From assembly GCF_022919835.1 (NCBI RefSeq), contig NZ_CP095074.1, positions 3,143,501 to 3,207,500 on the forward strand: a stretch of 64,000 bases of DNA, in the 5' to 3' direction. Position 1 is the stretch's first letter. Every line of letters starts with the position of its first letter. The notes below the pieces were generated by a model, which was given only the letters and a program-made list of their open reading frames with translations, did not search any database and was not told the origin of the DNA. Position numbers and translations under genes: made by a program. Below are positions 1 through 64,000 of the stretch, piece after piece. The stretch is from Halobacillus shinanisalinarum (GTDB lineage Bacteria > Bacillota > Bacilli > Bacillales > Halobacillaceae).

Positions 1-2
1 AC

Positions 3-176
3 TGGGCAAACCAGTTATGGCACAAATATGGAAAGCCTCCAAATCCTGAACAAGCGAATGATGTGATAAAAAAAGAACTTGGGGGAAAATTTGTGAAAGT
101 ACTCGAAGATGCAGGTGTATTCAAGGAACGTGCAGCATTTAAACGATTTATAGAGGCCCTGAATAAGAATTTATAA
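3..176 (+). CDS. C-terminal tail of an unidentified protein (5' end outside window)
   Basis: An open frame enters from the left edge and ends at a TAA, giving 57 residues that start WANQLWHKYG and end EALNKNL. It is hydrophilic, helix-prone and shows no motif I can place. The start lies upstream of the window, so neither length nor family can be judged. It may be intact or another remnant like the material just downstream. It runs in the same direction as the amino-sugar locus. Confidence 0.5.
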   Translation, partial: WANQLWHKYGKPPNPEQANDVIKKELGGKFVKVLEDAGVFKERAAFKRFIEALNKNL

Positions 177-237
177 AAATGTCATTGGTTAAATGCCAAC
201 ATGACTACTAATAACAGATAAAGTCAATCGACATCAG

Positions 238-354
238 ATGTTTAATCTAACAATTGAAGAGTTGAAAACGATAAAGGCAGTACATACTGTCAAAGAAATT
301 TACCGACAACTAAGGGGGTGGCAGAAGTTAACTGAGAATATCTTTAAAAGGTAG
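238..354 (+). pseudogene. remnant of an AgaS-like SIS gene (N-terminus only)
   Basis: A 38-codon frame beginning MFNLTIEELKTIKAVHTVKE closely mirrors the start of the intact AgaS-type protein at 6186 (MFNLTAEELEKNKAVHTAKE) and then stops at a TAG. None of the SIS sugar-phosphate domain follows. I see a paralogous fragment, and I infer that an older copy of the amino-sugar gene set once stood here. There is no good ribosome binding site. Confidence 0.7.
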
Positions 355-500
355 AGGTATTTCTTGCTACTGTTGCTGTATCCGGATCGATGATCATTTG
401 AATATACGAATCCAATGGATGATGTAATCTACTCAGTATTTAGTTTTGGATTAAGTGTGAGTCCTTATAACTTAGGAGCTAAAATCATCATATTAGATAA

Positions 501-533
501 AAATCCGTATTCTCAATAAAAGGATACGGATTT
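501..533 (+). terminator. hairpin in the decayed region
   Basis: AAATCCGTAT (501-510) pairs perfectly with ATACGGATTT (524-533) across a 13-nt loop. The T-rich tail is short, so it is a weak intrinsic terminator or a bidirectional one. A 34-codon frame (415-519) runs into the hairpin and has no recognisable product. Confidence 0.5.
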
Positions 534-685
534 CTCTGTAATAGGTGATTGCTTATCGTTGTAAATAAGCGGTTTTCCTGACTCTACCCCAGGAAGGGCA
601 TCCTATTAAACATTTTCGCTTAATTGGATCGATGCGCTTTTATAAAGGAGTAATAAATTTTTGCATTAGTTTTTTGAAAATTCAG

Positions 686-714
686 TTGTACCATCAACCA
701 TACAATGATATGAT
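686..714 (+). promoter_or_regulatory. promoter with overlapping GTTG..CAAC dyad
   Basis: TTGTAC and TATGAT are separated by 17 bp. The -35 is embedded in GTTGTACCATCAAC (685-698), an imperfect palindrome. A nearly identical arrangement stands at 4296-4325 downstream of the GntR gene. The promoter reads towards the decayed aldolase at 765. The shared sequence suggests a common operator, most simply for the GntR regulator at 3542 (inference). Confidence 0.6.
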
Positions 715-764
715 AGGGTCGAATAAAACCTTACTGTGTTTATTCAAGAGAATAAGAGGGCGCT

Positions 765-1160
765 ATGCCGTTAGTACAATAAAAGCAATGTTGGAAGGAT
801 GTCTATAAAAATAATTATGCATCAATTCATTCGCAGTACATTCTATAGGCAGTGTTCGCGGAGCAGAATCTCTTGATGCACCGGTGATTATCCAGGGATC
901 TGTTTCTATTTGAGAACCAATTAATAATTTCACTCATACATAACGGGGGCAGAGCAAGCGAAAGTACCTGTTGTGATTCATCTTGAACATGCATATAGTC
1001 TTGAGATTGTTATCCAGTGTTTGCAGGCAGGTTATACATCAGAAGTTAGACAGATTCAACTTCCATTTTAAGGAGATATACAATAGTTCAAAAAGTCTTG
1101 GAATTTGCTCGCTATTCGAATGGAACAGTCGAAGCTCCCAATACTTTCGGTGATGGATAA
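765..1160 (+). pseudogene. decayed class II ketose-bisphosphate aldolase (KbaY/GatY/Fba type)
   Basis: Fragments in shifting frames follow the class II aldolase order. MPLV at 765 is the typical start of this family, DAPVII lies near 880, and VPVVIHLEHA with AGYTSE at about 967-1044 matches the family core VPVAIHLDHG with AGFTSV. KVLEFARYSNGTVEA at about 1090-1135 matches the following helix and strand. Stops and shifts interrupt it repeatedly, the Asp of HLDHG is read as Glu, and the C-terminal half with the remaining zinc ligands is absent. Next to aga genes the likely ancestor is tagatose-1,6-bisphosphate aldolase. The intact LacD at 12279 supplies the same step. Confidence 0.75.
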
Positions 1161-1674
1161 CAATAATCCAAAAAAATCTGTCTACCTCGACTAGTATGAA
1201 CTTAGAACGTGATAGGTGAAATTTGAATTTTTTTCAACAAACACAACCCAACAACCCGATGACGGTATTTAAATTATTTTTCTCTGGGGAGGTGGTAAAC
1301 AACTCATTCATACTTAGACAAAATGTAGAAGGTTTATTGTGTCTGTAATTAGTATCAAAAAAAGGAGGTTGAAGCTTTGAAGTCTTATTTAAAAGTTTTC
1401 CCTGTGGTTTGGGACTCGTTGCTATTGTGGGGTTTCTACTTCCGGATGGTTTGTTCTCCTCTCCTATGGATGCAGAAACCGATCAGAATACCAAAACAGT
1501 CGGAGCTGTGACAGGTTTTTCTGCTGAGATTTCCAACAACTAAACGAACAGTGTTCGAAAATTATCTATTTTGTGCAGTTTATATTCACCTGGAGTAAGC
1601 AGTTTCGTTTCGGTATTTTGGCTAAGTTTATGAGTAATTGGGATTAGTTTTCAAGTCTAAGTAGGAGGTTCGCT
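1161..1674 (+). other. intergenic region with degenerate coding traces
   Basis: No intact gene. A good ribosome binding site near 1363 (AAAGGAGG) precedes a TTG-started frame at 1377 that would encode a signal-peptide-like segment (GLGLVAIVGFLLPDG) only if a frameshift is allowed, so it is probably another remnant. A sequence around 1243-1270 weakly resembles the promoter dyads at 685 and 4296. Confidence 0.4.
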
Positions 1675-3342
1675 ATGAGAAGATTTAATCTTTTTATGCT
1701 TATTGGTGTTGGACTGGTAATGGCGGTTTTTTTGGCTGCTTGTACTGGAAAGACTACAAATGAAGCAGAGAATGACAGCCAAGACAATTCAGGGACAAGT
1801 GACGAGGAAGAAGTTATGAATTTATCTGTATCTAGTTCATTGCAAACAATGGATACATCTTTAGCTGCAGATGCACTCTCTTTTCAATGGCTAAACGTCA
1901 CTAAAGAAGGACTTTATCGTTATGGGCTGAAAGGGGAACATATACCTGGAGTAGCAAAAAATCATGAAGTCAGTGAAGATGGCCTTACATGGGTATTTCA
2001 TTTAAGAGAAAATGCCAAATGGCTAAACGGTGATACTGTTACTGCAGAAGATTTTGTTTATTCATGGAGACGTGCTTTGGACCCTTCTACGGGCTCTGAA
2101 TACGGCCCTTATGTGATGGGAGGTATTATTAAAAACTCTCAGGCTGTCATTGACGGAGAAATGAAACCAGAGGAATTAGGTGTAAAAGCAGTAGATGATT
2201 TCACCCTGGAAGTTCAACTAGAGAAACCAATTCCTTATTTTAAATCAATGACATCTTTCGGTACATTTTTCCCAATTAATAAAGATAAAGCAGAAAAATA
2301 TGGAGAAGAATATGCCATGGAGGCAAAATCCACAGATTCTAATGGTCCATATACAATGAAAGAATGGAATCATGGAGAAGGGTGGGTTGTTGAAAAAAAC
2401 CCTGAATATTGGGATGCCGAGAATGTAGATATTGAGAAAATAACTGCCAGTGTTATTAAGGAAACATCTACAGCCGTTAATCTTTATGAGTCTGGTGAGG
2501 TTGATCATGTTGAATTAAATTCAGAATTTGTGTCTGAATATAAAACGTCAGAGGAATATAATACTGGATTAGACCCCGCAGTGTATTTTATGAAGACGAA
2601 TATGGAAGCGAATAAAGCACTTGCTAATATCAAAGTCAGAAAAGCGCTTCAAATGATAGTTGATCGTCAAAGTCTCGTTGACGTTATTTTAAATAATGGT
2701 TCAATTCCAGCCACTGGCTTTTTGCCTAAAGGATTTGCTATCCATCCAGAGACTGGTCAAGATCTAAGAGAAATGAATGGCCCTCTAATTGAAACCAACA
2801 AAAAGAAAGCTAAGCAGCTATGGAATGAAGCGAAAGATGATTTAGGAATAGAAAAACTTGAATTAGAATACTTGTCTGGAGATACGGAACAATCTCGGAA
2901 TATTAGTGCATATATAAAAGCACAGCTTGAAGAATTGGAAGGTTTAAATATTAAAGTCGTTTCTGTACCAGGTAAAATAAGGACCGAGCGGATGAACAAT
3001 ATGAATTACGAACTAGCTATGTCGGCATGGGGACCGGACTATCGTGACCCTAATACATTTATGGATTTGTTTGTAACTGATGGTCCACATAACAAAACGG
3101 GCTTCTCCAACAAAGAATATGATCAACTGCTTAAGGATGCTGCTACCACATACGTCCACGATCCTGAAAAGCGTTACGATTTATTCTTAAAGGCGGAACG
3201 AATTCTTGTTCAAGAAGATGCAGTCATTATGCCAATCTATCAACGTGGGAAGTCATATCTCGTGAAATCTCATATTAAAGGATTCCGAACTAACGTAATG
3301 GGACCTCATTATACCTATCAAGATGCTACAATTAAAGAATAG
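1675..3342 (+). CDS. oligopeptide ABC transporter substrate-binding lipoprotein (OppA/DppE family)
   Basis: The 555-residue product begins with a lipoprotein signal (hydrophobic stretch 6-20, lipobox LAAC with Cys23). It continues as an SBP_bac_5 peptide-binding protein, with the family pattern LTWVFHLRENAKWLNGD near 105-120 and ITAEDFVYSWRRALDP-like sequence (TAEDFVYSWRRALDP) near 122-136. Length is normal for OppA. AGGAGG lies 8 nt before the ATG. No permease or ATPase genes accompany it, so it must borrow those of another opp system. It stands between aga remnants and the GntR gene, so import of amino-sugar-bearing peptides is conceivable but unproven. Confidence 0.88.
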   Translation: MRRFNLFMLIGVGLVMAVFLAACTGKTTNEAENDSQDNSGTSDEEEVMNLSVSSSLQTMDTSLAADALSFQWLNVTKEGLYRYGLKGEHIPGVAKNHEVSEDGLTWVFHLRENAKWLNGDTVTAEDFVYSWRRALDPSTGSEYGPYVMGGIIKNSQAVIDGEMKPEELGVKAVDDFTLEVQLEKPIPYFKSMTSFGTFFPINKDKAEKYGEEYAMEAKSTDSNGPYTMKEWNHGEGWVVEKNPEYWDAENVDIEKITASVIKETSTAVNLYESGEVDHVELNSEFVSEYKTSEEYNTGLDPAVYFMKTNMEANKALANIKVRKALQMIVDRQSLVDVILNNGSIPATGFLPKGFAIHPETGQDLREMNGPLIETNKKKAKQLWNEAKDDLGIEKLELEYLSGDTEQSRNISAYIKAQLEELEGLNIKVVSVPGKIRTERMNNMNYELAMSAWGPDYRDPNTFMDLFVTDGPHNKTGFSNKEYDQLLKDAATTYVHDPEKRYDLFLKAERILVQEDAVIMPIYQRGKSYLVKSHIKGFRTNVMGPHYTYQDATIKE

Positions 3343-3380
3343 TTTCGATATGGATCCTAACCCCCCTTAATATATGAGTT

Positions 3381-3420
3381 TTCAAAAACCCCTGTGCTTT
3401 CCTGCACAGGGGTTTTTGAA
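3381..3420 (+). terminator. intrinsic terminator after the OppA-like gene
   Basis: A perfect 17-bp stem (TTCAAAAACCCCTGTGC against its complement) with a 6-nt loop. The 3' arm carries the T run. It isolates the lipoprotein gene from the GntR gene. Confidence 0.9.
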
Positions 3421-3541
3421 TTATAAAACTAAACTTATTGCATTTTATGTAAGTGACTTAATTATAGATTTAGTTATCTTTCTTTTAAAATCCGTCATAA
3501 TTAAGTAGAATAGTTATAAGAGTATTCAGGAGGTCCGCAAA

Positions 3542-4273
3542 ATGTCACATAAACTAGATCATGGAAGTTTTATACCTTTATATCACCAGTTAAAGGATAT
3601 TATTAAGGAAAAAATTGAATCTGGGGAATGGGCCCCCGGTGAAAAAATACCTTCAGAAAATGAAATGAGGAATGATTTTGAAATAAGTCGTAATACAGCA
3701 AAAAAAGCTATAGAAGACCTTGTTCAGGAGGGATTATTGGATCGGAAGCAAGGAAGAGGAACGTTTGTTTCTAAACCTAAACTGGAACAATCGCTGACTG
3801 GTTTCTATACTTTCAGTAAAGTCATGGCTGCTAAGGGGATGAACCCGACAGACGTCATTATTGATATTGAAATAAAGCGCGTGAAGTCAAGTATTGCCAA
3901 GACCTTACAGATAAATATAAAGGAGGATGTTGTTGCATTACGTCGTCTCAGAAAAGCGAATAATGAACCAATCATTTTAGAAACCTCTTATATACCTACA
4001 TCGCTTATTCCTGGACTATCCAGAGAAGATCTTGAACAATATTCTCTATATGATTTTATGGAAAAAAAGTATGGGGTGACTGTTTCAAAAGCGCGCGAGG
4101 TTTTTGAGCCCGTTTTAATTCGGGATTATGAAAGTAAGTACCTTGAAGTAAATGAGGGGTACCCAGCTTTATTATTGGATCGAATAGCCTTTAATAAGGC
4201 AGGCCGTCCAGTAGAATTTTGCAGATCGATTGTTAGAGGAGATCGTTGTCGATTTTATACAGAGCTTATATAA
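3542..4273 (+). CDS. GntR/HutC-family transcriptional regulator with UTRA domain
   Basis: A 243-residue regulator. Residues about 10-75 form the GntR winged helix (PLYHQLKDIIKEKIESGEW, then SENEMRNDFEISRNTAKKAI and RKQGRGTFV). Residues about 95-238 match a UTRA ligand-binding domain (DVVALRRLRKANNEPIILE, YSLYDFMEKKYGV). HutC-type regulators usually sense phosphosugars, which fits the downstream amino-sugar PTS genes. AGGAGG precedes the ATG. Its likely sites are the GTTG..CAAC dyads at 685 and 4296 (inference from position and repetition). Confidence 0.92.
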   Translation: MSHKLDHGSFIPLYHQLKDIIKEKIESGEWAPGEKIPSENEMRNDFEISRNTAKKAIEDLVQEGLLDRKQGRGTFVSKPKLEQSLTGFYTFSKVMAAKGMNPTDVIIDIEIKRVKSSIAKTLQINIKEDVVALRRLRKANNEPIILETSYIPTSLIPGLSREDLEQYSLYDFMEKKYGVTVSKAREVFEPVLIRDYESKYLEVNEGYPALLLDRIAFNKAGRPVEFCRSIVRGDRCRFYTELI

Positions 4274-4289
4274 AGCTCTGTGTTTTTTT
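4259..4289 (+). terminator. terminator overlapping the GntR stop codon
   Basis: ACAGAGCTT pairs with AAGCTCTGT across a 5-nt loop and is followed by seven T. The stop codon lies in the loop/3' arm. Confidence 0.85.
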
Positions 4290-4295
4290 GATTTA

Positions 4296-4325
4296 GTTGA
4301 CCCATCAACCTAACAATGGTATTAT
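4296..4325 (+). promoter_or_regulatory. strong promoter with operator-like dyad before the aga genes
   Basis: TTGACC (4297-4302), a 17-bp spacer and TATTAT (4320-4325) form a near-consensus sigma-A promoter. The -35 sits inside GTTGACCCATCAAC (4296-4309), an inverted repeat with arms GTTGA/TCAAC. The spacer continues with the same ACC..ACAATG word found at 697-707. A repressor bound here would block RNA polymerase. GntR (3542) is the obvious candidate. Confidence 0.7.
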
Positions 4326-4713
4326 TTTAAATAATTAAAATATTACATTATAGGGGGGATGGCTCATAAAAACATTATGTAGGATACCTACATAATCACT
4401 CAATTGGAGCATTTCCTGTACACAACGCGATTTGCAGTATTAAATGGGGGCAGAGTCACTGTATTTTGTCAAAACATAAGTATTTTATGGATAGTACAAG
4501 TTAAATTTTTCACTGCGGAGAAATCACATTATTTCCGAGAACCACCGTTAGCCAACGAATATTCATTGATTTAGCTAAAGTCGCCGTGAAAAATTACAGT
4601 TTGTGGATAGACGAACCCCCTCAAGAACTGAATTTAGGAAGAACAAGACGAGTAACTAATGTGAGTGACTAGATAGGCAATGACTAATAACGAGATTAGG
4701 AAGGAGAGGCTAC
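4326..4713 (+). other. leader region containing an unidentified gene remnant
   Basis: About 390 bases between the promoter and the oxidoreductase. A clean 51-codon frame without a start (4517-4672, beginning GEITLFPRTT and ending RVTNVSD) looks like the C-terminus of a lost protein. Sequence before it (4360-4510) is full of stops in all frames. The AGGAGAGG ribosome site of the next gene lies at the end. Confidence 0.45.
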
Positions 4714-5973
4714 ATGATTGAAGCAGTCTTAATAGGGGCGGGGAATCGCGGCATGTTTGCATATGCTTCCTATGCCTTAAAACATGATCATGAGGTATCT
4801 TTTATTGCTGTGGCAGAACCAAATGAAGAAAGACGCTTAAGATTTGCTAACGACCACAATATCCCCAAAGAAAATCAGTTTGCTAGCTGGGAGGAACTAC
4901 TAGATCAAAAACAGCTCTGTGAAGCACTAGTTATCAGTACACAAGATAAGCAACACTATGAACCTACCATGAGAGCTTTGGAGGTAGGCTATGATATTTT
5001 ATTAGAAAAACCGATGTCACCTGATCCCCTTGAAACATTGGAAATGGCTGAAAAGGCTGAAAAGCTTAATCGTAGTTTGACCGTTTGTCACGTACTGCGA
5101 TACTCTACTTTTTTTAGTGAGCTAAAACGACTGGTTGATGAAGGAAGAATCGGCGATATTATGTCTGTTCAGTGGAACGAAAATGTGGGCGTGCAGCACC
5201 ATGCTCACAGTTTTGTAAGGGGGAATTGGAGCAATTCGGGTACTTCAAGTCCTATGTTGTTACAGAAATCATGTCATGATATTGACCTATTGCTATGGTT
5301 AATAGACGGAGAATGTACGACTGTTTCATCGTTTGGCAGCTTAACGTTTTTTAATGAAAAACATGCGCCTGAGGGATCAACTGATCGGTGTACAGATGGG
5401 TGTGTGGTTGAACATGAATGTCCATTTTCTGCAATCAAATTGTATCACAATGAAAAAGACAACTGGCCGCAAAACGTGGTAACGCTTAATCCTAACTTAG
5501 ATGAACGTATGAAAGCGATTAAGGAAGGCCCGTATGGGAAATGCGTTTATCGGTCTGATAATAATGTGGTGGATCACCAAGTGGTTAACCTAGAATTTGA
5601 TAATGAAGTAACTGTTGCCTTCACCATGTCTGCTTTCACCGATGAAACGAGCCGGACTTTTAAAATCATGGGGACAAAGGGGGAAATTCACGGCTCAACT
5701 GCAGCAAATGAGCTTAAGGTTAACTACTTTACCGGTAGAAAAGAAATTATTACTCCTGAAAGGATTGAAGGTGGTCATGGTGGAGCTGACAATATGATAA
5801 TGAGGGACTTTATTCAACAAAGTACCTATAAAAGGAAAGGTAGGAAGACCTCTGGAAAAGAGTCGGCCAAAAGTCATTTAATCGCCTTTGCAGCTGAGAA
5901 GTCAAGGGACACAGGTCAGACTATTCGTTTAAATGACTTTATGAGTTCACTTAAGAAAAGTCAATTGAACTAG
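4714..5973 (+). CDS. Gfo/Idh/MocA-family NAD(P)-dependent oxidoreductase
   Basis: The 419-residue protein has an N-terminal Rossmann fold (VLIGAGNRGMFAYA, residues 5-18) and the family lysine motif (ILLEKPMSPDP near 94-104). The C-terminal domain has KSCHDIDLLLWL near 190-200. A Cys-rich segment (RCTDGCVVEHECPFSA, about 226-241) and a later GPYGKCVY mark a distinct subfamily. The substrate is not deducible. In this locus it could oxidise an amino sugar or, like GH109 enzymes of the same superfamily, act as an NAD-dependent glycosidase (inference). AGGAGAGG precedes the ATG. Confidence 0.85.
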   Translation: MIEAVLIGAGNRGMFAYASYALKHDHEVSFIAVAEPNEERRLRFANDHNIPKENQFASWEELLDQKQLCEALVISTQDKQHYEPTMRALEVGYDILLEKPMSPDPLETLEMAEKAEKLNRSLTVCHVLRYSTFFSELKRLVDEGRIGDIMSVQWNENVGVQHHAHSFVRGNWSNSGTSSPMLLQKSCHDIDLLLWLIDGECTTVSSFGSLTFFNEKHAPEGSTDRCTDGCVVEHECPFSAIKLYHNEKDNWPQNVVTLNPNLDERMKAIKEGPYGKCVYRSDNNVVDHQVVNLEFDNEVTVAFTMSAFTDETSRTFKIMGTKGEIHGSTAANELKVNYFTGRKEIITPERIEGGHGGADNMIMRDFIQQSTYKRKGRKTSGKESAKSHLIAFAAEKSRDTGQTIRLNDFMSSLKKSQLN

Positions 5974-6058
5974 TGGCGACATCTTCAAAACAAAAATGGA
6001 TCCCTGAAGACATGAAGGGTCAGTTAACAATGCAATATAAATATATGACAACTTTATT

Positions 6059-6096
6059 GGGACGTAGTTTGGATGACAATAAGTGTCCCCTTTTTT
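6059..6096 (+). terminator. possible terminator between oxidoreductase and agaS
   Basis: GGGAC (6059-6063) and GTCCC (6085-6089) with a 21-nt loop are followed by six T. The stem is short. If active, agaS needs its own promoter. The palindrome ACCAATTGGT (6141-6150) within TGTCAAC..TTAACA could be an operator for it. Confidence 0.5.
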
Positions 6097-6185
6097 CTAT
6101 GAAATTTTTAATAGAGTCGCTTTAAACATCTGTCAACATAACCAATTGGTGTTTAACAAAACTATAACCTAACGGAGGATGACGA

Positions 6186-7364
6186 ATGTTCAATTTAACA
6201 GCTGAAGAGCTAGAAAAAAATAAGGCTGTGCATACTGCAAAAGAGATTCATCAACAGCCAACTGTATGGCAGGAATTAATTTCAGATCTACACCAACAAA
6301 CAGAATCATTTAGAGGGTTTATTGATTCTATTTACAGAAAACATGATCAAGTACGCGTAATCTTTACCGGTGCTGGAACATCAGCATTCGCAGGCGATAC
6401 TCTTGTTCCGGAGCTACGTAAGCAAAACCAACAGAATGTACAGTTTGAGGCTATTGCTTCTACTGATATTGTATCGAATCCAACTGAACATCTATTCAAA
6501 GATATTCCGACTATCATGGTGTCTTTTGCGAGGTCTGGAAATAGCCCAGAAAGCGTTGGGGCAGTTTCTCTAGGACATCAGTTTATTGACCATTTTTATC
6601 AAGTAGTCATTACGTGTAATAAAGAGGGACAGCTAGCCCAAAATATAAGGAATGATGATAACAGTATTACTGTACTGACTCCAGAGAAGGCACATGACCA
6701 AGGGTTTGCAATGACAAGTAGTTTTACAAGCATGATGATTGCTGCATATTCAATATTTACTTTGAAAAATTTTATCGGTAATGAATCCAAACAGATTATT
6801 GCCAATGCAGAACGATTAGTTGATTCGATAGTGGATACTATTGATGAAATTTTAAAATTTGATTTTGAACGAATTGTATATTTAGGGTCGGGTCTACTTG
6901 GTCAACTATCGCATGAAGCAGCATTAAAAATGCTCGAGTTATCCGCTGGAAAAGTCATTGCGACTCACGAATCGTCGTTGGGGTTTCGTCATGGGCCAAA
7001 ATCGATTTTGAATAAAAGATCCCTAGTTGTACTGTTTATGTCACAAGATCCGTACACAAGAAAATATGACTTGGATATTTTAAGAGAGCTAAGAGCAGAA
7101 TCTGGTATTAAAGTGATAGCTTTAACGGAGAAAAAAGACCAAGAGGTAGAGGGACTAGCCCACTGGACGATACAAGTAAACTTTGAAAAGGAGGATCTTC
7201 CTAGTGATTTTTATTTAGCACTACTGTATGTGATTTTTGCTCAAACTTTAGCATTGAAAAAATCTCTTCAGATTGGTATTACGCCGGACAACCCTAGTCC
7301 AGAAGGCCGTGTAAACCGTGTAGTGCAAGGGGTAACGATTTATGATTATAGGAAAGTAAGGTAG
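6186..7364 (+). CDS. agaS: AgaS-type SIS protein: galactosamine-6-phosphate deaminase/isomerase
   Basis: The 392-residue protein has two SIS domains. The first holds FTGAGTSAFAGD near 61-72 and SFARSGNSPESVGA near 114-127. The second holds YLGSGLLGQLSHEAALKMLEL near 235-255 and ESSLGFRHGPKS near 260-271. This is the AgaS (tagatose-6-phosphate ketose/aldose isomerase) architecture, an enzyme shown in other bacteria to convert galactosamine-6-P to tagatose-6-P and ammonia in the cytoplasm. AACGGAGG precedes the ATG. It stands directly before the PTS genes, and a broken paralogue start lies at 238. Confidence 0.9.
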   Translation: MFNLTAEELEKNKAVHTAKEIHQQPTVWQELISDLHQQTESFRGFIDSIYRKHDQVRVIFTGAGTSAFAGDTLVPELRKQNQQNVQFEAIASTDIVSNPTEHLFKDIPTIMVSFARSGNSPESVGAVSLGHQFIDHFYQVVITCNKEGQLAQNIRNDDNSITVLTPEKAHDQGFAMTSSFTSMMIAAYSIFTLKNFIGNESKQIIANAERLVDSIVDTIDEILKFDFERIVYLGSGLLGQLSHEAALKMLELSAGKVIATHESSLGFRHGPKSILNKRSLVVLFMSQDPYTRKYDLDILRELRAESGIKVIALTEKKDQEVEGLAHWTIQVNFEKEDLPSDFYLALLYVIFAQTLALKKSLQIGITPDNPSPEGRVNRVVQGVTIYDYRKVR

Positions 7365-7377
7365 TTGCGTGACTAGA

Positions 7378-7456
7378 GTCGGAATGAGGTTAAAGTCTTT
7401 CTATTAATAGATGGAAGATACCCTAACAGCATAAAATGGTGCAACCTCAGACCGAC
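7378..7456 (+). promoter_or_regulatory. structured intergenic RNA segment before the PTS genes
   Basis: GTCGG (7378-7382) plus GAGGTT (7386-7391) can pair with AACCTC (7443-7448) plus CCGAC (7452-7456), leaving a symmetric 3x3 internal loop and a 51-nt apical loop that contains the palindrome CTATTAATAG. There is no T run. It could stabilise or process the transcript between agaS and the PTS genes. Confidence 0.45.
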
Positions 7457-7504
7457 TGTCTATCTATAGAAAATTAGTAAGAATTCAACTTTCTAAATCA
7501 ATTA

Positions 7505-7518
7505 TGATAGCGCTATCA
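7505..7518 (+). promoter_or_regulatory. candidate CcpA cre site, perfect 14-bp palindrome
   Basis: TGATAGCGCTATCA is a perfect palindrome and differs from the cre consensus TGNAARCGNWWWCA at one base. It lies 45 nt before the IIB start at 7564 and so would act by blocking transcription or overlapping an internal promoter. Catabolite repression of a PTS operon is expected in this group. Confidence 0.7.
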
Positions 7519-7563
7519 ATTAACGGGTTTGTTTCGAAATTAAAAATCAGGAGGAAGATGATA

Positions 7564-8043
7564 ATGTCTCAATCAAGCATTTTATTGACTAGAATCGATA
7601 ACCGCTTAATTCATGGGCAAGTGGGTGTTACATGGGTAAACCATTTGGGTGCAAACTTAGTTGTTGTTGCAAACGACAAAGTTTCAGAGGATGAAGTACA
7701 GCAAAACCTCATGGATATGGTGTTGCCTGACACAATTCAATCTCGTTATTTTTCATTACAAAAAACAGCAGACATTATACATAAAGCATCACCACGGCAG
7801 AAAATATTTTTGGTTGTAAAAGATGTTCATGATGCATTGACATTGAAAGAGGGCGGTGTTCCGATTGATCACTTAAACATCGGAAACATGCATTATGAAG
7901 AAGGGAAGAGTCAAATATCTTCAACCGTATCCGTTAATGAAAAAGATATTGAATCATTTAAACGTTTAGGTGAATTGAAGGTAAAACTAGATTTGAGAAG
8001 GGTGCCAAATGAAAAAGGACAAAATATTTTAGATTTGATATAA
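7564..8043 (+). CDS. agaV: PTS mannose-family component IIB (amino-sugar specific)
   Basis: The 159-residue protein has the IIB core LLTRIDNRLIHGQVGVTWV, in which the His of LIHGQV (about residue 17) is the phosphorylation site, and DLRRVPNEKGQNI near the end. I chose the ATG at 7564 because AGGAGG (7549-7554) lies 9 nt before it. A longer frame from 7504 would start inside the cre palindrome and lacks a ribosome site. It passes phosphate from IIA to the sugar at the membrane. AgaV is the matching name in the GalNAc PTS, but specificity is inferred from LacC/LacD and AgaS nearby. Confidence 0.88.
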   Translation: MSQSSILLTRIDNRLIHGQVGVTWVNHLGANLVVVANDKVSEDEVQQNLMDMVLPDTIQSRYFSLQKTADIIHKASPRQKIFLVVKDVHDALTLKEGGVPIDHLNIGNMHYEEGKSQISSTVSVNEKDIESFKRLGELKVKLDLRRVPNEKGQNILDLI

Positions 8044-8074
8044 GTGCTTTTTATCCTAAATGGGGGTTTTATCT

Positions 8075-8851
8075 ATGTTACTAGAAGCTATTTTAGTAGC
8101 ACTCTGGGCAGGAATTATTGGTATTGATCTATATGTTGGTTTAACACATATTCACCGCCCTGTAGTTTCAGGGCTTGTTGTCGGACTTATTTTAGGTGAT
8201 GTTACTACCGGTTTGATTATTGGTGGGACATTAGAATTAATTTGGATGGGAATGGTACCACTTGCAGGTGCACAACCTCCTAATGTGGTTATTGGGGGAG
8301 TGATTGGTACTGCTTTTGGTATCATTGCAGATCTTGAACCGACCGCGGCGGTTGGGGTAGCCATTCCTTTTGCTGTCGCTGTGCAAGGTTTGATTACTTT
8401 ATTCTTTACAGCCTTCTCTCCAATGATGCATAAGGCTGACAAATTTGCACTAAACGCCAATTATAAAGGAATTGAACTTATAAATTATTTAGGTGTAGCT
8501 TTACTATTTATCTTCAATGCCTTGATTGCATTCCTACCAATTTATTTTGGTTCCGAAGAAGCAGCAGCATTTGTTGAAACTGTACCGCAATGGATAATTG
8601 ATGGGTTGTCAATTGCTGGAGGGATCATGCCAGCAGTCGGTTTTGCAATGCTATTAAAAATTATGATGAAGGTTGAATATGTCATGTTCTTTATTCTCGG
8701 ATTTGTTCTTGCCGCCTATTTGGAAATGCCAATATTAGCAATAGCTCTAATAGGACTGGCAATTGCGCTATATGATTTTTACCAAAACAAGAACAACCAA
8801 GGTCCGAATAATCCAACACCTGGCGAGGAGGAGATAACGGATGGAATCTAA
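8075..8851 (+). CDS. agaW: PTS mannose-family component IIC
   Basis: A 258-residue polytopic membrane protein opening MLLEAILVALWAGIIGIDLYV and containing the IIC signature GLILGDVTTGLIIGGTLELIWMG (about 33-55). It forms the translocation channel with IID. The start at 8075 follows GGGGG by 8 nt. An in-frame ATG at 8060 has no ribosome site. The C-terminus (PNNPTPGEEEITDGI) is an acidic tail that overlaps the IID start by 11 nt, so the two are translationally coupled. Confidence 0.88.
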   Translation: MLLEAILVALWAGIIGIDLYVGLTHIHRPVVSGLVVGLILGDVTTGLIIGGTLELIWMGMVPLAGAQPPNVVIGGVIGTAFGIIADLEPTAAVGVAIPFAVAVQGLITLFFTAFSPMMHKADKFALNANYKGIELINYLGVALLFIFNALIAFLPIYFGSEEAAAFVETVPQWIIDGLSIAGGIMPAVGFAMLLKIMMKVEYVMFFILGFVLAAYLEMPILAIALIGLAIALYDFYQNKNNQGPNNPTPGEEEITDGI

Positions 8852-9659
8852 TGTGTATGAGGATAATACAATGGCTGAAAAGCTTAGTCCCAAATTGCTT
8901 CGACTCTTAGTTTGGAGATCTTTGCTATTACAAGCATCCTTCAACTATGAAAGGATGCAGGCTGCAGGTTGGTTATATTCCATTTTGCCTGGACTACGGC
9001 ATATTCATAAAAATAAACAGGATTTAAGTAATTCGATGAAAAGTCATATGGATTTCTTTAATACTCATCCATTCCTAGTAACACCCATTATGGGAGTTAT
9101 TCTTGCTATGGAGCAAAACAAAGAAGACAAAGAGTCCATACGCGGAATTAGAGTCGTAATGATGGGGCCGCTTGGTGGTATTGGGGACGCCATGTTCTAT
9201 CTAACGTTACTCCCGATTTCAGCGAGTATCGGCGCTTCTTTAGCGGTAGAAGGAAATGTAGTAGGGCCATTTATCTTCTTAATCATATTTAATGTTATTC
9301 ACTTTGGTGTTCGTTTTGGCTTAATGACATATGGTTATAGAACGGGTGTCAACGCAATTTCTAAGTTGAAAGAAGGTACACAGCAAGTATCTCGTGCAGC
9401 TTCTATTGTAGGACTAACAGTAGTCGGTGGTCTAATTGCAACGTATGTAGCATTAAAGACTGATTATGTATGGACATCCGGTGAAGCAAAATTAGACATT
9501 CAAACAGATGTTTTAGATCAAATAATGCCAGCAATGCTTCCATTAGCTTATACATTGTTGATGTACTGGCTCTTAAAAAAAGGTCGCTCACCTTTACTGT
9601 TGATTGGTCTTACTGTGGTTGTAGGATTAATTGGATCGTACTTTAACATTTTAGCCTAA
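8841..9659 (+). CDS. agaE: PTS mannose-family component IID
   Basis: The 272-residue protein has the IID pattern: SLLLQASFNYERMQAAG near 30-46, FFNTHPFLVTPIMGVILAMEQ near 73-93 and GPLGGIGDAMFYLTLLPI near 110-127, with hydrophobic segments at the C-terminus. It pairs with IIC in the membrane and determines sugar selection. GAGGAGGAG lies inside the end of the IIC gene just before the ATG. The stop TAA is followed immediately by the IIA gene. Confidence 0.9.
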   Translation: MESNVYEDNTMAEKLSPKLLRLLVWRSLLLQASFNYERMQAAGWLYSILPGLRHIHKNKQDLSNSMKSHMDFFNTHPFLVTPIMGVILAMEQNKEDKESIRGIRVVMMGPLGGIGDAMFYLTLLPISASIGASLAVEGNVVGPFIFLIIFNVIHFGVRFGLMTYGYRTGVNAISKLKEGTQQVSRAASIVGLTVVGGLIATYVALKTDYVWTSGEAKLDIQTDVLDQIMPAMLPLAYTLLMYWLLKKGRSPLLLIGLTVVVGLIGSYFNILA

Positions 9660-9677
9660 ATGGAAAGGATGAAAAAG

Positions 9678-10094
9678 ATGATCGGAATTGTGATAACAGG
9701 ACATGGGTCTTTTCCGAATGGAATGTTTGAATCTGTAAAGCTGATTGCCGGAGAGGTAAAGCAAGTTGAAGTAATTCCATTTGAAGAAGACCAGGATAAA
9801 CTTCAAGAAGCGCTTACACAATCAATCAAGAATGTGGATACTGGAGATGGTGTTGTATGTTTCACTGATTTAGCCGGAGGCACACCATTTAATGTATGTT
9901 CTCGGTTAGCTATAAGTATAAAAAATGTGCGGGTTATCGGCGGGATGAACTCGCCAATGCTATTAAGTGGGTTATTTCAACGTGAACTTTCAATTAATGA
10001 ATTTGTGGAAGAAGTCCTACTTGAAGGAAAAGAAAATATTAAACAGTTTGAGATAAAAGAAACACAGGTGTCAAAGGAAATGGATGGAATATAA
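9678..10094 (+). CDS. agaF: PTS mannose-family component IIA
   Basis: The product of about 138 residues begins MIGIVITGHGSFPNGM. His9 of TGHG is the residue phosphorylated by HPr. VCFTDLAGGTPFN near 66-78 is the second family signature. I favour the ATG at 9678 because GGAAAGG lies at a normal distance. ATGs at 9660 and 9669 are in frame and would add up to six residues. Cytosolic, last of the four PTS genes. Confidence 0.88.
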   Translation: MIGIVITGHGSFPNGMFESVKLIAGEVKQVEVIPFEEDQDKLQEALTQSIKNVDTGDGVVCFTDLAGGTPFNVCSRLAISIKNVRVIGGMNSPMLLSGLFQRELSINEFVEEVLLEGKENIKQFEIKETQVSKEMDGI

Positions 10095-10123
10095 ATTATT
10101 CTGATTAAAGGGATGCTTAGGCA

Positions 10124-11275
10124 ATGAGGTATTATATAAAAGCAGATCGATTTTTACTAGAGAACACAGAGAAATATGAGACTTTTTTAACAGTTCAAAA
10201 TGGTAGATTTGGAGAATTTGTAAACACTGTACCAGATAATGAAGAAATCATTGACTGGAGCGGGTACACAATTGCGCCAGGTCTACTTGATACACATATC
10301 CATGGAATCAATGGTCATGACATCATGGATGGAACAGTAGAAGCGGCCCAAAGGGTCTCAGCTGCTTTACCAGCACTTGGTGTCACAAGGTTTTTGCCAA
10401 CTACGTTGACATCGTCCGAAGCGGATTTAAACCGATCGATTCGAGCGGTTGTTGCAGCAGTAAATAGTGGCTTATCGGGGGCGAAATCAGAAGGGATTTT
10501 CTTAGAAGGTCCTTATTTCACAGAAAAACATAAGGGTGCGCAAAACCAAAGTTATTTTCGTGATCCTGATTACGATGAATTTAATCAGTGGCAAGATTTA
10601 GCGGAGAATACGATTGTCAAAATTGCACTTGCACCCGAGAGGGATGGGGCAATAGATTTTATTCGAAAAGTCAGTAGTGGAGGGGTTTTTGTAAGTATTG
10701 CACATACGGACGCAAGCTATGATTGTTGCAAGAATGCATTGGATGCTGGTGCGAGTAGTTTTGTGCATTTATTTAACGGGATGTCTGGGCTACATCACCG
10801 GGAACCAGGTGTTGTCGGGGCAGCGTTAATGAACAAAGGTGCTTTTGCGGAAATGATTTGCGATGGGCATCATGTACATCCGGATATTGCTGCGATGGTG
10901 GTCGGAATGAAGGGAGATAAGACCGTTCTGATCACCGATTGCATGCGTGCAGGACTTCTACCGGATGGAAACTATCATTTGGGAGAATTTTCTGTTGTTT
11001 TGAAAGATGGGGTGGCACGGACGGAGACTGGTTCCCTAGCTGGTAGTACATTGCAGTTGATCGATGGTGTGAAAAAATTACATGAGTGGTGCGGCCGATC
11101 TTTACATGTAATTTGGCATCTAGCGTCCCTTTCCCCAGCAAAAAGTATTGGGCGGGATAGCGAATTAGGAAGCATTCAAACTGGTAAACTAGCGGATTAT
11201 GTTGTTATAGATGACGGGTTGAACATTCAGGCTACAGCCATTGAAGGAAAAATTACCTATCAAGTGAAGAGGTGA
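10124..11275 (+). CDS. N-acetylhexosamine-6-phosphate deacetylase (NagA/AgaA family)
   Basis: The 383-residue amidohydrolase carries HIHG (GLLDTHIHGINGHD near 52-65), LEGPYFTEKHKGAQ near 127-140, SIAHTDASYD near 190, VHLFNGM near 214 and ITDCMRAG near 270, all NagA landmarks. The usual TDAM is TDCM here. It removes acetate from GalNAc-6-P or GlcNAc-6-P in the cytoplasm. The galacto-type downstream enzymes favour GalNAc-6-P. It lies 29 nt after IIA and 5 nt before the kinase gene, so it belongs to the same operon. The presence of a deacetylase argues that the acetylated sugar is imported. Confidence 0.9.
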   Translation: MRYYIKADRFLLENTEKYETFLTVQNGRFGEFVNTVPDNEEIIDWSGYTIAPGLLDTHIHGINGHDIMDGTVEAAQRVSAALPALGVTRFLPTTLTSSEADLNRSIRAVVAAVNSGLSGAKSEGIFLEGPYFTEKHKGAQNQSYFRDPDYDEFNQWQDLAENTIVKIALAPERDGAIDFIRKVSSGGVFVSIAHTDASYDCCKNALDAGASSFVHLFNGMSGLHHREPGVVGAALMNKGAFAEMICDGHHVHPDIAAMVVGMKGDKTVLITDCMRAGLLPDGNYHLGEFSVVLKDGVARTETGSLAGSTLQLIDGVKKLHEWCGRSLHVIWHLASLSPAKSIGRDSELGSIQTGKLADYVVIDDGLNIQATAIEGKITYQVKR

Positions 11276-11280
11276 GATAG

Positions 11281-12191
11281 ATGATTTTAACGGTTACATT
11301 AAATCCTGCTGTTGATATTAGTTATAAGCTTGAAAAATTCACCCTTGATAATTTGAATCGAGTACATGATATTTCTAAAACTGCCGGGGGAAAGGGTTGA
11401 ATGTGACAAGAGTCCTGAAGCAATTGGATGAAGAGGTTGCTGCAACCGGATTCCTAGGTGGAAGTTTGGGTGATTTCATTCGAGCGGATCTTTCCGGTAT
11501 CGAGGATTACTTTATGACTATCCAAGGGGAGACGAGAAACTGCATCGCGGTGATCCACGAAGGCAAACAGACGGAAATTCTGGAGAATGGGCCGGTCATC
11601 TCAGATATCGAGGGCAATACATTCTTGGGAAAGTTTTCTGAATACGTAAAAAAAGTAGATATTGTCACGATCTCCGGAAGCCTGCCACAAGGCTTACCGG
11701 ATGAATTTTATGAAAAAATGATCAAGGTTGCCGGTGATACTCCTGTATTGCTAGATACAAAAGGGGAGTTATTGAAAAAAACCCTGGGAAGCAAACCATA
11801 TTTAATAAAACCCAATTTTGATGAACTGAGGGATTTACTTAGTGAAAAAATTGAGAGCGTGGAAGATATCATCGAGGCACTCGCTTCGGAAGTAGTTGCT
11901 GATATCCCATGGATTGTTGTTACAAATGGAGAAAAAGGTGCGCTAGTGAAGCATGGCAAGGATTTGTACCAGGTTACTATACCTAAAGTAGAAGCGGTAA
12001 ACCCGGTTGGCTCCGGTGATTCGGTGATTGCCGGTTTTGCAGCAGGTTTATCACGCGGATTGGCGGATGTGGAACTTATTAAATTCGGCTTATCCATGGG
12101 TGTGTTAAATGCTCTGGAGGAAAGAACCGGCCATATTGCGCCGGAAAAAGTCGATTGTTGTATGGAGGGAATTAATGTGATGAGGGTTTAG
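11281..12191 (+). CDS. lacC: tagatose-6-phosphate kinase (LacC/PfkB family), interrupted by a -1 frameshift
   Basis: The first frame (11281-11400) gives [20 protein letters not shown] and continues to TAGGKG, then a stop. The rest ([13 protein letters not shown] onward) continues in the next frame from 11397. Restoring one G in the GGG at 11394-11396 rejoins [11 protein letters not shown], the family substrate/ATP loop. [16 protein letters not shown] near the end is the PfkB signature with catalytic Asp. The joined protein of about 303 residues is of normal length. It would phosphorylate tagatose-6-P to the 1,6-bisphosphate. I think a consensus error is likelier than a dead gene, since all remaining sequence is well conserved. 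Confidence 0.85.
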
Positions 12192-12236
12192 AATTCGGGG
12201 CTGCAGAGCATCAAACTCGAGACAGAACCTACTAGT
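12191..12236 (+). other. cluster of six-base palindromes between lacC and lacD
   Basis: GAATTC (12191), CTGCAG (12201), CTCGAG (12216) and ACTAGT (12231) occur within 46 bases directly after the lacC stop. The order does not match a polylinker I recognise. Confidence 0.4.
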
Positions 12237-12278
12237 AGCTAACAAATTTAAAAATAAATACAGGAGGCTAATAAGATT

Positions 12279-13265
12279 ATGAAACTATCATCAGGAAAAC
12301 AACGTGGATTAGAGGCAATTTCAGATGAGAATCATATCATTTTTGCTACAGCAATGGATCAAAGAGGATCATTGGGTAAGATGATCCAATCGTTAGATGA
12401 CACGATTACATATGAGGTTGGGTTGCGTAAATTTAAGGAAGGCGTTAGTGAGGCCCTTGGGAATCAATCGTCATCCTTGTTGCTCGATCCGGAATATGGA
12501 TGGGATGCTGCCAAGAAATTGAATGAGGACATCGGTTTGATCATGGCATATGAAAAAACTGGATATGATGCAACGGGACAGGGACGGCTCCCTAATTTAG
12601 TGGATGATTATGCAGTGCAGGATCTCGTGAAAGAGGGGGCGAGTGCTCTTAAACTGCTTGTTTATTACGACCACAAAGAGGATGTGCAATATAATAAAAT
12701 CAAAAATGCAGTGATTAAACGGGTCGGCGATGAATGTAGGCAAAATGATCTTCTGTTTATATTGGAGCCGGTTTCCTACAGCGCTGAAGGCCTTTCTACA
12801 AAGAGTGAAGGGTTTGCCAAAAAGAAACCAGAGATTATTGAATTTTTTATGGAGGAATTCTCCAAAGGGGATTATGGTGTTGATTTATTGAAGGTAGAGG
12901 TTCCGGTTTCCATCTTCCATATCGAGGGTTATGAGCAATATGATAATTATGAACCTGTCTATAGTAAGAAAGAAGCAGCCGAGTTCTATCTTAATTGTTC
13001 TGAAAAAAGTAATGTTCCTTTCATTTACTTAAGTGGTGGCGTAACAAATGAACAGTTTGTCCAGACACTTCATTTTGCAAAAGCAGCCGGATCAAAATTT
13101 AGTGGTGTCCTTTGTGGGAGAGCGATATGGAAAGATGGCGTTGAAGTCTTTGCTGAAAATGGTAAGGAAGCCTATTATAAATGGCTTGAATCAGTTGGAA
13201 CGCAAAATTTGAACAAAGTTAAGGCAGCTGTTGTAGAAACAGCAGTGCCTTGGAGTAAGTTTTAA
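12279..13265 (+). CDS. lacD: tagatose-1,6-bisphosphate aldolase, class I (LacD)
   Basis: The 328-residue protein opens with the LacD pattern (LSSGKQRGLEAISDENHIIF, then ATAMDQRGSLGKMI). It retains LLVYYDHKEDVQYN and LLKVEVPVSIFHIEG, whose Lys is the expected Schiff-base residue, and IYLSGGVTNEQF. Length matches LacD of Gram-positives. It splits tagatose-1,6-bisP into DHAP and glyceraldehyde-3-P, the last step of the pathway. AGGAGG lies 12 nt before the ATG. It is unrelated to the class II aldolase remnant at 765. Confidence 0.92.
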   Translation: MKLSSGKQRGLEAISDENHIIFATAMDQRGSLGKMIQSLDDTITYEVGLRKFKEGVSEALGNQSSSLLLDPEYGWDAAKKLNEDIGLIMAYEKTGYDATGQGRLPNLVDDYAVQDLVKEGASALKLLVYYDHKEDVQYNKIKNAVIKRVGDECRQNDLLFILEPVSYSAEGLSTKSEGFAKKKPEIIEFFMEEFSKGDYGVDLLKVEVPVSIFHIEGYEQYDNYEPVYSKKEAAEFYLNCSEKSNVPFIYLSGGVTNEQFVQTLHFAKAAGSKFSGVLCGRAIWKDGVEVFAENGKEAYYKWLESVGTQNLNKVKAAVVETAVPWSKF

Positions 13266-13787
13266 GTCAAAATAGTTAATTGACACAAGAAATCGCCCTA
13301 GATATTAACCAACAACCCAGCGTGTTGGATTGAATAGTGGACATTTTTCGAAGATTAGGATGTAACTTTTAAGGTCTTAATTTCGAATGAGCTTTCTTAA
13401 TAAGGTAAAAAAGGACAAAAAGTAACAGCAACGTTTACGGTTAAAGCATTTGAAGGAACCTATGACATTACGGCGCCGACTTTCAGTAGCAGTGCGGACA
13501 GGGGTAGTTGGCTAGTGCAATTGTCGATATCTATGGGATCAATCCTTATTGCCAGTATATAAATATCGTTTTTTTAATAAAAGAAACAGAAAAAATCACA
13601 TCCAACTATAAAATATCACTATTTATTAATAGGCTAGGAAAACCAGAAAAAGAAAAAAACTATTCCGTTTCAAGCTTAAATCAAGCTTTAATAAGGCTCA
13701 GAAAATCCATCTTGGTTTTTTACATCAACATATAAAGAGATGTTCGATTTTATTTTTAAAATAGATAGCTGATTGTCCATTTAAATG
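13266..13787 (+). other. intergenic region with a decayed repeat-domain fragment
   Basis: A short hairpin CCAACA..TGTTGG stands at 13309-13327. From about 13402 a startless frame reads GKKGQKVTATFTVKAFEG and TAPTFSSSADRG. It resembles a surface-protein beta-sandwich repeat and then ends, so it is a remnant. A 75-codon AT-rich frame at 13508 has no ribosome site and no family features and is not credible. Confidence 0.4.
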
Positions 13788-13829
13788 AAAAACCTACTCC
13801 TTGGGTGAAACTCCAAAGAGTAGGTTTTC
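13788..13829 (-). terminator. terminator of dps (bidirectional)
   Basis: AAAACCTACTC with TTGG pairs with CCAA and GAGTAGGTTTT across gtgaaact. A-rich and T-rich flanks allow use from either side. dps ends at 13845 on the minus strand. Confidence 0.85.
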
Positions 13830-13844
13830 ATTTTTGGGAGCGGA

Positions 13845-14300
13845 CTATGATTTAGATAAAAATGATTTAAGCATCCAATTTTGTTTTTCAAGAGTTGCCC
13901 GAATATGGTTGAGCATATCCGTTGTAGGTCCGTCATTTTCTCTGTCAGCAACTTCTGTTCCCTGTGTTATTTCACTAATCATTGTATTAAAATCATTCGA
14001 AATGTTTTGCACCATTTGTTCAGGTGTTTCATTTCTTGAAGCTTCGGTGATAGAAGCAGTTTGTAAAAAGTCCCTCATTGTCCCAACAGGTTTTCCATTC
14101 AGCGCTAAAATACGTTCAGCTAAATCGTCCATATATTGTGCTGTTTCCGTGTAGAACTCTTCAAATTTCTCGTGTAAGTCATAAAAGTCTCCGCCAGTCA
14201 CAAGCCAGTGATAATTATGAAGTTTAACATACATCACACTGAAATTACTGAGTTGCTTATTTAAAACGTCAATAACAGTCTTTGTAGTTGTACCTTGCAT
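13845..14300 (-). CDS. dps: Dps-family ferritin-like protein
   Basis: The 151-residue protein carries the Dps ferroxidase pattern: LHNYHWLVTGGDFYDLHEKFEEFY (about 27-50, with His31, Asp and Glu ligands), YMDDLAERILALNGKPVGTM, and a closing helix ATLEKQNWMLKSFL. Dps dodecamers oxidise and store iron and shield DNA under oxidative or starvation stress. On the minus strand AGGGGTG precedes the ATG at 14300. A TTG at 14309 is in frame but poorly placed. It is monocistronic with its own terminator. Confidence 0.93.
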   Translation of the reverse strand: MQGTTTKTVIDVLNKQLSNFSVMYVKLHNYHWLVTGGDFYDLHEKFEEFYTETAQYMDDLAERILALNGKPVGTMRDFLQTASITEASRNETPEQMVQNISNDFNTMISEITQGTEVADRENDGPTTDMLNHIRATLEKQNWMLKSFLSKS

Positions 14301-14598
14301 TTCTAACACCCCTGTGATTTTTGCATCTGATCATAAAATTTAAGCAGTGATATTTATAAACGAAAGTGTATATTCAATCACATTGTTATTTTACCCGAGT
14401 GTGATGTTTTTATTTCGTGAAAGAAATGAAATAATATGGAATAACCCGTACCCACTATAATCTTTACAGTTAAACCAGTGAGAATATCATAGAACCTTTT
14501 TATGTGTTAGTGTGTTTCTAATAGAAATACATACATGTTGTATGATTTAATAAAAGTGATCCTTGTAAGCAAAAAGGCTACATATAAAGGAGATTGCA

Positions 14599-15159
14599 AT
14601 GAATAAGAATTCAAGAAAAGTGGAAATTCTGCATGCTGCAGCGAGCATTGTCAGCCGAGAAGGTATTTTTAATTTTACGTTGGAGGCTGTTGCGAAGGAG
14701 GCTGGTATGAGTAAAGGTGGTTTACTATACCACTATCCCTCAAAAGAGGCGCTTGTGCAGGGGATGGTAGAACATCTGGCAGATAGCTACACAGGTAAAA
14801 TTGAAAGTAATGCAGAAAATGATCCGGAAGAGATCGGTAAATGGACGAGGGCTTTTCTCAATGTCACGTTTAACCAAACCTATCCTAATAAAGATATGAA
14901 CGCAGGATTACTAGCTGCCAAAGCGGTTAACCCAGAATTGTTAAACCCGATCAAGGAAGCTTATGCCGAATGGCAGCATAGGATAGAGTACGATGGCCTG
15001 GATCCGGTAATGTCTACCATTATACGCCTTGCTACAGATGGGATGTGGCTATCTGAACTACTCGATATTTATCAAATTGAAGATAATAAAAAAGATCAAG
15101 TATTAAGGACACTTGAAGAGTGGGCTAAAAGTAGTCAATTAAACGATACAAGCGAATAA
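14599..15159 (+). CDS. TetR/AcrR-family transcriptional regulator
   Basis: The 186-residue protein has the TetR helix-turn-helix at about 8-55 (ILHAAASIVSREGIFNFTLE, then AVAKEAGMSKGGLLYHYPSK and EALVQGM). The C-terminal all-helical ligand domain is of normal size and resembles the group that controls efflux or fatty-acid genes. AAGGAGAT precedes the ATG. No efflux gene is adjacent, so the target is unknown. The nearest gene downstream is the carnitine operon 600 bases away, and control of it is possible but unsupported. Confidence 0.9.
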   Translation: MNKNSRKVEILHAAASIVSREGIFNFTLEAVAKEAGMSKGGLLYHYPSKEALVQGMVEHLADSYTGKIESNAENDPEEIGKWTRAFLNVTFNQTYPNKDMNAGLLAAKAVNPELLNPIKEAYAEWQHRIEYDGLDPVMSTIIRLATDGMWLSELLDIYQIEDNKKDQVLRTLEEWAKSSQLNDTSE

Positions 15160-15765
15160 TTACCCCATGGGAAATGTAACAAGGCCCCCATTGTAAGCTA
15201 ATTCAGTAAAATGAGATAAGGAAACATATCTATTCTGCCGTAACCCTGAATTCTACAGGAGTATGGCAGATTATTTTAATTAAAATATACGCTGCCTGAT
15301 TGTTCATCTAAGAAGACACTTACCTTCTTGATCCATCAGAGCTCAATTTAAAAAATGCCCGAAAATATTCTAAGAGTACAACACCTCTAAATGTCGCTAA
15401 TGAAATACGACGTATAGGGTGTTTTTTTATGTCTTGTTTAAATAGGTCAGTTGTTTCTTCACATGGACATACAAGGAGTTGATACAATTTTTGCTTGTAT
15501 ATTCTTTTCATAAATATAGAAAACTAAGTAAATTATTTTTATAAACTGTTCTTTTTTAAAAATTTTTTCTTGCTTGAAAACCTAGTTATCATAGGGTTTT
15601 TCTATTGACTTATCAACATAAGTTCCCACATCACTGAAAATCCCTTTGAAAAGTAAACCGTCTGGATGGTATAGTAAAATTTGTGTTTTCAAGAGAGCAA
15701 AAATAAATAGCAAATTCAAAGAAAATAAGACTATTCATTTTGTAATTAAGTAAGGAGGAATTTAA
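15160..15765 (+). other. intergenic region before the carnitine operon
   Basis: No convincing gene. A 63-codon frame on the minus strand (15320-15511) lacks a ribosome site and any family features. The last 150 bases are A/T-rich and presumably hold the operon promoter, and TAAGGAGG precedes the first gene. I find no cre-like site here. Confidence 0.4.
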
Positions 15766-16659
15766 ATGAATAACAAAACGTTAGTAACGGCAGCTGTTAC
15801 AGGGGCAGGGGAAACCATTAAGAAAAATCCAAACGTTCCGGTGACACCGAAGGAAATTGCGGAGTCAGCAATTGAATCTGCGAAAGCTGGTGCAACGGTG
15901 GCCCATGTGCATGCTCGGGACCCTGAAACAGGAGGGATCAGCCATAACGTGGAGCACTATCGTGAAATCGTTGATCGGATACGAGAGTCTGAAACAGATG
16001 TCATTATCAATATCACCTCCGGTGGCGGCGGTGATTTTATCCCGAGCTTGAATACGCCTGCTGCTGGCGGGGATGGGACAGATATTCAGACACCTGAAGA
16101 GCGCCATGAACCAGTTGGAGAGCTGCTTCCGGAGCTGTGTACGCTTGATTGCGGGAGTGTCAACTTTGGAAACATGATTTACATGAGTCCGACCGATTGG
16201 CTTCGCAAACAAGCAAAATTGGTTCAAGAAAGCGGTGTGAAGCCGGAACTTGAATGTTTTGACACGGGGCATATTCGTTTTGCCAAGCAATTAATCGAGG
16301 AAGGGCTTATTGACGGTGACCCAATGTTTCAATTTTGTTTAGGGATTCCTTGGGGAGCGGATGCCGATGCGGAAACGATGCTTTATATGAAAAACCGCCT
16401 TCCAGATAATGCCCACTGGTCCGCATTTGGCATCGGTCGTATGCAATTTCCGATTGTGGGCCAAACATCATTACTCGGCGGAAATGTTCGTGTTGGGCTG
16501 GAAGATAATATTTATTTGAAAAAAGGGGTCGTTGCCCGCAATGAACAGCTTGTAGATAAAGCGGTAGAAATTTTACAGGCACAAGGAAAAGAACCAATGA
16601 CACCACAGGAAGCAAGAGAGTTGCTGAACTTAAGAAACCCTTATGGAGGATCGAACTAA
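15766..16659 (+). CDS. beta-keto acid cleavage enzyme (BKACE), probable 3-dehydrocarnitine cleavage enzyme
   Basis: The 297-residue protein belongs to the DUF849/BKACE family: VTAAVTGAGET near 6-16, AGATVAHVHARDPETGG near 41-57 (metal-binding HxH), NITSGGGGDF near 83-92 and FCLGIPWGADADAET near 189-203. BKACEs condense a beta-keto acid with acetyl-CoA and release acetoacetate and a new acyl-CoA. With L-carnitine dehydrogenase next to it, the substrate should be 3-dehydrocarnitine and the products betainyl-CoA and acetoacetate (inference from context). The stop overlaps the next start (TAATG). Confidence 0.92.
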   Translation: MNNKTLVTAAVTGAGETIKKNPNVPVTPKEIAESAIESAKAGATVAHVHARDPETGGISHNVEHYREIVDRIRESETDVIINITSGGGGDFIPSLNTPAAGGDGTDIQTPEERHEPVGELLPELCTLDCGSVNFGNMIYMSPTDWLRKQAKLVQESGVKPELECFDTGHIRFAKQLIEEGLIDGDPMFQFCLGIPWGADADAETMLYMKNRLPDNAHWSAFGIGRMQFPIVGQTSLLGGNVRVGLEDNIYLKKGVVARNEQLVDKAVEILQAQGKEPMTPQEARELLNLRNPYGGSN

Positions 16660-17627
16660 TGGCTGAACTGACTAATGAGATTAAAAAGATAGCTGTAGTA
16701 GGAACGGGTGTAATCGGAAACGGCTGGATTGCTCGTTTTCTAGCTCAAGGATATGACGTCGTGGCAACAGATCCGGCTGAAGGGGCTGAAGGTCGAATGT
16801 GCGCTGCCGTTGAGCACGCATGGCCGGCACTCGAAAAAATGGGACTGGCAGAAGGTGCCTCACAGGATCGGCTTCATTTCGAATCTGAACTTAAACAAGC
16901 CGTTGCCGATGTTGATTTTATTCAAGAATGTGTACCTGAGCGTGAAGATCTAAAAAGAAAGGTCTTAGCTGATATTGATCGCCATGCCAAACAAGGGGCA
17001 GTGATTGCATCCAGTACGTCTGGGATCGTTCCAAGCACATTACAGGCAGATTGTCAGCATCCTGAACGAGTGATTGTTGCTCACCCATTCAATCCGGTTT
17101 ACCTCATTCCACTAGTAGAACTTGTTGGTGGGCAGAAAACGGATTCCGCTGTTATCGAACAAGCAAGAAAGTTTTATGATTCCATTCAAATGAAGCCGTT
17201 AGTCATTTCAACTGAAATCGAAGGACATGTAGGGGACAGGCTGATGGAAGCGATTTGGCGTGAAGCGTTACACCTTGTGAACGACGGTGTAGCTACAACC
17301 GAGGAGATCGATGCCTCCATTGTCTATGGTCCTGGGTTGCGTTGGGCATTAATGGGACCGTTTTTGACTCTCCATCTTGCTGGTGGTGATCAAGGGATGC
17401 GCCATATGCTTGAACAGTTTGGACCTGCTTTAAAACTTCCATGGACGAAGCTTGAGGCGCCTGAACTTACCGATGAACTTTCTAACCGAGTCATCGAGGG
17501 CTGTGAGCATCAAACAGAAGGCCAATCCGTAGCCGAACTAAACAAGCGACGAGATGAGTTTCTTATTGAACTTTTAGAATTACTGGAAAAATACTGGCCT
17601 GCAGCTAATTTAAACGGAAGATTATAA
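16659..17627 (+). CDS. L-carnitine dehydrogenase (3-hydroxyacyl-CoA dehydrogenase superfamily)
   Basis: The 322-residue protein has an N-terminal NAD fold (IAVVGTGVIGNGWIARFLAQ, residues 10-29), the catalytic His region (VIVAHPFNPVYLIPLVELVGG near 134-154) and the helical C-terminal domain. It matches single-domain L-carnitine dehydrogenase rather than the longer fusions that carry a thioesterase. It oxidises L-carnitine to 3-dehydrocarnitine with NAD+ in the cytoplasm. It overlaps the BKACE stop by one base, so translation is coupled. No thioesterase domain is present. Confidence 0.92.
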   Translation: MAELTNEIKKIAVVGTGVIGNGWIARFLAQGYDVVATDPAEGAEGRMCAAVEHAWPALEKMGLAEGASQDRLHFESELKQAVADVDFIQECVPEREDLKRKVLADIDRHAKQGAVIASSTSGIVPSTLQADCQHPERVIVAHPFNPVYLIPLVELVGGQKTDSAVIEQARKFYDSIQMKPLVISTEIEGHVGDRLMEAIWREALHLVNDGVATTEEIDASIVYGPGLRWALMGPFLTLHLAGGDQGMRHMLEQFGPALKLPWTKLEAPELTDELSNRVIEGCEHQTEGQSVAELNKRRDEFLIELLELLEKYWPAANLNGRL

Positions 17628-17686
17628 AGTCGATAGAAGAGTTTCTGAAGGTGAATTAAAAAAAACAGTGATGGAGGGAAGCTACG

Positions 17687-18871
17687 TTGTCATTACAGGA
17701 AGTTGTTATTGCTAGTGCTGTTCGAACACCGACCGGATCGTTTTCTGGGAGTCTTAAAGACATTTCTGCTCCCGATCTAGGTTCGATTGTTATCAAAGAA
17801 GCATTAAAGAGGGCAGGAATTGATCATAAACAAGTTGACGAAGTGATTATGGGCAATGTACTTCAAGCGGGGCTTGGACAAAACCCTGCACGCCAATCCG
17901 CAATGAAGGCAGATATCCCAGAAACAACATCGTCCATGACCATCAATAAAGTGTGTGGTTCAGGTCTGAAGGCTGTCCATCTCGCAGCACAATCAATCAT
18001 GCTTGGTGAACAAGACGTTGTTGTCTGTGGTGGGATGGAAAACATGAGTCAGGCGCCTTACGTATTGAAAGGGGCAAGAGAAGGCTACCGGATGGGTCAT
18101 CAAACGGTTATTGACAGTATGGTTAACGATGGCCTCTGGTGTGCGTTCAATGATTACCACATGGGGGTTACGGACGAAAATGTCTGCCAATCCCACCAGC
18201 TTTCCCGAGAAGAGCTTGACGACTTCGCTGCTGAAAGCCAAAAGAAAGCAGCTGAAGCCATAGAAGCTGGTAGATTTAAAGATGAAGTTGTCTCTGTTTC
18301 CGTTCCACAGCGAAAAGGGGAGCCGATCTTGTTTGATCAAGACGAAGGTGTAAAGCCGAATAGTACGAAAGAAAAGTTAGGCAAACTCCGCCCTGTTTTT
18401 AAAAAAGATGGAATGGTTACGGCGGGAAATGCATCGGGCATTAACGATGGAGCTGCTGCGCTTGTGGTAGTAAGCAAAGAAAAAGCGCTGGAATTAGGGA
18501 TTGAACCGCTCGCAACTATTCGTTCTAATGCTAGTGGCGGGGTTGATCCAAGCCTAATGGGACTGGGTCCTATTCCAGCAACGAAACAGGCACTTGAAAA
18601 AGCCGGGCTTTCTATGGAAGATATTAACCTGATTGAGGCTAATGAAGCTTTTGCAGCACAGTCACTTGCCGTCGGTAAGGAGCTAAACTTTGACGACGGG
18701 ATTTTAAACGTAAACGGCGGGGCAATCGCACTTGGTCACCCCATCGGCGCAAGTGGAGCACGTATTCTTGTTACCCTTTTACATGAACTAAAACGCCGGG
18801 ATGGACGATACGGTCTGGCCACTCTCTGTATCGGAGGAGGTCAAGGGGTGGCAACGATCATTGAAAGATAA
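17687..18871 (+). CDS. acetyl-CoA acetyltransferase (thiolase)
   Basis: A 394-residue thiolase with all three catalytic elements: Cys in [12 protein letters not shown] (about 88), His in [17 protein letters not shown] (about 350) and Cys in TLCIGGGQG (about 380). It splits acetoacetyl-CoA into two acetyl-CoA, the outlet for the acetoacetate made by BKACE. The start is TTG, placed after GGAGGGAAGC. Length is typical of biosynthetic or degradative acetoacetyl-CoA thiolases. Confidence 0.93.
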
Positions 18872-18906
18872 CCGGTGGAGCTTGTTAATTTGTTTTCGAG
18901 GAGTGA

Positions 18907-19599
18907 GTGAATTTGAAACCGATAGTGTCTTCATTTGAAGAAGCAGTAAAAGACATTCATGACGGGTCGACCATTCTTGTGGGTGGATTTGGACTTGTTG
19001 GAATTCCGGAAAATTTAATTCTTGCCCTGAAAGATTCAGGTGTGAAAGATTTAACGATTATCTCAAATAATTGTGGTGTCGATGATTGGGGGCTTGGTCT
19101 GCTTTTAAAAAACAAACAAATTAAAAAAATGATCGGGTCTTATGTAGGTGAAAATAAAGAATTTGAACGCCAGGTTATGTCTGGTGAAATCGAGATTGAG
19201 CTTGTCCCTCAAGGAACCCTTGCTGAGAGAATGCGTGCGGGCGGTGCAGGTATTCCAGCGTTTTATACACCTGCAGGAGTCGGAACACCGATAGCAGAAG
19301 GACGTGAGGTCAGATCGTTTGATGGCAAAGAATATTTGCTTGAAAAAGCGTTAACGGCTGACTTTGGTCTTGTGCGAGCAGCAAAAGCAGACACCACTGG
19401 AAATTTAATTTATAACAAAACAGCACGCAACTTTAGCCCGATGGTTGCGGCAGCTGGAGAGGTAACGATCGCTGAAGTGGAAGAGCTCGTTGAACCGGGT
19501 GAGTTAGACCCAGGTCAAATCCACACACCGAGCATCTATATTCAGCAATTAATTGTCGGACAACAAGAAAAACGCATAGAACGTCTCACAACAAGATAA
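18907..19599 (+). CDS. scoA: 3-oxoacid CoA-transferase subunit A
   Basis: A 230-residue subunit with the family signature [20 protein letters not shown] near 18-37 and [17 protein letters not shown]. The operon pairs it with subunit B 18 nt downstream. The usual reaction activates acetoacetate with succinyl-CoA. Here betainyl-CoA could be the donor. A GTG at 18907 after GAGGAG is the probable start, and a TTG two codons later is an alternative. Confidence 0.93.
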
Positions 19600-19617
19600 T
19601 CATCGAAGGGAGGAATC

Positions 19618-20292
19618 ATGATGTCGAAACAGGATAAAGCAATTGTAAGAGAAAAGATCGCTAAAAGAGCTGAAAAAGAACTTCAGGACGGATTTTACGT
19701 CAATCTTGGCATTGGTATGCCGACCCTTGTGGCGAATTACATACCGGATGACAAGTGGGTGATGTTGCAATCAGAAAATGGTTTGCTTGGGATCGGTCCC
19801 TATCCGACAAAAGATCAGGTGGATCCAGATTTGATCAATGCCGGAAAAGAAACCGTTACAGAGGCAAAAGGCACCTCTTATTTCAATAGCGCGGATTCAT
19901 TCGGAATGATTCGCGGGGGTCATATCGATGTTGCGATTTTAGGCGGGATGGAAGTATCTAATAGCGGTGATCTTGCCAATTGGATGATCCCAGGAAAAAT
20001 GATTAAAGGCATGGGTGGAGCCATGGATCTTGTCCATGGCGCTAAACATGTAATCGTAATCATGGACCATGTCAATAAAAACGGAGATCCGAAAATTGTT
20101 AACGAGTGCAGCTTACCGTTGACTGGAGCTGGAGTGGTTGATCGGATGATTACCGATCGTGCTGTTATTGATGTCACACCCGAAGGCCTTGTGCTTGTTG
20201 AAGTGGCAGAAGGATTTACCGTGGAAGAGATAAAGAAGCTGACTGAACCAGAGTTAATCGTCAGAGATAATGTGAAGTTGGAGGCTTATTAA
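19618..20292 (+). CDS. scoB: 3-oxoacid CoA-transferase subunit B
   Basis: A 224-residue subunit with the catalytic glutamate motif [12 protein letters not shown] (Glu near residue 52) and [14 protein letters not shown] near 29-42, then [24 protein letters not shown] sequence ([20 protein letters not shown]). It forms the active enzyme with subunit A. GGGAGG precedes the tandem ATG ATG start, so 19618 or 19621 could be used. Confidence 0.93.
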
Positions 20293-20316
20293 ACGAATAG
20301 ATTGGAGGTGGTATGT

Positions 20317-21879
20317 ATGGATAAACCACAACTTGATAAAAGAATTTTTTGGGGCGCGATTTTTGTCATTTGTTTGTTAGTTGCTCCTTTAGCTTTAGGT
20401 CCTGAGCAAGGGTTAGCTATATTAAACGGTGTACGAGGGTTTCTAACTGAAGAATTCGGCTGGCTTTACATGCTGTTTACGGTTGCTATTTTTGGCTTTT
20501 TAATCTGGTTAGCCACCGGTAAGTATGCCCATGTGAAGTTGGGTGAAGGGGACCCTGAATTTTCAACACCTAGTTGGATCGCGATGATGTTTACTGGCGG
20601 CATCGGAGGCGGCATTATGTATTGGGGGGCCATCGAGTGGGCTTTTTACTATACAGCCCCTCCTTTCGGTTTGGAACCTAAAACGGCGGAGGCAGCTCAT
20701 TGGGCCGCCACATATGGACTTTTCCACTGGGGATTCACGGCATGGGCGATCTTTTGTTTGCCGGTTCTGCCTATTGCCTATGCGTATCATGTCAGGAAGC
20801 AGCCGACATTAAGTTTAAGCGGAGCATGTAAAGGTGTTATCGGTAAATATGCTAATGGATGGATTGGTAAAGTGATCGACATCTTTTTCATATTTGGTTT
20901 AATTGGCGGAGCCGGCACCTCATTAGGATTAGAGGTGCCGATGATATCTCAGGGAGTTTCTGAATTATTGGGCATCCCGAGGTCCGTTACACTGGACGCG
21001 ATCATCATCGTTATTTGGACAGGTTTGTTTGGAGTGAGTGCTTTTCTAGGACTTAAAAAAGGGATCAAATTATTAGCGGATGTAAATATGTACCTGGCAT
21101 TGATACTTGGGGCGTTTGTGTTTATTTTTGGTGCAACGGTATTTATATTAACAACCTTTACGAATAGTGTTGGATTGTTACTGCAAAACTTTGTGAAAAT
21201 GAGCTTTCACATGGACTTTACTAAGGGATGGGAGTTTACTCAAACTTGGACAATCTTTTACTGGGCATGGTGGATTGCTTATGCTGCATTTGTAGGTTTA
21301 TTTACAGCCCGAATTTCCAGAGGAAGAACAATAAGAGGCGTGATCGCCGGTATGGTTATTGCTGGAAGTCTTGGGTGTTGGATAGTCTTTTCAATTTTCG
21401 GGAATACGGGACTTTATTTTGAACTGAACGACATTGTGCCCGTCACTGAAATCTTAGCAAAGCAAGATGCCTATACGGCGATCATTTCCATTGTTCAAGC
21501 TATGCCATTAGGTAATATCGTACTCGTTGGATTTTTAATTCTAATGATGATATTCCTGGCGACAACGCTTGATTCATCAGCTTTTACTTTGGCTTTTGTT
21601 GCCACAAAAGAAATCAAATCCGAGGAAGACCCTCCACGGTGGCACCGGATTTTTTGGGCCTTTATACTAGCAGCTGTATCCCTCGTGCTGCTATATAGTG
21701 GAGGACTTGGAGCTCTCCAAACTCTATCGGTAATTACAAGTTTTCCGCTTATCTTTATCTTTATCATTATGATCATTTCTTTTATGAAATGGCTGAGAGA
21801 GGATTATCCGGAGGGTGTAACTAAGGGTCACTCTTCATTTAAAACAAAACAATCTGAAGCGGATAGCAGAGATCAATAA
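20317..21879 (+). CDS. BCCT-family transporter, probable carnitine/betaine carrier of the carnitine operon
   Basis: A 520-residue protein with 12 predicted membrane segments. The BCCT glycine-rich helix reads TGGIGGGIMYWGAIEWAFYY (about 90-109), and the family signature TWTIFYWAWWIAYAAFVGLFTARISRGRT is near 303-331. The glycine pattern differs from the OpuD-like copy at 29274. I start it at ATG 20317, since GGAGGTGG ends 7 nt before. The TTG at 20302 lies ahead of that site. Operon position argues for carnitine uptake. Coupling ion and exchange mode are not deducible. Confidence 0.9.
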   Translation: MDKPQLDKRIFWGAIFVICLLVAPLALGPEQGLAILNGVRGFLTEEFGWLYMLFTVAIFGFLIWLATGKYAHVKLGEGDPEFSTPSWIAMMFTGGIGGGIMYWGAIEWAFYYTAPPFGLEPKTAEAAHWAATYGLFHWGFTAWAIFCLPVLPIAYAYHVRKQPTLSLSGACKGVIGKYANGWIGKVIDIFFIFGLIGGAGTSLGLEVPMISQGVSELLGIPRSVTLDAIIIVIWTGLFGVSAFLGLKKGIKLLADVNMYLALILGAFVFIFGATVFILTTFTNSVGLLLQNFVKMSFHMDFTKGWEFTQTWTIFYWAWWIAYAAFVGLFTARISRGRTIRGVIAGMVIAGSLGCWIVFSIFGNTGLYFELNDIVPVTEILAKQDAYTAIISIVQAMPLGNIVLVGFLILMMIFLATTLDSSAFTLAFVATKEIKSEEDPPRWHRIFWAFILAAVSLVLLYSGGLGALQTLSVITSFPLIFIFIIMIISFMKWLREDYPEGVTKGHSSFKTKQSEADSRDQ

Positions 21880-21898
21880 TTCCTTAAATTAGGGACAA

Positions 21899-22690
21899 AT
21901 GGATTCTAGGCCATGCCAAGATATTTTGCAAGAATCTCTCCTATTTCGCACGTACCTTGCAGATAATGCTAACGTTGGAGTTTCAACCGTTATGCGTGCG
22001 ATAAATGCAATAGGGTATGACAACTTTAATGATTTTCGAAAAGATATCTTTAATGAATCATTGCCTGCTGAATCAAAATGGACATTAAAGAAATCTCTTT
22101 CAGAAATCCCTAATAAAGAAGAGAGTACTGCAACTATATTACAAGTTTGGAATGAATCTATGAACATGCTGGATAAATCATTAGACTCAGATTTAATAGA
22201 AAATTTCGAAACTGTAATTGACGTTATTAGTCATTCAAGTCAGCTTAATGTTTTAGGTACTAGACCCTATAAGGCCATGGCTTTATATCTTGCACAGTTG
22301 CTTGGAGAATTTTATTCTAAGATAAGACAATTAAGCCATGATACCGAAGTACTCTTTGATAAAATATTACAATTTGAAAAGGATGAAGTTTTACTGGTTT
22401 TTGCTTTTGAACCATACACTAATCGAATTATACAAGCAGCTATGCTGGCCAATCAACTGGGTATCAAGATTATATTGATAACTGACCATATTTCTTGCCC
22501 TATTATTCGATACGCTTCAGTAACATTAAAAGTAGAGGTAAGTGAAAAACAATTTTCTGTGGTACCAATTATTACCTTAATAGAGGCATTAGTTATTGAA
22601 ATTGGGAAACGTTCCTCTGAAGAATCAATTAAAAAGTTGAAAAAACTAGAGAGAACACTTCTTGAAAATAATATAACTTATTCATATTAA
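21899..22690 (+). CDS. RpiR/MurR-family regulator with SIS domain, shortened N-terminus
   Basis: A 263-residue protein. LADNANVGVSTVMRAINAIG (about 20-39) and FNDFRKDIF are the RpiR helix-turn-helix. Residues about 105-240 form a SIS fold (VLGTRPYKAMALYLAQLL, LLVFAFEPYTNRIIQAAMLA). Compared with the family, roughly 30-40 residues before the recognition helices are missing or unrecognisable, and only GGGA precedes the ATG, so the 5' end may be damaged. It lies 20 nt after the carrier gene and may control the carnitine operon. The usual SIS ligand is a phosphosugar, so its effector here is unclear. Confidence 0.8.
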   Translation: MDSRPCQDILQESLLFRTYLADNANVGVSTVMRAINAIGYDNFNDFRKDIFNESLPAESKWTLKKSLSEIPNKEESTATILQVWNESMNMLDKSLDSDLIENFETVIDVISHSSQLNVLGTRPYKAMALYLAQLLGEFYSKIRQLSHDTEVLFDKILQFEKDEVLLVFAFEPYTNRIIQAAMLANQLGIKIILITDHISCPIIRYASVTLKVEVSEKQFSVVPIITLIEALVIEIGKRSSEESIKKLKKLERTLLENNITYSY

Positions 22691-22863
22691 AAGATTCTGT
22701 ATTACGTTAAGTCAGGAATCAATCTTACAATTGTGGGTTGGATTCTCTTTTGAAAATCATTTGGGTATTGGTGCAAATTAAAAATTGGAAGTTATTTACA
22801 ATTGCAGCCATGATTGGTAACTATTTTTATCTCGTATTGATTTAATTCAGGGCGTCATGCCTA

Positions 22864-22900
22864 AAAAACGCTTGAACCTAATTAAGGTTCAAGCGTTTTT
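22864..22900 (+). terminator. intrinsic terminator of the carnitine operon
   Basis: AAAACGCTTGAACC pairs perfectly with GGTTCAAGCGTTTT across a 7-nt loop and ends in a T run. It is bidirectional by symmetry. Confidence 0.92.
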
Positions 22901-22918
22901 CATAGGCTTGGCCAGGGA

Positions 22919-23056
22919 ATGATTGCTGTAGAAATAGCTATTGTAAGCTTATTTCTCCTCTTGATAGTTAATGGATATTTTTGGCTTTATGTACTTGGCA
23001 CATTAGGCATTGGTATAGGAATAATCATTTTAGCTCGGGTTACTGGTAGTAGGTAA
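22919..23056 (+). CDS. possible small membrane protein or permease tail
   Basis: A 45-codon frame MIAVEIAIVSLFLLLIVNGY continuing LGTLGIGIGIIILARVTGSR is almost wholly hydrophobic and would cross the membrane once or twice. The ribosome site is poor (CCAGGGA directly before ATG). It may be the C-terminal remnant of a larger permease, since the surroundings are decayed. No family assigned. Confidence 0.3.
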   Translation: MIAVEIAIVSLFLLLIVNGYFWLYVLGTLGIGIGIIILARVTGSR

Positions 23057-24097
23057 CAACTAAGTATTTGAACTTTGATCACCATAGAAATATCGGAGGC
23101 TAAAACAATAGATTTTCTTTATTTAAACATAGATAAAATGATCGATGTTGAAGTACTTAATATGGATAAATGTATTGAAAAAATTGATGAATCTTTTAAC
23201 TTATTGGAAAAGGAAATCATCTTAAGGGACCAAAGGGGGATGATCACGGAACAACCCATATGATTTACACTGAACAATCTAATACCCGGAGCTGATGATT
23301 TCTAGACAGGTGAGTCATAATAATTTTGTATTTGCTCATTCTATGTTAGAAGAACATAATAACTAAGGGAGAGAGTATGGCTGACTTAAACAAACAAGTA
23401 ATTCTTATTACTGGTGCGAATCGTGGGCAGGGAAAAGGTTTTTGTGAAGAATTTTTGATGAAGTATCACACAAAAGGGGCTACAATATACAAAAATTTAA
23501 TGGCTTAGGGTTTATTACTGAGACTCTATTAACTGAATGTAAAATATGCTGGATATCTCAGACAGATAAACGTAGTAGAAGTATTTAAACTTTTTATTCT
23601 ATTTTTAACTCGAGACCATTGGTGGGTCTTTTGACCAACAATATATATAATACAAAACGTCTTCCAGGGCTATGTGAAAGGAAAGGGGACCCGGTGGTTA
23701 AAGGCATCCAAGAGCAGTCTTAGGTAAAGGAAATGCTAATTTCCCCTATAAGAAATATTAACCCCGGAACAAGCTGCCAAATTGTTAAAACAAGTGAATC
23801 CTAAACTAGCTGCATACATTCATGTAATATCCATAGGAATCAGTGATAGCGAAGGTAATTATATAGAAAGAACCAGGGGAATTTATGATGGCGAATTCGA
23901 TTGTGACTATATGAAATACCATCCATGTTGTCATACTGATGACACTTGGAGGTGTTTTTCTTATGGATAAAAAAGTTTATAATCTTGAAAAGGCAGGATT
24001 CTTCCAATCTTAACCCTAGTATCGTGACAGGGTTCCCCCTTGCTTTCCTTTTCAGCGCATAGTAATCTTGAGATTCATTGAAGGGAGTGGAGAGACC
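23057..24097 (+). other. about 1 kb of decayed sequence before topB
   Basis: Apart from the SDR fragment at 23377 I see only orphan frames. One at 23782-23970 continues upstream without a start (PEQAAKLLKQVNPKLAAYIH) and has a His/Cys-rich end (YHPCCHTDDTWRCF), which looks like the tail of an unidentified protein. A 62-codon frame at 23075 begins on TTG and is not persuasive. Confidence 0.4.
23377..23508 (+). pseudogene. N-terminal fragment of a short-chain dehydrogenase/reductase
   Basis: MADLNKQVILITGANRGQGK with an AAGGGAGAG ribosome site is the start of an SDR (TGxxxGxG nucleotide motif at residues 12-20). The frame stops after 43 codons and no catalytic YxxxK follows, so this is a truncated gene. 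Confidence 0.7.
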
Positions 24098-26233
24098 ATG
24101 ACGCGAGTGGTCATCTTAGCCGAAAAACCCTCTCAGGCAAAAGCTTATGCAGAGGCCTTTACGATTCAAGAAAAGACGAAGACTTATATTCTATTAAAGC
24201 CGGATGAGATATTCTTGGATGGGGCGACAATCACCTGGGGAGTCGGTCACCTGGTTGAATTAAAAGAACCTCATGACTATAAACCGGAGTGGAAGAGATG
24301 GAAGCTTGATCAACTGCCGATCGTTCCTGAGCGTTTCCTTGAGAAAGTCTCTAAAGGGAAATGGGAGCAGTTTCAAGCGGTCAAGCGGTTGTTCCAGCAA
24401 GCGGACGTGCTAGTGAATGCGGCTGATGTCGACCGGGAAGGCTCGAATATTTTTTACAGCATTCTCCGCTTAACAGGCGTGAAGGGAAAGCCAATTCAAC
24501 GCTTGTGGATCAATTCTCTCGAGAAAGATGAAGTTCGAAAAGGATTTGAGAATTTACAAAATAACGACAAGGACTTGCGTTTATTTGATGAAGCGAAAGC
24601 CCGTCAAATTAGTGATTGGATGGTTGGAATCAATGCCAGCCGCCTGTTTACATTGCTTTTGCAGAAGAAAGGGTTCGCAAGCTACCTTTCAATTGGGCGT
24701 GTACAATCTCCGACAGTTTATTTGATTTATCAAAGACACAAAGAAATTGAAAACTTTGTATCAGAGCCTTTTTATCAAATCGAGGGGCTTTTCCAATCTC
24801 AAACAGGTCCCTATAAAGGCCTTGCTGAGATTAAGGAAAAGGACAAGACGAAGGTGCAGGAGCTTATGTACAAACATGGGCTTAAAGAAAACGAAGACTT
24901 AACAGGGATTGTCCAACGTGTAGACAAAAAGACAAAACACCAAAAGTCACCGAAACTGCATTCCCTGTCCACCCTGCAAAGTGTTGCGAACAGACGTTGG
25001 AAATACACACCGTCGCAAGTACTCAAGACGATGCAAAAACTCTATGAGAAGCGTCTCGTTTCCTATCCGAGAACGGACTGTAACTTTATCACTGAAAATG
25101 AGTTTGCTTATTTAGTGGACAACTTCAATTCCTACCAGGAAGCATTGAACGTTTCTTTCACACCGGTTTCCCTAAAACCAAATAAACGGTATGTCAACAG
25201 CCGTAAAGTCCAGGAGCACTATGCAATCATTCCGACAAAGTCCATTCCTTCTCAAAAGAAGCTAAGTGGACTAAGCCGTGAGGAACGCAATATTTATAAT
25301 GAAGTTCTGGCCACGACCCTTGCTATGTTCCACTCGGACTTCGTGTATGAAGAGACCACGATACTAACACATGTTCATGACTTACCTTTTAAATCTTCGG
25401 GTCGAAGAGAAGTGAAAAGCGGCTGGAAAGAGCTGTTTCCAAAGCCGTCTAAATCGAAACAGGAAAAAGAAGCTCTTCTTCCAGGTGTTCAAAAAGGTGA
25501 GCAGGTAGGCGCGCAACTTCATATAAAAGAAAGCATGACACAGCCACCTAAGCCGTATACCGAAGGTCAGCTAATCAATATGATGAAAACTTGCGGGAAG
25601 CTCATGGATAATGATGAAGATGTAGAGATTCTGAAGGAAGTGGAAGGCCTGGGAACAGAAGCTACCCGCTCAAGTATCATTGAAACGATTAAGGCACAGA
25701 AGTATATTGAAGTGAAAAGAAACAATGTGTATGTCACAGATAAAGGGATTATGCTGTGTGAAGCGATTGAAGGAACGCTGCTATCGAGCCCTTCCATGAC
25801 CGCGAAATGGGAATCGTATTTAAAGAAAATCGGAAGCGGTGAGGGATCTAAACAAGTATTTCTCAAACAGACCAGTCAGTTTGTTGAAAAGTTAATCCAA
25901 GAGACCCCCGATTCTATTCAACAGGTTCACATTCGAAGCACCGGAGAGAAGAAAAAGTGGAATGCCCCGATCGCCAAATGCCCCGCCTGTTCAACGGGCT
26001 CCATCGTGGATCGATACAAGTTTTATGCGTGTTCCGCTTACAAAGAAGGATGTAAAGTGACCTTTCCTAAAAAATTAGCAGGAAAAACGCTAACGAGCAA
26101 TATGATTAAAACGTTGTGCGAGAAGAAGCGAACGAAGGTTCTAAAAGGATTTAAGGGAAAGAAAACGTTTAGTACAGCTTTAACACTGGATCAAGATTAT
26201 AAGGTTAAATTTGATTTTAAGAAGAAAGCTTAA
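24098..26233 (+). CDS. topB: DNA topoisomerase III
   Basis: The 711-residue type IA topoisomerase has a TOPRIM domain (VVILAEKPSQAKAYAEAF at 4-21, NAADVDREGSNIFY near 107-120). The active-site Tyr is near residue 323 in RLVSYPRTDC, and a C-terminal zinc-ribbon-like segment follows (CPACSTG, then YKFYACSAYKEGCK). Length agrees with Bacillus TopB. It relaxes and decatenates DNA. The ATG at 24098 follows GTGGAGAGA. The frame stays open back to a TTG at 24068, but that has no better ribosome site. Confidence 0.95.
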   Translation: MTRVVILAEKPSQAKAYAEAFTIQEKTKTYILLKPDEIFLDGATITWGVGHLVELKEPHDYKPEWKRWKLDQLPIVPERFLEKVSKGKWEQFQAVKRLFQQADVLVNAADVDREGSNIFYSILRLTGVKGKPIQRLWINSLEKDEVRKGFENLQNNDKDLRLFDEAKARQISDWMVGINASRLFTLLLQKKGFASYLSIGRVQSPTVYLIYQRHKEIENFVSEPFYQIEGLFQSQTGPYKGLAEIKEKDKTKVQELMYKHGLKENEDLTGIVQRVDKKTKHQKSPKLHSLSTLQSVANRRWKYTPSQVLKTMQKLYEKRLVSYPRTDCNFITENEFAYLVDNFNSYQEALNVSFTPVSLKPNKRYVNSRKVQEHYAIIPTKSIPSQKKLSGLSREERNIYNEVLATTLAMFHSDFVYEETTILTHVHDLPFKSSGRREVKSGWKELFPKPSKSKQEKEALLPGVQKGEQVGAQLHIKESMTQPPKPYTEGQLINMMKTCGKLMDNDEDVEILKEVEGLGTEATRSSIIETIKAQKYIEVKRNNVYVTDKGIMLCEAIEGTLLSSPSMTAKWESYLKKIGSGEGSKQVFLKQTSQFVEKLIQETPDSIQQVHIRSTGEKKKWNAPIAKCPACSTGSIVDRYKFYACSAYKEGCKVTFPKKLAGKTLTSNMIKTLCEKKRTKVLKGFKGKKTFSTALTLDQDYKVKFDFKKKA

Positions 26234-26276
26234 GGCAAGCAGTTTGCTGCTCTCACACAAATAACATAGATTTTTT

Positions 26277-26332
26277 AAAAGTGCCTGATCCCATTACGTG
26301 AACCTTTAACGCAGCGGGGGTCAGGCACTTTT
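26277..26332 (+). terminator. terminator of topB
   Basis: AAAAGTGCCTGA pairs with TCAGGCACTTTT, extended inward by CCC/GGG. The 3' side is T-rich. Confidence 0.85.
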
Positions 26333-26427
26333 ATTTATCGTGCACATTTTTGAAAAAAGGCAGGGTCATCCCTCCCTTAGCAGAAACATGTTACGATACC
26401 TATAGGAAAATAGAGGAGGTACTTACA

Positions 26428-27612
26428 ATGGCGAGAAAACTTTTCTACGAAGATCCTTATAAAATGGAATTCGAATCCAAGGTTATTAAAATAGATCAAG
26501 ATGAGCGTGGTTTTTATGTGGTGCTGGAAGAGACGGCGTTTTATCCGACTGGTGGCGGTCAACCGCACGACAAAGGAACATTGAATGGATTTGAAGTGAT
26601 TGATGTAGAAGAAGTAAAAGGTGAAGTGCGTCATTACACAAGAGAAAAGCTTCCCGCTGAGACAGAAAATGTACAAGGAAGTATTGATCATGAGCGACGT
26701 ATCGACCATATGCAGCAGCACAGTGGACAGCACATTATTTCAGCCATTTTCGATGATCAGTTTGGGATTCCGACAACGAGCTTCCATTTAGGAACTGATA
26801 CAGTGACGATCGATTTGGATACAGAACATCTTTCCTCAGATCTTTTGGACAAGGTTGAGAGGCAGGTGAACGAGGTTATCCGAGACAACTACCCGGTTAA
26901 ATCGAAATGGATGTCCGCGGAAGAGGCGGCGGAGTATCCGCTGCGCAAACCGCTATCAGTTAAGGAGGATGTTCGCCTTATCATCATTCCAGAGATTGAT
27001 TATAACGGATGTGGAGGAACTCATCCACACTCCACTTGCGAAGTTATGGCTGTCAAGTTTCTAGGATGGACAAAAAACAAGAAGCAGGTGCGCTTGGAGT
27101 TCGTCTGTGGTTATCGAGTTCTGTATAAGCTCAAGCAAAAACACCAGATATTAACAGAAATGAAGCGGCTTATTCCAAGACCAGAACAAAAGCTTGTAGA
27201 GGAAGTCGATGAGCTGATCAAGTCAAGCAAGGAGAAAGACAAGAAAATCGATGAGCTTGAAGAACAACTGCTTCAGCATGAGGCACGTGATATTATTTCG
27301 GAGTCACAGGGGGATCGAGTAATTCAATGTGTTTTCAAAGGCCGACCGATCAAAACACTCCAATCACTAGGAAAAGCCATCATTGAAGAAGCCTCTGATG
27401 CTTATCTTATTCTAATCAGTGAACAGGAAAATCAGCTGCAGTTCGTGCTCGCTCATGGAGCAGATATCGATCGTAATATGAATGATATCGCCAAACAAAT
27501 CATGTCCCTTATTGAAGGAAAGGGAGGGGGCAAACCAAATTTCGTCCAAGGAGGCGGCAAAAAGGTCATAGACGGGGATGTTTTTGCTGATCGAATTAAA
27601 GCCCTTTTATAG
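26428..27612 (+). CDS. alanyl-tRNA editing protein (AlaX-L type, DHHA1-containing)
   Basis: The 394-residue protein has ETAFYPTGGGQPHDKG near 36-51, HMQQHSGQHIISAIF near 95-109 (HxxxH zinc ligands) and CGGTHPHSTCEV near 194-205 (C and H ligands), the AlaRS editing-domain set. A coiled segment (about 240-290) and a DHHA1-like C-terminus ending GGGKPNFVQGGGKK follow. It hydrolyses Ser- or Gly-tRNA(Ala) in trans. I use ATG 26428 because AGGAGG lies 8 nt before. The frame extends to 26350 without a ribosome site. Confidence 0.92.
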   Translation: MARKLFYEDPYKMEFESKVIKIDQDERGFYVVLEETAFYPTGGGQPHDKGTLNGFEVIDVEEVKGEVRHYTREKLPAETENVQGSIDHERRIDHMQQHSGQHIISAIFDDQFGIPTTSFHLGTDTVTIDLDTEHLSSDLLDKVERQVNEVIRDNYPVKSKWMSAEEAAEYPLRKPLSVKEDVRLIIIPEIDYNGCGGTHPHSTCEVMAVKFLGWTKNKKQVRLEFVCGYRVLYKLKQKHQILTEMKRLIPRPEQKLVEEVDELIKSSKEKDKKIDELEEQLLQHEARDIISESQGDRVIQCVFKGRPIKTLQSLGKAIIEEASDAYLILISEQENQLQFVLAHGADIDRNMNDIAKQIMSLIEGKGGGKPNFVQGGGKKVIDGDVFADRIKALL

Positions 27613-27858
27613 CGTTGTCTGGCCCCTGAAAGTGTAAGAGGGGGCAGGCAACTCTTATATGTAAATATGAAAGTGTATCTGATTTGTTTTTAGTGGTAAT
27701 TCTAACAGGATACTTTTTAATCCCTGGGCACTTGACGGACCACATTTATCCTTAGAACTTTTCCTATTAGGATAGACTAAACGTGTTATGATAAGAGCCT
27801 TGGTGTTTGTTCTGAAATGGCTTTGGTGTTAAGTGGAACTATTATTGGAGGTTTATAA

Positions 27859-28383
27859 ATGGATAATAATGATATATTGATTAGATTAAGATATGCCTTG
27901 GGTATAAAAGATCAAGATATGGTCGAAATATTTAACCTTGGCGGCGTTGATCTGACAAAAGAAGAAGTAAAAAAGGTCCTTACAAAGTCAGATGACAGTT
28001 ACGATGAGGAAAAGGACGATGATGGTGCGGATGAAAAGGAGGATCACATCAAATGTACAAATAGCATGTTGGATTCATTTTTAAATGGTCTCATTACTTT
28101 TAAACGAGGACCACAGGAGTCCAAACCTGGACAACCGAATAAATCAGACCGGTCTATAAAGAATTACTCCAGTGTGAATAATGTCATGCTGAAAAAAGTG
28201 AAGATCGCTCTGAAATTAACGAGTGAGGATGTTATCAATATTTTAGATGAAGCGGGCGTCAAGATAACAAAAGGGGAATTAAGCGCGTTACTAAGAAAAG
28301 AAGGACACAAGAATTACAAAGAGTGCGGGGATAAGTACGCCCGGAATTTCCTAAAAGGGTTAACGATAAAATATAGAGGATAA
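27859..28383 (+). CDS. DUF1456 (YehS-like) protein
   Basis: The 174-residue protein is built of two similar halves (NNDILIRLRYALGIKDQDMV near 3-22 and NNVMLKKVKIALKLTSEDVI near 108-127), each ending in an FLNGL/FLKGL motif. A highly acidic linker stands at about 50-62. This tandem pattern is DUF1456, of unknown biochemical role. GGAGG precedes the ATG. It appears monocistronic. Confidence 0.88.
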   Translation: MDNNDILIRLRYALGIKDQDMVEIFNLGGVDLTKEEVKKVLTKSDDSYDEEKDDDGADEKEDHIKCTNSMLDSFLNGLITFKRGPQESKPGQPNKSDRSIKNYSSVNNVMLKKVKIALKLTSEDVINILDEAGVKITKGELSALLRKEGHKNYKECGDKYARNFLKGLTIKYRG

Positions 28384-29273
28384 GAAGGATTATAATCCTC
28401 CAATACCGTCAGCACCTCGCTTTTGACGCTTACCGTCACGCCAAACAAAGAAAGCAGCTGTTCAGTATATTAACAACCCTAACGACCAGGCATTAGAATC
28501 CTAACATAGGAATGTCGAAGAGTATCGTCTTATTGGTATCAAGAGGGGCGAACTTACAAAATATGATGCATTGGTGTCTATTTCCCGGGAAATAGACACG
28601 TCTTTGGAAGACGAAGTGACTGATTTTTCGACAAGATATGAAAAATTCGATCATATGACAGGCGGTACTCAGCGCCGGTGAGCATTCTCGCAGCCCGTCC
28701 CTTGATGGGAAAAAAAGCTTTTGCCTTAAATTTTTTCAATAGACGCCTCTAACCAACGGGGGCGTTTTCTAAATGAGTTAGTTACACAATAAGGAAATAA
28801 ATCTTGAAATACATATCGTTCCACAATACCAACTATAGAAGGTGATAAGGCCAAAAGATAGGACTAAAAAAGATAAAAAAATCATGTTACAATAAAACTT
28901 AAGCTTCAAAGTAACTTGAAGTTTATGGGGAAAATGTATATGGTTGGTTGTTCATTATACTTCTGTGGGTGAGTAAATTGTTCGTTCTCCTCAATTTTGA
29001 ATGACTGTGGCTGCAATCTTTCCGCCAGTAAGTTCAATTAAGATATTAATCTTCTTAAGAAAATTGAGTTCCCTGTATGTAATTAGGACTATAGAACTCT
29101 TGTTAAGGAGCGTCAGAATAGTGGTTCAAAATTACTAACATGAAAATTCTGAAAACAGGGTATAGATACTACATAATACTTTAACAAATGGAGTTGATGT
29201 CTCTAAATAAGAGGAAGAAGTGATAAAGATCGACAACATAATAACCTTAAATTTTTACTAAAGGAGATTTGTA
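28384..29273 (+). other. intergenic region with one orphan coding fragment
   Basis: A startless frame 28511-28681 (56 codons, including LIGIKRGELTKYDALVSISR and FDHMTGGTQRR) is compositionally coding-like but I do not recognise it. A short terminator-like hairpin follows at 28742. Roughly 500 A/T-rich bases before the carrier gene hold no gene. Confidence 0.45.
28742..28768 (+). terminator. weak terminator-like hairpin
   Basis: ACGCC (28743) pairs with GGCGT (28761) and runs into TTTT. Likely the end of the lost gene represented by the 28511-28681 fragment. Confidence 0.55.
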
Positions 29274-30854
29274 ATGGATAAAAAACAGAAGAAATGGAAA
29301 TTCATGAATAGAGTTTTTTGGATTTCTTTCACCATTATTTTCCTGTTCGCATTATGGGGGGCCTTAGCTCCTGAAGCCCTTGCCTCCCAGGCAGAAAATA
29401 TTTATGGTTTTATTGCGAACACTTTTGGATGGTTTTACTTAGTCTTTGTGCTATTTTTAGTTCTTTTCAATTTCTACTTAGCTTTTAGTAAATATGGTAA
29501 AATCCGTTTAGGCGGAGATGATATTAAACCGAAATACCCTCTTTTTACCTGGATCGCGATGCTTTTCAGCTGTGGATTTGGGGTCAGTATCGTATTCTGG
29601 GGAGTAGCGGAACCAATGACCCACTTTGGCACCCCCCCTCCCTTTGATGCCAGCATAGAAGCTGAATCCGCAGAGGCAGCCCGCGTAGCTATGTGGAATG
29701 CTTTCTTTAATAACGGGATCCACCAATGGGCTTCATTTACGTTTGTAGGTCTTGCCCTTTCATATTTTATCTACCGTCAGGATGAAAGAAGCTTGATTAG
29801 TGATACGATGAATTCAGTCATAGGAAGCACAGGCAAAAAGCCGTTTCGGAATACGGTGGATATTATCGCGATCGTCGCAACCGTAATGGGTGTTGCAACA
29901 ACGCTTGGTTTAAGTGTTCTGCAAATTAACAGTGGACTTGGCAGTGTATTTAATGCGCCAACTGGTGGTGTCACACAGATTACCATTGTTCTCGTTATGT
30001 TTATTTTCTTTATGTTATCCACCCTCTCAGGTCTTGATCGAGGAATTAAATACTTAAGTAATGCCAACTTAGGCATCGCTCTATTTCTTATGATTGCCGT
30101 ATTACTTATCGGACCCACAGGCTTCATACTCGATACCATTACGATGGGAGTCGGTGACTACCTGCAGAACTTCTTCCAGGCAAGTTTGCGACTTGATCAG
30201 TACACGGGGAGTACATGGGTACAAGATTGGCCAATTTATTACTGGGCCTGGACCATTGCCTGGGCACCGTTTGTCGGAATGTTCGTTGCACGAATATCCA
30301 AAGGACGTACTGTTCGGGAATTCGTTCTCGGCGTTATGGTAGCTCCGCCTGCTATAGGAATTATTTGGATCGGGATCTTTGGAGGAACAGCCATCAACTT
30401 AGACCTCTTCCACGGGACCGACATCGCTGGTGCTGTTGCGGAGAATGAAGCAACTGCTTTATTCAGCATGCTGGAGAATTTACCGTTCGGTACGATCTTC
30501 TCAGTTCTTTCCATTTGTTTATTGTTCACTTTTTTAGTCACTTCTGCGGACTCCGCAACATTCGTACTTGGAATGATGAGTTCAAAAGGGGACACGAACC
30601 CTTCCGGTGTAGTTAAAGTCGTTTGGGGTACATTAATTGCTGCCCTAGCCATTATCTTAATCTTAAGTGCTGGATTAGATGGACTTCAGACCGCCTCGCT
30701 CATCGGTGCATTGCCGTTCTCGATCGTCCTGTTTATTTCTTGTGTATCGTTGCTCAAATCGATACGTGAAGACTACAAAGAAACCAGGCGTGAAGAAGAG
30801 AAAAAACGTCACCACAGAATTCAGAAACAAATTGAAGATTACAACTCAGATTAA
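29274..30854 (+). CDS. opuD: BCCT-family glycine betaine transporter (OpuD-like)
   Basis: The 526-residue, 12-helix carrier has the glycine-rich segment SCGFGVSIVFWGVAEPMTHF (about 97-116) and the BCCT signature WPIYYWAWTIAWAPFVGMFVARISKGRTVREF (about 319-350). The charged C-terminal tail (KETRREEEKKRHHRIQKQ) is of the kind that senses osmotic strength in BetP-type carriers. AAGGAGAT precedes the ATG. It is a single gene with a strong terminator, as expected for a Na+-driven osmoprotectant carrier. Confidence 0.93.
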   Translation: MDKKQKKWKFMNRVFWISFTIIFLFALWGALAPEALASQAENIYGFIANTFGWFYLVFVLFLVLFNFYLAFSKYGKIRLGGDDIKPKYPLFTWIAMLFSCGFGVSIVFWGVAEPMTHFGTPPPFDASIEAESAEAARVAMWNAFFNNGIHQWASFTFVGLALSYFIYRQDERSLISDTMNSVIGSTGKKPFRNTVDIIAIVATVMGVATTLGLSVLQINSGLGSVFNAPTGGVTQITIVLVMFIFFMLSTLSGLDRGIKYLSNANLGIALFLMIAVLLIGPTGFILDTITMGVGDYLQNFFQASLRLDQYTGSTWVQDWPIYYWAWTIAWAPFVGMFVARISKGRTVREFVLGVMVAPPAIGIIWIGIFGGTAINLDLFHGTDIAGAVAENEATALFSMLENLPFGTIFSVLSICLLFTFLVTSADSATFVLGMMSSKGDTNPSGVVKVVWGTLIAALAIILILSAGLDGLQTASLIGALPFSIVLFISCVSLLKSIREDYKETRREEEKKRHHRIQKQIEDYNSD

Positions 30855-30859
30855 TCAAT

Positions 30860-30899
30860 AAGTGAGCGACCTTCATTATGAGAAGGTCGCTCACTTTTT
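30860..30899 (+). terminator. terminator of the OpuD-like gene
   Basis: A perfect 15-bp stem (AAGTGAGCGACCTTC and complement), 7-nt loop, then a T run. Confidence 0.92.
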
Positions 30900-30929
30900 C
30901 ATATTTGAGTGTTCTTCTCCCTTGACATA

Positions 30930-31513
30930 ATTGGCGTTGCCACCCCTCCTTGAACTACCATAATGTTTTTCATTATGACACTCCTTTGTTAGATTCATTC
31001 ATCGTATTTAAAACAAGTTCAGCAAAAGTCTCTACCGCCCTGTCGGGATTTGCCGTACTTGGAATAATAAGTGGAATATTTACAGCGGGTCTATACGACT
31101 GGATTCCTGTGGTGGAACCATATTTTAAAGTGGCTGGGGCAGTGTACCTTCTTTACTTAGCTTGGCAGGTTAGTCTGCCTAAAGGTTCAAGGAAGGATTA
31201 CGTAGGATTGCAGTCTTCCTTTTTATCAGGTTTTATCTTTCAGGTTATTAATGTCAAAAGCATTTTGTTCTTTTTAACAGTTATGAGTGCATTTATTCTA
31301 CCGTTTAGTGATTCTATTAAATCCATCGTAATGTATTTGACGCTAACCATTTTCCTTGGTTGGTTAGCGTTACTTTTATGGTCAACTTTCGGCTCTATGT
31401 TAAAAAACTTTCTTGCCAAACATGATAAGGCGTTTCGAATAATCATGGGTGGTTTGTTGATCTGCTGCAGCTATTTTTATTTAGCAGCTTTTGAAGGTTT
31501 TATAAAAAGTTAA
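30930..31513 (+). pseudogene. LysE/RhtB-family amino-acid exporter with damaged N-terminus
   Basis: The frame 30950-31513 encodes membrane helices typical of LysE proteins (VEPYFKVAGAVYLLYLAWQV, SSFLSGFIFQVINVKSILFF). The diagnostic N-terminal VATPGPTTIM appears only upstream in another frame as GVATPP-stop-TTIM near 30931-30963. The first helix is therefore broken by a substitution and a shift, and the TTG start of the open frame is not credible. About 187 of the usual 200 or so residues remain readable. Confidence 0.75.
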
Positions 31514-31619
31514 GCTTCCTATTGAATGGGGGTTGGTCATGGAAAAGATTTGCGACTATTTAAAAGAGATAGATGGACAGAATGGGTAAACTGTTTAATC
31601 AACAAAGAACGAGCAAATA

Positions 31620-31657
31620 AAAGGATCACACATGTTGGTAAACATGTGTGATCCTTT
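31620..31657 (+). terminator. bidirectional terminator between lysE remnant and bla
   Basis: A perfect 17-bp stem (AAAGGATCACACATGTT and complement) with loop GGTA, A-rich on one side and T-rich on the other. Confidence 0.88.
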
Positions 31658-31735
31658 ACCTTTTCTGACGCAAAATGCCTTAGATTAATCCAACTAAATA
31701 GTAACCAATTATCCCAACCTATTTAACTAGTTGAA

Positions 31736-32659
31736 TCATTTAAGGGCGTTAAGAGCAACCTCGGCAGCTTGAGCAATCAGCGCATCGTTATATTGGGCAT
31801 CCTCCTTATCAAGGTGGGACATGATCGCAATGACAATTGGTTCTCTGTTTGGCGGCCAAACAACTGCAATGTCATTCCTCGTTCCGTAACTTGCGGCACC
31901 GCTCTTATCACCAACCACCCAACCTTCAGGTGCGCCTGCACGAATCAGCCCATCTCCTGTAGCATTGCCTTGCAGCCAATCCGTGAATAATTCACGTTTA
32001 TCATTCGAAAGCAAGTCCCCGACTGCGAATGCTTTTAGACTGGTGGCAAGAGCTTTTGGTGTACTGGTGTCACGAGTATCTCCCGGGGTGAATTCATTTA
32101 AGTCCGGTTCATATCGATCCGCCTGGGTAACACTATCGCCGATTTGTCTTAGGGCTTGTTCAAATTCACCAGGACCTCCCAGGGCCTTAAACAAGAGGTT
32201 CCCCGCGGTGTTGTCACTGGTTCGAACAGCTGCCTCACTTAGTTCCAAAAGTGTCATCCCAGTATCCACGTGTTCTTTTGTAACCGGAGAATAGGATACT
32301 AAATCATCCTCTGTGTAGGTAATGACTTCCTTAAGATCATCCTTAGATTTCTGCTGCAGCACGATGGCTGCGGCCAAAGCCTTGTAAGTCGATGCAAAGG
32401 CAAAACGCTTCTCTGGTCGATATTCGATGGTCTGATTTGTGCTCGTATCGAGCGTATAGACGCCGAGCTGAGCGTCAAACTCATTCTCGAGTTGGGCAAA
32501 CTTTTCATCTGTATTCGCCGTTTGTTCCGCTTCGTTCTCCTCTTTAGATGAGGCATTGGTCGAACCGTCTGCATTCATGCAAGCGCTGAGGGTAACTAGT
32601 GCGAGCAACGACATAAACAGTGTGAACGTATGCATGCTAAATTTATATGTTTTTTTCAA
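31736..32659 (-). CDS. penP: class A beta-lactamase, lipoprotein form
   Basis: The 307-residue protein has a lipoprotein signal (LSAC, Cys27) and all class A motifs: STYK (Ser90), SDN (148-150), EPDLNEFTPGDTRDT with Glu184 as general base, and KSG (252-254). It hydrolyses penicillins outside the membrane. It is transcribed away from blaR1-blaI and preceded by two BlaI operators, so it should be inducible. The acidic, Ser/Thr-rich linker (28-52) tethers it to the membrane. Confidence 0.95.
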   Translation of the reverse strand: MKKTYKFSMHTFTLFMSLLALVTLSACMNADGSTNASSKEENEAEQTANTDEKFAQLENEFDAQLGVYTLDTSTNQTIEYRPEKRFAFASTYKALAAAIVLQQKSKDDLKEVITYTEDDLVSYSPVTKEHVDTGMTLLELSEAAVRTSDNTAGNLLFKALGGPGEFEQALRQIGDSVTQADRYEPDLNEFTPGDTRDTSTPKALATSLKAFAVGDLLSNDKRELFTDWLQGNATGDGLIRAGAPEGWVVGDKSGAASYGTRNDIAVVWPPNREPIVIAIMSHLDKEDAQYNDALIAQAAEVALNALK

Positions 32660-32824
32660 GTTGATAACCTCTTTCTCTTTTTGATCTGTCGAATATAAAA
32701 ACTACTTGTTTAAGTTGAGAATGAAGTTTCTTCACTTAAATGCTTTAAGAAAACTTCAACTGTTGAGCGTTTTTTTATGTTTTTCCTAAGAAATCTATCC
32801 TCCCTTAATTTGCGATTTGTCGTT

Positions 32825-32872
32825 GATTACAACTGTAATCTTATACTACAATTGTAATCAAAGAAATGTCAA
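32825..32872 (-). promoter_or_regulatory. bla promoter with two BlaI operators
   Basis: On the minus strand TTGACA (32872-32867) is followed by a TAGTAT/GTATAA -10. Dyad GATTACAACTGTAATC (32825-32840) and dyad TACTACAATTGTAATC (32844-32859) share the TACA-NN-TGTA core of BlaI/MecI sites, 19 bp centre to centre. One lies in the promoter spacer and one over the start site. Binding of BlaI would shut off bla and possibly the divergent blaR1. Confidence 0.88.
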
Positions 32873-33078
32873 TCCTTTTAAAATGAAATAGGAATATCTA
32901 CTTTTGTTCAGATAAAGGCTGCTGAGCTCATAATCTCTTAGGTTTCAACATTTAAAAATGATAAACTAATAACGAATTGTTAAACTTTAATGCCTGCACA
33001 AATGAAACGGATAGATGGTCTTTTTAAAGTAAATCACGATAAAGGTTGTTGAACTTTACTGGAATGGAGGTTGAAGGA

Positions 33079-34863
33079 ATGTTCTTCACTTATCTCGTTA
33101 CAAGTTTTATAGTGTCCTCTATTACTATAGTGATGATTATGTTGATTAAGAAAATATGTTCCAAACACCTTTCAGCAAAATGGCAGTACAATCTATGGTT
33201 TTTATTGTTAATTGCATTGACGCTTCCATTTCTGCCGAAGCAATGGATTCATTTTGAAAATTTTTTTATACCGTTCGATGGAATTTATAGCAATAGAACT
33301 AGTAATCCTTCTGTCAACACTAGTGAGGGTTCAGGGCTTAGTAACGAAAACTGGATGCAGGATTTTACGGTATCTGTCAATCGACTCAATCTAGATTTCC
33401 TGAATATCGCATTAGCCAGTATTTGGATTGCAGGCATGCTGGTTATAGCTGCTCTTTCCCTGCATGCATGGTTCAAATTAAAGAAGGTTAAAAATACAAC
33501 AACTGCCCTGAACAATGAAGACGTTTTACACTTATTTGAACGGTGCAAGCATCGATTAAATATATCTAAACCTTTATTCGTAGGAGAATCACCACTCGTC
33601 AAATCTCCAATGACGTTTGGACTGTTTAAGACTTACGTTGTGCTGCCGACGCACCTTGACGAACGGATGTCGACAGAAAATATCAAATACATTTTTATGC
33701 ATGAACTACATCACTTTAAATACAAAGATATCGCAACGAATTACCTTGTCATCATTTTTCAAATTTTATACTGGTTTAATCCACTTGTTTGGGTTGCTTT
33801 TAAAGAAATGAGGGTAGACCGTGAAATTGCCTGTGACAGGGCTGTTTTAGAATCGTTGGATGAACATTGTTATGCAGATTATGGGAATACGATTATTAAT
33901 TTCGTGGATGTACCCTCATATTCGAAAAATTTTACTGGGTCCAATCAGTTGAATGGTCCCAAGGGGCAAATTAAAAAAAGGATTGAAAAAATCGCATCCT
34001 TTACGATTGAATCAAAGTGGCTGAAGCTGAAGAGTATATCAATCTTTACCCTTGCAGGGATATTTGTAGCCAGTCAGCTCCCATTTATTTCTGCAATGGC
34101 CTCTGGGAATAACCGTTATGATTTTAATTATGAACACACGATTTATAAAGATTTTAGCGAGTACTTTGGTGGTTATGATGGAAGCTTCGTATTATATAAC
34201 ATGAGTGCTGATCAATATACCATCTATAATAAAGATAGAAGCACATTGAGAGTTTCCCCAAATTCTACCTACAAAATTTATACCGCATTAATTGGATTAG
34301 AGTTAGGGGTAATAACAAGTAATCATTCCACGATGAAATGGAACGGAACGCAATATCCTTATGAATCTTGGAATACGGATCAAAACTTATCGACAGCTAT
34401 GAAAAATTCAGTAACCTGGTATTTTAAGAAATTGGACCAAAAAATTCCGCGAGGTACCGTCCAAGCTTATCTGAAACAAATAGACTATGGAAACTACGAT
34501 CTTTCCGGCGGAGAAGACTATTGGCTGGAATCTTCATTAAAGATTTCTCCGGTCGAACAGGTACAACTATTATCGGCATTTTATACAAACCAGTTCGGGT
34601 TCGAAGAAAAGGATATCCAAACCGTTAAAGACTCCCTTTTATTAGAGGAATACGATGGTGCAAGACTCTTCGGAAAAACCGGAACTGGCAATGTTAATGG
34701 TAAGAATATAAACGGCTGGTTTATTGGGTATGTAGAGAGGGAGGACAATACTTATTTCTTTGCAACCAATATACACAATGAGGATAATAGTTATGGAAGC
34801 AAGGCGGCAAAAATCACGTTATCTATTTTGGAGGATAAGGGAATCATTAAGGAAAGAGAATGA
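33079..34863 (+). CDS. blaR1: BlaR1/MecR1 beta-lactam sensor-transducer
   Basis: A 594-residue membrane protein with transmembrane helices at the N-terminus, an M56 metalloprotease site HELHH (208-212), a further helix near 317-340, and an extracellular penicillin-sensor domain with STYK (Ser396) and KTG (533-535). Acylation of Ser396 by a beta-lactam triggers the protease, leading to loss of BlaI. The middle SxN motif reads SVT. The ATG at 33079 follows GGAGG by 8 nt, and a TTG at 33046 is unlikely. Confidence 0.95.
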   Translation: MFFTYLVTSFIVSSITIVMIMLIKKICSKHLSAKWQYNLWFLLLIALTLPFLPKQWIHFENFFIPFDGIYSNRTSNPSVNTSEGSGLSNENWMQDFTVSVNRLNLDFLNIALASIWIAGMLVIAALSLHAWFKLKKVKNTTTALNNEDVLHLFERCKHRLNISKPLFVGESPLVKSPMTFGLFKTYVVLPTHLDERMSTENIKYIFMHELHHFKYKDIATNYLVIIFQILYWFNPLVWVAFKEMRVDREIACDRAVLESLDEHCYADYGNTIINFVDVPSYSKNFTGSNQLNGPKGQIKKRIEKIASFTIESKWLKLKSISIFTLAGIFVASQLPFISAMASGNNRYDFNYEHTIYKDFSEYFGGYDGSFVLYNMSADQYTIYNKDRSTLRVSPNSTYKIYTALIGLELGVITSNHSTMKWNGTQYPYESWNTDQNLSTAMKNSVTWYFKKLDQKIPRGTVQAYLKQIDYGNYDLSGGEDYWLESSLKISPVEQVQLLSAFYTNQFGFEEKDIQTVKDSLLLEEYDGARLFGKTGTGNVNGKNINGWFIGYVEREDNTYFFATNIHNEDNSYGSKAAKITLSILEDKGIIKERE

Positions 34864-34908
34864 GTGGTTTGATTTTACATGGGTCCAAAAGAAGAGGGGA
34901 GGATAAGG

Positions 34909-35313
34909 ATGACAAAGAAAATCCCGAATATTTCCGAATCAGAATGGGAAGTTATGCATGTGCTGTGGAAAAAGGTTCCACAAACGGCCAATGAAGTTAT
35001 ATCCTCCTTGCAGGAGCAGACGGATTGGAAGCCGAAAACCGTACGAACTCTTTTGGATCGTCTGTCTCGTAAAAATGTGATCGGTGTCAATAAAGATCGG
35101 AGGGTTTATACTTTTTTTCCGCTCTATTCACAAGATGAGTGTCAGCACGCTGAGGCACAGTCATTTATTCAGCGAATTTATGGCGGAACGTTAAAGTCGA
35201 TGCTGGTTCAGTTCATCGAGGAGGACTCTTTGTCAGAAGAGGATATTAAAGAATTACGTTCGATTTTGGATGAAAAGCCTAAAAAAAGGGAATCAAATGA
35301 TGATGAAAAATGA
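34909..35313 (+). CDS. blaI: BlaI/MecI-family penicillinase repressor
   Basis: A 134-residue winged-helix repressor (ISESEWEVMHVLWKKVPQTA near 7-26, KPKTVRTLLDRLSRKNVIGV near 44-63). The C-terminal dimerisation helices include a likely BlaR1-dependent cleavage region. It lies 45 nt after blaR1 with GGGGAGG before the ATG and should bind the two dyads at 32825-32859. A longer frame from 34879 has no ribosome site. Confidence 0.94.
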   Translation: MTKKIPNISESEWEVMHVLWKKVPQTANEVISSLQEQTDWKPKTVRTLLDRLSRKNVIGVNKDRRVYTFFPLYSQDECQHAEAQSFIQRIYGGTLKSMLVQFIEEDSLSEEDIKELRSILDEKPKKRESNDDEK

Positions 35314-35351
35314 AAAGAGTGCTAGTACATCGCCGTACTAGCACTCTTTTT
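35314..35351 (+). terminator. bidirectional terminator between blaI and fda
   Basis: AAAGAGTGCTAGTAC and GTACTAGCACTCTTT with a 6-nt loop, A run before and T run after, immediately next to the blaI stop. Confidence 0.92.
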
Positions 35352-35354
35352 ACA

Positions 35355-36248
35355 CTATTTTTTATTCACAGAAGCATCGTAAATTGAATCGACAGCATTC
35401 TTCAATGCGGTGTTAAAATCTTCTTCAGATTGATTGGCATTTAAGTCAGCAGACAGCGCCCGGGAGAAGCTCGCTATGAGCTCATCATTTTCTTTTAACT
35501 TCTCATTTGCTTCCTCACGAGAATAGCCGCCTGAAAGAGCAACGACCCGAACAACGCGCGGGTGCTCGATTAATTCTTTATAGGCATTGGCTTTCGTTGG
35601 AATCGTGAGCTTCAGCATTACGTTTTCGTCTTCTGATAAGGTATTTAAGTGTTTAATAATTTCATCACGCAGGATTTCCTCAGATTTTTCTTTATCTTCA
35701 CTGTGAATATTGACTTCCGGCTCAATAATCGGTATGAGGTCAGAAGCGACGATGCGTTTTCCTACTTCGAATTGCTGATCCACAACAGCCTTAATCGCGC
35801 TTGGATTTGGTTCATGGATGACAGAACGCATTTTGGTACCGAAAATGTTTCGTTCGTTAGCACGTCGTAGTGTCTCATCCAAATCATTAATCGGTTTCAT
35901 GAGCTGTACACCGTGTTCTTTTTTGGCTAGTCCTTTATCCACTTTGAGGAAAGGGACAACCCCTTTATCAGCAAGGTAATCCGCTGTATATTTGCCTTCG
36001 ATTTCGCGGTCCATCGTCTGCTCGAATAGGATGGCGCCAAGGATATGGTCACAATCAAATGCAGGAGACGTGATGATTCTTGTCCGCATTTGGTGGACCA
36101 AATCAAACATTTCATCCTCACCAGAATAAGAATCTTCCGGCACACCATACGCTGCCAATGCTTTCGGCGTACTTCCACCACTTTGGTCGAGTGCAGCGAT
36201 AAATCCTTTTCCGTTTTTGATTTTATCGAATTGTTTGTTGTTCATCAT
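35355..36248 (-). CDS. fda: fructose-bisphosphate aldolase class I (FbaB/Fda type)
   Basis: The 297-residue protein follows Gram-positive class I aldolases: [20 protein letters not shown] near 11-30, IIEPEVNIH near 178-186 and [14 protein letters not shown] near 205-218, whose Lys in the LKLTIP strand is the Schiff-base residue. It cleaves fructose-1,6-bisphosphate in glycolysis. The start is one of two adjacent ATG codons. It is a single gene sharing the terminator with blaI. Confidence 0.93.
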
Positions 36249-36839
36249 TTTACGCCCCTTTTCTAGTATTCAAAATAAAGTCCATTTATACTCTTTCCCT
36301 AATTTCTTCGTATTTAACACAAATGGATCAAAAAGGGGTGAGCATATGACTTAATGGCAGATCCTCTCCATTTAAACGGGAAATCTCCGCTTTATTTATG
36401 CTTTTATTTAAATTAGAAAAAGGAAAAAATCTATTAATGAATTGTTAAATAATGCAGAATACCGCATTTCAATTGTAGAAGAATTGGATGAAATGAGGAT
36501 GTATGGATTTATCTTTATTTAAATTATTTCCAATTATGGTATTGAAAGTCCATAAAAATTAAATCAGATAGCAGGCTTATTTTTTGCGGTTTTAAAGTGA
36601 ATATACGTTGTCCTACTTAATCTAAATTACTTTTAACACTTTTTTTTACTGTGTTCCGGCATGGATAAAAAGGACGATTAATGAAAAAATAGGTTTGGAT
36701 GTCGAGGAGAAAACGATAAGCATAGCTATTTCTTATGCCTGGGGTTGGACTGCTCATGCTCTCAAATATGGCGTAACTATACGACAGCCAAAAAACTGCT
36801 TCGAACCATGATATTACCGACTAAAAAGGAGGAAACAGG
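36249..36839 (+). other. intergenic region with decayed fragments
   Basis: No intact gene. Short startless frames occur near 36415-36522 (INELLNNAEYRISIVEELDE) and 36682-36813 (SYAWGWTAHALKYGVTIRQP, faintly like a citrate-synthase tail; low confidence). Both read as remnants. The ribosome site AAAGGAGG of the DUF1292 gene is at the end. Confidence 0.4.
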
Positions 36840-37124
36840 ATGACATTAGAAAAGGAAGAACGAATTATTATCCCTGACGAGAACGGAGAAGAACACTCAT
36901 TTGAAGTATTGTTCGCATTTGATGTAGGTCAAACGGAAGCATCTTATGTTTCAGTAGTCCCTGCCGAACAAAAAGAAGGCGAGGACGTAGAAGTATTCAC
37001 TTTCCGTTATGAGGAAAAAGCGAATGATGAGGATGATCTTGCCATATACCATATCGAATCCGATGAAGAATGGGAATTGGTCGATGAAAAGCTGAACACT
37101 CTAACAAAAGAGGAATCCATTTAA
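36840..37124 (+). CDS. yrzB: DUF1292 family protein (YrzB-like)
   Basis: A 94-residue, very acidic protein beginning MTLEKEERIIIPDENGEEHS with FEVLFAFDVGQTEASYV and DEEWELVDEKLNTL. That is the DUF1292 pattern of Bacillales. Function unknown. A strong ribosome site and its own terminator show a single-gene unit. In many Bacillales the family sits near yrrK/yrzL, which are not present here, so this is probably a second or relocated copy. Confidence 0.88.
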   Translation: MTLEKEERIIIPDENGEEHSFEVLFAFDVGQTEASYVSVVPAEQKEGEDVEVFTFRYEEKANDEDDLAIYHIESDEEWELVDEKLNTLTKEESI

Positions 37125-37131
37125 GAATGAT

Positions 37132-37161
37132 GCTTACGGTTTCTTAGCCGTAAGCTTTTTT
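37132..37161 (+). terminator. terminator of the DUF1292 gene
   Basis: GCTTACGG pairs with CCGTAAGC across an 8-nt loop, followed by six T. Confidence 0.9.
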
Positions 37162-37377
37162 CAATAATAATCTCATGATATAAGTACTAACTCCTCTCCT
37201 GAAATTATGTTTTTCATACTAATTCCTTCCTTATTAAAAACCTAAGTATATTTTCCATATGGTTTTACCAAAATAAAAAGCAGCCTTACTAAGGTTGGGT
37301 GACATTTTTTTATGCTTAAAAGTCGATAGTAGGAATGGAGATCTTAGTACGTATAAACGAAGGAAGGAGATGAGCAA

Positions 37378-38106
37378 ATGAAACAATTAACTAGACCTGT
37401 AATCGGGATTACCAGTTCGACGGTTAACCACAATAACATTCCGAGCATTAACCTACACGAGAGGTATATTCGCTCGGTGATCCAAGCAGGGGGGATCCCT
37501 GCTGTCATTCCAACAGGTACAGAAGAAGGGATGGCAGAAGTGTGGTGTTCCATCTGTAGTGGAATTATTTTAAGCAGTGGGGAAGATGTTGATCCGAATT
37601 CTTACCAAGCAGAACCCTATCCAAAGATACAAAAAACCAATGGAAAGCGTGATAAGTTAGAAATTGAACTAGTGAAGAATGCACAGAAACAGACCAAACC
37701 GATCTTGGCTCTTTGCAGAGGCATTACCATGTTAAATGCTGCCTTAGGAGGAACGGTTCTACAAGACATTGAAACGAATAATTCTAATGCAATCAATCAT
37801 TATCAACAGGCGGCGAGACCTGAACCTACGCATGAAATTCAGATTGATAATCAGAGTCGGTTATATCAAATTTTCAATCGTTCAAATATTCGAGTTAACA
37901 GTATGCATCACCAGGCCATTGACCAACTTGCCCCTAATCTTAAACCAGTAGCTTTCGCTCCAGATGGTATAATTGAAGCCGTCGAGGGAGTTAACGGAAC
38001 CTCACTGTTGTGGGGAATTCAATGGCATCCTGAAGAAATGGCTAGTGAAGATCCAAGTATGGTGCAACTATTTAAAGAGTTTGTAACTGAGTGTACAAAT
38101 AAGTAG
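37378..38106 (+). CDS. class I glutamine amidotransferase-like, gamma-glutamyl-GABA hydrolase family (PuuD-like)
   Basis: The 242-residue peptidase C26 protein has the nucleophile elbow PILALCRGITMLNAALGG (Cys113), SGGEDVDP-like sequence (SSGEDVDPNSY) near 67-77 and the His/Glu pair in GIQWHPEEM near 219-227. PuuD-type enzymes release glutamate from gamma-glutamylated amines. Actual substrate unknown. GGAAGGAGAT precedes the ATG. It is 40 nt before a gamma-glutamylcyclotransferase-fold gene, so both may act on gamma-glutamyl compounds (inference). Confidence 0.9.
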   Translation: MKQLTRPVIGITSSTVNHNNIPSINLHERYIRSVIQAGGIPAVIPTGTEEGMAEVWCSICSGIILSSGEDVDPNSYQAEPYPKIQKTNGKRDKLEIELVKNAQKQTKPILALCRGITMLNAALGGTVLQDIETNNSNAINHYQQAARPEPTHEIQIDNQSRLYQIFNRSNIRVNSMHHQAIDQLAPNLKPVAFAPDGIIEAVEGVNGTSLLWGIQWHPEEMASEDPSMVQLFKEFVTECTNK

Positions 38107-38148
38107 TTTATTGCTAACGGAAATACTTAAGTTTTTGAGGATGTGATG

Positions 38149-38781
38149 ATGATGGAATTAGAAAAGGTTACCTATGTGTGGTATGCAAGTTATGGTTCTA
38201 ATTTAAATAGAGACCGATTTTTATGTTACATAAAAGGAGGTAAACCTGAGGGCTCTGAAAAAGTGGAAATAGGCTGTGAAGACCCAACCCTTCCTATTGA
38301 AGAAGCAACCTATATTATGCATTATCCTTTATATTTTGCAATGGAATCTGACCGTTGGCAACAACAAGGTGTAGGATTTATAGGGTTAAAACGGGATAAT
38401 AAGCACCTTACTTATAGTAGAAAGTATTTAATAACCGTAGAGCAATTTATGGATGTCATTAAACAAGAAAATAACGGTGCTGCATTGGATATCGACTTAC
38501 ATGAAATTATGGATCAGGGGTATAAGACAATAAAAGATTCATGGTATGGAACGATTTTATACTTAGGTGATGAGGGTGGGTATCCCGTCCTAACTTTTAC
38601 AGCTGATTGGGATTTAGACGTCCCATTTAATCAACCGTCGAAAGAGTATCTAGGTATGATTATTCACGGTTTAAAATCGACATTAGGGCTGGAAAATAAG
38701 GAAATTATCGATTATCTCGATTCAAAACCAGGAATAGCTGGTTATTATGGAAAGAACGATATTGAACAGTTAATTCAATAA
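38149..38781 (+). CDS. gamma-glutamylcyclotransferase-fold protein
   Basis: A product of about 210 residues with the fold's entry motif WYASYGSNLNRDRF near 10-23, where YGSNL binds the gamma-glutamyl group. The rest (LYFAMESDRWQQQGVGFIGL and a long C-terminal helix region) is more divergent. It is longer than classical GGCT proteins. Several ATG/GTG codons start the frame (38143-38152), and I chose 38149 by spacing from GAGG. Substrate unknown. Likely co-transcribed with the preceding hydrolase. Confidence 0.8.
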   Translation: MMELEKVTYVWYASYGSNLNRDRFLCYIKGGKPEGSEKVEIGCEDPTLPIEEATYIMHYPLYFAMESDRWQQQGVGFIGLKRDNKHLTYSRKYLITVEQFMDVIKQENNGAALDIDLHEIMDQGYKTIKDSWYGTILYLGDEGGYPVLTFTADWDLDVPFNQPSKEYLGMIIHGLKSTLGLENKEIIDYLDSKPGIAGYYGKNDIEQLIQ

Positions 38782-39483
38782 AAAGCAGACACACGGTTCA
38801 GGATGGCTGGGTCTGAAGGGGCGACCCGCAGATGCAAATGTACTTTTATCAAAAACATTTCTATTTTGGAAGGAACAATGGCGGTTTCCAATAAAAGCAG
38901 TGTTAAACAATTATGACCTCATAGAGTGAAGAGGACTCTTTCTAACCAAAATGGTTCTCTTAAAAAGTTTTCTCTGTACATAAAACGCAAGAAACGAGCC
39001 ATACCAACATGCTATATCATCTTAATTCTTGGTTGAGAACGCCTTCACGTACGGGACGTCCTTTTCTTATTCGATCTTTAAGGTGTGACGTGGTCATAAC
39101 CATTCTTATGGAACTTTACACCAGTTTCCGAAAGGGATGTAACTCCTGTTATATGGGAATTGAAACAACTGAAAATGATAGCCATGTTTCCCTCCTGTTA
39201 GAGAATAAATCTGTTATGGGTTATCTCTCTCTTTTCCTCTATCTGTTCTGTGGTATCGGGAACTAATGTCGTCTCTGTTGATTCACCTAATACTTCCGGT
39301 TCCCTTATTAATAAACACGCTTCAAAAAGTTGCTTATAGAAATTAAGGACTTGAATTCAGTATAATCAATTCGTCTAACTTATGAAAAACACCAACTCTT
39401 TAAGAATTTTTATTGTGCAGAATAGGTAAAGAAGATATTGGAAATAATAAAGGAAGAATAAAATTTCAAGTGAGGTGAGTAAG
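38782..39483 (+). other. 700-base region without a supported gene
   Basis: An 85-codon frame at 39009 has no ribosome site and a composition unlike neighbouring genes. I see nothing else but AT-rich sequence and the GAGGTGAG ribosome site of the next gene at its end. Confidence 0.4.
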
Positions 39484-39774
39484 ATGAATTTAAAGAAATT
39501 AATGTTAGGTTCGTTTATAGCAATCCTTTCCACTGGATTATTAGTCGGTTGTGGCAATGCTAATGATGAAGAGAAGCCTAACCCAACTGAAGAACCTACT
39601 GAACAAAACTATCAAGGTGGAAACAATGATGAACAAGAGCCAGATCCAACCGAGGAGCCTTCTGAACAGCAAGATGCAAATGATGAACAAGAGCCAGATA
39701 TGACCGAAGAGCCTTCTGAACAACAAGATCAAGGGGAAAACGAGTTAGAAGAAGAACAGAATGGTAATAATTAA
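39484..39774 (+). CDS. small acidic repeat lipoprotein
   Basis: A 96-residue product with a lipoprotein signal (LSTGLLVGC lipobox near 18-26) followed entirely by low-complexity acidic repeats of the type NDEQEPDPTEEPSEQQ, present about two and a half times. No folded domain is expected. It is probably a surface-tethered polyanionic spacer. The ATG at 39484 follows GAGGTGAG. A GTG three codons earlier overlaps that site. Repeat number may vary between strains. Confidence 0.75.
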   Translation: MNLKKLMLGSFIAILSTGLLVGCGNANDEEKPNPTEEPTEQNYQGGNNDEQEPDPTEEPSEQQDANDEQEPDMTEEPSEQQDQGENELEEEQNGNN

Positions 39775-39785
39775 TGATTTGAATG

Positions 39786-39823
39786 AAAAAGGATGGTTCT
39801 TGAACGAAAAACCATCCTTTTTT
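39786..39823 (+). terminator. terminator of the lipoprotein gene
   Basis: AAAAGGATGGTT pairs with AACCATCCTTTT around cttgaacgaa, followed by more T. Confidence 0.9.
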
Positions 39824-40313
39824 CATTGAACTACATTTATTATTGTAGATCATTTTGAGGAATCGTTTCAATTAGTAATCCCTATACTCTAATGGTTAAA
39901 TGGTTAAATAGATTTCGTCCTTCTCTTCCTTTTTATTCAAGGTGTTCAATTAGAATAGACCTTGCAAAAAAACAAAATTCTGTAATATCAAGCTGAGAAT
40001 TTCAGTGGTAAAAGGCATATTTATTTCAGAGCTAATTGTCGTAATAAGTTACTACCCGAAAAGTTTATTGTTATATAACCGAAAAACGGGGCTGTCCCAA
40101 AAGTCTTAAAATAGACTTTTGGGACAGTGCTGTTTGTTATTGCTTATTTAATGGCTCACAAACCTTTGCAAGCTGTTTACTTCAATATGTACCTACAAGC
40201 CGATCTTCCAAAAGACTACTGCTTCTCATTAACTTCTCATTTGCTTCTAACGTTCTTCTAATTTTTAGTTGGTATATTCAAGTCAAGAAAATTATTCCAA
40301 GGAGAGGATTAAG
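39824..40313 (+). other. intergenic region before the glycerate kinase
   Basis: Contains the long hairpin at 40092-40127 and no gene that I can support. AAGGAGAGGA before 40314 is the ribosome site of the kinase. Confidence 0.4.
40092..40127. repeat. 14-bp inverted repeat resembling an insertion-sequence end
   Basis: CTGTCCCAAAAGTC and its exact complement flank an 8-nt AT loop. GGCTGTCCCAAAAG-type ends and free-standing hairpins of this kind are common in Bacillales as insertion-sequence termini or their relics. No transposase lies near. It could also act as a terminator. Confidence 0.5.
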
Positions 40314-41518
40314 ATGAGAGTCGTTATGGTACCGTCGGGGTTTAAAGAATGTTTAGATGCGAGAGAAGTGGCTACAGCAATGGGAAAGGGGCACGACGCT
40401 TTGATGAGTCCATTGATGTAGAGGTTTTACCCATGATTGATGGTGGGGAAGGATTTGTAAATGCCATCCTTGACATTAAAGGTGGAGATTTGATTCACAA
40501 AGAAGTGACAGGGCCTGTGGGAAATAAAACCATAAGTTATTTTGGGGTTTTTGATGAGAAGGGTGAACGGACAGCTGTGATTGAAATGGCAGCTGTTGCT
40601 GGATTAAAATTAGTCCCCCTTGATCAAAGGAATCCGCTAAAGACCACTTCCTACGGTGTAGGAGAGCTGATTTCCTGTGCGCTCGACTTAGAAGTTGATA
40701 AAATTCTTATTGGCTGCGGTGATTCTGGGATATCTGACGGGGGTGCAGGAATGGCACAAGCATTAGGGATTCAATTTCTTGATAAGGACCGTCAAATGTT
40801 GACCGTTAAAGGAGGAGAGGATCTGTTAGAGATTGATTATATTGATACGAGCAATCTTGATAAGCGTTTAAGCCATATTCCGGTTGATGTAGCATGTAAT
40901 TGGAAGAATGTTTTATGCGGAGAAAAAGGTGTTGCTCGTGTATTTGGTCCTCAAAAAGGAGCTACCTCGGAACAAGTCGAACAATTGTCATCTGCTTTAG
41001 AGCATTATGCTTTGTTAATTCAAGGGGCAGTGGGGATAGACGTTAGATCCCTACCAGGAAGTGGTGCCTCGGGCGGATTAGGTGCAGGTTTACTCGCCTT
41101 TGCAGGGGCAACCTTACATTCTAGGTTTGATATTATTAGGAATTTTATTAACATTGAACAAGCCATCGCATCTTCAGATGTTGTTATTACTGCGGAAGGG
41201 AGCTTGGATTCCCAAACCCCAAACGGGAAAATTCCCGCGGAGGTCGCCAGAATTGCTCTAAAATATGACGTGCCTGTCATCATTATTGCGGGGGCAATTG
41301 GTGATGGAGCAAACTTGAATTACCGTGCAGGTATTGATGCTTATTCAAGCATCACCCAAAGGCCCATATCATTAAAAGAGGCACTGGAGAAAGCCCCATA
41401 TTGGATTGAAGAAAGCACCGAAGCTGTATTAAGAAAAATTGCCATCGGCTTACAAGTTGCGAAAAGAGAAGAGGCTTCCGATGAGAGAAGGATTGGTCGG
41501 CTATACCAGAAACAATAA
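40314..41518 (+). CDS. glxK: glycerate kinase (GlxK/GarK family), -1 frameshift near the start
   Basis: The ATG at 40314 with GGAGAGGA gives MRVVMVPSGFKECLDAREVA, then the reading frame must shift at the G run 40388-40391 to continue ARRFDESIDVEVLPMIDGGEG. Restoring one G rejoins the family N-terminus. Later landmarks are GCGDSGISDGGAGMAQALG near 132-150 and PGSGASGGLGAGLLAFAGA near 230-248. The joined product of about 400 residues is somewhat longer than the 380 typical. It phosphorylates glycerate. The 3' end overlaps the carrier gene by 38 nt. Confidence 0.87.
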
Positions 41519-42935
41519 ATGGATCCATAAATTGATAGATATATTTTCTAGAAAGTCGTCCCTAATGATAAGTGTACACATTCTATTTTTCCTGTTTGTT
41601 ATGGTTATTGACGATCTAGACTATCAGGCCAAAGTTTCTTTAGTAGCCTTCTTATCAGCAATGATGTTTTGGATTACAACTAAAATACCCGCTGGATTTG
41701 TGGCAGTGACAGTCATTGTAGTTATTGTCTTACTGGGGGCAGCGGATGCTGAATTATTATATCAATCTTTGGCTCAAGAGGTAGTGTGGTTAATGATCGG
41801 TGCTTTTGTCATGGGGGAAGCAGTTAGACAATCAGGGTTGGCAGAACGATTCAGCCGTTACTTATTGAATAAATCTGACCAAAAAAGCAACATGCTTTTT
41901 CTACTAACGAACGCTTTATTCGTATCTGCATTTTTTATCCCATCTACTTCGGGAAGGGCAGCCTTATCGATGCCGATTATTAAACAATTAAGCGAAAGAC
42001 TTCATTCTAGCGAAGAGCGAGGTGTTTTGGCATTGGTCGCACCTGTAATCATATTAATGAGCACATCAGCAACATTAATAGGTGCAGGGTCGCATTTAAT
42101 TGGAATAAGTTTACTTGAAAGTGCTACCGATCAATCTATTTCTTATATTCAGTGGTTGATATGGGGACTGCCTTTTACCATTATGATAACTCTGATGACA
42201 TACTTTATAACGAAATGGATACTGTGGCCAAGAAATACAGTCAAAGAAGTCAAAAGCATACCAACGGAAGTTACAAGCTCAAGAAAACAACCGATGAATG
42301 TAGGTGAAAAAAGGACGTTCATCTTAATTTCCCTGATGATGCTTGCATGGATGTCCCATGGGATTCATGGTTACGATATAGGGTTCATCACCATGGTGGG
42401 CGGATTGCTTTTTATGATTCCGAAATATGGAGTGATCAGTTGGAAACAAGGAATGAAAGCAGTCTCTTGGCCATTGGTTCTATTTGTCGCTGCAGCTACA
42501 GCTCTCGGAAAAGTTTTAGTTGATACGGGGGTAGTGGGGTGGATTGAAGGAGAAATGTTAAATGTACTTCACTTGTTCATAAGCGCCCCAGAATGGATTA
42601 TTGTATGTATGATCTTGTTGGTTGCAGTTACAAGTCATTTATACATTCACTCTCATACAACACGTGCCATTATTTTTGTTCCAAGCTTAATCCTATTTAG
42701 TGAATCAATAGGGCTTGATTCTTCAACTGTTGTATTCTTAAGTTTAATTGGAATGAATTATTGTGTTACATTTCCTGTTAGTTCGAAAGCATTGCTCATT
42801 TTTTATGAAGAAGGTGAACTTTCATTTGATCCCAGAAAGCTATTTAAAATTAGTGCAATTCTAATGCCGCTATATATACTAGTTATGCTACTATTCTATT
42901 TTACTTATTGGCAGTGGACTGGGATGAACATATAA
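41481..42935 (+). CDS. DASS/SLC13-family anion transporter
   Basis: A 484-residue polytopic protein. Two related halves show family-like segments (AQEVVWLMIGAFVMGEAVRQSG near 95-116; WPLVLFVAAATALGKVLVDTG near 332-352; an STSG/STSAT stretch near 155-200). The overlap with glxK and common direction suggest it brings in glycerate or a related hydroxy acid (inference). The ATG at 41481 follows GAAGAGG, and the frame stays open to 41439 within glxK. Confidence 0.85.
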   Translation: MREGLVGYTRNNKWIHKLIDIFSRKSSLMISVHILFFLFVMVIDDLDYQAKVSLVAFLSAMMFWITTKIPAGFVAVTVIVVIVLLGAADAELLYQSLAQEVVWLMIGAFVMGEAVRQSGLAERFSRYLLNKSDQKSNMLFLLTNALFVSAFFIPSTSGRAALSMPIIKQLSERLHSSEERGVLALVAPVIILMSTSATLIGAGSHLIGISLLESATDQSISYIQWLIWGLPFTIMITLMTYFITKWILWPRNTVKEVKSIPTEVTSSRKQPMNVGEKRTFILISLMMLAWMSHGIHGYDIGFITMVGGLLFMIPKYGVISWKQGMKAVSWPLVLFVAAATALGKVLVDTGVVGWIEGEMLNVLHLFISAPEWIIVCMILLVAVTSHLYIHSHTTRAIIFVPSLILFSESIGLDSSTVVFLSLIGMNYCVTFPVSSKALLIFYEEGELSFDPRKLFKISAILMPLYILVMLLFYFTYWQWTGMNI

Positions 42936-43232
42936 ATTGTACATGTCTTTGTCAAAGACAAGCGGCTGAGAGATATTAATGATTGGGAAGACGATGATGA
43001 TTGAATAACAATTTGAAATGCGAAGTGATTCTTGATTTATTTGTGATGTAGACGGGGGGGGGAGGGGATAGTAATGTCCCTGACCTACCCGAAAAAGCTG
43101 GAGATAACTTCAACGCGTACCTATTAGTGATTTCCGTTTTCCTCGCTCTGTCAGACAAAAATATTTTTGCATTAGATAAAAAGATTTCCACGAAACAAGG
43201 TTAATTTTCATCACCAAGGGAGGTAAAAGCTC

Positions 43233-44084
43233 ATGGAACAGCAATTTTTTGAAGAACCAAATACATTTGTAGGTCATGTTGAATTGAAAGTTCAACAATT
43301 AGAACGATCTGTTCAATTTTATAAAGATACCATCGGTTTTCAAATCTTGGAACAATCAGAAAGACGGGCAGTACTGTCGGCAGATGGAAAAACGTCTTTG
43401 TTAATCATTGAACAACCTGAGGATGTGAAACCAATAGAAGCAAATACATCAGGTCTATATCATTTTGCGATTTTATTGCCTAATCGTTTGGAGTTGGCGA
43501 AGGTGCTAAAACACTTTGCTAATCACAACCAACAATTAGGAGCATCAGACCATCTAGTCAGTGAAGCCCTTTATTTGAACGATCCCGATGGAAATGGAAT
43601 TGAGGTTTATTCAGATCGACCATCCTCCACATGGAATTGGCAAAACAATGAAGTAGTCATGATAGTAGATCCCTTAGATGCCCAAGATATTCTTGGCGAG
43701 CTTGAGGGCGAGAGTTGGGGAGGCCTTCCAGTTGGAACAGTGATGGGGCACATTCATTTACATGTATCAGAATTACAAAAAACAGAAGAATTTTATAACA
43801 AGTTAGGCTTTGATGTAATAAGTCGACTCGGTCAGCAGGCTCTCTTCATGTCTACTGGCAATTACCATCATCATATAGGGTTAAATACATGGGCCGGGGT
43901 TGGTGCTCCCGCGCCGTCAAAGAAAAGTGTTGGTTTGACTTCGTTTTCCCTTGTATTTCCAAGTGAAAAGGCTAGAGGAAGAGCAGTCGAACAAGTACAG
44001 GGTTTAGGATATGAAGTTCTAAAAGAGGATGGTACTTTTATTACGAAAGACCCCTCCGAAAATTCCATTAAGTTATCAGTTTAA
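43233..44084 (+). CDS. catE: catechol 2,3-dioxygenase, VOC family (CatE-like)
   Basis: A 283-residue protein with two VOC/glyoxalase modules (about 12-127 and 168-282). His in FVGHVELKV, His in GHIHLHV, and Glu/Tyr in NGIEVYSDRPSSTW are likely metal or active-site positions. It matches CatE of Bacillus, which opens the catechol ring extradiol with Fe(II). GGGAGG precedes the ATG. A crippled meta-pathway gene follows directly, suggesting that a former catechol operon has eroded to this one gene. Confidence 0.87.
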   Translation: MEQQFFEEPNTFVGHVELKVQQLERSVQFYKDTIGFQILEQSERRAVLSADGKTSLLIIEQPEDVKPIEANTSGLYHFAILLPNRLELAKVLKHFANHNQQLGASDHLVSEALYLNDPDGNGIEVYSDRPSSTWNWQNNEVVMIVDPLDAQDILGELEGESWGGLPVGTVMGHIHLHVSELQKTEEFYNKLGFDVISRLGQQALFMSTGNYHHHIGLNTWAGVGAPAPSKKSVGLTSFSLVFPSEKARGRAVEQVQGLGYEVLKEDGTFITKDPSENSIKLSV

Positions 44085-44109
44085 TAAAGGGGGGCTTCTG
44101 AAATTTAAG

Positions 44110-44286
44110 CGTTGGAAATCCAGCTGCTTGTGTCTGGCTAACAAGCTTAGTAGCTATAACGTCACGTTGAAAGCCTGGGAAGTCATTCTTTCAGGAGCTT
44201 TATCTTCCGCTATCGAGATTGGTAAAGGTGATCGAATTAAAGCATCTTTTACTCACTTAGGTGAGTTAGAATTCAAAGTTGAATAA
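44110..44286 (+). pseudogene. C-terminal remnant of a 2-keto-4-pentenoate hydratase / 4-oxalocrotonate decarboxylase
   Basis: VGNPAACVW in one frame is followed by ANKLSSYNVTLKAWEVILSG and GDRIKASFTHLGELEFKVE in another. This is the typical end of the hydratase/decarboxylase family of the catechol meta-cleavage pathway (NPAAAVAWLANKL, then LKAGEVILSGAL). Only about 58 codons and an internal shift remain. It sits 26 nt after catE. Confidence 0.75.
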
Positions 44287-44291
44287 TAATT

Positions 44292-44655
44292 TTGTCTATT
44301 ATTAAAAGAAAAACAAGGGAAGAGCAGCCTTTTTGGCCTGTCGTGTCGTATAAATTAAGGCTTCCCTTTCTTCATTATAAGTTGGAAACTCCTGAATTAA
44401 TTCAGGGGATGGTATTATTTACAGCCGGATTAAGCATGATTGCCATTATGACCGGTGTTATTATAGGAATCTCATATGAAATGGAAGCGGAAATGGGTGT
44501 GGCGGGTGTAATGGCGATCGTACTTGCTGTATAATGGTGCAACTCCAGCTTTAATCACTGGAATTGTATTGTATTTTGCTATTCAACGTACAGGTGACCG
44601 TAGAAAAGAAGAATTGATAGAGGCAAAAAAGTGGGTTGATATGATTCTTTCATAA
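44292..44655 (+). pseudogene. truncated membrane permease (xanthine/uracil-permease-like)
   Basis: The frame 44292-44534 reads VSYKLRLPFLHYKLETPELI and a hydrophobic helix, then stops. A second frame up to 44655 gives NGATPALITGIVLYFAIQRT and a charged tail. Together they resemble the two ends of a permease whose middle has been lost. The family is a guess from the N-terminal pattern. The frame change does not fit the single-G losses seen elsewhere. Confidence 0.5.
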
Positions 44656-45348
44656 TTAAAAAGTTAGTTGATTGCATTATGTACTTAGCTTTATTTGGGC
44701 CTTTTAGCAGAATGCGTTAGTTACTAAAGAAAGATATGGAAACTAAACACCATTAAACAAATATAACATTTATGTAGTTTCATAAGGCGTTTCCGTTCAA
44801 GTTAAAATCTTATCGGTAGCGTCTTTTTATTTTTAGCTTTCCAGAGGCGTTAAGTATATTGCAAATTATTTCGCCCTGATAAATTAATAGGCTAATGATT
44901 GAATTTTCTAAATAGTTGATATATAGTTAAAACTAGTTAGGATGACCTAAGTAAAATAGTTTTTTGAGTAAAAATACCAACTGGTCAGTACATAACGCGG
45001 AAAGAGTAGATTGGATGGAAAAGAATGCTATTCAGTAGTCACCATTAAGGGATAGAAGGGCGGTAAACTTCATTTAAAAATGTAAGCGTTGTCAATAACG
45101 ATTGGGATAAGTGAACTTTCTTTAAACGGTTACTCAAATTTAGAAATTCCCTCTTAAAATTTATTGGATGTGACAGTGCTGATAGCTAGTTGAGACAAAC
45201 TTAACCTAATAGGCATTTTCACTAGGTGAGTTGTGTTACTAAGGCAGTGTTACTTCTAACCTCAAGACAAGCTTCGTATTTATTATAGAAGGAGACGTTT
45301 CCAGTTGGCAGTAAAGAACTAACATTTTATTTCAAGGAGGAGATTTAG
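44656..45348 (+). other. regulatory intergenic region before lcfA
   Basis: No gene seen. It holds a small dyad TACCAACTGGTCAGTA (44975-44990), reminiscent of operators of TetR regulators of fatty-acid genes, the cre-like site at 45081, and AAGGAGGAG before lcfA. Confidence 0.45.
45081..45094 (+). promoter_or_regulatory. candidate CcpA cre site upstream of lcfA
   Basis: TGTAAGCGTTGTCA fits the cre consensus TGNAARCGNWWWCA at all but one base. It lies 255 bases before the acyl-CoA ligase start, in a region likely to contain its promoter. Catabolite repression of fatty-acid activation would be sensible. Confidence 0.6.
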
Positions 45349-46959
45349 ATGGAACAAGTATGGAAGAGTCACTATCCGGAAAATATTCAGACAGAAGTAG
45401 AAATTCCTAATGTGCCACTTATCGACATTCTGGAGCAGTCGGCCAAGCAGTTTCCAAAGAACCCGGCCTTATCCTTTTATGGAAATGAGACCAGTTATGA
45501 AGAGTTAACCCTGCAGGCAGCTGCTTTTGCTTCCTCCTTACAAAACGAAGGGGTCATGAAAGGCGATCGTGTAGCGATTATGCTGCCAAACTGTCCACAT
45601 TATGTGGTCAGTTATTATGGTGTGTTGAAGGCAGGGGCTGTCGTTACTCAAGTGAATCCGATGCTTGTCGATCGTGAGCTTGAACATATTTTATCAGACT
45701 CTGGGGCGGAAACGATCGTTATTTATGCTCCGCTTTTACCTGTACTTGAGAAGGTAAAAAGTACTACTTCAGTCAATAATGTGGTTGTTGTACAGTTTAA
45801 TGGAGAATATGAACAAACAAAAGGTGAAACCGAGTTCACAGACTTTTTGAAAAGGTCTCCAGGACCTCCGTCATCCGTGTCGATCGATCCAAGTGAAGAT
45901 CTTGCAGTATTGCAATATACCGGGGGTACAACTGGACGATCAAAAGGAGCGATGCTCACACATCGGAATGTTGTGGCAAATGTTGTCCAGACGAATGAAT
46001 ATTTCAAAGATGAAGTTGATATGGGAAAAGAGCGTTATTTAACGGTAATCCCTCTTTTCCATGTATTTGGTATGACCTCTTGCATGAACCTTTCGATATA
46101 CACAGGCTCAAAGAATATTATGCTTCCCCGCTTCGAATTGGAGGAAGTCCTTGAAACGATCAAAAAGGAGCAGCCAACCTTTTTCCCGGGAGTGCCGACG
46201 ATGTATGTCGCGATAACGAACCATCCACGAGCAAAGGAGTATGGAATTGATAGCATACGAGTTTGCAACAGTGGGAGTGCTCCGATGCCACAGGAGTTGA
46301 TGCGTAACTTTGAAGCAAAAACGGGAGCCAGGGTCTTTGAAGGCTATGGGTTATCGGAGAGTTCTCCTGTCACACATTGCAATCCTTTGTTTGCTGAGCG
46401 AAAGCCGGGAAGTGTTGGCATTGGTGTTCCGTCAACGGAATATAAGATTGTTGATGTCGAAAGTGGGATCGAAGAAGTGCCAGTAGGAGAAAAGGGTGAA
46501 GTCATAATCCGAGGTCCTCAGGTTATGAAAGGCTACTGGAATATGCCTGAAGAAACTGAAAATACACTTCGCGACGGCTGGCTCTACACAGGGGACATTG
46601 CTCGAGTCGATGATGAAGGTTATTTGTACATCATTGATCGAAAAAAAGATCTGATCATTGCGGGTGGTTTTAACATCTATCCACGAGATGTTGAAGAGGT
46701 AATCTATGAGCACGAAGCTGTCCAAGAGGCTGTGGTTGTTGGTGTACCAGATGTATATCGAGGGGAAACAGTTCGTGCTGTCATCGTGTTAAAAGAAGGA
46801 AAGTCAGCAACTGAGGAAGAACTTATTGCGTACTGTCGTCAAAACATGGCTGCCTATAAGGTGCCGCGAGAACTCGAATTTCGAAATGAACTGCCAAAAA
46901 CAAATGTCGGTAAAATTTTAAGAAGATCAATCAGGGAGGAAGTAACTAAAAAAGCTTAA
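45349..46959 (+). CDS. lcfA: long-chain fatty-acid-CoA ligase
   Basis: The 536-residue adenylate-forming enzyme has LQYTGGTTGRSKGAMLTHRN near 187-206 (P-loop of AMP synthetases), EGYGLSESSPVTHCNP near 332-347, GWLYTGDIARVDDEGYLYII near 410-429 and the catalytic Lys in LPKTNVGKILRRSI near 515-528. It activates fatty acids with ATP and CoA. AAGGAGGAG precedes the ATG. The next gene in the same direction has decayed. Confidence 0.93.
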   Translation: MEQVWKSHYPENIQTEVEIPNVPLIDILEQSAKQFPKNPALSFYGNETSYEELTLQAAAFASSLQNEGVMKGDRVAIMLPNCPHYVVSYYGVLKAGAVVTQVNPMLVDRELEHILSDSGAETIVIYAPLLPVLEKVKSTTSVNNVVVVQFNGEYEQTKGETEFTDFLKRSPGPPSSVSIDPSEDLAVLQYTGGTTGRSKGAMLTHRNVVANVVQTNEYFKDEVDMGKERYLTVIPLFHVFGMTSCMNLSIYTGSKNIMLPRFELEEVLETIKKEQPTFFPGVPTMYVAITNHPRAKEYGIDSIRVCNSGSAPMPQELMRNFEAKTGARVFEGYGLSESSPVTHCNPLFAERKPGSVGIGVPSTEYKIVDVESGIEEVPVGEKGEVIIRGPQVMKGYWNMPEETENTLRDGWLYTGDIARVDDEGYLYIIDRKKDLIIAGGFNIYPRDVEEVIYEHEAVQEAVVVGVPDVYRGETVRAVIVLKEGKSATEEELIAYCRQNMAAYKVPRELEFRNELPKTNVGKILRRSIREEVTKKA

Positions 46960-46962
46960 GAG

Positions 46963-47559
46963 ATGCATTTAGTTGATGAAGGAACAGACATCAAGCCCGG
47001 TATCATTAAGTTGGCTTCTAGCAAAGGGAAAATTACTGAATATGAAAAAATGTTTTTCCGAACGGCAGTAAGAGCGAAAAAAGGAACAGGTATTGTCCCC
47101 TTCTAACCCATACTCAGGAAGGAACCATGGGACCAGAACAAGATTCTTTTTGATTGAAGAAGGCGCTGATCCATTGAAAATCGTAATTGGGAATATGTGT
47201 GGAGCCACGGACATCAATCAACATCTCCTGACGTTAAATCAAGGTGTCTACATTGCATTGGATCGATTTGGTTTACAAGGCAGTGTAGGCGCACCATGAA
47301 CGAAGCGAGAATGACAGTATTGATGGGGCTTCTGGGACAAGGTTATGACAAACGAATCTTCCTTTCCCCATGACACGGTAAATGTTTGGTGGGGGAGAGA
47401 GACCCAGTTATGCCAGAAGCTGTCCAACATCTTCTTCAAAATTGGAAGCCTGATCATATTTTCCAGCGTATCGTTCTTGATATAAAGAAGCGCGGGGTAA
47501 CGGACGCCCAAGTTCTGCAAATGTTCGAACAAAATCGAGCTGCACTTTTTTCCTCATGA
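46963..47559 (+). pseudogene. decayed phosphotriesterase-family (PHP) protein, C-terminal two-thirds
   Basis: In changing frames the sequence follows bacterial phosphotriesterase homologues: DIKPGIIKLASSKGKITEYE, then FLIEEGADPLKIVIGNMCGA, DINQHLLTL, GVYIALDRFGLQGSVGAP, and MPEAVQHLLQNWKPDHIFQR. At least three shifts or stops break it, and the N-terminal HxH metal site is absent. It was probably an operon partner of lcfA. Confidence 0.8.
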
Positions 47560-47566
47560 CCTTAAG

Positions 47567-47593
47567 AAGGAGTCCCGTGAAGGGGCTCCTTTT
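47567..47593 (+). terminator. terminator after lcfA and the PTE remnant
   Basis: AAGGAG-CCC pairs with GGG-CTCCTT across a short loop, followed by TT. Confidence 0.75.
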
Positions 47594-47638
47594 AATCCGG
47601 GATGGTCTAGAGTTTTAAATAGGCTCACTCTCAGTTTT

Positions 47639-48430
47639 TTAGATTTGAAAAATCATATTAACCCCCATGATAATGACCAAAGCAGAAAGCAATCGAGTAA
47701 TGGTGACGCCTTTCACCTTTTTCGACAGTATAGCTCCGGTCTGGGCACCTGCAAGTACCCCTATACCGCTCCAGGCAACGATAGACCAATGCACTGCTCC
47801 AGTCGCAATGGAAGGAAGTAGACCTACTAGTGAATACAAAGCAAGTGAAAAGATAGAGGTAGCCGTGGCAGTTTTTATAGAAAAACCTAACCCATAAGTT
47901 AAGATTGGTACCAAGAGCCATCCGCCTCCAATTCCGAAAAAAGAAGAAACAATACCAAGACCACTTCCGATTCCAAGTAGCTTCCATAAGTTTAAAATAT
48001 GATCACTGTTTTGCTTATCTTGTGGTAACGATCGGTTTTCTTCTGAGTTTGTTGGTTGATTATTTACTTGGGAAGGCTTTTTCAAACTCAGGAATAAGCC
48101 TAGCCCTATAAGGAGAACGGCGAATAAACTATAAAATACTGCATCTGGACTATACTTTACCAATTCCCCGCCGATAAACGTTCCCGGAAAAGCTCCAACT
48201 GCCAGCAGTAGTCCTGTTCGAAGTAAAACTCTTCGTTGTTTGAAAAATATAGGCAAACCGGCTACTGCATTTATAAATACAATGGCCAGACCTGTGGCAG
48301 CAGCAGATTCTGGTGAGATATTATAGAATGTTACTAATACTGGTACAAACAAGAACCCGCCGCCCGCACCTATGATGGTTCCATACGTACTTGCTACGAA
48401 TCCTAAAAAAATCAGTGCTAGGATAATCAA
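47639..48430 (-). CDS. TauE/SafE-family anion exporter
   Basis: A 263-residue membrane protein with the two repeated family motifs: STYGTIIGAGGGFLFVPVLV near 14-33 and SSFFGIGGGWLLVPILTYGL near 160-179. Eight or nine membrane helices are likely. The family exports sulfite, sulfonates or other small organic anions. Nothing adjacent fixes the substrate. It converges with lcfA and is followed upstream by the gbsA terminator. Confidence 0.9.
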   Translation of the reverse strand: MIILALIFLGFVASTYGTIIGAGGGFLFVPVLVTFYNISPESAAATGLAIVFINAVAGLPIFFKQRRVLLRTGLLLAVGAFPGTFIGGELVKYSPDAVFYSLFAVLLIGLGLFLSLKKPSQVNNQPTNSEENRSLPQDKQNSDHILNLWKLLGIGSGLGIVSSFFGIGGGWLLVPILTYGLGFSIKTATATSIFSLALYSLVGLLPSIATGAVHWSIVAWSGIGVLAGAQTGAILSKKVKGVTITRLLSALVIIMGVNMIFQI

Positions 48431-48508
48431 TTTTTTCTCCTCAACTTCCTAATTTATAGTACAAAGATGAATGACTTGATAAGTTATAGAAGTAAGTTGC
48501 AAATAAAA

Positions 48509-48559
48509 AAGACTGCCGCAAGAACAGAGGTATTCTGTATGCCTTTCTGCAGCAGTCTT
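48509..48559 (-). terminator. terminator of the gbsA operon
   Basis: AAGACTGC and GCAGTCTT, extended by GCA/TGC, flank a 29-nt loop. The minus-strand side ends in a T run. Confidence 0.75.
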
Positions 48560-48569
48560 AAAATAGGGA

Positions 48570-50041
48570 TTAGTTAAACCAGTTAATCGGCTCTGGTTTT
48601 GTGTTTTGGAAAATGTGTTTTACTTCTGTATACTCCTCAAGTCCCGATTTACCTAATTCACGACCGATTCCTGATTGTTTGTAGCCGCCCCAGGGTGCTT
48701 GAGCGAAGTAAGGGTGGAAGTCGTTAATCCATACAGTGCCCATCCGAAGTTCAGCAGCCACTTGATTAGCTTTAAGCGTATCTTCCGTCCATATACCGCC
48801 AGCTAAACCATAGATGGAATCATTGGCTAACTTGATCGCTTCTTCTTTCGTAGTAAAACGCTCGACCGTTAACACGGGGCCGAATACCTCTTCCTGGACA
48901 ATTCTCATATCTGTTGTACAGTCTGTGAATAGAGTCGGCTCATAAAAGAAACCGTTTTGTAATTCAGACGAATCAGGGCGTTTTCCGCCAGCACGTAATG
49001 TAGCACCTTCCTGCTTCCCTAGCTCTACATAGCCTTCCACTTTGCCGCGATGTTCGGCTGAAATCATGGGCCAGATTGTGTTGTCTCGTCAAATCCATTG
49101 CCGAGCTTGATGTTGTTCACACGTTCAACCAACTGGGAGACGAATTGATCATGGATTTTATCTTCCAAAATCAGTCGAGCCCCAGCGGAGCATACTTGAC
49201 CTGCATGGAAATAAGCGGCATTAAGTGCTTGATCCAGTGCTGTTTCCATATCAGCATCGGCAAAAACAATATTCGGATTTTTGCCACCCAGCTCTAAGGC
49301 GATGTTTTTCATGGTGTCGGCCGCAGATTTCATGATTTTTTTACCAGTGTGAATACCGCCCGTAAAGGAGATAAGATCTACCTGATCGTTATCGGCTAAT
49401 TCCTGTCCAACCGTTTCTCCAGCGCCTAACACTAGATTAAACACACCATTTGGTACCCCGGCTTCTTCTATTAACTCGGTTACTTTTACAGTAGTAAGTG
49501 GAGTGATTTCACTAGGCTTGATTACTACGGTATTACCAGCTGCCAGGGCAGGGGCAATCTTCCAGGAAGCTTGCAACAACGGATAATTCCATGGGGTGAT
49601 TTGGGCGCATACGCCTACGGGTTCACGAACAACCTTGCTCGCAGAATCAGTGATAGGGGAGTCAATGATTTCTCCGCCATCCTTGTCAGCAAGACCTGCA
49701 TAATAACGAAAGACTTCAGCGATATCATCCATATCTGCACGACTTTCTACTATTGTTTTTCCAGTATCCAGTGTCTCTAGTTCTGCTAGTTCCTCTTTAT
49801 CGCGTTCAATTAGAAAAGCGACTTTCGATAGTAGCTTTCCACGCTCCGAGGCAGGAGTGTGTCGCCAATCTCCGTTGTCAAAAGCAACTCGGGCGGCCTG
49901 GATCGCTTCTCGGACGATGCTTTGATCACCTTCAGTTGCTTTAGTGATAACTTCTTGGTTAAAAGGGTTAATAATATCACGGGTTTGTTCCGACTGTGGT
50001 TGGATCCATTCCCCGTTTATAAACATCTTTTGTCTATTCAT
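48570..50041 (-). CDS. gbsA: betaine-aldehyde dehydrogenase, -1 frameshift in the C-terminal third
   Basis: The N-terminal frame (50041 to 49064) covers MNRQKMFINGEWIQP, the nucleotide fold (ITPWNYPLLQASWKIAPALA), catalytic Glu in LELGGKNPNIVF and catalytic Cys in FHAGQVCSAGARLI. The frame then breaks at the GGG 49068-49070 and continues MISAEHRGKVEGYVELGKQE to 48570. Restoring one base gives FDETTQSGPMISAEHR, as in GbsA, and a protein of about 490 residues. It oxidises betaine aldehyde to glycine betaine. It closes an operon with FNR, Rieske and amidohydrolase genes. Confidence 0.88.
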
Positions 50042-50076
50042 GAGACATCCTCCTACTATAATAGATCTCCGTTCTC

Positions 50077-51069
50077 TTAAAAAAGGCTGGTACTATGCAT
50101 GGGTTGGACACGAGATTTAGGATCGATATAGGATTTGGCATAATTAATAGCTATCGGACCCTCTCCGAATCCTGAGGCAATAAGGTTTACCTTCCCTTCG
50201 TGGGTGGTGATATCCCCGGCGGCATAAATCCCTTTTATATTTGTTTCCATTTTAGGATTCACTACGATAGATTTCTTTTGCAGTTCTATTCCCCAATCCT
50301 GAATCGGTCCGAGGTTTGACTTAAACCCGTGACTGACAATAAGTGAATCAATATCCAACGTTTTTTCTTCTGTATTTTTCTTGTCCGAAATTGTTACTTG
50401 TTTCAACTCCCCATCCTTGCCTGAGAGAGAATGAATAACATAAGGAGTAAGCAAGTTAATAGAGGAAGCTTGTAATTGTTCTACACTTTGTTCGTGGGCA
50501 CGGAACTTGTCACGGCGATGAACCAATGTAACTTCTTCGGCCACAGATTCCAGGGTTAATGCCCAGTCAACAGCAGAATCTCCTCCACCCGAAATCAAGA
50601 CCTTTTTATTCCGAAAGGCTTCGATATCACTAACACTGTAATACAGGTGGGAACCTTCGTAATCTACAGCATTGTCAATAGGCAGTCGCTGTGGTTGAAA
50701 CGCTCCGACTCCGCCAGTAATGATCACTGTCTTGGAAAAATAAACACCACTCGTTGTTGTTACCTGGAATAATTGTTCGTCCAACTTTTCCACATGTGAC
50801 ACAGATGTATCCAAGGATACGTGCGGGTCAAAAGCTAGTGCTTGTTCCTCAAGTTGTTGAACGAGTGTCTTGGCTTTTACTTTGGGGAATCCGGCAACGT
50901 CATAAATATATTTTTCCGGATACAATGCTGTGAGCTGACCACCCAGTTCCGGCAGACTTTCAATTAAGTGAATATCCATGCCACGCATCCCGCCATAGAA
51001 AGCCGAAAACAAGCCGGCTGGGCCTCCTCCGATAATAATCGTGTCATGGATGTGTTGTTCTTGTTGCAC
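50077..51069 (-). CDS. ferredoxin/flavodoxin-NADP+ reductase, thioredoxin-reductase-like (YumC type)
   Basis: The 330-residue flavoprotein has the FAD motif GGGPAG (14-19), the family sequence ESLPELGGQLTALYPEKYIY near 37-56, the NADPH motif ISGGGDSAVDWAL near 160-172, and a C-terminal GDITTHEGKVNLIASGFGEG. There is no CxxC, which separates it from thioredoxin reductase. It should pass electrons from NADPH to a ferredoxin, here most simply the Rieske protein encoded 13 nt upstream. Confidence 0.92.
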   Translation of the reverse strand: MQQEQHIHDTIIIGGGPAGLFSAFYGGMRGMDIHLIESLPELGGQLTALYPEKYIYDVAGFPKVKAKTLVQQLEEQALAFDPHVSLDTSVSHVEKLDEQLFQVTTTSGVYFSKTVIITGGVGAFQPQRLPIDNAVDYEGSHLYYSVSDIEAFRNKKVLISGGGDSAVDWALTLESVAEEVTLVHRRDKFRAHEQSVEQLQASSINLLTPYVIHSLSGKDGELKQVTISDKKNTEEKTLDIDSLIVSHGFKSNLGPIQDWGIELQKKSIVVNPKMETNIKGIYAAGDITTHEGKVNLIASGFGEGPIAINYAKSYIDPKSRVQPMHSTSLF

Positions 51070-51082
51070 AAAATCACCTCAT

Positions 51083-51439
51083 TTATTTATAAACGATGAC
51101 ATAATCATCTTCTATTTTGACTGGAAAGCTTGGTAGTTTGTGTTTTGGATTGGCTAGCATTCGGCCGTCGTCTTTGACATTAAACTCACGTCCATGCCAA
51201 GGGCAGCGGAGAATTTCTCCATCTTGACAAAAGGTGTATTCTCCTGGGTTATCCGATTGCGGAGCGCCGCAAAGTTTTCCTTTGGACAAGGGCCCTCCCT
51301 GGTGGATACATTTATTTGTAAATGCGTAAAATTCCCCATCTGGAGTCTTACAAACGACGACAGAAATGCGACCAAGTTCAGTTTCTCGCAATTCTCCTGG
51401 CTGCATATCATTTACGTGACAAACCGTTTGTTGCTTCAT
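51083..51439 (-). CDS. Rieske-type [2Fe-2S] ferredoxin
   Basis: The 118-residue protein has both cluster motifs, CIHQGGP (Cys44, His46) and CPWHGREF (Cys79, His82), and no membrane anchor. It therefore resembles soluble ferredoxin components of ring-hydroxylating or amine-oxidising oxygenases. An 18-residue insertion between the motifs includes Cys57. It sits between the amidohydrolase and FNR genes. The terminal oxygenase is not in this window. Confidence 0.92.
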   Translation of the reverse strand: MKQQTVCHVNDMQPGELRETELGRISVVVCKTPDGEFYAFTNKCIHQGGPLSKGKLCGAPQSDNPGEYTFCQDGEILRCPWHGREFNVKDDGRMLANPKHKLPSFPVKIEDDYVIVYK

Positions 51440-51453
51440 TTTTGTTCCTCCTG

Positions 51454-52521
51454 CTACTTTAATTTTGGATAGAATGCTCTTGCATTCTCAGAAAATATCT
51501 TTTTCTTGAGATCGGGATCCAGGCTCGGTAGTGAACGATGCGGCGAATCAAAATCCCAATGGGGGTAGTCCGTGGCAAAGCAAATCATTTCATCTGATCC
51601 CATCTGATCAATAACGGATAGGAAATCCTTTTTATTTAATTCTTCTGATGGTTGGGTGCAAAAACGAACGTGTTCTTTCATAATTTCGCTAGGTTTTCTC
51701 TTGATCCAGGGCACTTCATGGCGAAGGTCGTTGTACTGTTGATCGAGTTTCCACATCAAGTGAGGAACAAAGGTAAATCCGCCTTCAATCATCATTAGTT
51801 TAAGATTTGGGAACTTCTCAAATACACCGTTAAAAATCATGTTCGTCACCTGCATCATGTGTGAAGTAGGCAGGAGGCTGTGCCACTCTATAAAGTATCT
51901 TGGCCATTTACCAAAGTAAACGGGAGGCTCATTATGGTGCATGCCGATCATCAAATCGTGTTTTTGGGCAGCCTCATAGATAGGGTGATAGTAAGGATCG
52001 CCCCACATCTTATCATCGATAGGCAATAGGATTTGAACCATCTTTGGATGTGATCCAACCCTTTCTATTTCACGAATAGCTCCATCACGGTCCTCCGCAT
52101 TAATATGGACAGAACCGTAAAGCCGCTCGTCTTTTTCCAACCAGTTCTCTATTTGCCAGTCATTGTAGGCTGAAGCTAGTGCCGTTGCCATCTCATACCA
52201 TCCGTGCATGGATGAAGGTGATGGATCAAGAGCCCCGGTTAGAATGCCGTATTCATGACCAATGTCATCAAGCAGTTGTTCCTGCATGAAAGGTAGATCG
52301 GATCCGGCCGGTCTGCCATCTGGTACGACAGCATCAGCGCGGTTAACCCCTGCTACAGACGGCTGTGTATAGGGCATATGTTTTTCCTGTATCCAATTCG
52401 CATCCTCGATATATCTTCTATATGGATTTTCTAAATACTTGAATAAATCTTTGTAAGTTACACTTTCGTGGATATCAACGTCAATAATTCTCTTTTTAGA
52501 TGATGGATTGTTGTTGTTCAC
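51454..52521 (-). CDS. amidohydrolase-2 family (ACMSD-like) metal-dependent hydrolase or decarboxylase
   Basis: A protein of about 355 residues with IDVDIHE at the N-terminus in place of the usual HxH, a His pair in IGMHHNEPPVYFGKW, MMIEGGFTFVPHLMWKLDQQ, and an Asp in CFATDYPHWDFDSPHRSL. These are hallmarks of amidohydrolase-2 proteins that decarboxylate or hydrolyse aromatic or small acids. I place the start at GTG 52521, 7 nt after GGAGG. The frame stays open to 52587. The substrate is unknown. Partners are Rieske, FNR and GbsA. Confidence 0.85.
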   Translation of the reverse strand: MNNNNPSSKKRIIDVDIHESVTYKDLFKYLENPYRRYIEDANWIQEKHMPYTQPSVAGVNRADAVVPDGRPAGSDLPFMQEQLLDDIGHEYGILTGALDPSPSSMHGWYEMATALASAYNDWQIENWLEKDERLYGSVHINAEDRDGAIREIERVGSHPKMVQILLPIDDKMWGDPYYHPIYEAAQKHDLMIGMHHNEPPVYFGKWPRYFIEWHSLLPTSHMMQVTNMIFNGVFEKFPNLKLMMIEGGFTFVPHLMWKLDQQYNDLRHEVPWIKRKPSEIMKEHVRFCTQPSEELNKKDFLSVIDQMGSDEMICFATDYPHWDFDSPHRSLPSLDPDLKKKIFSENARAFYPKLK

Positions 52522-52602
52522 ACTAAAACCTCCCGTTTGTTTTTTTATCGTATCTAGCACTATAGCAATATCTTTATTTAAGCCCAAACCCCAAAAAAGG
52601 CT

Positions 52603-52660
52603 GTGAGTAACACTCAGTGAGCTCAGTAACGCTCAGTGAACGTCAGTAACGCTCAGTAAT
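52603..52660. repeat. short direct repeats in the divergent intergenic region
   Basis: AGTAAC occurs at 52606, 52625 and 52645, alternating with CTCAGT at 52613, 52632 and 52652. This gives about three units of 19-20 bp related to AGTAACGCTCAGTGA. It lies between the divergent amidohydrolase and BCCT genes. It may be a repeated operator or an unstable tandem repeat. Confidence 0.7.
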
Positions 52661-52809
52661 GCATTTTCATTTTTATCAAGATCCCAATACCGTGTCTGTA
52701 ACCTGGATTACCCTGTATTTCCTGCAAAGGATGTTGTGGCGACTAGTCCAAAAGTAGAACAACTGTCGAAGCATAGGTATAATTAGCAGAAAGACCTCCG
52801 ATTGAGCAT

Positions 52810-52848
52810 AACTTTCGCTTGATCATAATCAATGATCAAGCGAAAGTT
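52810..52848. promoter_or_regulatory. 17-bp perfect inverted repeat before the third BCCT gene
   Basis: AACTTTCGCTTGATCAT and its exact complement flank the 5-nt loop AATCA. No T run follows, so a terminator is doubtful. The position 130 bases before the GTG start suits an operator or a leader hairpin. A TTG-started frame at 52819 inside it is not a credible gene start. Confidence 0.7.
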
Positions 52849-52980
52849 CCTATTACTTACCCGGTTGGCAAAAGTGTGAAAAGTGAGATTAAAGAACACT
52901 TGGTCCGTTTGGCACGTCTATTAATGTGTGCTAGTATATTAAACATTCGACAAAAAACACGATATATGAGAGGTGATTCG

Positions 52981-54502
52981 GTGAAGAATGTAACAATAGT
53001 ATTTTGGAATGCCCTCGCCATTTGTACGGCGGTGGTTATCTGGGGTGTCATTGCACCAGATCAACTAGAGTCTGTAACGGCAAAGGTAACTTCATATATT
53101 TCCACAACATTCGGCTGGTATTATTTGTTGATTATCATGTTAATGCTTGCCTTTTGTATTTATTTGATTTTTTCTCGGTTTGGCAATATTAAATTAGGAA
53201 AAGAAGACGATCAGCCAGCCTTTAGTTTGCTTTCCTGGTTTGCCATGCTCTTCAGTGCTGGGATGGGGATAGGATTAGTTTTTTGGACGACTGCTGAACC
53301 GATTTCCCATGCATTCAAAAACACCCCTGGGGCAGAAGCTGGATCTGATCAAGCCATAAAAGAAGCACTTCAGTACTCCTTTTTTCACTGGGGTGTCCAT
53401 GCATGGGCCGTTTATGGAATTGTGGCTCTAGTGCTGGCGTACTTCAAGTTTCATAGGGGGCGCCGGGATTAGTAAGTGCAACACTTGAGCCTTTGTTTGG
53501 GGAAAAAAGCATGCGTGGTGCACCAGGAAAAGTAATTGATACCCTGGCTGTTTTTGCTACAGTAGTAGGTGTGGCTTCCACGCTAGGTTTTGGATCAGCT
53601 CAGATTAATGGCGGACTATCATTTTTATTCAATATCCCCGTTAACTTTGGTGTTCAATTGTTAATACTTGTCCTTTCTACCGTTCTATTTATTGGTTCAG
53701 CCTGGACAGGTATAGGCAAAGGAATCAAGTATTTAAGTAACATTAATATGGGTCTAGCCTTTATCTTATTGCTTCTCCTTTTAATAGTAGGGCCGACGTT
53801 ATACATATTAAATATGTTTACGAGCACGCTAGGCGGATATATTACTAACTTCTTTGAGATGAGCTTTCACCTAGCCCCGTTAAATCAAGAAGGTCGAACG
53901 TGGATTAATAACTGGACCATCTTTTATTGGGCATGGTGGGTTTCCTGGGCACCTTTTGTGGGAATCTTTATTGCAAGAATCTCCAAAGGGCGTACAGTGA
54001 AAGAATTCATGCTTGGCGTATTGATTGTTCCATCGCTATTATGCTTTGTCTTTTTTGCCGTGTTTGGTGTCTCTGGGCTTTATCTCGAGCAGAACGGTAT
54101 TGCGGCCATTTCTGAATTTCCTTTAGCAACAGCAACCTTTGGAATGCTTCAGAATTATCCAATCGGTGAGCTCATGTCATTTATAACCATTCTGGTCATA
54201 GCGATATTTTTCATAACATCAGCTGATTCAGCAACCTTTGTTTTGGGAATGTTGAGTACCTCGGGGTCTTTGAATCCATCTAATTCTGTTAAAATGGTTT
54301 GGGGTGTATCACAATCGGCCATGGCGGCTATTATTGTGTACTTTGGGGAACCCAAGGGCTGCAAAATGTTCTGATCGTCGCAGCGTTGCCTTTCTCTGTT
54401 GTCATTCTATTAATGGGACTCTCCTTCTATAAAGTTGCAAGAAAAGAAATGAAACCAAAGCGTGAGAAAAGAAAAAAGCCAACTTTGCGAAAGGAAGCGT
54501 AA
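52981..54502 (+). CDS. BCCT-family betaine transporter, two -1 frameshifts
   Basis: Three frames join into one carrier. 52981-53460 gives KNVTIVFWNALAICTAVVIW and the glycine-rich SAGMGIGLVFWTTAEPISHA. The frame from 53460 gives APGLVSATLEPLFGEKSMRG and the signature WTIFYWAWWVSWAPFVGIFI. The last frame, to 54502, gives TQGLQNVLIVAALPFSVVIL. One missing G in each run (53456-53460 and 54345-54348) restores a protein of about 507 residues. The GTG start follows AGAGGTGAT. It is divergent from the gbsA operon, so it may import that pathway's substrate. Confidence 0.88.
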
Positions 54503-54584
54503 AAGATTCAAGAGGATGATCTTTTAACCGTTAAAGAGGTTTTACACTACTCCATTCACCATAAAAAAAATAATTCAAACAGGC

Positions 54585-54615
54585 AGGACGCTCCCGTTTA
54601 AGGGGGCGTCCTTTT
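54585..54615 (+). terminator. terminator of the third BCCT gene
   Basis: AGGACGC-CCC pairs with GGG-GCGTCCT, followed by TTT. Confidence 0.88.
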
Positions 54616-54748
54616 CCTTAGTTACATATGTATCATAAATTCATCCTAACTTGTTCCAGCAATGTTGCCATGCCTAAATTAGCTTTTATCATCATATTTA
54701 TGTGTGTAAGAAGAAGGAATCACACTTTAATAAAGGAGGAGAATTTTT

Positions 54749-55267
54749 TTGAATAGCTGTGAAGGCTTTTGGAGTTGTATTTCACCTGATGCTTGGGTCA
54801 CAAGCGGTGGAACGTTGGTAGGTGCATTTTTAGGTGCATTTATAGCGGGAATGATTACATTAACTGCTAATAAAAAGATGATTAGTGGACAGGAGAAACT
54901 CAGAAAAAGAGATAAAGATGACTATTTTAGAATTATTGCCCAGCAATTCATTGATCAGTTTGAGTTAGTAGATTCTATGATTCAAATGGTAATTGAAACA
55001 GGGTTTGAAGAGAAAAGTACGAAAGAGGTCGGAATTTCTATATCAGAAAAGGTGAAAAATATCGATGCTGCAGTGGATATTAGAAGCATGAATCCTGCTG
55101 ATTATAAGCTCATTCATAAATTATTAGAAGGACATAGGTATATTTCATATGAGTTAATCTATTTGTCGCATGAAAGCCCTCCAAATGTAGAAGTAGTAAA
55201 TATCATTCGCAATGAGCTGAGCGATACGTTGACACAATTAAAGAATCGGACTATGAAAGAAAGCTAG
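54749..55267 (+). CDS. uncharacterised protein with an N-terminal membrane segment
   Basis: The 172-residue product opens NSCEGFWSCISPDAWVTSGG and has one membrane helix (GGTLVGAFLGAFIAGMITL, about 20-38). A charged helical region rich in Lys/Glu follows. I do not recognise a family. Coiled-coil tendency is likely in 45-80. AAAGGAGGAG stands before a TTG start at 54749. It is monocistronic with its own terminator. Confidence 0.7.
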   Translation: MNSCEGFWSCISPDAWVTSGGTLVGAFLGAFIAGMITLTANKKMISGQEKLRKRDKDDYFRIIAQQFIDQFELVDSMIQMVIETGFEEKSTKEVGISISEKVKNIDAAVDIRSMNPADYKLIHKLLEGHRYISYELIYLSHESPPNVEVVNIIRNELSDTLTQLKNRTMKES

Positions 55268-55299
55268 TTTCTCTCCCAAACTAAACTCATAAATAAAAT

Positions 55300-55333
55300 A
55301 AACCCACCGAGAAGTGAAGTACTCGGTGGGTTT
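55300..55333 (+). terminator. bidirectional terminator between the membrane protein and the CAP protein
   Basis: AAACCCACCGAG pairs perfectly with CTCGGTGGGTTT across a 10-nt loop. Confidence 0.88.
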
Positions 55334-55354
55334 GGTAGCGTAGCCGCAATTGAA

Positions 55355-56164
55355 TTATTTACCAATGAACATTTGAGTCCAATAGTTTCCTTGTTCAGCA
55401 TATCCTACGCCAATGTGAGTGAAAGAAGGATTCATGATATTTTCACGGTGTCCTTGACTGTTCATCCACCCCTGGACAACTTGCTCGGGAGTAGTTTGTC
55501 CCATAGCGATATTTTCGCCAGCAGTCTTATAGTCGATTCCGTATTGTTTCATCATATCAAACGGAGATCCGTAAGTCGGGCTTGTGTGTGAGAAGTAATC
55601 ATTTTGCTGCATATCAAGTGACTTGTCTTTTGCTACTTTGCTTAATTCAACGTCCAATTCTAGTGGTGCTAATCCTTCTTGAGCACGTTCAGCATTTGTT
55701 AACTCTACTACCTTTTTGGCAAAAGCTGATACACTAGAGTTTTCAGCTGATTGTTGCTTGTTTTCCTGAGCTTGTGCTGGTTGTTCCGTTTTCGGTGGTG
55801 CCTCAGCTTGTGCTGGCTGTTCTACAGATTCAGTTGGCTGTTGCTCAGCTTTTGCCGGTGCATCTGACTTTTCCGGCTGTTGGTCAGCTTTAGCAGATTC
55901 ATTTGATTTTTCTGGCTGTGCTTCAGCCTTTTGAGGTGCTTCTTGATCTGAAGATTGCTCACCCTGAGCTGGTTGTTGCATTCCAATTTGTTTTAAAATG
56001 GATTGAACATTTCCTTTTTGTACCTCTCCATTTTCTACGTGCCAACCAGTCACGCAATCTATATTAACGTCCTTCTGATCTGCTGTTGATGCCTCAGTAT
56101 TAGTTGGAGCAAATAACAGCGATGCGGCTACGGCTCCAGACAGTATAAATGACATACCCTTCAT
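55355..56164 (-). CDS. secreted CAP/SCP-domain protein (YkwD-like)
   Basis: The 269-residue protein has a signal peptide (about 1-26, ending NTEAS), a short Cys-containing N-terminal segment, a low-complexity Gln/Pro/Lys/Glu-rich linker with QQPEKS repeats (about 65-145), and a C-terminal CAP domain (VVELTNAERAQEGLAPLELD, YFSHTSPTYGSPFDMMKQYG, AGENIAMGQTTPEQVVQGWM, GHRENIMNPSFTHIGVGY). It matches the YkwD class of Bacillus secreted proteins, whose function is unsettled. AAGGAGG precedes the start on the minus strand. Confidence 0.92.
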   Translation of the reverse strand: MKGMSFILSGAVAASLLFAPTNTEASTADQKDVNIDCVTGWHVENGEVQKGNVQSILKQIGMQQPAQGEQSSDQEAPQKAEAQPEKSNESAKADQQPEKSDAPAKAEQQPTESVEQPAQAEAPPKTEQPAQAQENKQQSAENSSVSAFAKKVVELTNAERAQEGLAPLELDVELSKVAKDKSLDMQQNDYFSHTSPTYGSPFDMMKQYGIDYKTAGENIAMGQTTPEQVVQGWMNSQGHRENIMNPSFTHIGVGYAEQGNYWTQMFIGK

Positions 56165-56765
56165 TTTTCTAATTCCTCCTTGTAATGTTTTGTCTTTTTC
56201 GACTCCTTCATACTACCATTCTATTTTTGTAATATAAGAGGATAAATATGGGTTTTCCTGCTAGATTATTGTTGAAAAGCTTCAGGCGCATCAGTCTAAG
56301 CGAGAAAGTATCAGTTAACCATTGGTGATAAGCCGTTTACCTTTTTATTCCTATACAGTTAGTGTATTGATGGATTGGAAGATAAATAAACTCGGAGAAA
56401 AATATTAACAATGCATAAGTCTTGACAGGTGTTTAATTCACATTGCTTCTTTACTAATGTTACGTCTATGTTACAAATATGACTATTTATGACGTGAGAA
56501 TTTTTAGGGTCATATATAAATAGCGTTGTTTTCTCTTTAACAGATAATATAAAAGGAGATGATCCACTTTGGAGGATATTCCATCAATTGTTCGAAGGAA
56601 ATTTAAAGCTGGTTATGGTTAATTCTGAATGAACATTCGTTTACATAACTTTCAGAAATTTATCGTTGAATGTTGGAAAAGGTTCATGTACAATAAGAAA
56701 CAATTACGTGTAGTTAGATCGATCTAAAAGGTAGATCGATCTAACGAATATAGGGAGGGGATTTC
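56165..56765 (+). other. intergenic region before the TRAP operon
   Basis: Mostly A/T-rich. A ribosome site at about 56552 (AAAGGAGATGA) precedes a 17-codon TTG frame that stops at once, probably a gene relic. The end carries the paired GATCGATC operators. Confidence 0.4.
56713..56745 (+). promoter_or_regulatory. double LacI-type operator at the TRAP promoter
   Basis: TTAGATCGATCTAA (56714-56727) and TAGATCGATCTAAC (56732-56745) are palindromes whose centres are 17 bp apart, and the pair itself forms a larger inverted repeat. The same word recurs before the aldehyde dehydrogenase at 63273. They lie 21-50 bases before the dctP start, over or just after the promoter. The LacI regulator at 60089 is the probable ligand. 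Confidence 0.8.
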
Positions 56766-57772
56766 ATGAAAAGAGTAACGCTTGGTCTATTGTTGGCGGC
56801 CATGGCAGTAATTTGTTCTGCGTGTTCCATAGGTGCTTTGGGAGCCTCAGGTGAAGATGTTAAAACTATGAGACTAGCTGTAGTCACTTCCGAAGATCGA
56901 TCTTTAACGCAAGGATTATATAAATTTCAAGAAATTGTTGAAGAAAAAACGAGTGGGAAAATCAATGTTGAAGTCTATGCGAATGGGGTTTTAGGGGGGA
57001 CAGAGAAGTATTGGAAGGTCTCCAACTTAATACGATCCAAGGAACTACAATTTCAACAGGCCCAATAGCCCAATTTGCACCACGCTTTCAAATATTTGAT
57101 TTGCCTTTTTTATTTCCTGATAAAGAAAGCGCTTACGATGTTCTTGATGGGCCTGTTGGGGATGAGTTGTTAAAAGATTTACCCAAACAAAATTTAATAG
57201 GCTTATCCTACATGGAGAATGGATTTAGACAACTTACTAATAATGTGGAGGAAATTGACAGTGTAAAAGATATTGAAGGTTTAGATATAAGGACGCTTCA
57301 AAATGAGCTTCATATGGATATATGGTCAGAGTTAGGTGCAAATCCTACACCTATTAGTTACACAGAACTGTATCTGGCTCTGGAGCAAGGAACTGTAGAT
57401 GGACAGGAGAATCCAGTTGGAAATGTTGTAACCGCTAACTTCTATGAGGTTCAACAATACTTAACTAAAACGAACCATGTATATAATGCGAGTGTATTTA
57501 TGGTCAGCAAGCCATTTTGGGAATCCCTGACTGAAAAACAAAGAGAGATTATGGCAGAGGCTGCTATTCAAGCTCGGGATTATCAACGAGAACTTAATCA
57601 GAAAGAAAGTGAAGAAGCTTATGATTTCTTAAGAGAAAAAGGAATGACGATTACAGAATTAACTGAAGAGCAAAGACAGGAAATGATTGAGGCAGTCCAG
57701 CCAGTTTATGAAAAATATAAACCGGTAGTTGGAGAGGATCTACTAAATAAAGTATTAAATAAGGTTCAATAG
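56766..57772 (+). CDS. dctP: TRAP transporter substrate-binding protein (DctP), -1 frameshift
   Basis: The first frame gives a signal sequence with an atypical lipobox (CSAC) and LTQGLYKFQEIVEEKTSGKI, then GVLGG. At the G run 56994-56999 one G must be restored to read GDREVLEGLQLNTIQG, the typical DctP motif. The second frame continues to 57772 with FQIFDLPFLFPD, RTLQNELHMDIWSELGANPT and ALEQGTVDGQENP, all family-typical. The joined product is about 335 residues. It binds a carboxylate ligand outside the membrane. GGGAGGGG precedes the ATG. Confidence 0.88.
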
Positions 57773-57840
57773 CGCTTCCAAATTATAAAAGATCCATGTT
57801 CAGATTTTGAAAGTCTCAAGTTGAAAGGAAGGGCAATCTT

Positions 57841-58407
57841 ATGAAAGTAATTAAATGGTTAGATAGACATTTTGAAGAATTTTTCCTCGTTTTCTTTTCC
57901 GTGATCATGGTTACGGCTATATCCTTGCAAATCTTTATGAGGTTATTTGGGGAGTCGTTAGGGTGGTCAGAGGAATTAGGAAGGTACTGCTTCATATGGC
58001 TTGTTTACATAGGGATTAGCTATGGAGTGAAAAAACAACGGCATATAAAGGTCGATGTCATGCTTTTATTACTTAAAGACAAAGGTAAAGTTGTCCTGAC
58101 AATGATCGCAAATGTTATATTTTTGACCTTTGCTATTTTCGTCGTTATTTATGGGTTTGAAATTGCTTATAAAATATTGGATTGGGGACAGACATCACCC
58201 GGATTAAATCTTCCCATGGGGATTGTTTACTTAGCAACACCTGTAGGAATGGGACTGACTGCCATTAGAATCATTCAACAGTTAGCCAAGCAATATGCCT
58301 TTCTTACAGGTAAGGATGGCAAGGAAGAGGAACCATTGGCTAACGGAAGCAGTAGAGCTAACGTTCTTACACATGAACAGGACATGACAGGGGGAGGTAG
58401 AACATGA
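57841..58407 (+). CDS. dctQ: TRAP transporter small membrane subunit (DctQ)
   Basis: The 188-residue protein has four predicted helices. The DctQ signature is SLGWSEELGRYCFIWLVYIG (about 39-58) and GLNLPMGIVYLATPVGMGLT is near 122-141. A hydrophilic C-terminal extension (after about 160) is unusual but small. It couples DctP to the DctM channel. It overlaps dctM by 4 nt (ATGA). Confidence 0.92.
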   Translation: MKVIKWLDRHFEEFFLVFFSVIMVTAISLQIFMRLFGESLGWSEELGRYCFIWLVYIGISYGVKKQRHIKVDVMLLLLKDKGKVVLTMIANVIFLTFAIFVVIYGFEIAYKILDWGQTSPGLNLPMGIVYLATPVGMGLTAIRIIQQLAKQYAFLTGKDGKEEEPLANGSSRANVLTHEQDMTGGGRT

Positions 58408-59675
58408 CAGCTGCATTGTTATTTGGTGGCTTTACAGTTTTGTTACTAATTAGTGTCCCAATAGGTATTGCATTAGGGGTTGCTTCATTACTCACCCTTA
58501 TTTATACTAATACGCTTCCGGTTGAATATATCGCACAAACCTTAATCACTTCAGTCGATTCCTTTCCAATTATGGCTGTTCCTTTCTTTATCTTAGCTGC
58601 TGAAATTATGGGGAAGGGTGGGATATCCAACCGTCTTTTTACCTTAGCCAACACATTGGTTGGTAATAAAACGGGCGGCTTTGCCATGGCAACCATTGTT
58701 ACGTGCATGTTTTTTGCTGCTATCTCAGGGTCGGGTCCGGCTACAGTTGCAGCGATAGGAGGAATTATGATCCCTTCGATGGTTAAAATGGGGTATGATA
58801 AAAAGTTTGCTACTGCATTAGTTGCAGCTGCTGGTTCTTTAGGAGTTATCATCCCACCAAGTATCCCTATGGTTATATATGGAGTTGTTGGAGGAGCTTC
58901 TGTAGGCGATTTATTCGTTGCAGGCATTATACCAGGCTGTTTAGTTGCCGCAGGATTAATGGTTTATTCCTATTATTATTCTAAGAAGATGGGTTATCGT
59001 GGAACAGGTGAGAAGTTTACGTTTAAGCGGTTTTATGATGCCGCTTGGGATGCTAAATGGGCGCTGTTAATTCCTATTATTATTATCGGGGGAATATATG
59101 GAGGTATATTTACACCTACCGAAGCAGCAGCGGTTGCCGTAGTATATGGGTTAATTGCAGGTTTGCTTTTATACAGGGAACTTAATATAAAAGATTTACC
59201 GAAAGTTTTTGCCGACTCTGCCTTAACGACAGCTACAGTTTTGATTATAGTTGGGGCTGCCACAGTATTTGGCAGACTATTAACAGTTGAGCAAATCCCT
59301 ACTAAGGTAGCCAATGCTATGCTTTCCATTTCAGAAAGCCCAATCATCATTATTATGCTAATTAGTTTGCTTCTACTCATTGTCGGTTGTTTTATGGATA
59401 CATTGGCAGCCATCATCATTTTAACTCCGATTCTTTTGCCAATAGCTACAGAAATAGGATATGATCCTGTTCATTTTGGAATTATTATGGTTGCCAACCT
59501 GGCTATTGGGTTTATAACACCTCCTCTAGGTGTGAATTTATTTGTTGGTTCTGGGATCTCTGGATTATCGATAGAGTCTCTTTCTAAAGCAATCGTTCCT
59601 TTCTTTGTAGCAATGATCGTTACGCTTTTGCTAATTATATTTATTCCTCAGATTTCCTTAATGTTTTTAAAATAG
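58404..59675 (+). CDS. dctM: TRAP transporter large membrane subunit (DctM)
   Basis: The 423-residue, 12-helix protein has the DctM hallmarks: SFPIMAVPFFILAAEIMGKG near 53-72, GSGPATVAAIGGIMIPSMVK near 108-127, GSLGVIIPPSIPMVIYGVVG near 141-160 and GFITPPLGVNLFVGSGISGL near 367-386. It forms the Na+-driven translocation pathway. The ATGA overlap with dctQ shows translational coupling. The substrate is unknown. Confidence 0.94.
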   Translation: MTAALLFGGFTVLLLISVPIGIALGVASLLTLIYTNTLPVEYIAQTLITSVDSFPIMAVPFFILAAEIMGKGGISNRLFTLANTLVGNKTGGFAMATIVTCMFFAAISGSGPATVAAIGGIMIPSMVKMGYDKKFATALVAAAGSLGVIIPPSIPMVIYGVVGGASVGDLFVAGIIPGCLVAAGLMVYSYYYSKKMGYRGTGEKFTFKRFYDAAWDAKWALLIPIIIIGGIYGGIFTPTEAAAVAVVYGLIAGLLLYRELNIKDLPKVFADSALTTATVLIIVGAATVFGRLLTVEQIPTKVANAMLSISESPIIIIMLISLLLLIVGCFMDTLAAIIILTPILLPIATEIGYDPVHFGIIMVANLAIGFITPPLGVNLFVGSGISGLSIESLSKAIVPFFVAMIVTLLLIIFIPQISLMFLK

Positions 59676-59706
59676 ATATTAACTATAATTTAATGGAGGA
59701 CTTAAT

Positions 59707-59964
59707 ATGAAAGAGAGCAATCAAGAGATTATTGTCAACATAAGTGAAGAGCAAACCATTATTGAACTGAGTGATAGACTCCAACCCTATAAGTCCGAAA
59801 TATTTCTTAAAAAAATATATCAAGGAAGTATTTATGAGATTAATTTAAAAAGTTTCCTAGGTTTGATTACACTTAAAATAAAGAATGGAGACAAAATTTG
59901 GGTTCGTGCAGCAGGTACAGACTGTAAAGAGGCATTGCAATCAGTAGTTGAATATTTAACATAA
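59707..59964 (+). CDS. HPr-like protein lacking the active-site His
   Basis: The 85-residue protein matches the HPr/Crh fold in its C-terminal two-thirds: INLKSFLGLITLKIKNGDKI (45-64) parallels VNLKSIMGVMSLGIAKGAEI of HPr, with Ser49 at the place of regulatory Ser46, and GTDCKEALQSVVEYL parallels the last helix. The N-terminal loop that should hold His15 reads EEQTIIELSD with neither His nor the Gln of Crh. It therefore cannot carry PTS phosphate but might be a Ser-phosphorylated regulator. GGAGG precedes the ATG. It lies between dctM and the LacI gene. Confidence 0.8.
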   Translation: MKESNQEIIVNISEEQTIIELSDRLQPYKSEIFLKKIYQGSIYEINLKSFLGLITLKIKNGDKIWVRAAGTDCKEALQSVVEYLT

Positions 59965-60088
59965 CCGAATACTTATCAGAGGAACTTCACCCCAATATGA
60001 AAGAGGCCGCAAATTGACAGTATAAATCAATGACCATATAATCAAATAAATAGATATTTTTACTAATTTGTTTTTTGAGGTGAAGAAT

Positions 60089-61102
60089 TTGAGTCAGAAA
60101 AAAGCTCGCGTTACTTTAAAACAGGTGGCGGAACATGCTGGAGTATCTCGAGCGACCGCTTCTCTTATCGTACGTAACAGTCCAAGCATTTCAGAGCCTA
60201 CCCGGGAAAAAGTATTGGCCTCTATGGAGGAATTAGGATATGTTTATGACCGTGTCGCGGCGAATTTGAGAGGGCAGAGTTCAACCACAGTAGGATTGAT
60301 TATTACTGATATCGCTAACCCTTTTTTTAATGAATTGTTAGTAGGCGTCCATAATAGATTGGAAGAAGATGGCTATACAGTTATCCTAGGAACTACGTTT
60401 GATATGGAAAATAAACAACAGAAACTTATTTCTACTATGATGGAACATAGGGTAGGCGGAATCATTCTTTGCCCAGTATCTGATAGTTCATCGATAAATG
60501 TGGAAGAGCTGCAAAGATGGAACCTCCCTATCGTTACCGCTGTTAGAGAAATAGAGGGGCTCGCTTGTGATTATGTAGGTATTAATTATGCAGAAGGTGC
60601 CCAAATGGCAGTAGAGCACCTCATTAATAAGGGTCACCAAAGAATTGCGTTTGTCGGTGGAAATTCAGAGTCCTCTGCATGGCAAAATCGGAAGAAAGGT
60701 TATATGCTTGCACATAAGAAAGCGGAAATAGAGGTAGATGAGTCACTGATTGTAGAGAGTTCTGCTGAAAGATCAGGCGGGGTGGAATCGATCGAGCGTG
60801 TATTGGAAGAATCAGATCCGCCTAGTGCAGTTTTCTGCTTCAATGACTTAGTTGCTTTCGGTGTAATAGAGGGATTACGCAGGGCTGGTTATCAGCCTGG
60901 TAAGGATGTGGCAGTAGTAGGATTTGATAATGTAGAAGAATCAGCAACACTATCCTATCCGTCATTAACGACCATTTCCTCTCATGCAAAAGTTATCGGC
61001 AGTAAAGCGGCTGATTTACTGCATCAGCGAATAAATAATAACGAGGTAGAGCAGCAGCGCATTATCCTACACCCGGATTTGGTTATAAGAGAATCCTCCT
61101 AA
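60089..61102 (+). CDS. LacI-family transcriptional regulator
   Basis: The 337-residue regulator has the LacI helix-turn-helix and hinge at about 6-62 (VTLKQVAEHAGVSRATASLI, YDRVAANLRG) and a periplasmic-binding-like effector domain (VGLIITDIANPFFNELLVGV, FCFNDLVAFGVIEGL, VAVVGFDNVEESATLSYPSL). The TTG at 60089 is chosen because GAGGTGAAG precedes it. It probably binds TTAGATCGATCTAA sites at 56714, 56732 and 63273. The effector should be the TRAP substrate or a metabolite of it. Confidence 0.92.
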   Translation: MSQKKARVTLKQVAEHAGVSRATASLIVRNSPSISEPTREKVLASMEELGYVYDRVAANLRGQSSTTVGLIITDIANPFFNELLVGVHNRLEEDGYTVILGTTFDMENKQQKLISTMMEHRVGGIILCPVSDSSSINVEELQRWNLPIVTAVREIEGLACDYVGINYAEGAQMAVEHLINKGHQRIAFVGGNSESSAWQNRKKGYMLAHKKAEIEVDESLIVESSAERSGGVESIERVLEESDPPSAVFCFNDLVAFGVIEGLRRAGYQPGKDVAVVGFDNVEESATLSYPSLTTISSHAKVIGSKAADLLHQRINNNEVEQQRIILHPDLVIRESS

Positions 61103-61124
61103 TTTATATGATTAATAGATACCA

Positions 61125-61163
61125 AAAAGCAGATGACCCTCCAAGTGAGAGTCATCTGCTTTT
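61125..61163 (+). terminator. bidirectional terminator of the TRAP operon
   Basis: AAAAGCAGATGAC pairs with GTCATCTGCTTTT across a 13-nt loop. The convergent shikimate-kinase-like gene ends just after it. Confidence 0.9.
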
Positions 61164-61178
61164 CTGATAAGACTCGGA

Positions 61179-61742
61179 TTAATCATATAAATTCCAGGCC
61201 ATTTTTAACGATTCTGTAATATAATCAGCGACTTCTTCTTCATCTAGCTGGTCCGTCATTAACTTAGAATTGTGGTCAGAGTAGCTATCTTTTCTTTCGT
61301 GAAATAACGTTTCTATTTCTTCAATCGTTCTCCCTTGCAGCACCGGGCGGCTGTCTACTAGCATACTCAGTCTTTCCTTCCAGGAATCCCATGAAATGTC
61401 CAAATAGAAAACAATACAGTTAGTCAAGCAAACATTACGAATCTCCTCTTGCAAGAATGCTCCTCCACCAAGTGATATAATCTTCAGCCTCTGTTGGCAA
61501 CATGTAGTAATAGTGTTTTTTTCTTCTTTACGAAAGGCTTTTTCACCAATTGTTTTAAAGATTTCAGAAGTGGGCATTTGATATTTATTTTCAATTTCCT
61601 GGTCAACATCAATAAAGCTTCGGTGAAGTTTTTTGGCAACCAACCTGCCTATTGTTGTTTTACCAACACCCATAAAGCCGACAAACACGATACTTTTTTC
61701 TCTTAGCGGAATTTCTCTTAATGAAATGTCTTTGTTTACCAT
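61179..61742 (-). CDS. shikimate-kinase-like protein
   Basis: The 187-residue P-loop kinase has GFMGVGKTT (22-30), the DxD-type FIDVDQEIEN near 38-47, SEIFKTIGEKAFRKEE near 54-69 and ISLGGGAF near 89-96. These are the shikimate-binding and nucleotide motifs of AroK. Later, RPVLQGRTIEEIE is the lid region. It is encoded in a transporter/catabolic regulon away from aro genes, so it may phosphorylate another hydroxy acid (inference). It is likely co-transcribed with the membrane protein 69 nt upstream. Confidence 0.87.
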   Translation of the reverse strand: MVNKDISLREIPLREKSIVFVGFMGVGKTTIGRLVAKKLHRSFIDVDQEIENKYQMPTSEIFKTIGEKAFRKEEKNTITTCCQQRLKIISLGGGAFLQEEIRNVCLTNCIVFYLDISWDSWKERLSMLVDSRPVLQGRTIEEIETLFHERKDSYSDHNSKLMTDQLDEEEVADYITESLKMAWNLYD

Positions 61743-61811
61743 ATGAAAGCATCCTTTAGTTTATAAAAGTTGGATTGATTATAATACATTTAGCAGTAAA
61801 TGTGCAAAAAT

Positions 61812-63170
61812 TTATATGGCTAAAAAAAGATTCAGCGTATACGCAATCGTCATTGTTAAGAGCATATAGCCTATGGAAAAACCGACGTTCCATAATCCTA
61901 AACGGTAAGGGTTCATTTTTAGTTGATTGGCTAGTATAGATACAGAAATATTAAATGGGCTGTACATAACTGTGCTTAGGCTGCAGGCGATTAATACTAA
62001 AGTTAATGAAATGTTTGCTACTTGAGGTAAGATAGGAACCAATAGTTCAGCTAGCAGTACAATGGATACTAAGGGATGAAACCCTATATAAGACGAAAGT
62101 AAGAAATATCCACCAATCATTAGATAGAAAATGAATGTTAGGTCTGCTGTAGAAACGAAAATAGTTTGCAAGATTCCGATAAGTTCAGTAGTGGCTAACA
62201 TTTCCACAAAAAAACCTGCACTTAAGAACATGAAAAAATAGTTCGACAATCCTTTTGTTTTTAATTTCCAATAAGGGATAGCAAGAGATACATACCTTTT
62301 GACTTTACGAATATACAGGGCCCAAAGTAATGAAATTGGTAGAATGAGCAGGACTAAAGAGAAAAGATAGCTTTGATTAAACAATTGATTAAAAAAAGTG
62401 ACCGTCACAACAAGAATTAGCAACAATAAAAATAATTCCCGAATCTTTTTAAATATATATTGATAGGAAATATCCATTTTACTAGACGTTGTTTCTAATG
62501 GAAGATGTTTATATTTTCTTTTAGCTATATACCAATCTAGAAATAAAGTCAAGACGGCAATAAAAAAGATGAAAGGAAATATAAATATGTAGCTTTCTTG
62601 GGTGATTTCAAGCGACTTAATCACCATAATTTCAAGCGGACTCCAGGTCAGACACATTGCATAAGCACGTAATAAATTTTCCGAATAGAATTTATTGCTT
62701 ATGTTTAATGGGAGATGTTTGAGTGTATTCTTTAATGACCGCAGTAACAGTGGAATAGTGGCAATGTTCAGGAATAAACCTAGGACGTGAGACACAAAAG
62801 AACTTCGTTTATATAAATCGCTGACACCATCTACTTTATATTTTAAGAATAGATTAAGGTTGGTATCATACCGCCCAACTTGAATTAAAGAATTTAGAAA
62901 AGGAAGCAATAAAAATAATGACAAAATGCCTAGCATCGAGTCAAAGTGGAGAAATACTGTATGCCATGACGAATCATTGTTTAAGAACAAGAGAAATCCT
63001 ATCACGTAAAAAGTAATACCGGAATATAAATACAATCCTTTTGCAAAAAACAATGAAATGAGGATTGCAAGATTTGCAAAGATTCCAACAATATAGAGGG
63101 TGGTATCTCCTTCCCAAATTTGTGATAGAAGATAAAGGAAAATTAAAACAGGGTAGATATAAACACGCAT
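61812..63170 (-). CDS. polytopic membrane protein, possible ion-transporter-superfamily permease
   Basis: The 452-residue product has about 12 hydrophobic segments, two pseudo-symmetric halves (CLTWSPLEIMVIKSLEIT near 178-195; CSLSTVMYSPFNISVSILAN near 402-421) and a charged central loop near 215-235. The paired Ser-Pro hairpins recall DASS/ArsB/TRAP-M type carriers, but I cannot assign a family. It is divergent from the aldehyde dehydrogenase and shares its GATCGATC operator region. It may be a second carrier of the same regulon. Confidence 0.7.
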   Translation of the reverse strand: MRVYIYPVLIFLYLLSQIWEGDTTLYIVGIFANLAILISLFFAKGLYLYSGITFYVIGFLLFLNNDSSWHTVFLHFDSMLGILSLFLLLPFLNSLIQVGRYDTNLNLFLKYKVDGVSDLYKRSSFVSHVLGLFLNIATIPLLLRSLKNTLKHLPLNISNKFYSENLLRAYAMCLTWSPLEIMVIKSLEITQESYIFIFPFIFFIAVLTLFLDWYIAKRKYKHLPLETTSSKMDISYQYIFKKIRELFLLLLILVVTVTFFNQLFNQSYLFSLVLLILPISLLWALYIRKVKRYVSLAIPYWKLKTKGLSNYFFMFLSAGFFVEMLATTELIGILQTIFVSTADLTFIFYLMIGGYFLLSSYIGFHPLVSIVLLAELLVPILPQVANISLTLVLIACSLSTVMYSPFNISVSILANQLKMNPYRLGLWNVGFSIGYMLLTMTIAYTLNLFLAI

Positions 63171-63272
63171 ATTTCCCCTCCTTTTGAGAGCATGATTAAG
63201 ATTTGCAGTAAAAGAATATAGATGGGTATTGAAATTTTCAATTTTCTATCGTATTATATTGATAACGGTTTC

Positions 63273-63349
63273 ATTAGATCGATCTAATAACCATCTTACG
63301 TAAGAAAAGGTGAAAAATCAAATAAACTTCATTTAGTAGATCGATCCAA
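63273..63349. promoter_or_regulatory. LacI-type operators in the divergent promoter region
   Basis: ATTAGATCGATCTAAT (63273-63288) is a perfect 16-bp palindrome containing the full TRAP operator word. A second, weaker copy TAGATCGATCCAAT begins at 63337. Together they can control the membrane-protein/kinase pair leftwards and the aldehyde dehydrogenase rightwards. A third copy, GTAGATCGATCCAT, lies inside the dehydrogenase gene at 63675. Confidence 0.8.
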
Positions 63350-63362
63350 TTATGAAAAGAGG

Positions 63363-64000
63363 GTGAGTAAAATGAATCTTAAAGCACAACCTTTTATCTC
63401 AGGAGAGTGGATTTCAGACGATCGGGAGAGATTAGAAATAAAAAGTCCATTTACTCAAGAAATGATTGGAGAACAATACTTAGCTACAGAAGAAGATGTA
63501 GAGCGAGCTCTTAATGCCGCTTATTCAAGTAAAAAAGAGATTAGGGATATTCCATCTGTAAAACGTGCGAAGATATTGAAAAAAGCATCGGAATTGATGG
63601 AACAAAATAAAGAGAAATTGGCAAAGATCATTTCTAGTGAATTAGGAAAGCCATTAAAAAATACGTTAGGCGAGGTAGATCGATCCATTGAAACATTAGA
63701 GTTGTCCGCTGAAGAAGCAAAACGTCTTCACGGGGAAACATTGCCGGGGACGCATCAGAAAGAGGGGTACACACTATTGCCTCAACTCATCGCGTTCCCG
63801 TTGGTGTAGTTGCAGCGATCACTCCTTTTAATGCACCGTTGAATCTAGTTTGCCACAAATTAGGGCCTGCCTTTGCTGGTGGGAATACAACCATTTTAAA
63901 ACCTGCCCCACAAACGACACTTATTGCTACGGAGTTGTTGAAGTTGTTGCTTGAAGCCGGCGTTCCTAAAAATGCGGTGAACATGGTGCTTGGCGGGGTG
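63363..64000 (+). CDS. aldehyde dehydrogenase, -1 frameshift, 3' end outside window
   Basis: The first frame gives AQPFISGEWISDDRERLEIK and runs to AEEAKRLHGETLPGTHQKE. At the G run 63764-63767 one G must be restored to read VHTIASTHRVPVGVVAAITP, the NAD-fold entry of ALDHs. The second frame continues FNAPLNLVCHKLGPAFAGGN, TTILKPAPQTT to the window edge. Catalytic Glu and Cys lie outside. The start is GTG 63363 or ATG 63372; the latter has GAGGGTGAG before it. Operators of the TRAP regulon precede it, so it probably oxidises an aldehyde derived from the TRAP substrate. Confidence 0.87.

Follow-up and report, generated by a model that had tools for sequence, protein, structure and literature searches.

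A His-less HPr-like protein that travels with one TRAP transporter clade and not with its neighbouring LacI regulator

Gene content of the locus

The window analysed here, i.e. the whole stretch of 64,000 nucleotides from Halobacillus shinanisalinarum, encodes on its forward strand the components of a TRAP transporter, a small HPr-like protein and a LacI-family regulator, in this order. The gene for the solute-binding protein DctP (56766..57772) is interrupted in this assembly, its two frames (56766-57068 and 57011-57772) both matching PF03480, and forms one open frame of 335 amino acids in the closest relative. It is followed by genes for the small permease subunit DctQ (57841..58407; PF04290) and the large permease subunit DctM (58404..59675; PF06808), the latter from the clade that is the usual partner of the HPr-like protein. 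This protein of 85 residues, designated HPrL in the following, is encoded at 59707..59964, and the regulator at 60068..61102 (PF00356/PF13377), with a start codon that, judged by eye, may lie further on, at a GTG or TTG up to about position 60089.

Frame-split genes in the window (56766-57772; 63363-63809 and beyond; 48570-50041; 52819-54374) comprise dctP, two genes for aldehyde dehydrogenases and one that by eye encodes a BCCT-type transporter. The aldehyde dehydrogenase gene near 63363 is, like dctP, unsplit in the closest relative. Such frame breaks may be assembly indel errors or real decay.

The gene neighbourhood of HPrL was compared across 43 named loci, with flanks of up to 8 kb and gene names taken from the Pfam matches of one representative each. 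DctM was found in 37 of these, followed by PfkB kinase (24), 2-hydroxyacid dehydrogenase (22), KDPG aldolase (21), dehydratase (19), 6PGDH and AEC permease (17 each), gluconokinase-like FGGY kinase (12), and regulators of the LacI (11) and RpiR (8) types. Judging by these neighbours, HPrL operons are predicted to serve the uptake and breakdown of sugar acids.

Fold and conserved residues of HPrL

HPrL matches PF00381 with 43 bits, above cut-off, and its AF2 model (pLDDT 92.4) has the HPr fold. Its score against the NCBIfam model for HPr, TIGR01003, is 33.6 bits and below the cut-off of 47.9. Residues were compared in an alignment for which 102 sequences were gathered, 87 of them distinct: 70 HPrL and 17 comparison proteins (11 Crh, 5 HPr and the protein of locus L005, see below). 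Identical sequences, the broken copy of genome G015, and loci L043 and L044, in which no ORF was called, were omitted.

The serine site is strongly conserved. Ser49 (codon 59851..59853), the counterpart of Ser46 in HPr and Crh, is present in all 51 HPrL proteins of the homologue search, the window's own included, and none of the 70 distinct sequences has lost it; Lys48, Leu51, Gly52 and Leu53 are likewise each found in 70/70. Codon switching at this serine, considered as a sign of selection on Ser49, was uninformative, the codon being AGC or AGT at each of the 41 named loci that have an ORF. The position of His15 in HPr and Gln15 in Crh is occupied in the window by Glu14 (codon 59746..59748) according to the sequence alignment; the structural alignment with Crh 1mu4 (VIA) starts with model residue 14 paired to Crh residue 15. 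Across the 70 sequences, this position is E in 63, D in 6 and K in one. An earlier note on this DNA had described an HPr-like protein with neither His15 nor Gln15 in its N-terminal loop and with the Ser46 site kept, a description that holds throughout.

A second change concerns Arg17 of HPr, which is Arg in 17/17 comparison proteins, the L005 protein among them. The window's HPrL has Gln16 at this position, and the 70 HPrL have Q (49), V (10), T (4), K (2), L (2), M (1), E (1) and R (1), the single homologue that keeps Arg being L024. With His15 absent and the Arg17 position changed, HPrL is not expected to accept phosphate from enzyme I by the known route. HPrL also contains a four-residue insert at positions 40-43, with glycine at position 40 in 65/70.

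In a tree of 57 rows and 88 columns, a branch with support 95/87 separates 36 of the 70 HPrL sequences from Crh, HPr and the second His-less family; with only 88 columns, this evidence is moderate. That HPrL is a Crh orthologue was rejected on the tree and on what stands at positions 15 and 17. HPrL resembles Crh in its HPr fold, the absence of His15, the intact Ser46 motif and the lack of any expected PTS transfer; it differs in the acidic residue in place of Gln15, the loss of Arg17 in 69/70, the insert, the separate branch and its location, mostly in TRAP operons. With HPr (ptsH) it shares the fold, the PF00381 match and the Ser46 motif, from which the missing His15, the missing Arg17 of the window copy and the score below the NCBIfam HPr cut-off set it apart. 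The window's genome encodes two HPr, its own Crh elsewhere, HprK and CcpA besides HPrL, which is thus an addition to the HPr, Crh and HprK set and no replacement.

A second His-less HPr-like protein, with the motif DVKSFLGLS, is encoded in the same genome (L005 / L110 8629-8958; C1:4790631-4790906). Its gene is divergent to a cluster that encodes a different TRAP transporter and, by eye, rhamnogalacturonan-degrading enzymes, and its family occurs in 18/397 genomes of the order, with up to 4 copies in one. This family was considered as part of the same TRAP story and set aside: besides L005, TRAP genes were found in 1/20 other regions (L161), a survey in which the motif missed the HPr gene in several of the 20.

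Distribution of HPrL and linkage to a TRAP transporter clade

HPrL was found in 49/397 genomes sampled from the order, spread over 23/135 genera, and in 16/44 genomes of the window's family, one of these with a broken copy. Its association with the transporter was assessed by assigning DctM proteins to the window's clade at E <= 1e-175 in the order sample, and by scoring HPrL as absent when no match at E <= 1e-12 was present. The DctM clade occurs in 55/397 genomes, i.e. in 46/49 genomes with HPrL versus 9/348 without (Fisher test, p 2.6e-47, the genomes being related and not independent). Moreover, for 46 of 50 HPrL genes a DctM-clade gene is located no more than 10 kb away, in every case on the strand of HPrL and in 19 cases within 200 bp. 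In the window's family, all 16 genomes with HPrL are among the 19 with the DctM clade (identity of 72% or more).

The four HPrL genes that have no DctM-clade gene inside 10 kb are those of G094 (C12), G171, G198 and G397. In G171, which was not counted as having the clade, a frame-split DctM-clade gene directly precedes HPrL. A DctM of 60% identity is encoded about 8 kb away on the opposite strand in G198. G397 has no clade DctM; there, HPrL is flanked by a dehydratase gene on one side and an AEC permease gene on the other. Among the 43 named loci, six (L012, L015, L032, L044, L045 and L046) feature no DctM in the stretch examined; the DctM found elsewhere in their genomes has 75% identity in two cases, 59-61% in three, and only 48% in that of L032. 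Conversely, the clade occurs without HPrL in the nine genomes of the order sample mentioned above and in three from the family sample (G032, G028 and G040), which indicates that HPrL is dispensable. The broken copy of G015 (G015:C1:1466440-1466695), which adjoins TRAP genes in open frames, is a further sign of this.

One explanation of this linkage would be that HPrL is never phosphorylated and belongs constitutively to the transporter as a small accessory subunit, with which the permanent acidic residue at position 14 would also be consistent. The invariant Lys48-Ser49 and Leu51-Gly52-Leu53 (70/70), however, match the serine motif of HPr and Crh and not a generic surface, and HPr kinase (TIGR00679) scores above cut-off in 47/50 genomes with HPrL, so that this explanation appears improbable. 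The three misses are genomes G196 (80% complete), G221 (90%, with 6% contamination) and G246 (62%). The control list of this search was silent for Bacillus subtilis, which does possess an HPr kinase gene, so the search can miss cases. Four of the 50 HPrL genomes (G061, G143, G164 and G405) encode an additional full-length paralog of HPr kinase, with E values of about 1e-98 to 1e-101.

Alternatively, HPrL could control an enzyme of the pathway, e.g. a sugar-acid kinase. A precedent exists in unphosphorylated Crh, which inhibits methylglyoxal synthase MgsA according to a passage in PMC13130090, and HPrL stays with catabolic genes in G397, L012 and L015, where no clade TRAP genes adjoin. Nevertheless, no enzyme family is as constant as the transporter, the most frequent one, PfkB kinase, being present in 24 of the 43 named loci versus 37 for DctM, and control of an enzyme is rated unlikely, though somewhat less so than an accessory subunit.

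The neighbouring LacI regulator and its operator

In the window and in the closest relative, the genes for HPrL and the LacI regulator adjoin, and the earlier note had proposed that HPrL, phosphorylated at its serine, is the private corepressor of this regulator. The arrangement recalls CcpA with HPr-Ser46-P or Crh-Ser46-P, in that a gene for a LacI-family regulator stands beside one for an HPr-like protein. The Protein Data Bank contains HPr complexes with CcpA and with a Vibrio fructose regulator, which belongs to the LacI family as well. Distant LacI-family genes (28-29% identity to that of the window) also lie beside divergent HPrL copies in 5/43 named loci (L043-L047).

The genomic distribution does not support such a partnership. 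The LacI orthologue was found in only 3/44 genomes of the family, two of which carry HPrL, and it is missing from 14/16 family genomes with HPrL. At other HPrL loci an RpiR-type regulator is found instead (11/16 family loci, 8/43 named loci). Among the 11 named loci with a LacI gene (43 examined), four encode a LacI of 45% identity or more. In genome G032 the order is dctPQM, lacI and the shikimate-kinase-like gene, with no HPrL between dctM and lacI and with the operators kept. HPrL thus travels with one TRAP transporter clade and not with the adjacent LacI.

The regulator itself is not CcpA: it scores 181.9 bits against TIGR01481 (cut-off 442.35), compared with 509.6 for the genome's own CcpA. 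It has Asp, His and Gln at the positions of CcpA Arg303, Thr306 and Lys307, the last of which also belongs to the HPr-Ser46-P site. Arg303/304 of CcpA contacts Ser46-P and Thr306 has a part in this, according to passages in PMC6155242 and PMC4591507. Position 303 is D, N, F, K and K in the five window-type LacI proteins, of which the two with K could still bind phosphate, and D in the divergent LacI proteins of L043-L047.

A likely operator of the regulator is the palindrome ATTAGATCGATCTAAT. Two candidate copies lie before dctP (56713..56745, i.e. 56713-56728 and 56730-56745) and two further ones before the aldehyde dehydrogenase operon (63273..63350, i.e. 63273-63288 and 63335-63350). At up to three mismatches the window contains seven matches, these four and three others with three mismatches each, a number reached in 0/100 shuffles. 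The palindrome recurs in L007, L013, L025 and G032, and weakly in L011; in G024 it is also found before dctP. In a genome-wide search at one mismatch or fewer, the sites within about 14 kb of the locus numbered 4/5 in the window's genome, 4/4 in G024 and 6/6 in G032, and no site was found in G025 and G002, which have HPrL and no such LacI. The same pattern read backward as a control gave one site in the window's genome and none in the others. The operator hence tracks LacI, present in 3/3 genomes with it, and not HPrL (0/2 LacI-less HPrL genomes searched).

A third site was observed in the window's genome at C1:3213594, about 7 kb further on. Together, the sites suggest a small LacI regulon comprising dctPQM, an operon for an aldehyde dehydrogenase, a Zn-dehydrogenase and a ThDP-enzyme, and this third site. 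Around this regulon (61179-63170; L095 15964-16737) are found a shikimate-kinase-like gene, which again adjoins the window-type LacI in relatives, a gene for a 452-residue protein that by eye is a membrane protein and at the thresholds used matched nothing in Pfam or NCBIfam, and a gene for a type I 3-dehydroquinate dehydratase.

No operator palindrome lies between HPrL and lacI. A promoter-like TTGACA-17-TATAAT on the forward strand (60014..60042; 12/12) does, identical in L080, the closest relative, and may give lacI a promoter of its own; the region shows no enrichment of promoter-like sites (11 versus 17.5 in shuffles). In L007, L013 and L025, HPrL precedes dctP, and operator-like sites between the two mean that HPrL need not share the dctPQM transcript; a weaker operator was found before HPrL in L007 and none in L013 and L025. 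From the operator, G032 and these three layouts it follows that the LacI circuit is complete without HPrL, and that HPrL is not always inside it. Taken with the replaced CcpA residues and an Arg at the Arg17 position in 1/70 HPrL only, these observations led us to reject a corepressor of the adjacent LacI as the main reading, and it is now a very improbable one. The wider part of the earlier proposal, an HPr of the Crh type that lacks His15, retains an intact serine motif of the HPr-kinase type and is private to an operon, fared better, and is backed by the HprK genes of the HPrL genomes.

HPrL might, instead, be a second Crh, phosphorylated by HprK and acting as corepressor for the global CcpA wherever sugar-acid operons have cre sites. 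Its fold and Ser46 motif are as in Crh, CcpA and HprK are encoded in the genome, and one cre-like site with 0 mismatches precedes the aldehyde dehydrogenase operon (63260-63273). Arg17, however, is required for CcpA, and HPrL has Gln or another residue in its place in all but one of the 70 sequences. Furthermore, no cre-like site at one mismatch or fewer was found before dctP; cre-like matches in the window are not clearly enriched (38 versus 29.3 expected, with 12/100 shuffles as high); and CcpA is already served by HPr and Crh. The presence of HprK is necessary, not sufficient, for a role of HPrL as HprK substrate and CcpA corepressor. This role is considered unlikely, if less so than any of the other alternatives above.

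A possible role in inducer exclusion

HPrL is probably a private carbon-status switch for sugar-acid uptake, and not a partner of the adjacent regulator. The reading we favour, still with somewhat less than even confidence, is that of an HPr paralog which receives no PTS phosphate, keeps its HPr-kinase site, is dedicated to sugar-acid TRAP operons and would act on transport via inducer exclusion. At high glycolytic flux, HprK would phosphorylate Ser49, and HPrL-Ser-P would bind the TRAP permease, or else the AEC permease whose gene is often a neighbour of HPrL; uptake through the bound permease would be blocked, as a local form of inducer exclusion. An acidic residue in place of His15 may hold the surface permanently in a state like that of a His-phosphorylated protein or of Crh, and so keep HPrL out of the PTS.

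Inducer exclusion is suggested by the transporter being the most constant element across differing regulators (LacI, RpiR) and enzymes, and by the way in which an HPr with only its serine site accompanies a permease gene. Both the lost Arg17 and the acidic position 14 speak against HPrL exchanging freely with PTS enzymes, and they make a CcpA-corepressor role less likely. The fold, the loss of His15, the near-complete loss of Arg17, the conservation of Ser49 and its motif, the HprK gene in nearly all HPrL genomes, the linkage to the TRAP clade and the genomic independence from LacI are observed; phosphorylation by HprK, the transporter as target and inhibition as effect would be the steps added to them. 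Against a transport target, it should be said that the products of one operon need not physically touch. The general idea of a private Crh-like output of HprK is plausible. Its most specific form, in which HPr kinase would switch sugar-acid import by a dedicated TRAP inducer exclusion, through a private His-less HPr with a built-in acidic mimic at position 15, is offered as a tentative proposal.

In lactic acid bacteria, P-Ser-HPr causes inducer exclusion by acting on permeases. The proposed role of HPrL is similar in that the state of HprK would gate a non-PTS permease; it differs in that HPrL is dedicated and operon-encoded while HPr is general, and in the TRAP transporter as proposed target. 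The CcpA system differs further from the locus described here, where the LacI protein lacks the residues that read HPr-Ser-P and the operators are kept in a genome without HPrL. To our knowledge, HprK signalling has not been linked directly to TRAP transport before, and HPrL, if the proposal is true, would be the first such link. By titles and the beginnings of abstracts, no paper on a TRAP-linked HPr was found in the literature covered, outside of which most subscription journals fall; in PMC11837500 and PMC5924567 both terms, TRAP and HPr, are present somewhere in the text. At the level of titles and abstracts, HPrL is thus a variant of the HPr/Crh kind that was not met in this literature.

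Implications

HPrL is widespread, and its named records are labelled phosphocarrier or HPr-family proteins; yet carriage of PTS phosphate is not expected without His15. The locus also corrects an inference that such an arrangement invites, for an HPr-like gene beside a LacI gene does not mean a corepressor and its regulator. A likely operator of this LacI is now available, and the question of whether carbon status gates TRAP import has become directly testable. If HPrL is a substrate of HprK, catabolite signalling in Firmicutes would consist of a global pool of HPr and Crh together with private HPr copies assigned to single operons.
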